Origin: Campylobacterota bacterium
Lineage (GTDB): Bacteria; Campylobacterota; Campylobacteria; Campylobacterales; Sulfurimonadaceae
Length of the DNA stretch: 46,391 bases
Reading direction: 5' to 3'
NCBI GenBank assembly: GCA_023379705.1
Contig: JAMCPS010000042.1
Location: 1-46,391 of the forward strand
Position numbers and translations under genes: made by a program. The notes below the pieces were generated by a model. The model was not told the origin of the DNA. It saw only the letters and a list, made by a program, of their open reading frames with translations, and did not search any database. Below are positions 1 to 46,391 of the stretch, piece after piece (the stretch's first letter is position 1; each line of letters opens with the position of its first letter).

Positions 1-1
1 T

Positions 2-931
2 GCGGCCACATTTGCCCTTTTTATCATAATAGCCCTGATCACCGCTTTTAAGATTTCCAAAAAAGCGCAGTACGATATCGCACAAATCACCCACTATCTT
101 CACGAGATTTCGGCTAAAAATTACATGGCAGTTTTAAAACCTCAACATTTTAGAGAATTTTTACAAATCACTCTGCTTCTCAAAAATCTCGTGAAAAAGC
201 TCCGCAACCGCGACAAACAAAAACGCAAATATACCGCACGTTTGCGTCTTATCAACAAACAGCAAAACGATATTCTTTCCGCCATCAGCCACGAATTCAA
301 AAATCCCATTGCAGCCATCGTCGGATATACCGAAACGCTCGAAGAAGATCCAAACCTAAACCTCGCAATACGAGAGAAATTTTTAGGAAAAATTCATTCT
401 AACGCTTTGAAGATCAGCCATATGCTGGACCGTCTCGCGCTCTCCGTAAAACTCGAAAACAATGATCTCTCCATAAAAAGCACGACGTTTGATCTGGATC
501 TCTTGTGCCGTGATGTGACCTCCTCCCTTCAGGGGAAGTACCCTCATCGTGTGATTAGCTATGAGGGCTCATCCAAAGAAGTGTATGCCGATAAAACCAT
601 GATTGACCTCGTCATCACCAATCTCATCGACAACGCCATCAAATACTCCGAAGATCCCGTGACCCTAAGATTAAGTGAACATGCTGTCGAAATCATCGAT
701 AAAGGGATAGGTATTGCCCCCAACGAACTGGAACTCATTACCTCCAAATTTTACCGTGTTCAAAAAAACAGCTGGGACAATTCTATGGGATTGGGACTGG
801 CCATTGTCAGCTATGTCCTTAAGCTGCACCATTCACACCTCAACATTAGCAGTACTCTTGGTGTGGGTTCCACCTTCTCTTTTTCAATCGATGCGTTTCA
901 CTCAGCGCCAATGGCACATCATCACCCATGA
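2..931 (+). CDS. Sensor histidine kinase, 5' end cut off by the window
   Basis: The reading frame is open from base 2, so the gene starts upstream; the first Met codon inside the window (125) is not the true start. The first visible codons encode a hydrophobic membrane segment (about 15 residues), then a helical linker. Counting from the Met at 125, a HisKA domain has the phospho-acceptor His56 in SHEFKNP, and the HATPase domain shows the N-box NLIDNAIKYS (166-175), DKGIGI (192-197) and GLGLAI (222-227). It should autophosphorylate and pass phosphate to a response regulator that is not in the window. Its stop overlaps the cca start by 4 bp (ATGA), and pstCAB follow, so a PhoR/PhosS-like phosphate sensor is an attractive guess. 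The input domain is not visible and this cannot be confirmed. Confidence 0.88.
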   Translation, partial: AATFALFIIIALITAFKISKKAQYDIAQITHYLHEISAKNYMAVLKPQHFREFLQITLLLKNLVKKLRNRDKQKRKYTARLRLINKQQNDILSAISHEFKNPIAAIVGYTETLEEDPNLNLAIREKFLGKIHSNALKISHMLDRLALSVKLENNDLSIKSTTFDLDLLCRDVTSSLQGKYPHRVISYEGSSKEVYADKTMIDLVITNLIDNAIKYSEDPVTLRLSEHAVEIIDKGIGIAPNELELITSKFYRVQKNSWDNSMGLGLAIVSYVLKLHHSHLNISSTLGVGSTFSFSIDAFHSAPMAHHHP

Positions 932-2307
932 TCAAACGCTATTGCGCACTTCTCCCTCTCATAGAGCATCTGGCACTCTACAAAATCACTCCCATATTGG
1001 TTGGAGGATGTGTCCGTGATCATCTTTTGGGCAATGAAAGTCTGGATATCGATATCGAACTCTATGGAGTGAGTGATACGATGGAGCTCTCCAAAATTCT
1101 AAAACCCTTTGGAAAAATCAATGAGGTCGGAAAATCCTTCGGCGTTTACAAATTCCGCTACGGCACCTACTCCATTGATCTTTCACTCCCTCGTACCGAA
1201 AACAAATCGGCCAAAGGACACAAAGGGTTTGAGGTGCAAACCTACAGTGATCTGGATTTTGCTACCGCATCTCGGCGACGAGACTTTACCATCAATGCTT
1301 TGGGCTATAACCCTCTGACTCACGTTTTGCTAGACCCCCATGGCGGAGCTGACGATTTGCGTAAAAAACGCCTCGCGTGTGTTGACCCGCTTACGTTTGT
1401 CCAAGACCCTCTGCGCCTATTGCGTGCCGTGCAATTTGTTGCACGGTTTGATCTAAGCTGTGATCCGCACCTCTTGGCCTTATGCAAAAACATGATCGAT
1501 CAAGGCGCACTGGAAGAACTTCCCAAAGAACGGATTTTTGAAGAACTCAAGAAACTCTTTTTGCTGAGTCCCAAACCCTCAAGAGGGATGGAACTTTTAC
1601 GGGAAATGGGCGCTTTGCCTTTTTTCACACCGCTGGATCTGTATGAAAGAACACCGCAAGACCCCTTCTCTCATCCTGAGGGAAATGTATGGATACACAC
1701 GCTCAAAGCTTTGGACATAATGGCCCTTTTGCGTATAGGAGAACCAAAACGGGATCTAATACGGATGTTGGCTGTGTTATTGCACGATTGCGCCAAACCG
1801 ATCACTACCATTGTCGAGAATGAAAAAATAAATGCTCCTCACCATGCTCTAAGAGGCGTCGAGGTGGGGCAAAAATTTTTAGAAAAGATTACTAACGAAC
1901 ACGATCTTATCGCCAATGTATTACCGCTTATTCGGTACCACGGTGCCGTACGAAAATTTTATGATACCCCACCCTCCGAAATTCTGCACCTTAGCGCACA
2001 GGTATGCATTGAAGACTTGATTCCCGTAGCACAAGCCGATTTTTTAGGTCGCGGTTTTAATGGCGTATCCCCAATATCGTTTCCAGCGGGCGAATGGCTA
2101 TATGCGCAAGCTCGTGAACTGGGTGTACTGTCCTCACCGCCCCAAGCCTTGATTATGGGAAGAGATCTCATCTCTTTAGGCCTCATTCCCAATGAAGACT
2201 TTAAAGAGATTTTGGACCATGCCTATAAAGCACAGCTCAATCAACAATTTTTTACCAAAGATGAGGCAATAACATGGTTAAAAAAATATTTAGTAATAGC
2301 TTTGTAA
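928..2307 (+). CDS. cca: CCA-adding tRNA nucleotidyltransferase (class II, with HD domain)
   Basis: Adds or repairs the 3'-terminal CCA of tRNAs from CTP and ATP. The 459-residue protein has the class II nucleotidyltransferase head: GGCVRD (26-31), the metal-binding pair D40/D42 in LDIDIELYG, RRRDFTIN (116-123), DPHGG (136-140) and EDP/RLLRAVQF-type helix residues near 160-170. A C-terminal HD phosphohydrolase motif, LLHDCAK (about 284-290), is typical of the longer proteobacterial enzymes. The start codon overlaps the kinase stop (ATGA), so the two are translationally coupled. A specialised CC-adding, A-adding or poly(A) polymerase cannot be excluded from sequence alone, but no second family member is visible in this window. 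Confidence 0.9.
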   Translation: MIKRYCALLPLIEHLALYKITPILVGGCVRDHLLGNESLDIDIELYGVSDTMELSKILKPFGKINEVGKSFGVYKFRYGTYSIDLSLPRTENKSAKGHKGFEVQTYSDLDFATASRRRDFTINALGYNPLTHVLLDPHGGADDLRKKRLACVDPLTFVQDPLRLLRAVQFVARFDLSCDPHLLALCKNMIDQGALEELPKERIFEELKKLFLLSPKPSRGMELLREMGALPFFTPLDLYERTPQDPFSHPEGNVWIHTLKALDIMALLRIGEPKRDLIRMLAVLLHDCAKPITTIVENEKINAPHHALRGVEVGQKFLEKITNEHDLIANVLPLIRYHGAVRKFYDTPPSEILHLSAQVCIEDLIPVAQADFLGRGFNGVSPISFPAGEWLYAQARELGVLSSPPQALIMGRDLISLGLIPNEDFKEILDHAYKAQLNQQFFTKDEAITWLKKYLVIAL

Positions 2308-2353
2308 TGGAAACTGTACTACAATATCACCACAAAATGATGCAAGGCTTTGT

Positions 2354-3202
2354 ATGATCGATAAAATATTTTTCAACTTCACACGCTTTAGTGCATTGCT
2401 GATTCTGATAATTGTGGCATGGATTTTTACCGTTTTATTCAACCACTCCCTAGAAGCCATGAACACCTTTGGTCTGGATTTCATAACCAAAGACGAGTGG
2501 GCCCCAAACCTTGATAAGTTCGGTGCTTACGCCGCTATTTTAGGATCCATTATTTCCACCTTTTTGGCTATGTTACTGGCGGTTCCTATTGCCATTGGGG
2601 TCGCCGTCTTTTTAAGTGAAATTGCCCATGATAAAATCAAAGGATTTTTTGGGGTAAGCGTCGAGCTTCTAGCCGCGATCCCTTCTGTTATCTACGGGAT
2701 GTGGGGACTGTTCTTTTTCGTCCCGATCATCCGTGATATTTTTGGAGGTTTGGGAATCGGTCTTCTTGCCGCAGGAATCGTTTTGGCAATCATGATCTTG
2801 CCGTTTATGGCAGCCGTTACCCGAGATGCGATGAACACGACTCCCGATATTCTCAAAGAGTCCGCCTACGCACTGGGCGGCACGCAATGGGACGTTATCA
2901 AAGACATTATCATCCCTTACGCCAAAGCAGGTATTATCGGTTCGCTCATCCTCGCACTTGGACGTGCAATCGGCGAGACGATGGCCGTTACCTTCGTTAT
3001 GGGTAACGTTCACCACGTGCCAAAGTCGATTCTCGATCCGACCACTTCCATTCCTGTAACATTAGCAAACGAGTTTAGCGAAGCCGATTCTTCTTTGTAT
3101 TTCTCAAGTCTTTTCGGTCTTGCTTTAACCTTGCTTATCATGAGTTTTGTGGTTATCGCCGTTGCAAAATTTTACTTTTTACGTAAAGCTAGGAGAGCAT
3201 AA
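2354..3202 (+). CDS. pstC: Phosphate ABC transporter permease PstC
   Basis: One of the two inner-membrane channel subunits of the high-affinity phosphate importer. The 282-residue protein has about six hydrophobic segments and the binding-protein-dependent permease loop (near 175-210, with ALGGTQWDVI and GRAIGETMAV) that contacts PstB. The start has an AAGG ribosome site six bases upstream (2344-2347). It lies 46 bp after cca and shares one base with pstA (TAATG). It is assigned PstC rather than PstA by gene order and by the N-terminal GLDFITKDEWAP-like periplasmic segment. No pstS precedes it, which is unusual; the binding protein must be encoded elsewhere. Confidence 0.93.
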   Translation: MIDKIFFNFTRFSALLILIIVAWIFTVLFNHSLEAMNTFGLDFITKDEWAPNLDKFGAYAAILGSIISTFLAMLLAVPIAIGVAVFLSEIAHDKIKGFFGVSVELLAAIPSVIYGMWGLFFFVPIIRDIFGGLGIGLLAAGIVLAIMILPFMAAVTRDAMNTTPDILKESAYALGGTQWDVIKDIIIPYAKAGIIGSLILALGRAIGETMAVTFVMGNVHHVPKSILDPTTSIPVTLANEFSEADSSLYFSSLFGLALTLLIMSFVVIAVAKFYFLRKARRA

Positions 3203-4047
3203 TGACCGCTGTACAAAAACGCGTCTTTATCAACAAAGTAGCCCTCACCCTCTCAACACTTAGCGCCCTAATCGCTTTGGGCTTTTTGTTTTGGATTTTA
3301 GGCGTTTTGGTGATGAAGGGAATCAGCGCCCTTAACTGGAATATTTTTCTCTTCGATGGAGCCCCTCCCGGAAATCCTGAGAGTGGTCTTAAACACGCAC
3401 TGGTAGGTCAGGCAATTTTGATTGGTATGGCAACAGCAATCGGTGTCCCTTTGGGTATTTTGGCGGGAACTTATCTCAGCGAATACGGTAAAAACTCCAA
3501 ACTCGCGCACACCATTCGTGATATCAGCGATATTATGATGTCTGCACCCTCAATCGTTATTGGCGCCTTCGTTTATGCTGTCGTTGTTATGCCTATGGGA
3601 CACTTTAGTGCCTGGGCAGGTGCCATTGCCCTTGGGATTATCATGATTCCCGTCATCTTGCGCACTACCGACGATATGTTACAGCTTGTCCCCGGAGAAC
3701 TGCGTGAAGCAGCATTTGCACTGGGCGCCCCAAAGTACAAAGTGATTCTGAGCGTTGTTTATCGCGGAGCCAAAGCCGGTATTTTAACGGGTGTGTTACT
3801 GGGAATCGCTCGCGTAGGAGGGGAGACAGCACCATTGTTGTTTACTTCGTTTAACGATAACTTTTTCACGACTGATCTCAATGAAGCGATGCCATCATTG
3901 ACCGTGACAATCTTTAACTACGCAACCAGTCCCTATGAAGATTGGCAACAGCTGGGATGGGCAGCTGCTTTTATCCTCTCAATGTTTATTTTAGGTCTCA
4001 ACATATTAGGGCGATTAATTCTACTCGCTGGAAAGAAAAGGAAATAA
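3202..4047 (+). CDS. pstA: Phosphate ABC transporter permease PstA
   Basis: Second membrane subunit of the Pst phosphate importer. It has 281 residues, a long N-terminal hydrophobic helix (about 10-35), further membrane spans, and the permease coupling loop with ELREAAFALGAPKYKVI and ARVGGETAPLLFT (about 170-215), typical of PstA. The ATG is preceded by a strong AGGAGAG site (3191-3197) inside the pstC end, and stop and start share one base. pstB follows after 3 bp, so pstCAB is one transcription unit. Confidence 0.94.
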   Translation: MTAVQKRVFINKVALTLSTLSALIALGFLFWILGVLVMKGISALNWNIFLFDGAPPGNPESGLKHALVGQAILIGMATAIGVPLGILAGTYLSEYGKNSKLAHTIRDISDIMMSAPSIVIGAFVYAVVVMPMGHFSAWAGAIALGIIMIPVILRTTDDMLQLVPGELREAAFALGAPKYKVILSVVYRGAKAGILTGVLLGIARVGGETAPLLFTSFNDNFFTTDLNEAMPSLTVTIFNYATSPYEDWQQLGWAAAFILSMFILGLNILGRLILLAGKKRK

Positions 4048-4050
4048 CTC

Positions 4051-4836
4051 ATGGCAAGCATCATTGATATCAAAGAAGCGTGTGCATTGCACGTACGAGA
4101 TTTTGAATTTACCTACAAAGGTGCAGAATCTCCAAGCTTGAAAAAAATAACCATGCCTATCGCTAAGAACTCTATTACGGCACTTATTGGTCCATCTGGA
4201 TGCGGTAAAACCACTTTATTACGCGCGTTTAATCGTATGCACGATTTGTACCCAGGTAACAGTTACGCAGGTGAAATTGAGTTTGAAGGGCGCAATATTT
4301 TGGGACCGAAAGAGGATTTGATTCACTTGCGTACCAAAATCGGGATGATCTTTCAAAAACCGACCGCGTTTCCAATGTCCATCTTTGACAATGTTGCCTA
4401 CGGAATGCGTTTGCAAGGGATTAAAAACAAAACAGAGCTCAACGACCGCGTTGAAAAAGCCCTCAAAGATGCCGCAATCTGGAAAGAGGTCGGTGATCGT
4501 CTCAAACACGACGCAAACGGTTTATCAGGCGGACAGCAGCAGCGTTTATGTATTGCTCGCGCTATCGCCGTAGAACCAGAAGTATTGCTATTTGATGAGC
4601 CAACCTCTGCGCTTGACCCTATCTCTACTCAGGGGATTGAGCGCCTTGTCATCGAGCTCAAAGAGCGCGTAAGTATCATCATCGTAACGCACAACATGCA
4701 GCAAGCAGCGCGCGTGAGCGACTACACAGGGTTTATGTATCTCGGAGAGCTTATAGAGCTTGGAGAAACAGAGAAACTCTTTGTCACTCCTAAAGAAAAA
4801 TTAACACAGGAATACATCACCGGTAAATTCGGGTGA
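4051..4836 (+). CDS. pstB: Phosphate ABC transporter ATP-binding protein PstB
   Basis: ATPase that drives phosphate import through PstC/PstA at the cytoplasmic face. All ABC motifs are intact in 261 residues: Walker [10 protein letters not shown] (47-55), Q-loop [10 protein letters not shown] (about 101-110), signature LSGGQQQR (158-165), Walker B LLFDEP (179-184) and the switch His in IIVTHNMQQ. The [12 protein letters not shown]-loop is characteristic of PstB. An AAAGGAAA ribosome site lies in the pstA end. The gene ends 6 bp from the convergent queF stop, with no phoU after it, although PhoU is a common negative regulator in pst operons. Confidence 0.95.
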
Positions 4837-4842
4837 TTTTTC

Positions 4843-5262
4843 CTATTTCTTTTTCTTTGTGCTCTTCTTTTCCTCTTTATCTTTGCTATTTACTTCACTG
4901 TCAATCTCAATTACCGTATGAACATTCCCTCTGGGATAAAAGTCCGCAACCACTTTTAAGCGCTTAGGAGCGATTTTATCCTCAAATAGGCTGTAAATCT
5001 CGTTAGCGCTGTTTTCGTGCGAAATATGGCGGTTTCTGAACGAATTAATGTACAACTTGATCGCTTTGAGCTCTGCTACAAATTTATCGGGTGTGTATTC
5101 AATGTAAATGGTGGCAAAATCAGGGTATCCGCTGCGAGGGCACAAACAGGTAAATTCCGGCAGCGTCACTTTAACCACATAATCACGTTCATGCGCATTG
5201 GGCCATATCTCAAAATCTTTTTCGACATCAAAGTCCGCAACGATTTGTTCTCCGTATTTCAT
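4843..5262 (-). CDS. queF: NADPH-dependent 7-cyano-7-deazaguanine reductase QueF
   Basis: Reduces the nitrile preQ0 to the amine preQ1 in queuosine biosynthesis for tRNA wobble position 34. The 139-residue protein is the short unimodular type. The catalytic pair is visible as Cys41 and Asp48 in FTCLCPRSGYPDFA, with the family segments LKAIKLYINSFRN and HENSANEIY. The C-terminus is an odd low-complexity charged tail (KDKEEKKSTKKKK). The ATG lies 1 bp after the stop of the upstream GGDEF/EAL gene, with an AAGGA ribosome site overlapping that stop, so it is cotranscribed from the gyrB side. Its stop faces the pstB stop. Confidence 0.95.
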   Translation of the reverse strand: MKYGEQIVADFDVEKDFEIWPNAHERDYVVKVTLPEFTCLCPRSGYPDFATIYIEYTPDKFVAELKAIKLYINSFRNRHISHENSANEIYSLFEDKIAPKRLKVVADFYPRGNVHTVIEIDSEVNSKDKEEKKSTKKKK

Positions 5263-5263
5263 T

Positions 5264-6652
5264 TTATTCCTTTACTGTAATGTTTCCGTGAAAGTTGCCT
5301 TGACGGTGATTGACTTTTAGCGCTTTGATGACCTTATCACTCTCTTCATCCTCAATCATATTCATCCAGGTGGCCGCTCCGCACAAATGTGCGGTAATGT
5401 TAAGTCCCTGAAGAATATTTTGATATTTTTCTTCTTTGATATGGCGCGTATAGAGGGAATCAAAACGGACATAATCAACGTCCAGCTCTTTGAGATACAT
5501 CATTGTTGTATGATTCATTCCGTATTTATCCAAGGCAATTTTATACCCTACTGCCCGATACTGTGCAATCTGCTCTTTAAAACGCTTGACTTGATGGCAA
5601 TACTCTTTTTCATCAAACATAAGGATAATTTTTCCTTTTGCGTCAGGATAACGCTGTAAGAGCTCCAGCGCAAATTGAAAAAACAATCCGTTGCGTAGAG
5701 TAACAGGTGAAACCGTGACAACATAATGTCCTGCATCTTCACAAGCCAGCTTAATCGAAAGCTCTAAAATATTGCTTTCATGCTCTCTTATTTTTCCAAT
5801 GCGGTTTAAAAAAGGGATAAAACGGCTTTGATGAATAAGCCCTCCATTTTTATTGACCAGCTTAAAGGATGTCTCAAACATCGATCTTTTGTCACAGCAA
5901 ACCGTTTGCAGAGCAATGGAATAACGCTGTGATTTTAACGCCTCCAATACAGCTTCTTCAAGCTCATGCGGAATAATATCATCACGATCGGTAAAAGTTT
6001 TTTTTTCTTTGTTCGCATATTGCAGTTCATACAAACGTGTTATGATCTCTTTGGGCTGTTTAATAAGTTTCGTATCAAGCAAAACAGCTGACAGTTTCAC
6101 CTCTATCTCATTTATCAGTGTCTCTTGATGTTTTGTCAAAAACAGCTCAACCAAAGCAGTATTAGCCTCTTTTTCACCTATGAGCAAAAGGATAAAATCA
6201 CCTCCCTTAAAACGGCAGATAGGAAGTGTTTTTATCTCTTTTGAAGTGAAAAACTCATTGATTTGAATTGCGGTATTGATTAGAACTTCATCTCCGTTCT
6301 TAACCCCGTAACGCTCATTAATCCCCAAAAGATTATCAATGCTTATCATCACGATCGTACCCGTTTTACGTTTGGTAAAACTGTAAAAAAGTTTGAAAAA
6401 ATATTCTGGTGTAAACGTATGGGTAATGTGTTCCGTAATATGTTCATAACTGCTTTGATTGATCAAAAAAAAGAGAAAATAAATTGTCATTGCAAACAGC
6501 AGTAGGGCCAGAACGATAAGTGAGTCAACCGTAGAGTGATCTTGTGAAAAAAGGGCATAAAGGGCGATAGCACTCATCAAAAAGATGGGCAATCCCATCC
6601 GAAGCGCTAACACAAAACGATGAGAACGCTCTTTTTTCTCAGTATAGGTCAT
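5264..6652 (-). CDS. Membrane protein with degenerate GGDEF and EAL domains
   Basis: The 462-residue protein has two membrane helices (about 17-37 and 43-65), a GGDEF-fold domain (about 85-215) and an EAL-fold domain (about 230-460). Both catalytic signatures are eroded: the GGDEF loop reads GGDF (150-153) after RFK, and the EAL motif is replaced around SMFETSFKLVN. The later DFG-type motif is DKYGMNHTTMMYLKEL, and the closing QGY motif is QGN. It therefore probably neither makes nor hydrolyses cyclic-di-GMP, but could bind nucleotide or protein partners. The start ATG directly abuts the gyrB stop (TAAATG), implying translational coupling to gyrase. Function unknown; the fold assignment is fairly sure and catalytic inactivity is inferred. 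Confidence 0.75.
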   Translation of the reverse strand: MTYTEKKERSHRFVLALRMGLPIFLMSAIALYALFSQDHSTVDSLIVLALLLFAMTIYFLFFLINQSSYEHITEHITHTFTPEYFFKLFYSFTKRKTGTIVMISIDNLLGINERYGVKNGDEVLINTAIQINEFFTSKEIKTLPICRFKGGDFILLLIGEKEANTALVELFLTKHQETLINEIEVKLSAVLLDTKLIKQPKEIITRLYELQYANKEKKTFTDRDDIIPHELEEAVLEALKSQRYSIALQTVCCDKRSMFETSFKLVNKNGGLIHQSRFIPFLNRIGKIREHESNILELSIKLACEDAGHYVVTVSPVTLRNGLFFQFALELLQRYPDAKGKIILMFDEKEYCHQVKRFKEQIAQYRAVGYKIALDKYGMNHTTMMYLKELDVDYVRFDSLYTRHIKEEKYQNILQGLNITAHLCGAATWMNMIEDEESDKVIKALKVNHRQGNFHGNITVKE

Positions 6653-9019
<2,367 letters not shown>

Positions 9020-9034
9020 CTAAAAAAGAAATTT

Positions 9035-9062
9035 TTTGAAAAAAACCCGAAGAAAGGGTTTT
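9035..9062 (-). terminator. Rho-independent terminator or attenuator after dnaN
   Basis: Read on the minus strand, AAAACCC (9062-9056), a 7-base loop and GGGTTTT (9048-9042) form a 7-bp hairpin, followed by a run of T residues (9041-9035). It lies 18 bp past the dnaN stop and about 70 bp before the gyrB start, so it should uncouple dnaN and gyrB transcription at least partly. Confidence 0.75.
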
Positions 9063-9079
9063 GTTTGAGAAAAAAGAAG

Positions 9080-10147
9080 TTAGATAACGATTGGCATAAC
9101 GATGGTTTTAAAATTTCCTTCTTTTATGACAAATGGCTGATTAGATTCATTGGCTTCCAATGTGAATTCATTACTGCTGATTTGTCCAAGAAAATCAAGT
9201 ATGTATCGGCTATTGATTGCGAGTATAAAGGGGGAATCAAATCCATTTTCAATTTCTACTGCTGTTTTTGCTTCAATGTTGTCATCACTCAAACTTTCAA
9301 ATAGAATTGAATCATTTTGAAAAGTCAATTTTAAATCATTAGAAATAGTCGTTATTTGCTTAATGGCTGTGATTATGGTTGCTTTTGGAAGAGTAATAGA
9401 GCGTGATGATTCTTTAGGTATTATACGGGTGTAATCAGGGAATTTGCCATTAATCAGTTTTGTAAAAAAGAGGGAATCTTCTGATTTAATGATTAAATGG
9501 GTATTGTCATAATAAATTTCTATGTTGTTTGAAAACAGTTTTTGTATTTCTATTATTGCTTTTTTAGGAACAATAATAGAGAGTTCATGATCATTTTGAC
9601 TTTCAATATGAACAAGTGCTAATCGTCTTGTATCTGTGGATACAAAATTGATTTGATTGTTTTTGATATCGATCAATGCACCGTTTAGTTCAAATTTTGG
9701 ATTATTGGTGTCGGTTGCAGGGGTAATTTTTTTGAGTGATTCTATCAAAATTTGTGAATTGATTTCAATTTTCGGTTTTTCATTTGTAGTTGGAAATTGA
9801 GGAAATTCAGAACTTTTATACGTTGGCAATTTAAAGTTTGAACGTTTTTGACGTATATGAAGATTTTCTTTTATCAGCTCTATTTCTATTTCTTCATCTT
9901 TTAATATACGTATGATATCCAGAAGTTTTTTACCGCTTGCAGTTACGGAACCTGGTTCTGTTATTGTCAGAGCGCTGGTTTGAATGGTTAAACCGATTTC
10001 ATAATCTGTAGCTTTTGCATTAAGAATTCTTCCATCGGTACTTAACAAAATATGAGATGTTATTTGGGAAGTATCTTTTTTTTCTAGGAAAGGTTGAAGA
10101 TGAAGCAATATGTTTTCCAAAACGGACTTATCAATGGTTATTTTCAT
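9080..10147 (-). CDS. dnaN: DNA polymerase III beta subunit (sliding clamp)
   Basis: Ring-shaped processivity clamp that tethers the replicative polymerase to DNA. Its 355 residues match the usual Campylobacterota length and divide into three clamp domains; the N-terminus (MKITIDKSVLENIL) and the C-terminal PFVIKEGNFKTIVMPIVI segment are typical. A strong AAAAGGAAA ribosome site lies just upstream of the ATG. The gene is more AT-rich than its neighbours. It is preceded by a 194-bp gap carrying DnaA-box-like sites and two candidate -10 elements (TATAAT at 10310-10305 and TATAAA at 10171-10166, minus strand). It may therefore be transcribed independently of dnaA and respond to DnaA. Confidence 0.97.
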   Translation of the reverse strand: MKITIDKSVLENILLHLQPFLEKKDTSQITSHILLSTDGRILNAKATDYEIGLTIQTSALTITEPGSVTASGKKLLDIIRILKDEEIEIELIKENLHIRQKRSNFKLPTYKSSEFPQFPTTNEKPKIEINSQILIESLKKITPATDTNNPKFELNGALIDIKNNQINFVSTDTRRLALVHIESQNDHELSIIVPKKAIIEIQKLFSNNIEIYYDNTHLIIKSEDSLFFTKLINGKFPDYTRIIPKESSRSITLPKATIITAIKQITTISNDLKLTFQNDSILFESLSDDNIEAKTAVEIENGFDSPFILAINSRYILDFLGQISSNEFTLEANESNQPFVIKEGNFKTIVMPIVI

Positions 10148-10341
10148 AACGAATTTCCTTTTTAATTTATATCTTAAAGAGTTAGTAGTTAGTAATAAGG
10201 GGGTGTGAATGTGTGAATAAACACATATTCCCTCTCACAGCTGGGATGAACAGGCGTGATCAAAAGGGTTAGTTTCATTCACATCTATTCACTTGAACTA
10301 AAGAATTATAGCTTTTTTAAATCACCTTTACAATGAGATCT
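10148..10341. promoter_or_regulatory. dnaA-dnaN intergenic region with four DnaA-box-like sites (origin part 1)
   Basis: Four 9-mers with the TTCAC core reported for Campylobacterota DnaA boxes are present. Two adjacent sites read GTGAA on the plus strand (10203-10211 and 10211-10219, overlapping by one base). Two sites lie on the opposite strand (10275-10283 TCATTCACA and 10286-10294 TATTCACTT). They form two facing pairs about 55 bp apart. A minus-strand TATAAT (10310-10305) could be a dnaN promoter, so DnaA binding may also regulate dnaN. The box calls rest on similarity to the TTCAC core and were not scored. Confidence 0.65.
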
Positions 10342-11673
10342 TTATTCTGAAGTCATTGTTGATATTTTATTGGAAAGTTCATCTATTTTTACTTTGAAAT
10401 CTTCATCATTTTTTAGGAGTTCATTGATTTTTTTCATGGTGTGACTAACGGCGGTATGATCTTTCATTCCAAAGTATTGTGCAAGCTGCGGCATCGAATT
10501 GGGTGTTAGATTACGCGAAAGATAAATGGCAATTCTGCGCGCATAAACGATATTGCTGTTACGGCTTTTTGAACGAATTTCACTTGTTTTTACGTTGAGT
10601 TCTTTGGAAACAATTTCCATAATGAGATCGGTTGTAATGTTGTTTCGTTTTTCAGCCATTTGTTCTTTGAGGACATTACGTGCAAATTCTATATTGACAT
10701 CAACTCCCATAAGCTGGGAATAGGCATTGAGTTTTGAGAGGATTCCCTCGATTTCTCTTGTGTTGTTTTCGATGATGGTTGCGACATAATTAATCACTTC
10801 TTTATCCAATTTGACGCGATTGATTTCACATTTTTTCTTGATAATTTCAATTTTTGTTTCAAGTTCAGGAGGTTGTATATCGGCAACCAAACCCCATTCA
10901 AAACGGCTTTTGAGACGTTCTTCGAGACCTGCTATTTTTTTAGGGTGTTTATCGGATGTGATAATGATTTGCTTATTTTCATTGCGAAGAGCTTCAAAGG
11001 TATGAAAAAATTCTTCTTGTATTTGATTTTTATTGCTTAAAAATTGAATATCGTCTATAAGGAGCAAATCACACTTACGGTATTTATCTTTGAATCTGTC
11101 CATGGTACGGTTGCTAAGATGACGGCTAAAGTCGTTAAGAAATTGTTCCACCGAGGTATAAATAACGGTTTTACCCTGCGCCAGCATTACATTTCCTACT
11201 GCTTGCATCAGATGTGTTTTTCCTAAACCGACTCCGCCGTAAATAAAGAGAGGATTATAAACAATACCCGGTTTTTCGCTTACACTTTTTGCTGCTACAT
11301 ACGCAAAATTGTTAGAACCGCCTACAACAAAGTTTTGAAATGTATAGGAAGGATTTAGTAGGGCAACAGGTGTTTTATCGCTGTGTGTTTGTATGGCGGG
11401 AGAAGAATGTTGAGTCGAGGGCGTATTTTGAGATTTGACGAGAATTGATACCGAGGGCTTTACTCCGGTTTTGATTTCAAACAGGTGAGATATTTTATCT
11501 GCATATTTAGTTCGTATCCAATTGGCAATCAAGAGATTTGGTGCATTAAATACTGCCAAATTACTTTTAGATTCTTCTTCATTAAAAGATAGCTGTTTTA
11601 TGTAACGTGTGTAATCAATTTCATTTATCTCATTTTTGAGCATTTGGATGACCATACTGCCGATATTGTTCAT
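10342..11673 (-). CDS. dnaA: Chromosomal replication initiator DnaA
   Basis: AAA+ protein that binds DnaA boxes and melts the origin. The 443 residues show an N-terminal oligomerisation domain, a variable linker (about 85-105), and Walker A GGVGLGKT (146-153). Walker B lies in LLLIDDIQF (203-211), and the C-terminal helix-turn-helix has the DnaA signature DHTAVSH (405-411). The ATG follows a GGAGAAAAA ribosome site. The upstream 108 bp shared with ruvC carries three DnaA-box-like sites and a candidate TATTAT -10, consistent with autoregulation. Transcription runs away from ruvC towards dnaN and gyrB. Confidence 0.98.
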   Translation of the reverse strand: MNNIGSMVIQMLKNEINEIDYTRYIKQLSFNEEESKSNLAVFNAPNLLIANWIRTKYADKISHLFEIKTGVKPSVSILVKSQNTPSTQHSSPAIQTHSDKTPVALLNPSYTFQNFVVGGSNNFAYVAAKSVSEKPGIVYNPLFIYGGVGLGKTHLMQAVGNVMLAQGKTVIYTSVEQFLNDFSRHLSNRTMDRFKDKYRKCDLLLIDDIQFLSNKNQIQEEFFHTFEALRNENKQIIITSDKHPKKIAGLEERLKSRFEWGLVADIQPPELETKIEIIKKKCEINRVKLDKEVINYVATIIENNTREIEGILSKLNAYSQLMGVDVNIEFARNVLKEQMAEKRNNITTDLIMEIVSKELNVKTSEIRSKSRNSNIVYARRIAIYLSRNLTPNSMPQLAQYFGMKDHTAVSHTMKKINELLKNDEDFKVKIDELSNKISTMTSE

Positions 11674-11781
11674 TTTTTCTCCAACTATGTGAATAGTAAT
11701 GGTAATAATACACTTTTTTCCCTATAATTGGGGATATGTTTGATGTGAATAAGTTTTTTTACATATGTGAATGGAGAATGA
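11674..11781. promoter_or_regulatory. Divergent dnaA/ruvC promoter region with three DnaA-box-like sites
   Basis: Three 9-mers with a TTCAC core on the minus strand lie at 11687-11695 (TATTCACAT), 11743-11751 (TATTCACAT) and 11765-11773 (CATTCACAT). A plus-strand TATAAT (11723-11728) is a candidate -10 for ruvC. A minus-strand TATTAT near 11705-11710 is a candidate -10 for dnaA. The last box overlaps the ruvC ribosome site. DnaA binding here would plausibly repress dnaA and ruvC and may nucleate the initiation complex. Confidence 0.65.
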
Positions 11782-12276
11782 ATGCTGATTTTAGGAATTG
11801 ATCCCGGTACGAGAAACTGTGGATACGCACTTATTTCATTGGATGGGCAAAAAATGAAATTAGTTGAAGCGGGGCTTGTAAAGATAAAAAGCGAAGGGCT
11901 TCAATATCAAATTCCACAAATTGCTGAAGCGATAGAGCAATTGTTTGCAGCGCATAAAATTGATGAAGTAGCCATGGAAGATATTTTCTATGCGCATAAT
12001 CCAAAAACGGTTTTAAAGTTGGCACAATTCCGGGGAGCCATTATGTTAAAACTTTTGCAAGAGCATGGTGAATTTTCTGAATATACGGCACTGCAAGTTA
12101 AAAAAGCACTCACAGGGAAAGCAAAAGCGGCTAAAGAGCAGGTTGCGTTTATGGTAAAACAAATATTAGGCATAACAAAAGAGATAAAACCGATGGATAT
12201 TACAGATGCTATGGCGGTTGCAATAACTCATGCACAAAGGGTTAAGTTGGAGAAAGGGAAGCAAAAACTCATATAA
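11782..12276 (+). CDS. ruvC: Holliday junction resolvase RuvC
   Basis: Endonuclease that cuts four-way recombination junctions with RuvAB. The 164 residues contain the complete acidic tetrad: Asp7 (LGIDPGT), Glu66 (VAMED), Asp139 and Asp142 ([13 protein letters not shown]). The ATG at 11782 follows a GGAGAA site. It is divergent from dnaA with DnaA-box-like sites between, the ruvC-dnaA-dnaN arrangement known from several Campylobacterota origins. A 7-bp inverted repeat overlaps its stop codon. Confidence 0.95.
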
Positions 12277-12302
12277 GCGGCTAACACACCAGGAGAGCCG
12301 CT
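12276..12302. repeat. Inverted repeat overlapping the ruvC stop
   Basis: AGCGGCT (12276-12282) and AGCCGCT (12296-12302) are perfectly complementary with a 13-nt loop. No T-run follows on either strand, so it is a weak candidate for a terminator. The 9-mer TAAGCGGCT that begins it recurs at 12631-12639 in the same intergenic region. Confidence 0.45.
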
Positions 12303-12660
12303 AAGTCGGAAGTGTATCTGTACTCTCCTTATAATTAATCCACATTTGTTTCATGAGTATTTTTTTTAAGTCTTTTGAAATTCACAGCTAAAAAAAATAT
12401 TAAATGGTAAAAAAAGTTCTTATTTTTTTTAAAATGTGTAGTATTCACACTGTGAGCGGAATGTGAATAAATGTTTACAAAATATACTTATTATTCCGAT
12501 AACTTTTACCTATTTCAGAAATAATTTATCTAAATTCTACCTAAAAGTCGTTTTTGGAATCTTTCTAGAAACCCCTTAAAATAGGGGTTCCTAGAAGAAT
12601 AAAAAGAAATAACAGCACTTCAGTATTCTTTAAGCGGCTGTTAGAAAAAGTTATTCACAT
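12277..12660. other. Candidate origin part downstream of ruvC: AT-rich tract with four DnaA-box-like sites
   Basis: This is most of the only long non-coding stretch in the window. Very AT-rich sequence occupies about 12350-12440 and could be the DNA unwinding element. TTCAC-core sites lie at 12378-12386 (AAATTCACA), 12442-12450 (TATTCACAC), 12461-12469 (inverted, rc TATTCACAT) and 12652-12660 (TATTCACAT). The middle two form a perfect inverted 8-mer pair (12442-12449, 12462-12469) with a 12-nt spacer. A long hairpin follows at 12563-12596. No open reading frame of credible size is present. Which cluster opens in vivo cannot be told from sequence. Confidence 0.55.
12563..12596. repeat. Long hairpin in the origin-proximal gap
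   Basis: Fourteen paired positions with one A-C mismatch (12563-12576 against 12583-12596) enclose a 6-nt AT loop, with a GC core CCCCT/AGGGG. No T-tract follows on either strand, so it is not an obvious terminator; it may be a structural or protein-binding element of the origin. Confidence 0.6.
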
Positions 12661-12677
12661 TTTAAGTACATATTCTT

Positions 12678-12716
12678 TGTAATGAACATGTAATAATGAT
12701 GTAACAAAACTGAAAT
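12678..12716 (+). promoter_or_regulatory. Pho-box-like array of four 11-bp-spaced direct repeats
   Basis: TGTAAT (12678-12683), TGTAAT (12689-12694), TGTAAC (12700-12705) and TGAAAT (12711-12716) recur at exactly 11-bp intervals with AT-rich 5-nt spacers. PhoB-family boxes have the same architecture, and the units differ from the E. coli TGTCAT/C half-site by one base. A TATCTA candidate -10 at 12737-12742 lies about 20 bp downstream. That spacing would let a PhoB-like activator replace a -35 element for the downstream acyltransferase gene. The repeat pattern is seen directly; the regulator is inferred. Confidence 0.5.
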
Positions 12717-12764
12717 AAACACGATTTACCATGTCGTATCTAGATGCAATTAAAGGTAAATGTT

Positions 12765-14501
12765 ATGGTAAGTGTTGAAACAATTTTAAAAAAAGAACAT
12801 CCCGAATTATTTACCTACCCTGATTTAATTTCTAAAATGGTTGTTGGACTCACACGGTTTGTTATACATGAGAATTCCATTAACCATTTTATGGACGGCC
12901 ATAAGAATAAAAATGGATTGAATTTTATCGATGCCGTTTTACAACATTTGAATGTTTCCTATAAAGTTATTCATAGAGAGATTGAAAACATACCGGCTAT
13001 AGGGAAAGTCATTGTTGTTGCGAATCATCCATTGGGTGCTTTGGACGCTTTATCGTTGATACAAATGGTTTGCAGTGTGCGGCAGGATAAAAAAGTAAAA
13101 ATTGTTGCCAATAAAATGCTTGGATCCATTGAGCAACTCAGTGAGTTTATTATCGGTGTGGATAATTTTAATGACAGACTGTCGCGAGATTCACTACGCA
13201 AGATTGATCAAGCGCTCCAAAGTGAAGAGGTTGTTATTTTCTTTCCCAGCGGTGAAGTATCTCGTGCCGGGTTGTTGGGTCAAAAAGAGGCAAAATGGAA
13301 AGGCGGCTTTGTTAAATTCGCTAAAAGAAACAATGCTCCAATCGTGCCGATTTTTATAAAAGCAAGAAACAGTTCCCTTTTTTATGCGGCATCGTGGATT
13401 TATAAACCGCTGGGGACACTTTTATTAGGGCATGAGATATTTGCAGCACGCAATCAAATCTTCGACTTTAGAGTGGGAGAAATGATTAATTCTAAAGTTC
13501 TCAATGATACCTCTATGGATGATGGTCATCATGCGCGACTTTTTCGCAAACATCTTATGCGCCTTTCAAAGGGGAAGAAAGGAATATACCCGACAGAATG
13601 TTCCATTGGACACCCTGTATCGCGTCAGGAGATACGCCAGGAATTAAAGAGGGGTGAACGTATTGGTGAGACAAGCGACAATAAGCAAATCTATTTAATA
13701 GAGTACGATAAGGCTCCAAATTTGATTAACGAAATAGGTCGATTGCGCGAGTATTCATTTCGTAAAGTAGGCGAAGGAAGCGGTAAGACGAGAGACATTG
13801 ATGAATACGATCGTTATTATCACCATTTGCTGTTGTGGGATGATGATGCATTAGAGGTTGTGGGAGCGTATCGAATAGGTGAATGCGGATGGATACTCTC
13901 ATGGCTTGGAAAGGAGGGGTTGTACCTTAACGACTTGTGTACCATGAGCAATGCCTTTGATCCAATTTTAGAGGATGCCATAGAACTGGGACGAAGTTTT
14001 GTTCAGCCTAAATATTGGGGAAGCAGAGCGCTGGATTATCTATGGCAGGGGATCGGAGCGTATTTGGCACATAATCCTCACATCAAATACATGATTGGAC
14101 CTGTCAGCATCTCTGGAAGCTATCCTAAGCATGCACAAGAGGCACTCGTGTATTTTTATACTCTTTACTTTGGTTGCGATCGACAGTATCTCAGAGCACG
14201 CTCTGCTTTTCATTTATCCGATCATGTCAATGCAGAGTTTGCAGAGATCTTTTTAGGAGTTGATTATGAACAAGACTTTAGAGTTTTGAAAGATTATCTT
14301 AAAACTTTTGACGTCGCAGTTCCTATGTTGTATAAACAATACAGTGAATTATGTGAAGCAGGCGGAGCGCAGTTTATAGATTTTGGTATAGACGTTGAGT
14401 TTAATAACTGTGTTGACGGTTATATTATGGTTGAGATAAATCGTATCAAAGAAATAAAACGAAAGCGCTATATCAAAGAGGTGGTTTCAAATCCTCTTTG
14501 A
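12765..14501 (+). CDS. Bifunctional acyltransferase resembling ornithine lipid synthase OlsF
   Basis: The 578-residue protein fuses a PlsC-like glycerolipid acyltransferase domain to a C-terminal GNAT/OlsB-like N-acyltransferase domain. The first shows NHPLGALDA with the catalytic His88 and Asp94, and FFPSGEVSR as the block III equivalent. The second, from about 300, shows RLREYSFRKVGEG, DIDEYDRYYHHLLLWD and GAYRIG. This architecture matches OlsF, which acylates ornithine twice to make phosphorus-free ornithine lipids; COG3176 hemolysin-like annotation is the generic alternative. I chose ATG 12765 because AAAGG (12752-12756) lies at good spacing. The first in-frame ATG (12744) has no ribosome site and would fall at or before the predicted transcription start. 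Its end overlaps the convergent rluA-like gene by 29 bp. Confidence 0.78.
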   Translation: MVSVETILKKEHPELFTYPDLISKMVVGLTRFVIHENSINHFMDGHKNKNGLNFIDAVLQHLNVSYKVIHREIENIPAIGKVIVVANHPLGALDALSLIQMVCSVRQDKKVKIVANKMLGSIEQLSEFIIGVDNFNDRLSRDSLRKIDQALQSEEVVIFFPSGEVSRAGLLGQKEAKWKGGFVKFAKRNNAPIVPIFIKARNSSLFYAASWIYKPLGTLLLGHEIFAARNQIFDFRVGEMINSKVLNDTSMDDGHHARLFRKHLMRLSKGKKGIYPTECSIGHPVSRQEIRQELKRGERIGETSDNKQIYLIEYDKAPNLINEIGRLREYSFRKVGEGSGKTRDIDEYDRYYHHLLLWDDDALEVVGAYRIGECGWILSWLGKEGLYLNDLCTMSNAFDPILEDAIELGRSFVQPKYWGSRALDYLWQGIGAYLAHNPHIKYMIGPVSISGSYPKHAQEALVYFYTLYFGCDRQYLRARSAFHLSDHVNAEFAEIFLGVDYEQDFRVLKDYLKTFDVAVPMLYKQYSELCEAGGAQFIDFGIDVEFNNCVDGYIMVEINRIKEIKRKRYIKEVVSNPL

Positions 14502-15408
14502 TTTTCATCGCTTCATGACACCTGGTGATAAAATCTTCTTGGGAGATGATATGATAATCTTTTCCTTCATAGTTAAATTCCAAAGAGTGAGCATGCAATA
14601 AAAGCCGTGTTGCTCCTCCCATTTCCAGTCTCTCTTTAGGAGACAAAACTTTATCCAGAAATCTTCGTATGTCATTTTCCTCTTGCCCATAAATAGGATC
14701 ACCCACAATGGGATGTTTCACGTGAAACAAATGGACGCGGATTTGATGAGTACGTCCGGTAAACGGTGAAGCCTCTACAAGGGTCATGTTAAGATCAGCA
14801 AAGTATTGCAAAGGCTTGATAAAGGTACGAGAAGCTTTTCCCTCCTCATGAACTTTAACCACCATCCGCACAAGGGTATCCGTGTCTTCACGACGTAAGA
14901 GAGGTTCTTGTATGTCCATATCCTCTTTTAGATGACCATGAACCATGGCTAAATAGCGTTTGGTTATTTGACGATTCTCAAACAGCAGCTTTAGAACCGT
15001 TTCACTCTCCTTGTTACGAGAAGCCAAAACAAGGCCACTGGTTTCTTGGTCAATTCTATGGGCTACGTTAGCATTAGACCCAAACTCATGTTTGATTTCA
15101 TCACTGAGAGAATAGGGGGTTTTACGACTTTGAGGATGAACCAATACACCGCTAGGTTTATCATAAACAGCAAAATCGGATTCTACAAACATTGCCCGTA
15201 GGCCTTGGGACTCTGGCTCAAACATGAGAAAATCAAAATCTCCTTCAATGAATCCCGCTTGATTACTCATAACAATCCCGTTTTGGGTTAACCGACCTTT
15301 TGCAAGAAGACGTTGTGCCTCGGCTTGGGATAAACCAAGTTCACGGATTAAAAAAATAAAGGCTTTTTCACGAATGGGCGCATGGAGTTTTTTGGTGACG
15401 AAGGGCAA
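14473..15408 (-). CDS. RluA-family RNA pseudouridine synthase
   Basis: Isomerises uridine to pseudouridine in rRNA or tRNA. The 311 residues comprise an S4-like N-terminal region (about 10-65) and the RluA catalytic domain, with Asp120 in HRIDQETSGL and the later TGRTHQIRVHL and GDPIYG motifs. The start is TTG at 15408, supported by AAGGA seven bases upstream; the next ATG is about 47 codons in and would remove the S4-like region. A minus-strand TATAAT (15472-15467) is a likely promoter. It is divergent from purB, as in C. jejuni as I recall it. The target uridine cannot be assigned. Confidence 0.9.
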   Translation of the reverse strand: MPFVTKKLHAPIREKAFIFLIRELGLSQAEAQRLLAKGRLTQNGIVMSNQAGFIEGDFDFLMFEPESQGLRAMFVESDFAVYDKPSGVLVHPQSRKTPYSLSDEIKHEFGSNANVAHRIDQETSGLVLASRNKESETVLKLLFENRQITKRYLAMVHGHLKEDMDIQEPLLRREDTDTLVRMVVKVHEEGKASRTFIKPLQYFADLNMTLVEASPFTGRTHQIRVHLFHVKHPIVGDPIYGQEENDIRRFLDKVLSPKERLEMGGATRLLLHAHSLEFNYEGKDYHIISQEDFITRCHEAMKIKEDLKPPL

Positions 15409-15466
15409 AATATATTCCTTTGTAAGGGAGGGTTGGATAAACTAAATACCATAGTATCCAGCGCAA

Positions 15467-15472
15467 ATTATA
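15467..15472 (-). promoter_or_regulatory. Candidate -10 element for the rluA-like gene
   Basis: A perfect TATAAT on the minus strand lies about 60 bp before the TTG start, in the 94-bp gap divergent from purB. No clear -35 is visible, which is usual for Campylobacterota sigma-70 promoters. Confidence 0.45.
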
Positions 15473-15502
15473 GGCGCATTTTAGCACACTCAAGGAATAA
15501 AT

Positions 15503-16831
15503 ATGGTTGAACGTTACGCACGAGAAGAGATGAAATCCAAATGGACAATGCAGGCAAAATATCAAGCGTGGCTGGATGTTGAGATTGCAGCAGTAAAAGC
15601 ATGGAATCGTTTAGGTCTTATTCCTGATGAGGATGCACAAAAGATTGTAAAAAATGCAGGTTTTAACATTGATCGTATTGATGAAATCGAAGCGGTAACG
15701 AAACACGATCTAATAGCTTTTACCACATCGATATCTGAAACACTTGGGGATGAGAGCCGTTGGTTTCACTACGGGATGACCTCTTCGGATACAGTCGATA
15801 CCGCAGTAGCATTGCAGATGCGAGATTCACTGGCGTTGATTATTGAAGATGTGAAAATGGTGATGGAGTCAATCAAAACAAGAGCGATTGAACACAAAAT
15901 GACTTTGATGGTTGGACGTTCTCACGGTATCCATGGTGAGCCTATTACGTTTGGTTTGGTGTTAGCGGTATGGTATGATGAAATGGCACGTCACCTAACA
16001 AATTTAGAACAGACGATGGAGGTTATCGCCGTAGGTCAAGTGTCGGGAGCGATGGGGAATTTTGCTCACGCACCGTTGGAACTTGAAGAGTATGCGTGTG
16101 AAGAGTTAGGGCTCAAAGCGGCTCCTGCATCAAACCAAGTTATTCAGCGTGACCGCTATGCACAGTTAGCAAGTGCATTAGCGCTTATGGCAAGTTCAAT
16201 CGAAAAGTTTGCAGTACAAATACGCCATTGGCAGCGTACAGAAGTATATGAGTGTGAAGAGTATTTTTCTGTAGGGCAAAAAGGTTCGTCGGCAATGCCG
16301 CACAAACGCAATCCTATTTTGACTGAAAACATTACCGGTCTTGCACGCATGGTTAGGTCTTATGTTATACCCGCAATGGAAAACGTTGCGTTATGGCATG
16401 AGCGTGATATTTCTCACAGTTCAACCGAACGCTTTTGGCTTCCGGACTCCTTTATCACTTCGGACTTTATGCTTAATCGTTTTAACGGTGTTATTGCCAA
16501 ACTCGTTGTTTATCCTGAAAACATGATGCGCAATCTGAATCTCACAGGCGGTTTGGTTTTTTCTCAGCGCGTATTGTTGGAGTTGCCACTCAAAGGTGTT
16601 AGTCGTGAAGATGCGTATCGTATCGTTCAGCGCAATGCCATGAAAGTATGGGAGGGGCTACAGCAGGGTAAAAGTGCTACCAATGAAAAAGGGGAAAGTC
16701 TTTACTTGCAATATCTATTGGATGATGAAGAGCTAAGAAATAGTTTGAGTGAAGAAGCGATACGTGAATGTTTCAATTTTGATTATTACACCAAAAATGT
16801 GGATAAAATTTTTAGTCGGGTGTTTAAATAA
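15503..16831 (+). CDS. purB: Adenylosuccinate lyase
   Basis: Acts twice in purine synthesis, releasing fumarate from SAICAR and from adenylosuccinate to give AMP. Its 442 residues belong to the fumarase/aspartase superfamily; the signature GSSAMPHKRNP lies near 260-270, and HGMTSSD-type (HYGMTSSDTVDTA) and GRSHGIHGEP segments contribute the catalytic histidines. An AAGGA ribosome site sits seven bases before the ATG. It is followed 82 bp later by nrdA, an order also found in Campylobacter as I recall it. Confidence 0.97.
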   Translation: MVERYAREEMKSKWTMQAKYQAWLDVEIAAVKAWNRLGLIPDEDAQKIVKNAGFNIDRIDEIEAVTKHDLIAFTTSISETLGDESRWFHYGMTSSDTVDTAVALQMRDSLALIIEDVKMVMESIKTRAIEHKMTLMVGRSHGIHGEPITFGLVLAVWYDEMARHLTNLEQTMEVIAVGQVSGAMGNFAHAPLELEEYACEELGLKAAPASNQVIQRDRYAQLASALALMASSIEKFAVQIRHWQRTEVYECEEYFSVGQKGSSAMPHKRNPILTENITGLARMVRSYVIPAMENVALWHERDISHSSTERFWLPDSFITSDFMLNRFNGVIAKLVVYPENMMRNLNLTGGLVFSQRVLLELPLKGVSREDAYRIVQRNAMKVWEGLQQGKSATNEKGESLYLQYLLDDEELRNSLSEEAIRECFNFDYYTKNVDKIFSRVFK

Positions 16832-16883
16832 TAAACAGAAAAAAAGAACGAATTACTATAAGAAATACTAAAATAAAAATGAA

Positions 16884-16889
16884 TATAAT
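16884..16889 (+). promoter_or_regulatory. Candidate -10 element for nrdA
   Basis: A perfect TATAAT in an A-rich stretch, 31 bp before the preferred nrdA start. It places a transcription start near 16896 and an AAGGA ribosome site at 16906-16910 in a short leader. Confidence 0.5.
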
Positions 16890-16919
16890 ATGCCCCATAA
16901 GAGCTAAGGATATATGCAC

Positions 16920-19286
16920 ATGCTGACAATACTTAAACGAAACGGTCGACGAGAGCCGTTGGATATTACGAAAATTCAAAAATATACTTCTGCGGCCGTC
17001 AAAGGTTTGATAAATGTTTCTCAGAGTGAACTCGAAGTAGACGCGCAGATTCAATTCAGAGACGGTATCACCAGCAATGAGATTCAAAAGACTCTGATTA
17101 AAACGGCAGTAGATAAAATCGATATAGACAGTCCCAATTGGACGTTTGTAGCCTCACGTCTGTTTCTTTATGATTTGTATCACCGTGTTAACGGCTTTAC
17201 CGGTTATGGCACGTTACAGCAGTATTTTGAACGGTGTGAAGCAGAAGGGCGTATTCTGCTGGGGCTAAGAGAAAAATACAATTTGGCAGAGTTGGATGCT
17301 TACATTGTTCCCGACCGTGATTTGGAATTCAATTATTTGGGTGTTAAGACACTTTATGACCGTTATTTGATCAAAGACCGCAATGGCGACCCAATTGAGC
17401 TTCCTCAGCACATGTTCATGGCCATCTCTATGTTCCTGGCACAAAATGAATCAGATGCAATGGGATGGGCAAAAAAGTTTTACGACATGCTCTCAAAATT
17501 TGAAGTGATGTTGGCAACACCGACGTTATCAAACGCACGAACAACACGCCATCAGCTCAGTTCTTGTTACATTGGTTCAAGCCCTGATAACATCGAAGGG
17601 ATATTTGATGGGTACAAAGAGATGGCATTGCTTTCCAAATTCGGCGGCGGAATCGGTTGGGATTGGACACGTGTTCGCGCCATGGGATCGTTTATCGATG
17701 GGCACAAAAATGCGGCAGGCGGGACCGTACCTTTCTTGAAAATCACCAACGATATCGCTATCGCAGTCGATCAGCTAGGAACGCGTAAGGGCGCTATTGC
17801 TGTGTATCTTGAACCATGGCACATGGATGTTAAGGATTTCTTGGATATCAAGAAAAACTCAGGTGAAGAGCGTCGTCGTGCGCATGATCTTTTCCCAGCG
17901 CTGTGGATCAATGATATGTTCATGAAACGTGTTGTGGACGATGGTATCTGGACGATGTTTGATCCCTTTGATGTTAAAGAACTCACAGAGCTGTATGGTG
18001 ATGCGTTTGAAAAACGTTATGTAGAGCTAGAACAAGACCCTAATATTGTAAAAGAACATACCAAAGCAAAAGATCTTTGGAAGAAGATTTTGACGAGTTA
18101 TTTTGAGTCAGGGAGCCCGTTCCTGTGTTTTAAAGACAGTGCAAACCGTGCAAATCCAAATGATCATTACGGAATTATCCGAAGTTCAAATCTGTGTACC
18201 GAAATATTCCAAAACACACAGCCTAATCATTATCTCATCAAGATCAAATACGAAGATGGCACGTTTGTAACGTATGAAGAAGATGAGATCGTTAAAATGG
18301 ACAGCGGGATTGAAAAACCGGCGAACAAAGTGACGGCTTTGGATTCATTGGGTGGACGTCCCGTTTACATTGTCGAAAAAGAGAAAGTAGACGGTGCAAC
18401 GGCTGTTTGTAATTTGGGTTCTGTCAATTTATCGCGTATTCATACCAAAGAGGACATTGATCGCATCGTTCCTATCGCAATACGGGCATTGGACAACGTC
18501 ATTGACTTGAACTTTTATCCGTTGGAAAAAGTAAAACGTACGAACATGCGAAGCCGTGCCATCGGTTTGGGTGTTATGGGGGAAGCAGAGATGCTAGCCG
18601 GTCAGAAGATCGTATGGGGAAGCCAAGCGCATTTTGACAAGATTGATGAAGTGATGGAAGCGGTCAGTTATAACGCGATCAAAGCGTCCTCGGATCTTGC
18701 AGTAGAAAAGGGGTCCTATCCTGAGTATGTCGGTTCAAAATGGAATCGCGGAATCCTCCCTATGGATCATGCAACGGCCGAAGTACAAAACCTCATTGAC
18801 CGTGGCGGATTGTTCGCTCCTAATTATGAGTGGGACGTTCTACGTGAAACAATCAAGTCTCAGGGGATGCGTAACGGCTATTTGATGGCAATTGCCCCTA
18901 CAAGCTCTATATCGATCCTCACAGGGACCACACAGACGATTGAGCCTATCTATAAACGTAAATGGTTTGAAGAGAATCTCTCAGGCCTTATTCCAGTCGT
19001 TGCCCCTAATCTCAATCCGGATACATGGGGGTATTACACTCCTGCGTATGACTTGGATCAAACCATCTTGGTAAAAGCTGCGGCTATCCGTCAAAAATGG
19101 ATCGATCAGGGTCAAAGCCTCAATATCTTTATCACTCTGGATAAAGCAAGCGGTAAGTACCTCAATGACATCTACATGATGGCGTGGAAGCTGGGTCTGA
19201 AATCAACCTACTATCTACGATCACAATCACCTGAAGCCGTTGCTCAGACGCAAGACAGATCGATGGAGTGTGATGGGTGCCAGTAA
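16920..19286 (+). CDS. nrdA: Ribonucleoside-diphosphate reductase, large (alpha) subunit, class Ia
   Basis: Catalytic subunit that reduces ribonucleotides to deoxyribonucleotides using the radical supplied by NrdB. The roughly 788-residue protein has an N-terminal ATP-cone (LKRNGRREPL onward). Active-site cysteines lie in HQLSSCYIGS (about 217), SSNLCTEIF (about 427) and AVCNLGSVNLS (about 498). The C-terminal ECDGC pair relays electrons from thioredoxin. I prefer ATG 16920, nine bases after AAGGA; ATG 16914 is only three bases away and would add two residues. The partner nrdB lies 8 kb away on the other strand. A small gene overlaps its 3' end by 10 bp. Confidence 0.97.
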   Translation: MLTILKRNGRREPLDITKIQKYTSAAVKGLINVSQSELEVDAQIQFRDGITSNEIQKTLIKTAVDKIDIDSPNWTFVASRLFLYDLYHRVNGFTGYGTLQQYFERCEAEGRILLGLREKYNLAELDAYIVPDRDLEFNYLGVKTLYDRYLIKDRNGDPIELPQHMFMAISMFLAQNESDAMGWAKKFYDMLSKFEVMLATPTLSNARTTRHQLSSCYIGSSPDNIEGIFDGYKEMALLSKFGGGIGWDWTRVRAMGSFIDGHKNAAGGTVPFLKITNDIAIAVDQLGTRKGAIAVYLEPWHMDVKDFLDIKKNSGEERRRAHDLFPALWINDMFMKRVVDDGIWTMFDPFDVKELTELYGDAFEKRYVELEQDPNIVKEHTKAKDLWKKILTSYFESGSPFLCFKDSANRANPNDHYGIIRSSNLCTEIFQNTQPNHYLIKIKYEDGTFVTYEEDEIVKMDSGIEKPANKVTALDSLGGRPVYIVEKEKVDGATAVCNLGSVNLSRIHTKEDIDRIVPIAIRALDNVIDLNFYPLEKVKRTNMRSRAIGLGVMGEAEMLAGQKIVWGSQAHFDKIDEVMEAVSYNAIKASSDLAVEKGSYPEYVGSKWNRGILPMDHATAEVQNLIDRGGLFAPNYEWDVLRETIKSQGMRNGYLMAIAPTSSISILTGTTQTIEPIYKRKWFEENLSGLIPVVAPNLNPDTWGYYTPAYDLDQTILVKAAAIRQKWIDQGQSLNIFITLDKASGKYLNDIYMMAWKLGLKSTYYLRSQSPEAVAQTQDRSMECDGCQ

Positions 19287-19648
19287 AGCCCCTCAACGCC
19301 TTATCACTTAAAGCATTATGTGAGCGTATTGATGACGCTCGTGATGGCGAAATCCACTCTCTGACCCCCATATCTGCCACTTCCATAGAAATACGTTTTA
19401 GTGTCCAAGACAAGGCCAGAGGATTTGACTGGATTGATGTTTCTTTTGTGATTGATGGGGTTAAAGATGCCCGATTGGTGAGTGATAATACTCTGAAAAT
19501 GGTGTCAATGGATGAGGGGATAACGGTTGAAGTGGAGAGCAGTAAAGCTGCACTGGCAATCGGGGATTATAAAGGGCGCATTGAAGATTCACCCCTTTAT
19601 ATTGTGGGAACAACCATCGCATACGAAGAATTGCCGTATAACGGTTAA
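19277..19648 (+). CDS. Small protein of unknown function, translationally coupled to nrdA
   Basis: The 123-residue protein starts at GTG, 10 bp before the end of nrdA, and so is probably translated by coupling. It has no signal peptide, membrane segment or cysteine pair and appears soluble, mixed alpha/beta and acidic (FDWIDVSFVIDGVKDARL, DEGITVEVESS). I do not recognise a family. Its close attachment to nrdA suggests shared expression, but a role in nucleotide reduction is only a guess. Its last 4 bp overlap the end of the convergent pseudopilin gene. Confidence 0.75.
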   Translation: MPVKPLNALSLKALCERIDDARDGEIHSLTPISATSIEIRFSVQDKARGFDWIDVSFVIDGVKDARLVSDNTLKMVSMDEGITVEVESSKAALAIGDYKGRIEDSPLYIVGTTIAYEELPYNG

Positions 19649-20325
19649 TTGATCTGAACCCACGTTGTATTACTGTCATAAATGTAGGTAAGATTGGTAT
19701 CGCGGTGGAATACAATGGTCCCATTGATCGGTGATGAGGGGAAAGGTTCATTGGAGAGGGTTACTATGGCACTGTTATAGCCGCGTGTTTGCGTGGTAAT
19801 CTCGGATCCGCCGTAGAGTTTGAGATGATTGGTTTCCCCAATGCCGATTTCAATCATGAGATCATCGCCTTGTGCGGTGCCATGAGTTGCATTGGTCTGT
19901 AAAATACCATCTTCCCCAAGACTAATGAGTCGACCTAAAACATTGGAATTAGGCGAAATAGATGTATTGGTATCTGCGTAGAGGGGATTGATTGTATTAG
20001 CGATGCCAAAATCATAGGTTGTGTATTTGATATTGCGTCCCCATGCATCTTTTCCAAGACCTGCTACCACAGGAACGGTGGAGTTTGTTTCTTCTTTCGG
20101 GAGTTCAAAATACGAATCATTATCGGGATCCTTGGCCAAACCTACCAATCGGCTGCGGATAACTTCCAGTATTGTTTTGGTATTTTGATACTTAAGGGTG
20201 TTCCCCTGGATCATGGTATAGTAACCCATCGTCGCCAAGACAGCAGCAATAACACCGGCCATGATAACCGCAATCATTACTTCAACAAGCATAAATCCTT
20301 TTTTCATTTTGGAGTTCTTACGCAT
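19645..20325 (-). CDS. GspG-like type II secretion pseudopilin with C-terminal add-on
   Basis: The protein has a class III prepilin leader ending KKG, then FMLVEVMIAV with Glu at mature position 5 and a long hydrophobic helix (about 10-30). Features of the GspG fold follow: KDAWGRNIKYTTYDF and SLGEDGILQTN with a DDLMIEIG calcium-loop-like segment. After this, a short tail contains NGTIVFHRDTNLTYIYD and ends TWVQIN; it resembles the GT-xx-DTTTNT-xYVYD-xxW motif of tail-fibre-like beta domains. I take ATG 20325 (MRKNSK) as start, overlapping the gspF-like stop; ATG 20307 and ATG 20337 are alternatives and none has a strong ribosome site. It is the last gene of the gspE-gspF operon. Confidence 0.8.
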   Translation of the reverse strand: MRKNSKMKKGFMLVEVMIAVIMAGVIAAVLATMGYYTMIQGNTLKYQNTKTILEVIRSRLVGLAKDPDNDSYFELPKEETNSTVPVVAGLGKDAWGRNIKYTTYDFGIANTINPLYADTNTSISPNSNVLGRLISLGEDGILQTNATHGTAQGDDLMIEIGIGETNHLKLYGGSEITTQTRGYNSAIVTLSNEPFPSSPINGTIVFHRDTNLTYIYDSNTTWVQIN

Positions 20326-21358
20326 GATCGGCAGCATTGATAAACTCTTGTTGAATTAATACTTGGGTTAGAACAATGGTGAAAAACTCTACAAAGACAG
20401 CAAATGCCAATAAAAGGATAGCCATGATGGTGATAATACGAAAGAAGCTAGTGGCAGCTGTGAGGGCATTTAGTCTTGAACGATCGGAGAATTGCCCTAG
20501 CATGTCACCTAATTGGGTGATATTTCCTGCACCTGCGAGAAGACTTTGTTCAATCGGTTCAAAAAAATCGATTTCCCAAAAGTGTTTTTCACCTCGGCTT
20601 AGGCGCACTAAAACAGTGTTAAATTGTTTGGAGATTGAAGGAATCAATGTACTGTAGGCGGCAGCTTTGAAGGATATCTTTAGAGATACACCATTTTTAA
20701 GCATTTCGCTTAATAGACTTAGAAGCATAAATTTCTCAAAATAGCCGATGATCTTGGAAGAAATGGGAAATAATGAAGCGTATCGCTTTGCAAGTCCTTG
20801 CAGTGCTCCTGTATAATTAAACAATGCAACCATAACAATGAAAAAGTAAATGGCAAAAAGGATCAATAGTCCAAATAGAATATCACTTAAATTTTGTGCG
20901 GTTTGTAAATGGTCTGCAATGACAGCTTGAATTTTGGGATCATAGGTTGAGGCTTCTTTGAGGTGAAATGGTATTGCAAAAAAGCGGATACCGATAACAA
21001 TAACACTGGTTAGGGTAAAATAGATTAAAGGTAATGCAATTTTGTCACTGGATTCTTGATAAAATCGGTTCTTAATTTCAAGATAATTGACGACCGATTT
21101 AAGTGTTTTAACAAAGGAACCGCCTTTTTCTGCCATAGAGATAAATTGAATAATATCGGGAGAAGGGGAAAGATGCTTTTCAATTGATTTTGAAAAAGAG
21201 GCACCCTCTTGAATGGCTTTGGTTATTTGTCCATAGGTGCGTTGTTCTGATTTGTCTGTTGTAATTCCTTGCATTAGCATTAGTGCATTGGTGATACTTT
21301 TGCCATTTTCCAGTGATAATTGAAGGGTTTTGAGCAGCGTGAGCAGATCAGGTTTCAT
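20318..21358 (-). CDS. GspF/PilC-like inner-membrane platform protein
   Basis: Polytopic platform protein of type II secretion or type IV pilus machines, linking the ATPase to pilin assembly. Its 346 residues carry two T2SSF domains. The first (about 10-125) has the GKSITNALMLM, EGASFSKSIEKH and AEKGGSFVKTL pattern. The second (about 195-310) has LLSLLSEMLKNGVSLKISFKAA and an AGAGNITQLGDML repeat, and there are three hydrophobic spans. It overlaps the ATPase gene by 11 bp and the pseudopilin gene by about 8 bp, so all three are cotranslated. Confidence 0.85.
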   Translation of the reverse strand: MKPDLLTLLKTLQLSLENGKSITNALMLMQGITTDKSEQRTYGQITKAIQEGASFSKSIEKHLSPSPDIIQFISMAEKGGSFVKTLKSVVNYLEIKNRFYQESSDKIALPLIYFTLTSVIVIGIRFFAIPFHLKEASTYDPKIQAVIADHLQTAQNLSDILFGLLILFAIYFFIVMVALFNYTGALQGLAKRYASLFPISSKIIGYFEKFMLLSLLSEMLKNGVSLKISFKAAAYSTLIPSISKQFNTVLVRLSRGEKHFWEIDFFEPIEQSLLAGAGNITQLGDMLGQFSDRSRLNALTAATSFFRIITIMAILLLAFAVFVEFFTIVLTQVLIQQEFINAADHA

Positions 21359-22910
21359 GTACGTATCCCAGAGATAATAGTTCGCTAGAGAGGGTTATGT
21401 GATCGCAGATACCGTTATCAAAGAGATATTGTGCTGATTGAAAATAGCTGAAGGTGATGAAATGTTCCCACGCTTTAAACACGGTACTGTTTTTGAGTGC
21501 GAGGTAAAATTGGTACCGTACTTTCATATCGCCTGGGATAAATACCATATCCAACAACAAGGCTCGCCCGTAGTAACCTGTAAAATTGCATTTGATGCAT
21601 CCAGTTTTTTCATATCCTGTGGATAGGCTGCTGAAAAAAGCTTGCCCTTCTTGTGCAAAGGATGGCTGCTTGCACGTGCAGAGTTTGGGAACGAGACGTT
21701 GCGCAATGACACCGCTGAGGGAATAAGCAAGGATAAACAAATCCCCCCCCTCGTCACGAATTCGCTCCATGGCCATAAAGCTGTTAGGGGTATGCAGGGT
21801 TGAAAAAACCATGTGTCCACTGTGTGCTGCTTTGAGACCTGTTAAGATCGATTCTTTGTCGCGCATCTCCCCGATGACGATAACGTCTGGGTCTTGGCGC
21901 ATGATTGACTTCATCCCCTCGACAAACGTAAATCCGCTGGCTTCGTTGATCTGATATTGGGTGACAAAATCGATTTTATACTCGATAGGGTCTTCAATGC
22001 TGTAAATGATCTCATGAAGACGATCACGTTGATTTAAAATGGCGTTGAGAGTCGTTGTTTTACCGCTACCCGTAGGTCCAACAACGAGAAAAAATCCACT
22101 GGATTGATTTACGTAGTGGTGAACGTGTTCGCTCATGGGGTGCTGCTTTGGAAAAAGGGAAGCGAGTGTTTTAATGTTTTTGGATTTGTCCAAAATACGC
22201 ATGACGATGTTTTCACCGTATTGCGAAGGGGCAATTTCGATACGAAAATCGATGGAACGATCTTGATACTCTCTGGAAAAACTTCCCCCTTGGGGGGCAT
22301 AGACGTTGATCATATCAATGTTACAGCGCTCTTTGATAATGAGGGCAAAACGTTTTGCTAACTCATGATTGAGCAAAAACTTGGCATGTACATGCCCATC
22401 GATACGGTACCGAAGCCAATAAAAAGACTCATAGCCATTAATGTGAATATCACTCGCATTGCGTTGGATTCCATATTCCAAAAGCATCTCAAAGATGTCG
22501 ATGACTTCATCTTCTTCAGAATCCATTGCATTGAATTGTTTGATTTTACGTTCAATAACTTCAGGGTCAACGCGTAAGTGGGCGGTGTATTTTTGCTGAA
22601 ATTCACGTACCGGAATGTTCTTTTGCTCGACACGCTTACGTGCTTTAGCGCTAAGTTCAGCGAGGCGTATTTCGCCTAAAAGCTCTTTACGCTCAATTTT
22701 TAGGACGGTTTCACTTTCTTCGGCGATCACCATCTCGTACTCTTTCATGAGTTCGAGATTGTGAATGATTGTAGGTTCTTTTTTCTGTACGAAGTGATGT
22801 TCGAGGGCTATTTGAAGAAGATGTTTTTTAACGCCTTGCTGTTGGTAATAGTATTGCTCTTTTTGGCAGACTTCCAGCTGTTTTGGCGTTAATATCTTCT
22901 TTATGTTCAT
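21348..22910 (-). CDS. GspE/PilB-family secretion or pilus assembly ATPase
   Basis: Hexameric ATPase that powers pseudopilus or pilus assembly. In 520 residues it has an N-terminal MshEN-like region (1-120), an N2 domain, Walker A GPTGSGKTT (278-286), Asp box SIEDPIEY (304-311), Walker B DVIVIGEM (342-349), and the His box GHMVFSTLHT. A tetracysteine zinc site uses C411, C413, C438 and C441. The first half of that site is CxC rather than the usual CxxC. A minus-strand TATAAT (22933-22928) lies only about 11-18 bp before the ATG and there is no clear ribosome site, so the message may have a very short leader or be read from upstream. No secretin or GspC/L/M genes are nearby. Confidence 0.88.
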   Translation of the reverse strand: MNIKKILTPKQLEVCQKEQYYYQQQGVKKHLLQIALEHHFVQKKEPTIIHNLELMKEYEMVIAEESETVLKIERKELLGEIRLAELSAKARKRVEQKNIPVREFQQKYTAHLRVDPEVIERKIKQFNAMDSEEDEVIDIFEMLLEYGIQRNASDIHINGYESFYWLRYRIDGHVHAKFLLNHELAKRFALIIKERCNIDMINVYAPQGGSFSREYQDRSIDFRIEIAPSQYGENIVMRILDKSKNIKTLASLFPKQHPMSEHVHHYVNQSSGFFLVVGPTGSGKTTTLNAILNQRDRLHEIIYSIEDPIEYKIDFVTQYQINEASGFTFVEGMKSIMRQDPDVIVIGEMRDKESILTGLKAAHSGHMVFSTLHTPNSFMAMERIRDEGGDLFILAYSLSGVIAQRLVPKLCTCKQPSFAQEGQAFFSSLSTGYEKTGCIKCNFTGYYGRALLLDMVFIPGDMKVRYQFYLALKNSTVFKAWEHFITFSYFQSAQYLFDNGICDHITLSSELLSLGYVHET

Positions 22911-22927
22911 AGGCGCTTTTTGGCACT

Positions 22928-22933
22928 ATTATA
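22928..22933 (-). promoter_or_regulatory. Candidate -10 element for the gspE-gspF-pseudopilin operon
   Basis: A perfect TATAAT on the minus strand lies just past the stop of the pilin remnant. The predicted start of transcription would be about 11 bases from the gspE-like ATG, unusually close. If real, it would give a near-leaderless message and might explain how the operon survives the damaged gene upstream. Confidence 0.35.
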
Positions 22934-22941
22934 ACATAAAA

Positions 22942-23205
22942 TTAACGGGATAGATAAAATTTAAAAGTGGCGGATGTGGCGTTATGGTCAAGTGACGCCT
23001 GAGTTGAGGTGTAGCTAAGTGCTAAACTGACAAGCGCTTCATCTTGTGTAGAATTGTTCTCTGCAGTTGTCGTGATATAAAATGTTGTTCCCGTTTCTGT
23101 AGCAGTGTATGCGGTAAATCCAGTTGGCGGGATAGGAACAAAACCATTTCGTCCACCGTCAAAAGCATAGGGAGTGGAGGTATTGCATTCCAGTTCCGTT
23201 CCTCT
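22942..23205 (-). pseudogene. C-terminal remnant of a pilin-like protein
   Basis: The frame encodes a Thr/Ser/Asn-rich beta-type domain (TPYAFDGGRNGFVPIPPTGF, then TATETGTTFYITTTAEN, ending FKFYLSR) of the sort found in minor pilins or pseudopilins. The prepilin leader and hydrophobic helix are missing. Upstream of about 23205 the frame becomes the antisense of a conserved peptidase gene and is no longer credible. It lies 32 bp before the gspE-like gene and was probably the first gene of that operon. The 5' boundary given is approximate. An alternative is a genuine short secreted protein, but no start or signal peptide supports that. Confidence 0.5.
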
Positions 23206-23662
23206 TTGTGCGAGTGGCTTTTCCAATGAGGAAACCTTATTGCATATTGTACGTAATGGTAATACGTACAAAATACCTTTTATGCGCAATGGTAAGATGG
23301 AAGAAAACGGTTACTATGATTTATGTAAAATTTTTGCGGATACGCATGATCGGATTGCGGTGCAGATGGACCCCAACTTGTTTTCGGTTTTGGCGAAAGC
23401 ACAGCAGTGGCTGGCAAGCAACCACATTAATCGGCCGATTATTCTCACTTCCGGGTACCGTACAGAACACACCAATAGGATGACGGAAGGTGCCGCGGTC
23501 AATTCGATGCATTTGTACGGGAAAGCAGCAGACATTCATATGAGCGGAATACCTATTGATTATCTGGCACGACTTCTTCGGCTAAGCGGCGGTGCGGGAA
23601 TCGGAATTTATTCAGGATTTGTTCATGTGGATACGTGGAAAGAGAGAAGCTGGAAAGGGTAA
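23183..23662 (+). CDS. M15/DUF882-type (YcbK-like) peptidase domain, signal peptide missing
   Basis: The core matches the D,D-peptidase-like family: IVRNGNTYKIPFM, MDPNLFSVLAKAQQWL, TSGYRTEHTNRMTEG, NSMHLYGKAADIHM with metal-ligand His and Asp, and the late GFVHVDTW. Family members act on peptidoglycan in the periplasm and begin with a Tat or Sec signal. Here the frame opens only at 23171 after a TAG, with GTG (23174) or TTG (23183) as possible starts. Just VPLCASGF-like residues precede the mature domain, so export is likely lost. The 5' end runs into the pilin remnant on the other strand. A broken gene or an assembly join is likely. Confidence 0.6.
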   Translation: MHSSSVPLCASGFSNEETLLHIVRNGNTYKIPFMRNGKMEENGYYDLCKIFADTHDRIAVQMDPNLFSVLAKAQQWLASNHINRPIILTSGYRTEHTNRMTEGAAVNSMHLYGKAADIHMSGIPIDYLARLLRLSGGAGIGIYSGFVHVDTWKERSWKG

Positions 23663-23671
23663 AAAGACTTT

Positions 23672-24328
23672 TTAGTGTTTTTTCTTTTTTATTCGCTTCT
23701 GAGTATTGACAGATTTACGTTCTAAAGCATTCCAAAGAACGGTAAGATTTAGGGAAAGATCCTGCGCTTTATACAGCTCCTCTTCGGTCATCTCTAAAAG
23801 CATATAGTTTCGATTGATACGTGCCCACTCATCGCCTTTGGCAGCGACATAATTCCATAATGCATAAGCAATGATTTTGTTCTCACGAACCCCTACTCCG
23901 TATTTGTAAATCCATCCTAAAATGGCTTGAGCGTCTTGATTGTTTTGTTTTGCAGCGAGGGTTAGCAGATGAGCGGCGCGTTTAAAGTTTTGAGGAATAC
24001 CAATCCCCTCGATGAGCAAAACACCCAAGGCAATTTGCCCTCCTGCATGGTTCTTCCCAGCAGCCAGGGTAAAGAGGCGAGCTGCTTCTTGGTAATTTGC
24101 GGGAACACCTTGCCCGTTAAGGAACATAAGTCCTAAATAGTAATGCGCGCCAGGGTCACCCGCTTCAGAGGCTTTGGAAAGATATTTCTGGGCTTCCAGG
24201 TAATTTTCATGGTAAAAAGAGATGGTTCCTTCTTGGGCATTGTGAGTAGAGTTACTGTCCGCATGAAGCGTGTTAAAAGTAAAAGCGATTAAGATGAGGG
24301 CTATTAGGAACTTTTTATTTAACATCAT
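23672..24328 (-). CDS. Secreted Sel1-like repeat protein
   Basis: The 218-residue protein has an N-terminal signal peptide (about 1-23, KKFLIALILIAFTFNTLHA). Four Sel1-type TPR units follow (about 25-180), with repeated A-x-x-x-LG-x-x-x-x-x-G-x-G patterns such as AHYYLGLMFLNGQGVPANY and AILGWIYKYGVGV. A lysine-rich tail (RIKKKKH) ends it. Sel1 proteins are usually periplasmic adaptors, and the partner here is unknown. It is the last gene of the nrdB-led operon, 8 bp after the RsmB-like stop, and converges on the truncated peptidase 9 bp away. Confidence 0.85.
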   Translation of the reverse strand: MMLNKKFLIALILIAFTFNTLHADSNSTHNAQEGTISFYHENYLEAQKYLSKASEAGDPGAHYYLGLMFLNGQGVPANYQEAARLFTLAAGKNHAGGQIALGVLLIEGIGIPQNFKRAAHLLTLAAKQNNQDAQAILGWIYKYGVGVRENKIIAYALWNYVAAKGDEWARINRNYMLLEMTEEELYKAQDLSLNLTVLWNALERKSVNTQKRIKKKKH

Positions 24329-24336
24329 ATGTTATT

Positions 24337-25278
24337 TTAGCACAATTTCTTTTCCAATAAGCACAAAAAGAATCCATCGATGGTATCGGTAGGAAGAATT
24401 CTCACCGCATTTTGAATACGTTCATCAAATACCTCTTTTCCCCACTGTTTCAGAGGCTTTTGAATATTGTCAAAAGGCAGCGTTAGCGGAAGCGTGGTCA
24501 AGTGCTCGCCATGACGTTCCAGCAAATGCTGCAGAGGGCTTTCGTTTTCTTCGGGTGAAAAGGAACAGGTGCAATACAGCAGTTTGCCTCCGGGTTTGAG
24601 TGCATCGTAGGCAGAGAGGAGCAGTCGGCGTTGGAGCTTGGAGGTTTCTTTCGCTTTGTGAATACTCCAAAACGACATCGATTTTGGTTCATGGGTTTTG
24701 AAACGCGCTTCGGAGGAACAGGGGGCATCGAGCATGATACGATCAAACATTTCGGGGCATTTTTTTCCGACACTGCGCCCATCGGTCATGTAGGTGTGAG
24801 CGTTGGTGACCCCTTGCATTTCGAGATTGGCCCGTAAGCGAAAAAAACGCTCGCGTGTGGGTTCTACGGCGGATAGCCAGCCCGTGTTTTGCATCATCCC
24901 TGCCAGCATGAGAGTCTTGCCTCCGGGCGCTGCCGCGAGGTCGAGAACTGTTTCCTCAGGCAGTGGTGCTAGAATCATCGGAGCTATCATTGAAGCCAGA
25001 TTTTGGATATAGAGTTTGCCGCCATAAAAAGCATCCGTTTGGGTGAGTGGCAGTTTGTCCTGCGGGGCAATGCGATAAACCCCCTCCATCCATGTGATAC
25101 GTTCGTAGGGGATATTGGCAGCTTCGAGTTGCGCTTCGAGTTCTTTGGGTGAAGATTTGAGGGTGTTGACGCGGAAAGTCACTTGTTTTGGAGCATCAAA
25201 GGTTTTTAGAATCGCATCGATGTGTTCAGGTGGAACAATTTGACGCAGACGTTCGACAAACGCTTCGGGAAGGCTCAT
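24337..25278 (-). CDS. RsmB/NOP2-family RNA cytosine-5 methyltransferase
   Basis: SAM-dependent enzyme that methylates a cytosine in rRNA or tRNA. The 313 residues show the SAM loop AAAPGGKT (115-122) and the two family cysteines: Cys187 in DAPCSSEARF, which releases the product, and Cys238 in CTCSFSPEENE, the nucleophile. There is no N-terminal NusB-like domain, so it is nearer RsmF or short NSUN-like proteins than full-length RsmB. It overlaps the next upstream gene by 4 bp. The exact target base cannot be assigned. Confidence 0.88.
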   Translation of the reverse strand: MSLPEAFVERLRQIVPPEHIDAILKTFDAPKQVTFRVNTLKSSPKELEAQLEAANIPYERITWMEGVYRIAPQDKLPLTQTDAFYGGKLYIQNLASMIAPMILAPLPEETVLDLAAAPGGKTLMLAGMMQNTGWLSAVEPTRERFFRLRANLEMQGVTNAHTYMTDGRSVGKKCPEMFDRIMLDAPCSSEARFKTHEPKSMSFWSIHKAKETSKLQRRLLLSAYDALKPGGKLLYCTCSFSPEENESPLQHLLERHGEHLTTLPLTLPFDNIQKPLKQWGKEVFDERIQNAVRILPTDTIDGFFLCLLEKKLC

Positions 25279-25886
25279 CGTTTTTGTACTTTTAGCCGTA
25301 CGACGGAGGCTAGGCCGTTGTGCACTAGCCCTTCATTGAGCTGGGTATCGATTTCGTACAGTTCGAGTATCTCGCACGGTAAGGCTTTCAAAATAGAAGA
25401 GAGTTTATCGGCGGTGTAGAGTAAGTTTAGGTCTTTGGGACCGCCGGTTGTTTTTGGGAATTGGTGGATTGAAAAAAACTCTCCAACGAAAATACCACCC
25501 TTATTCAGATGTTTAAGAGCTTTGCCAAATACTTCACTGCGCAAAGGTTCATACAGGTGTAGAAAGGAACACATGATGGCATCGTATTGCTGTGTCGGGT
25601 TCCAAAACTCCAGATCGGTATGTATGAGGGAGAGCTCAAGCCCTTTGGATTGTGCCAGCTGTGCTGTTTTGGCAAGACCGATTTCGGCGGCATCGAGTGC
25701 CGTGACCGTATGTCCGCGCTCAAGTGCATACACCGCATTGCGCCCCTCGCCCTCACCCAAAAAAAGGATGGTTTGTTGGGGAGGAAGTTCATCAATATGG
25801 GAGGCCAAATAACGGTTGGCAGTAGTACCGTAAAAGTATCCTTCGCGCCCAAAACGTTCGTTCCAAAACTCCCGTTGATCGTTCAT
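25275..25886 (-). CDS. TehB-like class I SAM-dependent methyltransferase
   Basis: A 203-residue Rossmann-fold methyltransferase. It begins FWNERFGREGYFYG, a start shared by TehB-like proteins, with SAM motif I LFLGEGEGRNAVYALERG (about 41-58), an acidic LDAAE, and motif IV DAIMCSFLHL. The substrate is unknown; thiopurine, tellurite or other small-molecule methylation has been reported for relatives. It overlaps both neighbours by 4 bp (pcm upstream, RsmB-like downstream), so it belongs to the nrdB operon. Confidence 0.85.
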   Translation of the reverse strand: MNDQREFWNERFGREGYFYGTTANRYLASHIDELPPQQTILFLGEGEGRNAVYALERGHTVTALDAAEIGLAKTAQLAQSKGLELSLIHTDLEFWNPTQQYDAIMCSFLHLYEPLRSEVFGKALKHLNKGGIFVGEFFSIHQFPKTTGGPKDLNLLYTADKLSSILKALPCEILELYEIDTQLNEGLVHNGLASVVRLKVQKR

Positions 25887-26524
25887 CGTACTACTCCATC
25901 ACAAATGGGGACAAAATCACACACTTCGAGAGCATCTTCTATGATTTTATTGCCTTGTTTGGTAAAGCGGGTGATGATCTGCTCACGCCCACGCTCCATG
26001 GGCGCAATTAAAATGCCACCCTCTTTGAGTTGGTCAAAAAGTTTTTGAGGAATGGAGCGTGCAGAAGCAGAGAAGAGTATGCGATCAAAGGGGGCGTATT
26101 GCTCCCATCCGTTTTGTCCATCATCAGTACGGGTGTGAATATTGCCGTGTTTGAGGTGACGAAAACGCTCTTTGGCTTCCAGTAAAAGGGATTCAATGCG
26201 CTCGATGGTAAATACTCGGCGAAAAACGCGAGAGAGGACGGCTGCTTGATACCCACTGCCGCATCCTATCTCTAGAACATTATCGCACCCCTCAGGGCTA
26301 AGATATTGGGTCATCTTAGCCACCGTCAGCGGTGAAGAGATGTATTGCTGTGCTCCGATAGGAAGAGCATCGAGGCGATAGGCATTATGACGCATGGAGA
26401 GAGGGACGAAGGCTTCGCGATTGGTTTGGATGATCGCTTTTTTAATGGTTTCGCGCAGGGGGAATTTTTTAGCAATTTCTTCGGCCATGCGAGTCGTTTT
26501 GATGATGGTTACTTTATCGGTCAC
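25883..26524 (-). CDS. pcm: Protein-L-isoaspartate O-methyltransferase
   Basis: Repairs age-damaged isoaspartyl residues by methylation. The 213-residue length is typical. Diagnostic segments are REAFVPLSMRHNAYRLDALPIG near the N-terminus, SSPLTVAKMTQYL, the SAM loop VLEIGCGSGYQAAVLS, and DRILFSASARSIPQKLFDQL with GGILIAPM. It overlaps the nitrilase gene by 11 bp and the TehB-like gene by 4 bp. pcm close to nrdB is also seen in C. jejuni as I recall it. Confidence 0.93.
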   Translation of the reverse strand: MTDKVTIIKTTRMAEEIAKKFPLRETIKKAIIQTNREAFVPLSMRHNAYRLDALPIGAQQYISSPLTVAKMTQYLSPEGCDNVLEIGCGSGYQAAVLSRVFRRVFTIERIESLLLEAKERFRHLKHGNIHTRTDDGQNGWEQYAPFDRILFSASARSIPQKLFDQLKEGGILIAPMERGREQIITRFTKQGNKIIEDALEVCDFVPICDGVVR

Positions 26525-27257
26525 TGGAAATTCCTACGTTTAAATAGCGGCGCATAGAGGTCACGGTACGCTCTTCATAACTAGAAGTGAGAACCTCTTC
26601 CCCGTTGTTGCGGATCTCTGCGCCGTAAGGGGTGATAATGCCGCTCATACCGCTAGTGTCTTCGTTAAGTGCATCAGAAGCCGCGACATAACACTGGTTC
26701 ATAACACCCAGGGCATTGGTGAGGGTGACAAAGTGATCACTTCGAAGCTTTCCCCATTGGGCAGGAATGGCGATGAGGTCACATCCCTCTAAGGTTTGCC
26801 ACAGATGTTTAAAGCGAAGCTCAAAGCAGATCAGAATACCGATTTTAATTCCCTCAAAATCAAAGGTTTTGATCTCATTTTCGTTTCCTGCGGTAAAATA
26901 GTCGGTTTCTCCACCCAATGCAAAAAGTTTTGCTTTACTTTGTTGATGAAGAACATCACCTTTGTGCAGCGCGTATGCGGTATTGTAAAATTTGTCTTCT
27001 TTGTGTGTTATGGCAGTGAAAACAAGAAGTCGATCCTGGAGACATTTTAAAAGTTGTTCAAGTGCAATGGGGGTAAATGCTGCTGCTTGCTCAAATCGTT
27101 CATAAGCAAAACCGCTTAAACACACTTCGGGAGCGATGACAATGGCATTAGAAGGTGTTTGTTCTATAAGCCCTACGAGATACTCCAAGTTTTTTTCAAA
27201 TTGGGGATCGGTAGGAAAACAAAGGGTCGTAAGAGGACGTGTTTTAGAAGTCGTCAA
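26514..27257 (-). CDS. Carbon-nitrogen hydrolase (nitrilase superfamily)
   Basis: The 247-residue hydrolase has the full Glu-Lys-Cys triad: Glu44 (APEVCLSGF), Lys108 (QQSKAKLF) and Cys144 (ILICFELRF). It probably cleaves an amide such as deaminated glutathione, an omega-amide or a carbamoyl amine; the substrate is not predictable. The longest frame runs back to 27365 inside nrdB, but the likely start is TTG 27257. It overlaps the nrdB stop by 14 bp and has AAAGGAAG about nine bases upstream. It continues into pcm with an 11-bp overlap. Confidence 0.87.
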
Positions 27258-28263
27258 AGCTGAGGCTTCCTTTGGAGTAGTTCGTAACGGTTCCCTCGAA
27301 GAAGTTCGTTTTTTGATCATTAAACTTACTGAAATCATCGACCCACTTAATCGGATTAGAAACATTGTACAGAGGCTTAAGCCCTACGGCATGGAGACGG
27401 ACATCTGCCAGGTACTGGATGTACTGTTCGACGATTTCATTGGTAAGCCCTAGAATCTGTCCTTGGGTGATGTATTTCCCCCAGGCACACTCAAGCTCGA
27501 CCGCTTTGCGGAACATGTCGTATACCTCTTCGGTAAGTGCTTCGGTAAACAGATCAGGACGCTCACGGCGAAGGGTATTGATGATGTTTTGAAACAAGAC
27601 GAGGTGGGTGACTTCGTCACGTTGAATAAAACGGATCATTTGTGCACTTCCCAGCATCTTCCCTGAACGTGCAAGAGTATAGAGATAGGTGAATCCGCTG
27701 TAAAAGTAAATCCCCTCAAGTATCTGATTGGCAAAACATGCTTTGAGAAAAGCACTTTCACTTGGGTCATTCGCCAACTCATCATACCGTGCGGCAATCG
27801 AGTCATTCTTGGTTTTGAGCATCATGTCGGTGCGCCATAGCTGATAGATCTCTTCGCTGTTTTGACTGATGGAATCGACCATGACGGCATAGCTTTGAGA
27901 GTGGAGTGCCTCTTCAAAACTTTGACGTACCAAAATGAGATTGATTTCAGGAGCAGTGACGTAAGGATTGATATTGTCCATAAGATTGTTGGTTTGCAAG
28001 CTGTCCATAAAAATCAATTGCGACAAGGCTTTGTCATAGGCTGTCTTTTCCATCTCAGTGAGATACTTGTAGTCCACAGCATCGCGGGTCATGTCAACTT
28101 CTTTTGGAAACCATGTGTTGTTTAGCATCATCTCCCAGAGGTTATACGCCCATTGGTACTTAATGTTGTTGAGCTCGAAAATACCTGTTGGATTGCCACC
28201 AAAAATACGTCGATCATTGACATGTTCTGTGGATGACGGATTGTAAATTTTCTTGCGTTGCAT
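27244..28263 (-). CDS. nrdB: Ribonucleoside-diphosphate reductase, small (beta) subunit, class Ia
   Basis: Holds the di-iron tyrosyl radical that activates NrdA. In 339 residues the first-shell ligands and radical site are present: Asp87 (FMDSLQ), Glu118, His121 and Tyr125 (EEALHSQSY, aligned to E. coli E115/H118/Y122). A second carboxylate/His set follows ([10 protein letters not shown] and RDEVTHL). The C-terminal acidic tail SLSFDDF should dock on NrdA. It heads a six-gene overlapping operon and is divergent from the DUF748 gene. It is not adjacent to nrdA, which lies 8 kb away on the opposite strand. Confidence 0.97.
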
Positions 28264-28308
28264 AGGTGCTCCAAAAGCTCTTTTAATATTAGGTTATTCT
28301 ACACTAGA

Positions 28309-28314
28309 TATAAT
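28309..28314 (+). promoter_or_regulatory. Candidate -10 element for the DUF748 gene
   Basis: A perfect TATAAT lies 27 bp before the ATG, in the 78-bp gap divergent from nrdB. The predicted leader contains an AAGAGGGA ribosome site. The nrdB promoter must lie in the same gap, possibly around TAGAAT on the minus strand. Confidence 0.5.
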
Positions 28315-28341
28315 TAAGGTATTGCACTAAAAAGAGGGATT

Positions 28342-31300
28342 ATGAAAAAATTATGGATACTCAAAGCAGTTGCAGGAATATTTGTAACATATGGAATTAT
28401 AGGCTTTTTTGGAGTTCCTTATGCAATCAAAAATAGCGTTCCCCAAAAAGTTTTTGAGGCAACTAAAGGAGGGGATTTTTCTATTGAATCAGCCTCCTTC
28501 AACCCTTTTACGTTTCATCTGCAAGTTCATGATATGGCGTTTAAAACACCTAAAAAAGGCGATTTCATCCGGATTGATTACTTTGCAATTAATCTTAATC
28601 CATTCGATTATTTATGGAAGTTTGCATGGGTGGTTGAGGATATACGTATTGAAAAACCTCAGATTACTTTGCATAAAGGAGCTGATGGGGAGATGAATTT
28701 TGGATGGTTGAGCGCTCTTGGTACAGATGAGAATAAAACAACCGAAGAATCCAAGCCATTTGCTTTGCTGCTCAATAACTTTACCCTAAAAGGGGGTGGA
28801 GTTACTTATACGGATAAGAGCGAGGGGAAACACTTTCATCATGCAGTTGATTCGATCGGGTTTCATTTGGAAAACATTGATTTGAGAGATGCTTCTGAAA
28901 AGAACGGGATAATGCGATTGTACGCAACGATCAACGAGGGAGGATTTATTGATTTACGAGGCAAGATTGAACGGATAAAGCCTTTTGCGATGGAAGGAAG
29001 CGTAGGGTTTAATTCAGGAAAACTGCACACCCCATGGCGTTATTTTAAAGATAAATTGCCTATTGAAGTCGCGGACGGTATTGCGAGCTTTGGTTTAAAT
29101 TACGCGTTAAATACAGATGATATCAATGCAACAAAACTCTCTAAGGTACATGTCGAGCTAAATCGTTTGCGTATCATCCCAAAAGGTCAGCAGCAAAAAT
29201 TATTGGATCTGAGAAGCTTTAAGCTCTCCGGTGCAAATGTTTGGCCGATGCGCAAAGTACTGGAAGCAAATACAGCAAAGCTTGATGGTTTGGCTGTTAG
29301 CGCTTCACGCAGTAAAGGGGGAGTGATTGACTGGATTGATTACATAGATCAAATCAAAAAAGCCTTTCCTGACGATGAGAATGAAACCAAGATCCCGTGG
29401 AGTTTTAGGATCAAGGATGTAGCAGCTGAAGAGATAGCCTTGGTGTGGAACGATTATGCACCAAAAGAAGCGTATCGCGCGAGTGTAGGCGGGATAAGTT
29501 TGTATTCTCAAAATCTCAGCAGTAATCCAAAAGAGTTAGTAAATGCTGCGGTCCATTTCGGAGCCTTTGAGCTGAATCGGTTGGGTGACAGTAGAGTTGT
29601 TGCGGGCTTTGAAGATATTAATGCAAACGGTATTGTTTTGAACCGTGACGCCAAACATGCAACGGTTAAAACACTTGAAATTACAGGAGCCAATACTTCT
29701 CTTAAGCGGCTTAAAAATGGAACCATTGATTTGCAGAAGCTCATGTTTGCCTCTGTGAAAAAAGAGCCGGTATCAGATACTGCTCCATGGTCATATGTTA
29801 TCGATGAGATTTTCCTCAATAATGGAGGGATAAATTTTACAGACGAGGTTCCAAGCCGCAATGTTGAAGCGAATATCGACAAACTGCAGATCAAACTAAA
29901 TGGAGTCTCCAGTAATCCTAAAACAGCTATAGACATTGAAAGTTCAGGAAGAATCAATCAGAAAACAATGCTAAAGCTTCATGCGCAAGCAATACGTGAA
30001 ACATTGAAAAGCAAAGGAATATTTGAACTGAGCCATTTCTCTCTGCCGCTTATTGATCCTTACATTGAACCAAGTACGTACGCTTCATTGCGTCGGGGTG
30101 ATTTAACGCTCAAAGGAGAGTATTCGTATACACCTAAAGAAACTTCTGTCAAAGGAAAAATCGCACTTGCAGATTGGGTAGTAGAAGACCGACGAGACAA
30201 TTCAGTGCTTTTAGGATGGAATCGTATCGGAGTCACCCCCTTTGTGTATGCCTATCCCGAAAATCGACTCAAAATCAATCAAATCAGCGTAAATGGACTC
30301 TATACAAATGCGTTAATCGATCAAAATAAAACATTAAATTATTCGACATTGAGTAAAGCTAAAAAGAGTGAAGCCAACACAACTAAAGAAAAGTCAAATC
30401 CATTTGGTATTGATGTGGTCAAACTTGCGATTGTTAACAGCAGTGCGACATTTAGTGATCTCTCCTTGCCATTACCGTTTAAAACCTATATTCATGATTT
30501 GAAAGGTGAAGTATTAGGGATATCGACCACCAAAGATGTGAATACTTTTGTTCGTCTCAAAGGGGGGGTAGATCAGTATGGATCGGCCAATATTGATGGG
30601 AAACTTAATACCAACGCACCTAAATCTTTTACGGATATGCAAGTTGTATTTGAAAATCTGGAGTTGAAACAGTATACCCCTTATTCCCTCCAATTTTTAG
30701 GGTATAAAATAGCCAATGGAAAGCTTTTTTTGAATTTGGGTTACAAGATTAATGATGGAAAACTGGATGGAAAAAATCAAGTTGTGATTAAGCAAATCGA
30801 GCTTGGGGAAGAAAAGGCAGGAGGGTCACCGTGGCCGATGCGTCTCGTAGTTGCTTTGCTCGAAGATGGCGAGGGGGTTATCGATATCGATCTGCCAATT
30901 CAAGGGGACGTCAACAGTCCTGATTTTAAATACGGAAAGGTAGTATGGCAGGTCATTGGAAATTTGTTAACCAAGGCCGTGACTGCACCGTTTAAACTGC
31001 TGGGCTCTTTGATGGGGATCTCTTCAGATGATGATACGTTATCTAATGTTTCATTTGAGCCTGGTGAATATGAGCTGACCCCTCCTGTGCGAGAACAGCT
31101 TGATAAATTGGCAACAGTTTTGGCAAAGCGTCCGAAGTTGAGCCTTAAAATACATGGAGGCTGGGCGGCAAAAGAAGACGATCGAGCGTTAAAAATTCAA
31201 AAACTCATTCGAAGCGTCATGGGCGTTGATTCAAAAGAAAAAGCGGATTCGATGGATGTAATGAGTTTAGAAATGGTAGAAAAAACAGCGAAAAAGTCGA

Positions 31301-31590
31301 TGGAAGCTTCTGAGGTTAAAGCCATGCGGGCGCAGATGGAAAAGAAATATGTGCAAGAAGCTGAGTTTGTACGCCACTATACAGAGGCGTTAGTAGAGCG
31401 CCTCATTCTTTTGCAGGTCATTGCTCCGCCTGAGATGGGAGCGCTTGCTACAGCACGGGCGAATGCTATTGCACAATATTTGAGCAAAAATACTGCGCTT
31501 AGCGGTCGTGTTAGTGTATCCGTAAGCGAAAAAGCAGTTGCTGATGCTAAAGAGAAAGTTCCTTCTCGTTTAGAGATAACGGTGCAATAG
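28342..31590 (+). CDS. Large DUF748 (AsmA-like) envelope protein
   Basis: The 1082-residue protein has an N-terminal membrane anchor (about 5-27). A very long beta-rich periplasmic region follows, typical of DUF748/AsmA-like proteins (ESASFNPFTFHLQVHDMAF, LNPFDYLWKFAWVVEDIRI and VIDIDLPIQGDVNSPDFKYG). The last part (about 905-960) resembles an OmpA-type peptidoglycan-binding fold: LTPPVREQLDKLATVLAKRP, LKIHGGWAAKEDDRAL. AsmA-like proteins are proposed bridges moving lipids between inner and outer membrane; applying that here is inference. It is a single gene with its own promoter, followed 52 bp later by the YeiH gene. Confidence 0.85.
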   Translation: MKKLWILKAVAGIFVTYGIIGFFGVPYAIKNSVPQKVFEATKGGDFSIESASFNPFTFHLQVHDMAFKTPKKGDFIRIDYFAINLNPFDYLWKFAWVVEDIRIEKPQITLHKGADGEMNFGWLSALGTDENKTTEESKPFALLLNNFTLKGGGVTYTDKSEGKHFHHAVDSIGFHLENIDLRDASEKNGIMRLYATINEGGFIDLRGKIERIKPFAMEGSVGFNSGKLHTPWRYFKDKLPIEVADGIASFGLNYALNTDDINATKLSKVHVELNRLRIIPKGQQQKLLDLRSFKLSGANVWPMRKVLEANTAKLDGLAVSASRSKGGVIDWIDYIDQIKKAFPDDENETKIPWSFRIKDVAAEEIALVWNDYAPKEAYRASVGGISLYSQNLSSNPKELVNAAVHFGAFELNRLGDSRVVAGFEDINANGIVLNRDAKHATVKTLEITGANTSLKRLKNGTIDLQKLMFASVKKEPVSDTAPWSYVIDEIFLNNGGINFTDEVPSRNVEANIDKLQIKLNGVSSNPKTAIDIESSGRINQKTMLKLHAQAIRETLKSKGIFELSHFSLPLIDPYIEPSTYASLRRGDLTLKGEYSYTPKETSVKGKIALADWVVEDRRDNSVLLGWNRIGVTPFVYAYPENRLKINQISVNGLYTNALIDQNKTLNYSTLSKAKKSEANTTKEKSNPFGIDVVKLAIVNSSATFSDLSLPLPFKTYIHDLKGEVLGISTTKDVNTFVRLKGGVDQYGSANIDGKLNTNAPKSFTDMQVVFENLELKQYTPYSLQFLGYKIANGKLFLNLGYKINDGKLDGKNQVVIKQIELGEEKAGGSPWPMRLVVALLEDGEGVIDIDLPIQGDVNSPDFKYGKVVWQVIGNLLTKAVTAPFKLLGSLMGISSDDDTLSNVSFEPGEYELTPPVREQLDKLATVLAKRPKLSLKIHGGWAAKEDDRALKIQKLIRSVMGVDSKEKADSMDVMSLEMVEKTAKKSMEASEVKAMRAQMEKKYVQEAEFVRHYTEALVERLILLQVIAPPEMGALATARANAIAQYLSKNTALSGRVSVSVSEKAVADAKEKVPSRLEITVQ

Positions 31591-31609
31591 AAGGTTAACT
31601 TATTTTCAC

Positions 31610-31615
31610 TATAAT
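31610..31615 (+). promoter_or_regulatory. Candidate -10 element for the YeiH-type permease gene
   Basis: A perfect TATAAT lies 34 bp before the preferred start (31649), with AAAAGG at 31637-31642 as ribosome site. Confidence 0.45.
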
Positions 31616-31648
31616 TCAATTTTAATTTCAAAATACAAAAGGATGTGT

Positions 31649-32749
31649 ATGCCATTTTCACCTCAAAAACGAGCAGGCACTATGAATGGAATCTTGTTTG
31701 TTGCTATTTTTGCTGCAGCCGCAACGATGATTGCCGATGTGTCTGTCATCAAAAATCTTGGAATTTCGCCATTGGTTGTGGGGATTGTATTGGGTATTTT
31801 TTATGCCAACACACTGCACAATAAATTTCCCTCAGCTTGGGAGAGCGGTATTACCTTTTCGGGTAAGAAGATTTTACGTTTTGCGATCGTATTTTATGGG
31901 TTCAGAATCACTTTTCAGCAAATTGCAGAAGTTGGCTTGCAAGGATTCATGGTTTCACTACTGGTTCTTTCCTCAACGCTTATTATTGGTATTTGGCTAG
32001 GAACAAAGGTCTTTAAGATGGACCGTGATACCTCAATTTTAACAGCTTCGGGAGCATCGGTATGCGGTGCTGCTGCTGTTTTGGCAACGGAACCTGTTTT
32101 GAAATCAGAAGAGCATAAAACAGCTGTTGCGGTTTCGATGGTGGTTCTTTTTGGGACGATTTCGATGTTTTTGTATCCTGTGCTTTATGCTACCATCATT
32201 GAGCCCTCAACGGGATTTCTGCATATGAGCCCCTCAACGTTTGGGATGTACGTAGGTGGTACCATCCATGAAGTGGCACAAGTAGTCGCCGTGCCTGCAT
32301 CGGTGCCGGGTGCAGGTGAGAATATGGCGAACACGGCAGTTATTGTTAAAATGACACGGGTGATAATGATTGCTCCAATGCTGATCGTATTGGGACTGGT
32401 TTTGAGCAGTATGGCGAAGAAATCAGGGGGTGAGGGATCAAAAGTTAAGCTGATTATCCCATGGTTTGCTGTTTATTTTATCGGTATGGCAGGGGTTAAT
32501 TCGCTGATCCATGATTACACATTAACCGCTTCTGCAGATGTGGCAACGATTATCACGGGAGTCATTGCAAATATTAACATGATCGACACCTTTTTGCTAA
32601 CGATGGCGATGACGGCGTTAGGGATGGGGACCCGTTTTGCCAAATTCAAAGGGCTAGGCTTGGCACCTGTTTACACAGCTGGTTCGATGTTTATTTGGCT
32701 TGTAGTAGGTGGATTTGTAATAACACAATGGGTTGTTGCAACGTTTTAA
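31649..32749 (+). CDS. YeiH/UPF0324-family membrane protein
   Basis: A 366-residue polytopic inner-membrane protein with about ten hydrophobic spans. Family motifs are ISPLVVGIVLGIFYANT, RFAIVFYGFRITFQQI, TASGASVCGAAAVLATEPV and the conserved GGTIHEVAQVVA. The family is often labelled putative sulfate exporter, but its transported substrate is not firmly established. Such a role would suit a sulfur oxidiser. The ATG at 31649 is six bases after AAAAGG; the ATG at 31643 abuts the ribosome site and is unlikely. The stop directly abuts the convergent comM-like stop. Confidence 0.88.
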   Translation: MPFSPQKRAGTMNGILFVAIFAAAATMIADVSVIKNLGISPLVVGIVLGIFYANTLHNKFPSAWESGITFSGKKILRFAIVFYGFRITFQQIAEVGLQGFMVSLLVLSSTLIIGIWLGTKVFKMDRDTSILTASGASVCGAAAVLATEPVLKSEEHKTAVAVSMVVLFGTISMFLYPVLYATIIEPSTGFLHMSPSTFGMYVGGTIHEVAQVVAVPASVPGAGENMANTAVIVKMTRVIMIAPMLIVLGLVLSSMAKKSGGEGSKVKLIIPWFAVYFIGMAGVNSLIHDYTLTASADVATIITGVIANINMIDTFLLTMAMTALGMGTRFAKFKGLGLAPVYTAGSMFIWLVVGGFVITQWVVATF

Positions 32750-34255
32750 TTACCGTTTTCGATAACTCAGCGCCTCCATCAGGTGCTCTTTTTGTATATT
32801 CTCTACCCCCTCTATATCAGCGACGGTACGGGCGACTTTTAAAACCCTTGATACTGCTCGAAACGAGAGGGAAAAGCGTCCGATGGCTTGGTCCAGTATC
32901 CCTTTTCCTTCATCATTAAGTGCGCAATACTTTTCTAAATCGGTATCGCTTAGTGAGCCGTTAAGTGTTTTTTGCCCCCTTCTTTTTTGTTGAGAGAATG
33001 CTTCCCGCACTTTTGTATGAAATTGGTGTGAGGTATAGGAGCTTTTATCTTCTGCAGAGGTAGGGTGCATTTGGACGTATAAATCGATCCGATCCAAAAA
33101 AGGATCGGAAAGACGTGATCGGTAGCGATTCATTTCCAAATCGCTACAACGGCAGGCAATGCTTTTGCTGAACAGATTCCCGCAGGGGCAGGGATTCATT
33201 GCCGCTATAAAGAGAAAATTGGCATCGTAGGTAACTTTGGCATTAACGCGTGAAATACGAATGTGTCGATCTTCCATGGGTTCTCGCAGGGCTTCAAGCA
33301 CATTCTTAGAAAAATGAGGGAGTTCATCGAAGAATAAAATGCCATTGTGTGCCAAGCCCACTTCCCCGATCTGTGCTTTGTGGCTGCCGCCTCCGAAGAT
33401 ACTGGCCCCGGTACTGGTATGGTGTGGTGAGCGAAAGGGGCGTAGAGGGGTGAATGCAGGTTCTTTTCCCTCTAATATTTCTAATTTAGCACAATCGAGC
33501 ATCTCGTTATTATTGAGTGGAGGGAGAATATGCTGTAGCCGTTTTGCTATCATGGACTTTCCTGAACCAGGGGAACCTTCTAATAGGAGGTTATGCATCC
33601 CTGCGGCACTTATAAGTGCCGCGCGTTTTGCATGTTCCTGACCTTTAATATCTTTGAAATCCAAAGGGTACTCTTCGTGATGATAGTAGGGTTGTTCATT
33701 ATGTATGGTTGATGGAAATTCAAAAGAGGTGGATTGTGCATGCGGGATGGTTTCTTTTGCTTGCAGCAGCTCTAAGGTTTGGGTTAGGGTTGACACGCCG
33801 TAAAAAGAGACATTGGGTATCTTTGAGAGCTTATTTAGGCTCTTATAGGGAACAATTGCTTTGGTGATTGCTCCTTGATTGGCTAGTGAGAGGATGATGG
33901 GATACAGAAGCGTATTTTCAGTTACAGAACCATCCAATCCCAGTTCCCCAAAGACATGCCATTCATCAAGTTTAATGTCATTATTGCCCAAGGCAATGAG
34001 CACGGCAATGGCAAGATCAAAATGGGATCCTTCTTTGCGCAAATCACTGGGGGCCAGATTCACAGTCAGCCGTTTAGGCGGAAAGGTGAATTCGTTGCTT
34101 AAGAGAGCCGATTTTACCCGTTCTTTTGACTCTGTAATAGCGGTATTGACCATTCCGACAATGCTAAATGCAGGTAGTCCTTTTGTGGCGGTAAACTGAA
34201 CTTCAACGGTTTTGGCGTCAATCCCCTCTAGTGTCGCGCATAGCAATTGTTTCAT
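32750..34255 (-). CDS. comM: ComM/YifB-family magnesium-chelatase-like AAA+ ATPase
   Basis: The 501-residue protein has the N-terminal ChlI/Lon-S5-like fold (TVEVQFTATKGLPAFSIVG, with NLAPSDLRKEGSHFDLAIAV). An AAA+ core follows with Walker A GSPGSGKSM and GASIFGGGSHKAQIGEV. A CPCG-x-CRC zinc-like segment and a C-terminal Mg-chelatase domain (FSLSFRAVSRVLKVARTVAD) complete it. ComM homologues act as helicases promoting branch migration during recombination of incoming DNA. The gene is alone, 84 bp after def on the same strand, with a perfect inverted repeat in the gap. Confidence 0.92.
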   Translation of the reverse strand: MKQLLCATLEGIDAKTVEVQFTATKGLPAFSIVGMVNTAITESKERVKSALLSNEFTFPPKRLTVNLAPSDLRKEGSHFDLAIAVLIALGNNDIKLDEWHVFGELGLDGSVTENTLLYPIILSLANQGAITKAIVPYKSLNKLSKIPNVSFYGVSTLTQTLELLQAKETIPHAQSTSFEFPSTIHNEQPYYHHEEYPLDFKDIKGQEHAKRAALISAAGMHNLLLEGSPGSGKSMIAKRLQHILPPLNNNEMLDCAKLEILEGKEPAFTPLRPFRSPHHTSTGASIFGGGSHKAQIGEVGLAHNGILFFDELPHFSKNVLEALREPMEDRHIRISRVNAKVTYDANFLFIAAMNPCPCGNLFSKSIACRCSDLEMNRYRSRLSDPFLDRIDLYVQMHPTSAEDKSSYTSHQFHTKVREAFSQQKRRGQKTLNGSLSDTDLEKYCALNDEGKGILDQAIGRFSLSFRAVSRVLKVARTVADIEGVENIQKEHLMEALSYRKR

Positions 34256-34311
34256 TTTGTGCTACCCTGTTTTTAGGATAATTGTAGCTTAGAGGAAAAT
34301 CAGTGGATTAA

Positions 34312-34330
34312 ATATTGCAATCTGCAATAT
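34312..34330. repeat. Perfect 8-bp inverted repeat between def and comM
   Basis: ATATTGCA and TGCAATAT are separated by ATC. It lies 57-75 bp upstream of the comM-like start and 10 bp past the def stop. There is no T-tract, so a dimeric regulator site is as likely as an RNA hairpin. Confidence 0.5.
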
Positions 34331-34339
34331 CTTTAGGGG

Positions 34340-34855
34340 TTATTTTTTTTCTTTGATTACTTTTTTGAGCTCTTTCTCAAACTTTTTGCGTCGACTGTAG
34401 GAAAGGTGATCGATGAAAAGCTTTCCATTCAAGTGGTCCATCTCATGCTGTATGGCAATAGAGAGAAGGTTATCTGCTTCAAGAGTGCACTGGACTCCAT
34501 GGCGATTGTGGTAATGTAAGGTAAGCGATTCATAGCGTTCAATGTCTTCGTAAAATCCAGGTACGCTCAAACACCCTTCTTGGTAGGTTGCTTTACCTCT
34601 GGTATTGACTATATGAGGGTTAATAATTTCTAGCAGATTAGATCGATCTTGATTGCCTTCTTCATCAGGAATACACAAAATAAGTGCTCTGATGGGCATG
34701 GCTACTTGAATGGCTGCTAATCCAATTCCGTTATTGTTTATCATGGTTTCATACATATTGTCAAGAAATGTATGCAACTGTTCATCAAACATTGCCACAT
34801 CAGCAGAAAGGGTTTTAAGAAGTTTATTGGGATACGTAATAATTGGAAGCAGCAT
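34340..34855 (-). CDS. def: Peptide deformylase
   Basis: Removes the N-formyl group from nascent proteins. The 171 residues have all three metalloenzyme motifs: GIGLAAIQ (43-50), EGCLS with Cys95, and QHEMDH with His137, Glu138 and His141. I chose ATG 34855, five bases after AAGAG and 11 bp after the upstream stop; the longer frame starts at TTG inside the upstream gene and is unlikely. It is cotranscribed with clpP and tig, all acting on new or damaged proteins. Confidence 0.95.
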   Translation of the reverse strand: MLLPIITYPNKLLKTLSADVAMFDEQLHTFLDNMYETMINNNGIGLAAIQVAMPIRALILCIPDEEGNQDRSNLLEIINPHIVNTRGKATYQEGCLSVPGFYEDIERYESLTLHYHNRHGVQCTLEADNLLSIAIQHEMDHLNGKLFIDHLSYSRRKKFEKELKKVIKEKK

Positions 34856-34866
34856 GTAATCTCTTG

Positions 34867-35925
34867 TTAATAGTTGCAAACAACATAATGGAATTTCTTT
34901 TCATCGTTTGAAGAGTGCATCGCATCGAGGGTTCCTACGAGAATTTCTTCAGTAGAATGAGATGGATTTAATTCGGAAATACCGATAGCAATTTGCAGCT
35001 GTATTTCTTGGTCTCCGAGAAAAAAGTTAGAAGAAGAGACCAATTCATAAAGACGGTCAGCTGCTAATTTGGCACTTTGGGTATCGGTATGTTTGAGTAG
35101 CATCGCGAATATTCCCTCACCGTAATGCGCAACAATGTCACTCCTTCGGGAAGTTTTTAGAAGTAAACGTGCGACAGTGCGTATCATTAGCCCCTTAGCC
35201 TTTTCACTGTTGATCAGGGCTATGGTGGCATTGGAAAGCTGTACCATTATGAGGGAGCTTTTGTGATGAAACTCTTCGATGAGATTGGACTCTTGTTTTA
35301 ATTTATTGAGAAGATAGCGCTTATTATACACACCGTACTGGTTGTCAAATATCGTCTCATTTTCTACTTGTTTTACAATGGTTGCCGTTTCACCATAGAG
35401 AACTTTCATATGGGTAACTTGCTTATTGAGGATCCCGCTTAATTTGCTAACATCATCGGTGAGGGAATGTAATACTTGTTCTGCTGCATCCAAGGAAGGG
35501 ATATTTTTGATTTCATCTCGCCGTTTTTCAAGAATCTTTTCCATAAGCGTCATATTCTTATAGAGGGTTGCACTTAACTGCAAGATACTTTTGACGGATG
35601 AAAAACCTTGCTTGAGTGTTTTTTCCAGTTCTAGATTTTGTTCATCTTCATTGGTGTCTTCCATTTCTAAAATCGAACCGATCTGACGACGGAGACTTTC
35701 GCTTTTTTCTTCTAATATACGATCAAAATAGAGGGAAAAATTATTAGGTGTTGGCGGAAGATTGTCGGAAATAAGGGCATTTAGAACTTCTTTGGAAAAA
35801 ATTTCCAAATCACTGGTAGGATCGTTTAGTGACCCAACATGCAAGCCCCCAGCTTGGATCGATTGACCATCAGCAACGCGTGACGCTGCACTATGAGAAA
35901 ACGATTCTACTGAGGTGTCTTTCAT
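34867..35925 (-). CDS. GGDEF-fold protein with degenerate active site
   Basis: The 352-residue soluble protein has a long helical N-terminal part (about 40-190) and a C-terminal GGDEF-like domain. The domain entry reads DNQYGVYNKRYLLNKL (194-209), close to the usual D-x-LTGLYNRR, but the catalytic loop is HYGEGIF (267-273) instead of GGDEF. The wider RRSDIVAHYGEG-x-FAMLL frame is kept. Diguanylate cyclase activity is doubtful; binding or structural roles are possible. It lies between clpP (14 bp upstream) and def (11 bp downstream), a place where C. jejuni has no such gene as I recall it. Function unknown. Confidence 0.75.
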   Translation of the reverse strand: MKDTSVESFSHSAASRVADGQSIQAGGLHVGSLNDPTSDLEIFSKEVLNALISDNLPPTPNNFSLYFDRILEEKSESLRRQIGSILEMEDTNEDEQNLELEKTLKQGFSSVKSILQLSATLYKNMTLMEKILEKRRDEIKNIPSLDAAEQVLHSLTDDVSKLSGILNKQVTHMKVLYGETATIVKQVENETIFDNQYGVYNKRYLLNKLKQESNLIEEFHHKSSLIMVQLSNATIALINSEKAKGLMIRTVARLLLKTSRRSDIVAHYGEGIFAMLLKHTDTQSAKLAADRLYELVSSSNFFLGDQEIQLQIAIGISELNPSHSTEEILVGTLDAMHSSNDEKKFHYVVCNY

Positions 35926-35939
35926 GCTCTTCTACCTTC

Positions 35940-36536
35940 TTATTTTTCTTCTTTGTCTTTTTGAAGAAGTACTTCGTCAATGATACCATATTCGACACCT
36001 TCTGCGGCTGACATAAAGTTATCGCGATCGGTATCTTTCTCAAGTTTTTTAACGCTTTGCCCACAGTTTTTGGCCAAAATTTCATTGAGCTCGGCTTTCA
36101 TGCGCAAAATTTCTTTGGCTTGAATCTCGATGTCGGTTGCTTGACCTTGTGCACCGCCTAGAGGCTGGTGTATCATAATCCGTGCATGGGGAAGGGCATA
36201 ACGTTTTCCTTTAGCCCCTGAGCTCAACAAGAAAGCTCCCATCGATGCCGCTTGCCCGATACATATGGTACAAATGTCGGGACGAATGTAATTCATTGTA
36301 TCGTAAATCGCCATACCTGCTGTGATAACACCGCCAGGAGAGTTAATGTAAAAATAGATGTCTTTTTGAGGATCTTCCGCTTCTAAAAAAAGCATTTGTG
36401 CCACAATTGATGAAGCAACTTGATCATGCACTTCACCGCTTAGCATGATGATACGGTCTTTTAAGAGACGTGAATAAATGTCATACGAGCGCTCACCGCG
36501 ACCCGTTTTTTCAATGACGTAAGGAATGTAGCTCAT
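35940..36536 (-). CDS. clpP: ATP-dependent Clp protease proteolytic subunit
   Basis: Serine protease barrel that degrades proteins delivered by ClpX or ClpA. The 198 residues contain the catalytic triad Ser98 ([12 protein letters not shown]), His123 ([11 protein letters not shown]) and Asp172 ([10 protein letters not shown]), and the YFYINSPGG oxyanion region. It follows tig by 5 bp, the conserved tig-clpP pairing, and is followed by the GGDEF-like gene and def. No CIRCE or HspR-type operator is evident upstream of the operon. Confidence 0.97.
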
Positions 36537-36541
36537 GGGGC

Positions 36542-37837
36542 TTACTTGATTTTATCGTTAAGCAATTTGCTCAAAACGCGATCTTCGATCATTGCCATTT
36601 GAATTGCCGGAAGATAGCCAGATTCTTGGTAGTTTTTGTAAACAGCCGCTGGATCTTGTCCCATTTGCATTGCTTCGTAATAGATGGTTTGCATCAGCTC
36701 TTGTTCGTTGACAGAGATGTTCTCCGCTTTTGCCAATGCATCTACGATAAAGGTCGCTTTTACTGCACGGCACGCATCATCACGGAAGGTTTCACGCATT
36801 TCTTTAATTTTATTTTCATTGTCACGCAGTTGGGCAATTTCTTCTTCGCTCATCTCACGTGCTTTTTTATTAAGAGCCATGTCAATTTCTTGTTCAACGA
36901 TGAAGTCTGGAAGATCGATGGTGAAGGTTGATACAAAGTGTTCCATAAGATTTGGCTTGAGTTCATCATTGTACAATTTGCTCATCGCTTCATTCTCTAG
37001 CTGCTCTTTTACTTTTTCTTTGAGCATTTCAAGATTTGCATCTTCAAATCCCGGTAACATTTTTTTAGCCAATTCGTCATCAAGAACAACAGGCTCTTTT
37101 GTTTGAATCGCGTGAATTTTTACTTTGAAGCTTGCAGGTTTGCCTGCTAATTTTTCTCCGCCGTAGTTTTCCGGGAAAGTAACGTCGATGGTTTTTTCAT
37201 TGCCTTTGCTCATGCCGATTACTTGATCTTCAAAGCCCGGAATAAATTGTCCGCTTCCAAGATGCAGGGAAAAGTTTTCTGCTTTGCCCCCTTCGAATGC
37301 AACGCCGTCAATAAAGCCTTCAAAATCGATAAGGGCAGTATCACCACTCACGAGAGGACGACTCTCATCAACTTCTACTAATGGTGCTTGAGCACCTGCG
37401 AGTTCTTGGATACGTGCAATAATTTCGTCATCCGAAACGGCAGGTTTTGTTACATCCGGAATGAGGGCAACGTAGTCTCCAAGTTCAATAGCGGGACGCG
37501 TAGCAATGGTTACCTCGACATCAATACCATTGTCAGTTTTTTCAAATTTAGTAATTTGCGGCTCGCCGATGAGGGTATCTGGATTGATATCCATGAGCTT
37601 AAGCCCTTCATTGAGCAAATCACGTAGCGCTTGCGCCTCAGCGTCTTGTAGCAAACGTTCACCATACTGCTTTTTAACAGCATCCATAGGCACTTTTCCT
37701 TTGCGGAAACCCGGTACCTTTGCATCTTTGCTGAGTTGTTTAGCAATTTTTTCGATGTTATTATCGAGTGTGTTGCGCGTAATAGCGGCATTTATTTTTG
37801 CATTAGCAGAATTGATTTTATTGGTTGTGATTTGCAT
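36542..37837 (-). CDS. tig: Trigger factor (ribosome-associated chaperone, prolyl isomerase)
   Basis: Binds the ribosome exit tunnel and shields nascent chains. The 431 residues include the N-terminal ribosome-binding domain with the signature PGFRKGKVP (about 40-50), an FKBP-type isomerase domain (about 155-240: [32 protein letters not shown]), and a C-terminal helical chaperone domain. The true start is ATG 37837 (MQITTNK), preceded by AAAGGGATTCA. The open frame continues 84 codons further upstream, but that part is non-conserved sequence overlapping the folE 5' region. It heads the tig-clpP-GGDEF-def operon. Confidence 0.96.
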
Positions 37838-37970
37838 TGAATCCCTTTGTTGCTTTATCATTTGGTTGAATAAATGGTGGCAATAATAGCGTAGTATGGT
37901 TAATAAATGGCTGAATAAAAGCCATAACATGTTAAAGTAATAGCAACGTAAAACATACAAGTGAGAGACT
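37838..37970. promoter_or_regulatory. Divergent tig/folE control region with direct repeats
   Basis: The 133-bp gap holds a near-identical direct repeat, GGTTGAATAAATGG (37864-37877) and GGTTAATAAATGG (37898-37910), 34 bp apart. A 6-bp inverted repeat, ATGGCT/AGCCAT (37907-37925), overlaps the second copy. Both divergent promoters must lie here. I cannot assign a regulator. Confidence 0.4.
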
Positions 37971-38546
37971 GTGGAAAATGAACATTTTATAAATGCAGTA
38001 AAGACGATGATAGGACACGTAGGAGAAGATCCACAGCGCGAAGGACTTCTAAAAACTCCTGAGCGTGTGTTAAAGGCGTATGAATTCATGTTCGGCGGTT
38101 ATCAAGAAGACCCTCAGGCAATCTTAAATTCAGCGATGTTTACCACCAGCAATGATGAAATGGTGTTGATCAAAGATATTGAGTTTTACTCTACGTGTGA
38201 GCATCATCTCTTGCCGATTATCGGACGAGCGCATATCGCCTACATTCCAGACGGAAAAGTGGTCGGTCTCTCAAAAATCCCTAGAGTTGTGGATGTGTTC
38301 GCGCGACGTATGCAAATCCAAGAACAGCTCACCGAACAGATTGCCGATGCCCTGATGCGCTCGATTAATCCAAAAGGGGTTGCGGTGGTGATCCAAGCGC
38401 GTCATATGTGCATGGAGATGCGAGGCGTTCAAAAGATCAGTTCGACCACGACTTCTAGTGCGCTTCGCGGGTTGTTTAAGCGCGATGAAAAAACCCGTAT
38501 GGAGTTTTTTAGCCTTATTAATTCGCATTCGGGCAACCGATACTAG
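37971..38546 (+). CDS. folE: GTP cyclohydrolase I
   Basis: Converts GTP to dihydroneopterin triphosphate for folate, and through 6-carboxy-tetrahydropterin feeds queuosine synthesis (QueF is also in this window). The 191 residues carry the zinc ligands Cys76 and His79 (STCEHHLLP) and Cys147 ([10 protein letters not shown]), with [18 protein letters not shown]. The start is GTG 37971, with a weak GAGAG ribosome site. fliI follows 7 bp downstream, the folE-fliI order known from C. jejuni as I recall it. Confidence 0.95.
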
Positions 38547-38553
38547 TGTTGCT

Positions 38554-39861
38554 ATGCCTTTAAAAGCCCTTCGTGATCGTCTCGGAAAAGAGAAGCTTCA
38601 TACCATTTTCGGAACCATTGTTAAAATCAGCCCTACCGTTATCGTAGCTGAAGGGCTGCACGTGAGTATCGGGGATACCGTTACGATTGTTTCGGATGTG
38701 AATGCTTCAGAAGCCATGGGAATGGTAAGCGAGGTGGAGCGAAATCGTTTCTTCATCACCCCTTTTCGTTTTGTAGAGGGATTTCGTGCCGGGGATAAAG
38801 TTTTTACCAATCAAACAGGTATGGCTATAGAGGTAGGTGATGGTTTGCTGGGACGGGTAGTTGATCCGTTTATGAAACCTATCGATGGTAAAGGCCCCGT
38901 CTGGGGTTCCCACATAGAACCTATCATTAAAGCGCCCATCGCTGCCATGAAACGCGGAATGATCGATGAGGCATTCAGCGTTGGGGTTAAAACGATTGAT
39001 GGCCTGTTGACGTGTGGAAAAGGGCAAAAGCTCGGTATTTTCGCGGGAAGTGGTGTAGGAAAATCGACGCTGATGGGGATGATCGTTCGCGGAAGTCAAG
39101 CACCGATCAAAGTCGTGGCGCTGATCGGTGAGCGGGGACGGGAAGTTCCTGAATTTATCGAAAAATCGCTGGGAGGGAATCTCGAAAATACCGTCTTGGT
39201 TGTTGCAACGAGTGATGATTCTCCGTTGATGCGCAAATACGGGGCATTTAGTGCAATGAGCGTGGCGGAGTATTTCAAATCGCAGGGGCACGATGTTCTT
39301 TTTATGATGGATTCGGTGACCCGTTTTGCCATGGCCCAGCGTGAAATCGGATTGGCGTTAGGGGAGCCGCCTACGTCCAAAGGGTATCCCCCCTCCTCTC
39401 TTACTCTTTTGCCACAGCTTATGGAGCGTGCGGGAAAAGAAGAAGGGCATGGATCGATTACCGCTTTTTTCACCGTTTTGGTGGAAGGGGACGATATGTC
39501 TGATCCGATTGCCGATCAATCCCGTTCTATTTTAGACGGACACATAGTACTGTCTAGGGAACTTACCGATTTTGGGATTTATCCTCCGATCCATATTCTT
39601 AATTCCGCATCACGCGTCATGAACGATATCATCACTCCTGAGCATCTCACAGCAGCACGCCGATTTCGACGTCTCTATACCCTGTTAAAAGAGAATGAGA
39701 TGCTTATTCGCATCGGTGCCTATATCAAAGGTTCTGACAAAGAACTCGATGAAGCTATTTCCAAAAAAGAGCAGATGGAAGCCTTTATGATGCAAGACGC
39801 TACTGCTATTACAGACTTTAAAGAGAGCATTGATACGATGGTTGCATTGATGGCTCATTAA
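38554..39861 (+). CDS. fliI: Flagellar export ATPase FliI
   Basis: F1-beta-like hexameric ATPase that energises the flagellar type III export apparatus. The 435 residues show Walker A AGSGVGKST (near 165), Walker B VLFMMDSVTRFA, and the type III family segment GEPPTSKGYPPSS. ATG 38554 (MPLKALRDRL) is the conserved N-terminus; the frame extends 32 codons into folE without homology. The ribosome site is weak, so translation may be coupled to folE 7 bp upstream. It is the only flagellar gene in the window and indicates a motile organism. Confidence 0.95.
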   Translation: MPLKALRDRLGKEKLHTIFGTIVKISPTVIVAEGLHVSIGDTVTIVSDVNASEAMGMVSEVERNRFFITPFRFVEGFRAGDKVFTNQTGMAIEVGDGLLGRVVDPFMKPIDGKGPVWGSHIEPIIKAPIAAMKRGMIDEAFSVGVKTIDGLLTCGKGQKLGIFAGSGVGKSTLMGMIVRGSQAPIKVVALIGERGREVPEFIEKSLGGNLENTVLVVATSDDSPLMRKYGAFSAMSVAEYFKSQGHDVLFMMDSVTRFAMAQREIGLALGEPPTSKGYPPSSLTLLPQLMERAGKEEGHGSITAFFTVLVEGDDMSDPIADQSRSILDGHIVLSRELTDFGIYPPIHILNSASRVMNDIITPEHLTAARRFRRLYTLLKENEMLIRIGAYIKGSDKELDEAISKKEQMEAFMMQDATAITDFKESIDTMVALMAH

Positions 39862-39893
39862 TAATCAATTCTTAAAGTATGCTAAATATAAAA

Positions 39894-39921
39894 AACCCTT
39901 AAGGTTAGTATAACAAGGGTT
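39894..39921 (-). terminator. Terminator-like hairpin between fliI and nifS, oriented to the minus strand
   Basis: AACCCTT (39894-39900) and AAGGGTT (39915-39921) pair around a 14-nt loop. On the minus strand the stem is followed by TTTT then an AT-rich stretch; on the plus strand no T-run follows. No minus-strand gene ends here, so it may block antisense transcription or act as a regulatory structure in front of nifS. Confidence 0.35.
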
Positions 39922-39984
39922 GCACTATCATCCCAAAAGTTAAACAAGATAAAAATTGTCTTATTTAAAAGCACCTCACATTAG

Positions 39985-41208
<1,224 letters not shown>

Positions 41209-41219
41209 AGGATTCTATT

Positions 41220-42194
41220 ATGGCAAAAAATGATTTAATGAGCGGATCTCTTTGGGATCAGTACTCAAATAAAGTAACAACATTGATGAACAGTCCAACC
41301 AATCAGGGTGAAATTACACAAGAGGAATGCGATACAGCAGGACACAAGCTCATTGTCGCCGATTTCGGTGCAGAGAGCTGCGGTGACGCGGTTCGTTTGT
41401 ATTGGGAAGTGGATCCTTCAAATGATACGATCGTTAATTCAAAATTCAAAAGTTTTGGATGCGGTACGGCAATCGCAAGTTCGGACATGATGGCAGAACT
41501 GTGTATCGGTAAAACGGTTCAAGACGCAGTTAAGATCACGAATATCGACGTTGAGATGTCACTTCGCGATGATCCGGAGACACCTGCAGTTCCACCACAA
41601 AAAATGCACTGTTCGGTTATGGCGTATGACGTTATCAAAAAAGCAGCAGGCTTATACCTCGGAGTTGATGAAGCAAGCTTTGAAACAGAAATCATTGTAT
41701 GTGAATGTGCTCGTGTAAGTCTTGGAACGCTCAAAGAGGTTATCCGCTTGAATGATCTTACGACCATTGAGCAGATTACGGACTATACTAAAGCAGGCGG
41801 TTTTTGTAAATCGTGTATCAAGCCTGGCGGACATGAGGCGCGTGAATATTATCTTGTCGATATTCTCAATGGCGTACGTCATGAGATGGAGTTGGAAAAA
41901 CTTCACAATGCAGCTGATGCAGGTATAACAGGTGATTTTGAAACTATGACCATGGTTCAAAAAATCAAAGCGATTGATGCAGTCATTGATGAGAGTATTC
42001 GTCAGTTTCTGATTATGGATGGCGGAAACGTTGAAATTATCGACGTTAAAGATTCCCCTGAATATATTGACATTTACATTCGCTATTTGGGTGCATGTAA
42101 TGGATGTGCGAGTTCAAGTACGGGTACCTTGTATGCGATTGAATCAACACTCAAAGAAAAACTTTCAAACAAAATCCGCGTATTACCGATTTAA
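41220..42194 (+). CDS. nifU: Fe-S cluster scaffold NifU (three-domain)
   Basis: Scaffold on which clusters are built from NifS sulfur. The 324 residues contain all three NifU modules. The N-terminal IscU-like domain has Cys54, Cys81 and Cys131. The central BFD-like [2Fe-2S] domain has Cys161, Cys163, Cys196 and Cys199 (CECARVSLGT, GGFCKSCIKPGG). The C-terminal Nfu domain has Cys293 and Cys296 (GACNGCASS). The AAAGGA ribosome site lies in the short gap after nifS. A palindromic repeat follows the stop. Confidence 0.97.
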   Translation: MAKNDLMSGSLWDQYSNKVTTLMNSPTNQGEITQEECDTAGHKLIVADFGAESCGDAVRLYWEVDPSNDTIVNSKFKSFGCGTAIASSDMMAELCIGKTVQDAVKITNIDVEMSLRDDPETPAVPPQKMHCSVMAYDVIKKAAGLYLGVDEASFETEIIVCECARVSLGTLKEVIRLNDLTTIEQITDYTKAGGFCKSCIKPGGHEAREYYLVDILNGVRHEMELEKLHNAADAGITGDFETMTMVQKIKAIDAVIDESIRQFLIMDGGNVEIIDVKDSPEYIDIYIRYLGACNGCASSSTGTLYAIESTLKEKLSNKIRVLPI

Positions 42195-42205
42195 CTCCTA
42201 ACCGT

Positions 42206-42230
42206 TCACCCTGAGCTAGTCGAAGGGTGA
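42206..42230. repeat. REP-like palindrome between nifU and phoH
   Basis: TCACCCT (42206-42212) and AGGGTGA (42224-42230) are perfectly complementary around GAGCTAGTCGA. The element closely resembles the GTTCACCCTGAGC / TCGAAGGGTGA palindromes that recur in intergenic DNA of many Proteobacteria. It lies between two convergent stops and may also serve as a bidirectional terminator. Confidence 0.55.
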
Positions 42231-42242
42231 TACGAATTTTCA

Positions 42243-43706
42243 TTAAAAATTATTATCAAACCAATTAGCAACATTACTGCGTATTGTGTGGCGCAGTTGT
42301 ATTCCTGCTACAAAATCGCTGTGCTGCGCTTTATTGAGTAAGCTCACAAGAGCATTGCGTCGTTTGGAGAGGAACGGATGGTCTATTTGTCCCGGATCTC
42401 CCATGACAACCAGACGGGTTTCTTCTCCCATACGGGTACCGATGAGTTTGAGGGTTGCATTGGTCATGTTTTGGGCTTCATCAATGATAACAAATTTTCG
42501 GGAGATGGTCGTTCCGCGCATGTGGGCAATATCCATCGCTTCAATATTGTATTTTTTCATAAACAGTTCAGTCGCATTTTCCCGTTTTGCAGAGTTGGTG
42601 GTTCCTGTGAACTCTACACGCGCATCAATGGAGTGTTTGTTTTGATGTTCAATCGTAAAGTTGACTGCAGCGTACAGTGGGTACATGAAATAACCCAGCT
42701 TCTGATCTTCATCCCCTTTTCGAAAGCCAAGCTCGGATTGCTGGTCGTTGGAAGTAACCGTATTTCGAGCATAGATGATCCCTTCAACAATCCCCTCTTC
42801 TACGAGCTCCAGTCCCGCTTGCAGTGCGACGAGAGTTTTTCCAGATCCGGTCGAGCCTGCAACAACGGTAACAAAATTTTGGGGATGGGTCATCATTGAA
42901 AAGTAGAATTTTTGTTCTATGTTCATGGGTCGTACTAGATTTTCATCGAAATGTTCACCGAAACGGCGATCAAAATCGCACCACTCCAGCTGACCGTTTG
43001 AGCTTAATGCGTAGCGTTGAATTCCTGTCGCATAGGTCTCTTGTGTGGTGCTAATGGCTTGTTCAACAAAGGTGTATTGTTCAAAATTATGATGTTCTCC
43101 ATCGGTTGGAAATTCTGGGGATCCAACATACGTATAGGTTGAGGAGAAGTCAATATCTTCAGGTGCTTCAACACTGCTGTTGCGAATGTTTTGAGTAGGA
43201 ATTCCTCGGATTTCAGCGGCAATGCGAAACGACATATCATTCGTGACAAGGGTGAGATCATAGTCATTAGCAATCTCTCCTATTTTGGCATCGTTCATCC
43301 CTTTTGGTTCGGAAAAGGAGGTGCTGATACGGTAGTTTTCTCGATGGATAATGTAAAACTCTATGGATACATCCTCGCCCCCATGTAACGAACGGTCAAA
43401 CTTTAGATCAAGCCGATAGTAGCGGTCAGTAGTGCATTGATCGGGATTTATCCGCTCTAAGATAATGGCGGGAAGTTCGATAGCAGCGATGGGCTCGCCA
43501 AAAGCTACATCGGCTAAACGAAAAAACTCTCTTGCCTGAAAACCGGCTTCTGAACGCATATCGTCTTTTTTACTGTTGAGCTCGGATAGGACGATATTGG
43601 TAATAACGACGGCATTTTGGTTTTCTTGGCTAATACGCAAGATATTGGTATGGTCATCTAAAATGACTGAAGTGTCTAAAAGGTAGGCTTTTTCTTTTTC
43701 GCTCAT
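42243..43706 (-). CDS. PIN-PhoH fusion protein (PhoH2-type RNase/ATPase)
   Basis: The 487-residue protein joins an N-terminal PIN nuclease domain to a C-terminal PhoH ATPase domain. The first has acidic site LLDTSVILDD (9-18) and later acidic residues in KGMNDAKIGEIA and LVTNDMSF. The second (about 255-480) has Walker A GSTGSGKTLVA, Walker B KFVIIDEAQNMT and the MGDPGQID sensor. PIN-PhoH proteins have been described as sequence-specific RNA helicases/RNases; the cellular targets here are unknown. The start has AAGG eight bases upstream. It lies 48 bp after aroC on the same strand and could be the last gene of that operon. Confidence 0.9.
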   Translation of the reverse strand: MSEKEKAYLLDTSVILDDHTNILRISQENQNAVVITNIVLSELNSKKDDMRSEAGFQAREFFRLADVAFGEPIAAIELPAIILERINPDQCTTDRYYRLDLKFDRSLHGGEDVSIEFYIIHRENYRISTSFSEPKGMNDAKIGEIANDYDLTLVTNDMSFRIAAEIRGIPTQNIRNSSVEAPEDIDFSSTYTYVGSPEFPTDGEHHNFEQYTFVEQAISTTQETYATGIQRYALSSNGQLEWCDFDRRFGEHFDENLVRPMNIEQKFYFSMMTHPQNFVTVVAGSTGSGKTLVALQAGLELVEEGIVEGIIYARNTVTSNDQQSELGFRKGDEDQKLGYFMYPLYAAVNFTIEHQNKHSIDARVEFTGTTNSAKRENATELFMKKYNIEAMDIAHMRGTTISRKFVIIDEAQNMTNATLKLIGTRMGEETRLVVMGDPGQIDHPFLSKRRNALVSLLNKAQHSDFVAGIQLRHTIRSNVANWFDNNF

Positions 43707-43754
43707 TATGAAACCTTATTGAAATAAAGATAATCAATAGTAGCGAAAAAAATC

Positions 43755-44828
43755 TTAAGCGTAGTAGCCTTGAATTCCTTTCATGGTACGTCCCATGTTC
43801 AATAATAGCATGTCGGCGATGACCAACGCCGCCATGGACTCAACCACAACAGAGCCGCGAATAGCTACACATGGGTCGTGGCGTCCCTTGAGTGAGATGT
43901 GAACGCTTTGGCCTGACGTATTAATGCTCTCTTGATCGATGAAGATGGAGGGAGTGGGTTTGAAGTGAACCTTGCATATAACGTCATCGCCGTTACTCAT
44001 TCCTCCTAAAATGCCGCCGGAATGGTTTGTTTTGAATCCATTGGTAGTAATGGGATCATTGTTTTGAGATGCCAGGACTTGGGCACTGTGCATACCATCC
44101 CCGATTTCGACAGCTTTGACGGCATTGATCCCCATCATAGCACTGGCCAAAACCGCATCCAGCTTGTAATATAGCCCCTCGCCCAATCCGATAGGGAGGC
44201 CCGATATTTTGAGGGTCGCAACTCCTCCTACCGAATCATGGCGATTCTTCGCGTCTAAAATGGCTGTTTTTTGGGCCTCTTCAACGCTGGGATCTAAAGC
44301 ATAAATAGGACTTTTGGGTGGATAGGTGAAATCCAATTGACTGCCTTGAATTCCGTGAATAGCGCTGATGCCGCTATGAAAGGTGATACCGATTTTGGAG
44401 AGCATCAATTTGGCAACCGCACCTCCGGCAACGCGGGCCGCGGTTTCACGTGCACTGGAACGTCCGCCGCCGCGATAATCACGCAGTCCAAATTTGTGAA
44501 AATAGGTAAAATCGGCATGGCCTGGGCGAAAAATGTCTTTGATATTGGAATAGTCACCGCTTTTTTGGTCGGTGTTGTAGATGACCATCATGATAGGAGT
44601 ACCGGTACTAAGGCCCTCAAATACACCGCTGAGGATTTCAACGGTATCCGATTCTTTACGTGCGGTGGCAAACTCGTTTTGTCCCGGACGGCGACGATCA
44701 AGTTCGCTTTGGATATAGGCTTCATCGATTTGCAGTCCTGCGGGAACACCATCGAGTACACATCCGATTGCTTTGCCGTGGGATTCACCGTAGGTAGTCA
44801 TGGTAAAGCGTTCTCCAAAACGGTTCAT
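43755..44828 (-). CDS. aroC: Chorismate synthase
   Basis: Last step of the shikimate pathway, forming chorismate from EPSP with reduced flavin. The 357 residues show the three family signatures: [18 protein letters not shown] (near 15-32), RPGHADFTY with the [24 protein letters not shown] stretch (about 105-140), and [21 protein letters not shown] near the C-terminus. The start overlaps the rnc stop by 4 bp. rnc-aroC pairing is shared with C. jejuni as I recall it. Confidence 0.97.
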
Positions 44829-45511
44829 TTGAGTTCCTTTGTCAAGATATCCAAGGCTATTTTTGCGGCTTCTTGCTGTGCTTGTTTTTTACTCTTTCCA
44901 ACAGCACTGGCGTACTTCTTTCCATCAATAAAGGCAGCGATTTCAAACTCTTTTTTATGATCAGGACCGTGTGCCGCAACTAGCTGATAGTCAGGGGTGA
45001 TTCCGTAATGGGCTTGTGTGAGCTCTTGTAGCGAAGTTTTGTAGTCTTTAAAAAGGGAATCCAGCGAAATGTCCGGATGTACTTTCTCAAGCAAATCGAT
45101 GGTGATCGTGCGTACGGTATCCAATCCTACCTCAAGGTAAATAGCTCCCATTAAGGCTTCGAATGCATTGGAGAGGAGAGAGCTTTTGGTGCGTCCGCTG
45201 TTATTTTCCTCGGCATTGGACAAATAGATGTATTCGCCAAGGTTCAAATAGATGGCAAGACGGGTAAACCCTCCCTCGTTGACGAGAGAAGCACGCATTT
45301 TTGAGAGGTTCCCCTCCTCAAAATGGGTAAACTTTTTGTACAGGTATTCTCCCACGATCAGGTCTAAAACCGCATCCCCTAAAAATTCCAGGCGCTCATT
45401 ATTGTAGGGCTGTTTGTAGCTTTTATGCGTCAGCGCTTCAATAAGGAGCTCTTTGTTTTTAAATTGATACCCTAATTGTTTTTGCAGGGTTTGTAAATCA
45501 TCCATTGGCAT
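44825..45511 (-). CDS. rnc: Ribonuclease III
   Basis: Cleaves double-stranded RNA in rRNA maturation and mRNA turnover. The 228 residues have the catalytic signature [14 protein letters not shown] (38-51), the second acidic site [15 protein letters not shown], and a C-terminal double-stranded RNA-binding domain (about 155-228: [31 protein letters not shown]). AGGAT precedes the first ATG (45511); ATG 45505 is possible. It is followed by aroC with a 4-bp overlap and preceded 25 bp upstream by the TPR gene. Confidence 0.97.
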
Positions 45512-45529
45512 TCAATCCTAGTTTAAATT

Positions 45530-45656
45530 TTTTTTATTACTGAAAGGAGTTGTTTTCTTCAAAATGTTCCTTAGAGAGGGTTAAAATCGGGCTTACCGTA
45601 TCGATCGTATGGCAATGCGGGCATCGGTGAAATGGAATAAAAGAGATCTGTTTGCA
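45530..45656. repeat. Internal copy of the 127-bp terminal repeat
   Basis: These 127 bases are identical to the last 127 bases of the window (46265-46391), an offset of 735 bp. The copy spans the end of the TPR gene and part of an eight-T run before rnc. Confidence 0.95.
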
Positions 45657-46253
45657 CTCTCCACATCCGTATTCAAATTGCAATGTTGCTTTGCTGTTTG
45701 TACACTTACGCAGTGCAATCAGGGTATCGAGTTCAAATACCGAACTGTTTTGAGCCAGCTCAAGGGCACCGCGTGCTGTAAACAACTCACACAGATAGGC
45801 ATTGCGTGAAATTATAGCTAAATCAATTTTTTCTTCGCTCAATCTCCATAAAACATCACTGAGCCGATTGGCCAAAGAGTGATCGAATATTTCCCATGCC
45901 AGAACACTGCGGTGGGTAAAGAGATAGTCAAAAATCAAATACCCGAGGCTTAATGTCTCACGATAAATTGTGCAGAGTTGCTGGCATCGCTCGTCAACGG
46001 TTAGTTTTGGGTCTACAAGAATGATTCGGCATTTAAGATAGGTTTGTATGGGATGCGATTGGGGCTGAAGCTCAAGCAGGGATTCGCTGACCTCGAGCGC
46101 TTGATCAAATTGCTGGAGCTGTTCGTACACCAATATGAGATAATGCAATGCAGCAGGCGTACGCGGATGCTCACTGAGAACCTGAACAAAACTCACTCGC
46201 GCTCTTTCTAAAAAACCTGCTTTAAAATAGGCCTTTCCCAAAAGTAAGAGCAC
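45537..46253 (-). CDS. TPR protein with C-terminal zinc ribbon, N-terminus lost at assembly boundary
   Basis: The visible 238 residues contain TPR helices (VLLLLGKAYFKAGFLERAR, HYLILVYEQLQQFDQALEV). A C-terminal four-cysteine ribbon follows (YGCGECKQISF, HRCPHCHTID), a layout like LapB/YciM, which tunes lipopolysaccharide synthesis in E. coli; homology beyond layout is unproven. The frame begins at GTG 46253 only because a TAA (46262-46260) comes just before it. No ribosome site or membrane helix is present, and the first codons are mid-TPR. The missing 5' part coincides with the repeat junction described below, so the gene is probably longer in the genome. rnc follows after 25 bp. Confidence 0.7.
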   Translation of the reverse strand: MLLLLGKAYFKAGFLERARVSFVQVLSEHPRTPAALHYLILVYEQLQQFDQALEVSESLLELQPQSHPIQTYLKCRIILVDPKLTVDERCQQLCTIYRETLSLGYLIFDYLFTHRSVLAWEIFDHSLANRLSDVLWRLSEEKIDLAIISRNAYLCELFTARGALELAQNSSVFELDTLIALRKCTNSKATLQFEYGCGECKQISFIPFHRCPHCHTIDTVSPILTLSKEHFEENNSFQ

Positions 46254-46264
46254 CTCTTTTTAAA

Positions 46265-46391
46265 TTTTTTATTACTGAAAGGAGTTGTTTTCTTCAAAAT
46301 GTTCCTTAGAGAGGGTTAAAATCGGGCTTACCGTATCGATCGTATGGCAATGCGGGCATCGGTGAAATGGAATAAAAGAGATCTGTTTGCA
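46265..46391. repeat. Terminal copy of the 127-bp direct repeat
   Basis: Exact copy of 45530-45656. Immediately left of it the two copies differ: the T-run has six T's here and eight in the internal copy, with AAA beyond. The exact match length of 127 equals a widely used maximum k-mer in short-read assembly, which points to a graph-end overlap. Confidence 0.95.
46272..46391 (-). pseudogene. 3' end of a second copy of the TPR gene
   Basis: The last codons and stop (TAA 46274-46272) of the TPR/zinc-ribbon gene are repeated here in the same frame, then the window ends. Directly downstream on the minus strand, after about 18 bp, the truncated copy begins. This is either the seam of a real tandem partial duplication or an artefact of contig construction. 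Confidence 0.5.

What the first reader, a model, noticed from the sequence alone, without database searches (positions are those of the whole stretch)
12678..12765. Pho-box-like array in front of a putative phosphorus-free lipid synthase
Seen: TGTAAT, TGTAAT, TGTAAC and TGAAAT spaced by exactly 11 bp, ending about 20 bp before a TATCTA -10 candidate, with a good ribosome site at the resulting start. Known: PhoB/PhoP-type regulators bind direct repeats of 11-bp period; the E. coli half-site is TGTCAT/C and the C. jejuni PhosR box also repeats every 11 bp. Ornithine lipids replace phospholipids during phosphate starvation in several bacteria. Inference: this gene is part of a phosphate-starvation regulon with the pst operon in the same window, placing a lipid-remodelling switch next to the chromosome origin.
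Basis: partly seen in the sequence, partly recalled or inferred. Interest (0 to 1): 0.7.

Follow-up and report, generated by a model that had tools for sequence, protein, structure and literature searches.

The report
Phosphate switch before ornithine-lipid gene
A row of 11-base repeats that this bacterial genus also places before its phosphate-uptake genes stands before the gene for a phosphorus-free membrane lipid, right beside the chromosome's replication origin, so phosphate hunger very probably turns that gene on.

Summary
Four half-sites (TGTAAT, TGTAAT, TGTAAC, TGAAAT) repeat every 11 bp at 12678-12716; 0.02 such matches are expected in the window. The gene is olsF (NCBIfam equivalog, 743.9 bits, cut-off 620), probably starting at 12765. 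The genus is Sulfuricurvum.

In 41 genomes of the genus the three-unit pattern occurs 95 times (reversed control: 5): 38 before olsF, 14 before pstC, 38 before a PHO4-family permease, 5 elsewhere, one of these before a PhoX-family gene. 38 of 39 genomes with olsF have it there. A motif learned de novo from pstS, phoU and pstC promoters, without olsF, ranks the olsF array first to third in the window. The likely -10 is TACCAT (12727), not TATCTA.

olsF follows ruvC in 29 of 30 loci tested (the other ends at a contig edge), beside dnaA and the origin. In 33 of 39 rows an inverted DnaA-box pair lies upstream with tightly kept spacing.

PhoB-controlled olsF is known in Vibrio, so this is a new member of a known kind; the DnaA-box/Pho-array module is the novel lead. 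Nothing was tested at the bench.

The parts
12678..12716 (+). Four-unit Pho-box array, 11-bp period (half-sites 12678-12683, 12689-12694, 12700-12705, 12711-12716)
12727..12732 (+). Likely -10 element TACCAT (TAnnnT fixed in 38 of 38 aligned promoters, 10 nt after unit 4)
   Evidence: function inferred
12752..12756 (+). AAAGG, likely ribosome-binding site
   Evidence: Sequence; inferred
12765..14501 (+). olsF, bifunctional ornithine lipid synthase (578 aa from ATG 12765; the mechanical ORF starts at 12744)
   Evidence: NF052615, 743.9 bits, cut-off 620; PF13444 and PF19576
12651..12659 (+). Proximal DnaA-box-like TTATTCACA
   Evidence: box consensus from PMC5043019; binding not tested
12462..12470 (-). 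Distal DnaA-box-like TTATTCACA, inverted to the proximal one
   Evidence: binding not tested
11782..12276 (+). ruvC, directly upstream of olsF
10342..11673 (-). dnaA
2292..2308 (+). Two-unit Pho box AGTAAT-N5-TGTAAT before pstC, followed after 11 nt by TACAAT 2320-2325
2354..4836 (+). pstC (2354-3202), pstA (3202-4047), pstB (4051-4836)
   Evidence: TIGR02138, TIGR00974, TIGR00972 over cut-off
1..931 (+). 3' part of a PhoR/PhosS-like histidine kinase, cut by the contig edge; relatives have phoB just upstream of it

Best explanation
The array is a four-half-site Pho box that controls olsF. When phosphate is scarce, the PhoR/PhosS-like kinase phosphorylates the PhoB/PhosR-like regulator encoded beside the pst genes. 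Regulator molecules bind head to tail on the 11-bp repeats, and the last unit, 10 nt before the TACCAT -10, takes the place of a -35 and recruits RNA polymerase. OlsF is then made and ornithine lipid replaces part of the phospholipid, sparing phosphorus. Shown by computation: the array, its conservation and 11-bp footprint, its sharing with pst, permease and (once) phoX promoters, the family of the gene, the two-component genes beside pst in relatives. Inferred: binding by that regulator, induction by low phosphate, the lipid made.
For: 90 of 95 exact three-unit matches in 41 genus genomes lie within 300 bp upstream of olsF, pstC or a PHO4-family permease, against 5 matches of the reversed control. 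38 of 39 olsF loci have it. The fourth unit, not used for selection, is conserved at 0.95-1.00 while spacers average 0.51. De novo motif from 41 pstS/phoU/pstC stretches without olsF puts the olsF array first (3 of 6 motif versions), second (2) or third (1) in the window. Matrix from 55 distinct Pho sites: 34 of 39 genus olsF promoters beat all 200 shuffles. Relatives carry pstS divergent from phoU-phoB-phoR-cca-pstCAB. OlsF model match. Outside the genus 15 of 27 promoters score with at most 3 of 200 shuffles as good.
Against: No binding or expression data. G026 (L096/L199) has olsF without the array. The exact three-unit form is missing at 25 of 39 pstC loci (own included) and in 9 of 29 permease genomes; many pstC loci have two units. 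12 of 27 outside-genus promoters show no site within 150 bp. Window sites 34855 and 33534 score close to the olsF units without being before an evident phosphate gene. The PhoB-like regulator and its kinase score below the PhoB/PhoR equivalog cut-offs (196.6 of 296.2; 144.2 of 334.2). The own phoB DNA-binding half is lost in an assembly gap. The PWM sites were picked with a pattern inspired by olsF; the EM inputs are related sequences.
Confidence: 0.88

Rival explanations
1. The array is the operator of another OmpR-family regulator (for example an envelope or redox sensor) whose targets include phosphate genes and olsF.
For: The own genome has 17 matches to the OmpR-type DNA-binding domain, 16 over cut-off; binding was not tested.
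Against: The genus-wide targets are almost only phosphate genes, and the PhoB-like gene sits among them in relatives.
Confidence: 0.07
2. The repeats are a DnaA or origin element (for example part of an unwinding region) and not a transcription operator.
For: The array lies 18 bp after a DnaA-box-like site in an AT-rich stretch by dnaA.
Against: The same repeats stand before pstC, pstS, phoU, permease and phoX genes, several of them far from the origin; two genus rows with the array have no DnaA-box-like site near it (L098; L047 ends at a contig edge).
Confidence: 0.03
3. Chance repeats in AT-rich DNA.
For: The region is AT-rich (GC 0.338 at 11001-13000).
Against: 0.02 expected; kept in 38 of 39 orthologous loci while spacers vary.
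Confidence: 0.01

Closest known systems
PhoB-dependent olsF (VC0489) of Vibrio cholerae
   Same: OlsF synthase induced by low phosphate through PhoBR (PMC12186959, passages)
   Different: Other phylum; half-site TGTAAY here; olsF beside the replication origin; response not yet measured here
PhosS/PhosR regulon of Campylobacter jejuni
   Same: Same phylum; phosphate two-component system controlling pst and phoX genes (PMC3197622 and PMC4415409, passages)
   Different: Its box sequence was not seen in any call (only recalled as an 11-bp repeat), so the motifs were not compared; no olsF link is stated in the passages seen
E. coli PhoB Pho box
   Same: Head-to-tail 11-nt direct repeat units (PMC4415409, passages)
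   Different: Half-site CTGTCAT in E. coli, TGTAAY here; recognition helix DRTVDVHIRRLR against DRTVNVAINRLK
Bipartite origin of Epsilonproteobacteria (oriC1 ruvC-dnaA, oriC2 dnaA-dnaN)
   Same: Same gene order and TTCAC-core boxes (PMC5043019, passages)
   Different: Here a further inverted box pair lies beyond ruvC, next to the olsF promoter; no DnaA binding shown

Membership tests
Pho box (PhoB/PhosR-type operator) | Direct repeats at 11-bp period | tested here: met
Pho box (PhoB/PhosR-type operator) | Same motif before pst and other phosphate genes of the genome and its relatives | tested here: met
Pho box (PhoB/PhosR-type operator) | Fixed short distance from the last unit to the -10 | tested here: met
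   10 nt in 38 of 38 aligned olsF promoters; 11 nt at own pstC. That E. coli has a like distance is recalled
Pho box (PhoB/PhosR-type operator) | Binding of the phosphorylated regulator and response to phosphate | not testable with these tools
   Needs bench work
E. coli-type Pho box | TGTCAT/C half-site | tested here: not met
   TGTAAY here; it works like a Pho box with another half-site
OlsF bifunctional ornithine lipid synthase | Score over the curated equivalog cut-off, both acyltransferase domains | tested here: met
   NF052615 743.9 against 620 over 570 of 570 positions; PF13444 and PF19576
OlsF bifunctional ornithine lipid synthase | Makes ornithine lipid | not testable with these tools
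   Needs lipid analysis
PhoB | NCBIfam PhoB equivalog cut-off (TIGR02154) | tested here: not met
   Relative's protein scores 196.6, cut-off 296.2, though it is the best-scoring model; gene order supports the role. Called PhoB-like only
Epsilonproteobacterial oriC | TTCAC-core DnaA boxes clustered around ruvC-dnaA-dnaN | tested here: met
   All four TTATTCACA of the window lie at 10212-12659
Epsilonproteobacterial oriC | DnaA binding and unwinding | not testable with these tools
   Needs in vitro assays

The most novel reading that the evidence does not exclude
The Pho array and the inverted DnaA boxes form one composite element of the Sulfuricurvum origin. From the distal DnaA box to the Pho array the distance is 217-221 bp in the 33 of 39 genus rows that could be measured, while the proximal DnaA box takes one of two positions about one helical turn apart (189/190 + 28-30 or 179/180 + 39-41), so changes on its two sides offset each other. 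This would fit a looped complex of DnaA and the phosphate regulator that lets phosphate status act on replication initiation, or lets DnaA gate ornithine-lipid synthesis.
Probability: 0.2. Interest if true: 0.8.

Novelty: new member of a known kind. Interest (0 to 1): 0.52.

Why it matters
It gives a concrete, genus-wide Pho motif for Sulfuricurvum (TGTAAY followed 11 bp later by a second GTAAY/GTTAY unit) and turns lipid remodelling under phosphate hunger in these sulfur oxidisers into a direct prediction. Ornithine lipids have been measured in the related Sulfurimonas, there in connection with the electron acceptor (PMC9789136, passages). If the origin module is real, a nutrient-sensing operator and initiator sites share one conserved piece of DNA, which would make a link between phosphate status and replication testable.

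Tried and rejected
Chance repeat: rejected. Of the four 2-mismatch sites elsewhere in the own genome (C14, C26, C83, C91), C26 lies by a response-regulator gene and C83 by a peptidase-M1 gene, with no phosphate gene seen among the proteins scanned; C14 and C91 were fetched but not annotated. The regulator at the end of contig C178 was suspected to be phoB and rejected: no pst gene is seen beside it, and C98 opens with the same C-terminal residues. TATCTA as -10: rejected, as it is not conserved and would leave only a few nt before AAAGG (inference). Rfam matches at 12536-12662, 12559-12600 and 12201-12314 are below gathering scores and of eukaryotic families: taken as chance. The generic promoter scan found 3 promoter-like sites in 12270-12800 (2.2 expected), none at the olsF start, which does not speak against an activator-dependent promoter. 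A RuvC comparison on short outside-genus loci had no control and is not used. The matrix came from sites picked with a pattern inspired by olsF and includes the window's own pstC site; one search is the less circular check. No claim is made on the 3 of 30 outside-genus olsF matches whose upstream DNA I did not fetch (G078:C22, G087, G069).

Full report
What is there. At 12678-12716 four half-sites repeat every 11 bp. TGWAAY x4 with up to 3 mismatches finds this array and its own one-unit shift, nothing else in the window; 100 dinucleotide shuffles average 0.02 matches. In the own genome (2,296,632 bases, 183 contigs, 99.9% complete, 7.89% contamination) the three-unit pattern has a single exact match, this one. 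The closest named relatives (94-95% protein identity) are Sulfuricurvum MAGs, so I take the window to be from that genus.

The gene. window:12744-14501 matches the OlsF equivalog model NF052615 over 570 of 570 positions with 743.9 bits (cut-off 620). Close relatives begin MVSVETIL, so the start is probably ATG 12765, with AAAGG at 12752-12756.

Genus-wide test. Of 100 genomes searched (own included; 41 of the genus, 59 others) 67 have an OlsF match: 39 of the 41 and 28 of the 59. GTAAY-N6-GTAAY-N6-GTAAY occurs 95 times in the 41 genus genomes, and at least once in each; the pattern read backwards occurs 5 times. Placing the 95 against gene positions gives olsF 38 (38 genomes), pstC 14 (14 genomes), PHO4-family permease 38 (20 genomes; overlapping matches counted apart), unassigned 5. 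By a rough estimate the stretches within 300 bp upstream of these genes are 0.00018 of what was searched. Of the five, G011 precedes a PhoX-family gene (84.1 bits, cut-off 24); G001:C14 stops 73 bases from a contig end; two overlapping matches in G004 and one in G022 have no phosphate gene that I could see (no family search was run there). Misses: 1 of 39 olsF loci (G026), 25 of 39 pstC loci, the own one included (many have two good units), 9 of 29 permease genomes. The own genome has no PHO4-family permease.

Footprint. In 38 promoters (37 distinct) aligned on the array the three GTAA cores are fixed because the pattern selected them; the fourth unit, not selected, is GAAA at 1.00, 0.95, 1.00, 1.00. 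Spacers average 0.51 and the 5' flank 0.50. TAnnnT is fixed (1.00 at T, A, T) 10 nt after the fourth unit. At own pstC the gap from the second unit to TACAAT is 11 nt.

Motif from other genes. A matrix from 62 sites (55 distinct 22-mers) of pstC, phoU, pstS and permease promoters, the window's own pstC included and olsF left out, ranks in the window 2292 (18.5), 12689 (15.2), 12700 (14.8), 34855 (12.2), 12678 (11.5), 33534 (11.1). Of 39 genus olsF promoters 34 beat all 200 shuffles; L038 and L045 all but 1, L032 all but 4, L098 all but 6, L096 (G026) fails with 33. Of 27 outside-genus promoters (of 30 matches), 15 have at most 3 of 200 shuffles as good and 12 have 21 or more. An EM motif search on 41 pstS, phoU and pstC upstream stretches, without olsF, gives TGTAATCat.ttGTtAt; over the six motif versions printed the olsF array ranks first three times, second twice and third once in the window. 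The six are shifted versions of one motif and the stretches are related, so they are not six independent tests.

The regulator. Four neighbourhoods laid out (L129-L132) show pstS divergent from phoU-phoB-like genes, with kinase, cca and pstCAB following where the stretch reaches; family matches were run on L132. The PhoB-like protein's best NCBIfam model is PhoB, but at 196.6 bits it is under the cut-off of 296.2, and the kinase is under the PhoR cut-off as well. The own genome has pstS, phoU and the first 119 residues of this regulator (79% identical to the relative) at the end of contig C123; the window's contig opens inside the kinase. The DNA-binding half is therefore in an assembly gap. 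Own pstS and phoU have their own two-unit sites. The helix DRTVNVAINRLK is the same in 7 of 7 full-length proteins read and differs from E. coli DRTVDVHIRRLR; that this explains TGTAAY in place of TGTCAT is inference.

The origin. ruvC lies directly upstream of olsF in 29 of 30 genus loci tested, 467-591 bp away; L047 ends at a contig edge. All four TTATTCACA of the window lie at 10212, 11744, 12462 and 12651 (0.74 expected; no shuffle of 100 reached four). PMC5043019 (passages) places oriC1 between ruvC and dnaA and oriC2 between dnaA and dnaN, with a TTCAC core, and reports a third predicted region in S. denitrificans without DnaA binding (its place was not seen). The 12462/12651 pair is a cluster beyond ruvC. 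In 33 of 39 genus rows where all could be measured the distal box to array distance is 217-221 bp (sd 1.2), though the proximal box takes two positions 10-11 bp apart. Not measurable: L032, L047, L095, L096, L098, L101. In two outside-genus loci, with a looser array pattern, the distances are 182+41 (L102) and 180+51 (L103), so the total is less strict there. ruvC to distal box and array to start (61-89 bp) vary more. Shared ancestry inflates such agreement, and other conserved blocks between the boxes may hold the length, so this is a lead, not a result.

Known or new. OlsF under PhoB is reported for V. cholerae (PMC12186959, passages). In the held library Sulfuricurvum with ornithine lipid gave 0 papers, Sulfurimonas with OlsF 0, Campylobacterota with ornithine lipid 1, on Sulfurimonas lipids. 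PhoB with oriC, DnaA, phosphate starvation and replication initiation gave 2; the Caulobacter paper (abstract and passages) reports a replication block under phosphate starvation through DnaA translation. The library lacks most subscription papers, so these are not proof of novelty. I file the finding as a new member of a known kind, with an unusual location.

Noticed in passing
12462-12659: Inverted pair of TTATTCACA sites beyond ruvC with conserved spacing to the Pho array; proximal box in two positions one helical turn apart across the genus.
   Followed up: partly
12511-12600: Conserved blocks and a small stem (ACCCC...GGGGT) between the two DnaA-box-like sites; no Rfam family above its gathering score.
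   Followed up: no
L096 / L199 (G026, labelled Sulfuricurvum kujiense UBA12443): olsF matches only from residue 22 and lacks the array and the proximal DnaA-box-like site, while ruvC is in place: a deletion or an assembly fault.
   Followed up: partly
L086 around 3612-3649 (G004:C49:14611-14648): Four-unit GTAAY array between a gene that looks by eye like a ModE-type regulator and a small ORF; no phosphate gene seen, no family search run.
   Followed up: no
L087:3514-5902 (G011): Three-unit array before a PhoX-family gene, a likely further Pho target.
   Followed up: yes
L182:3143-4588 and L132:6710-8131: A protein of about 475 residues with a signal-like start, next to pstS in own and related genomes; no Pfam or NCBIfam match for the L132 copy. 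By place it could be a phosphate porin.
   Followed up: partly
L116, L118, L122, L124, L125 (outside the genus): Best three-unit matches 225-266 bp before olsF rather than within 150 bp; a longer leader or another gene between was not examined.
   Followed up: no
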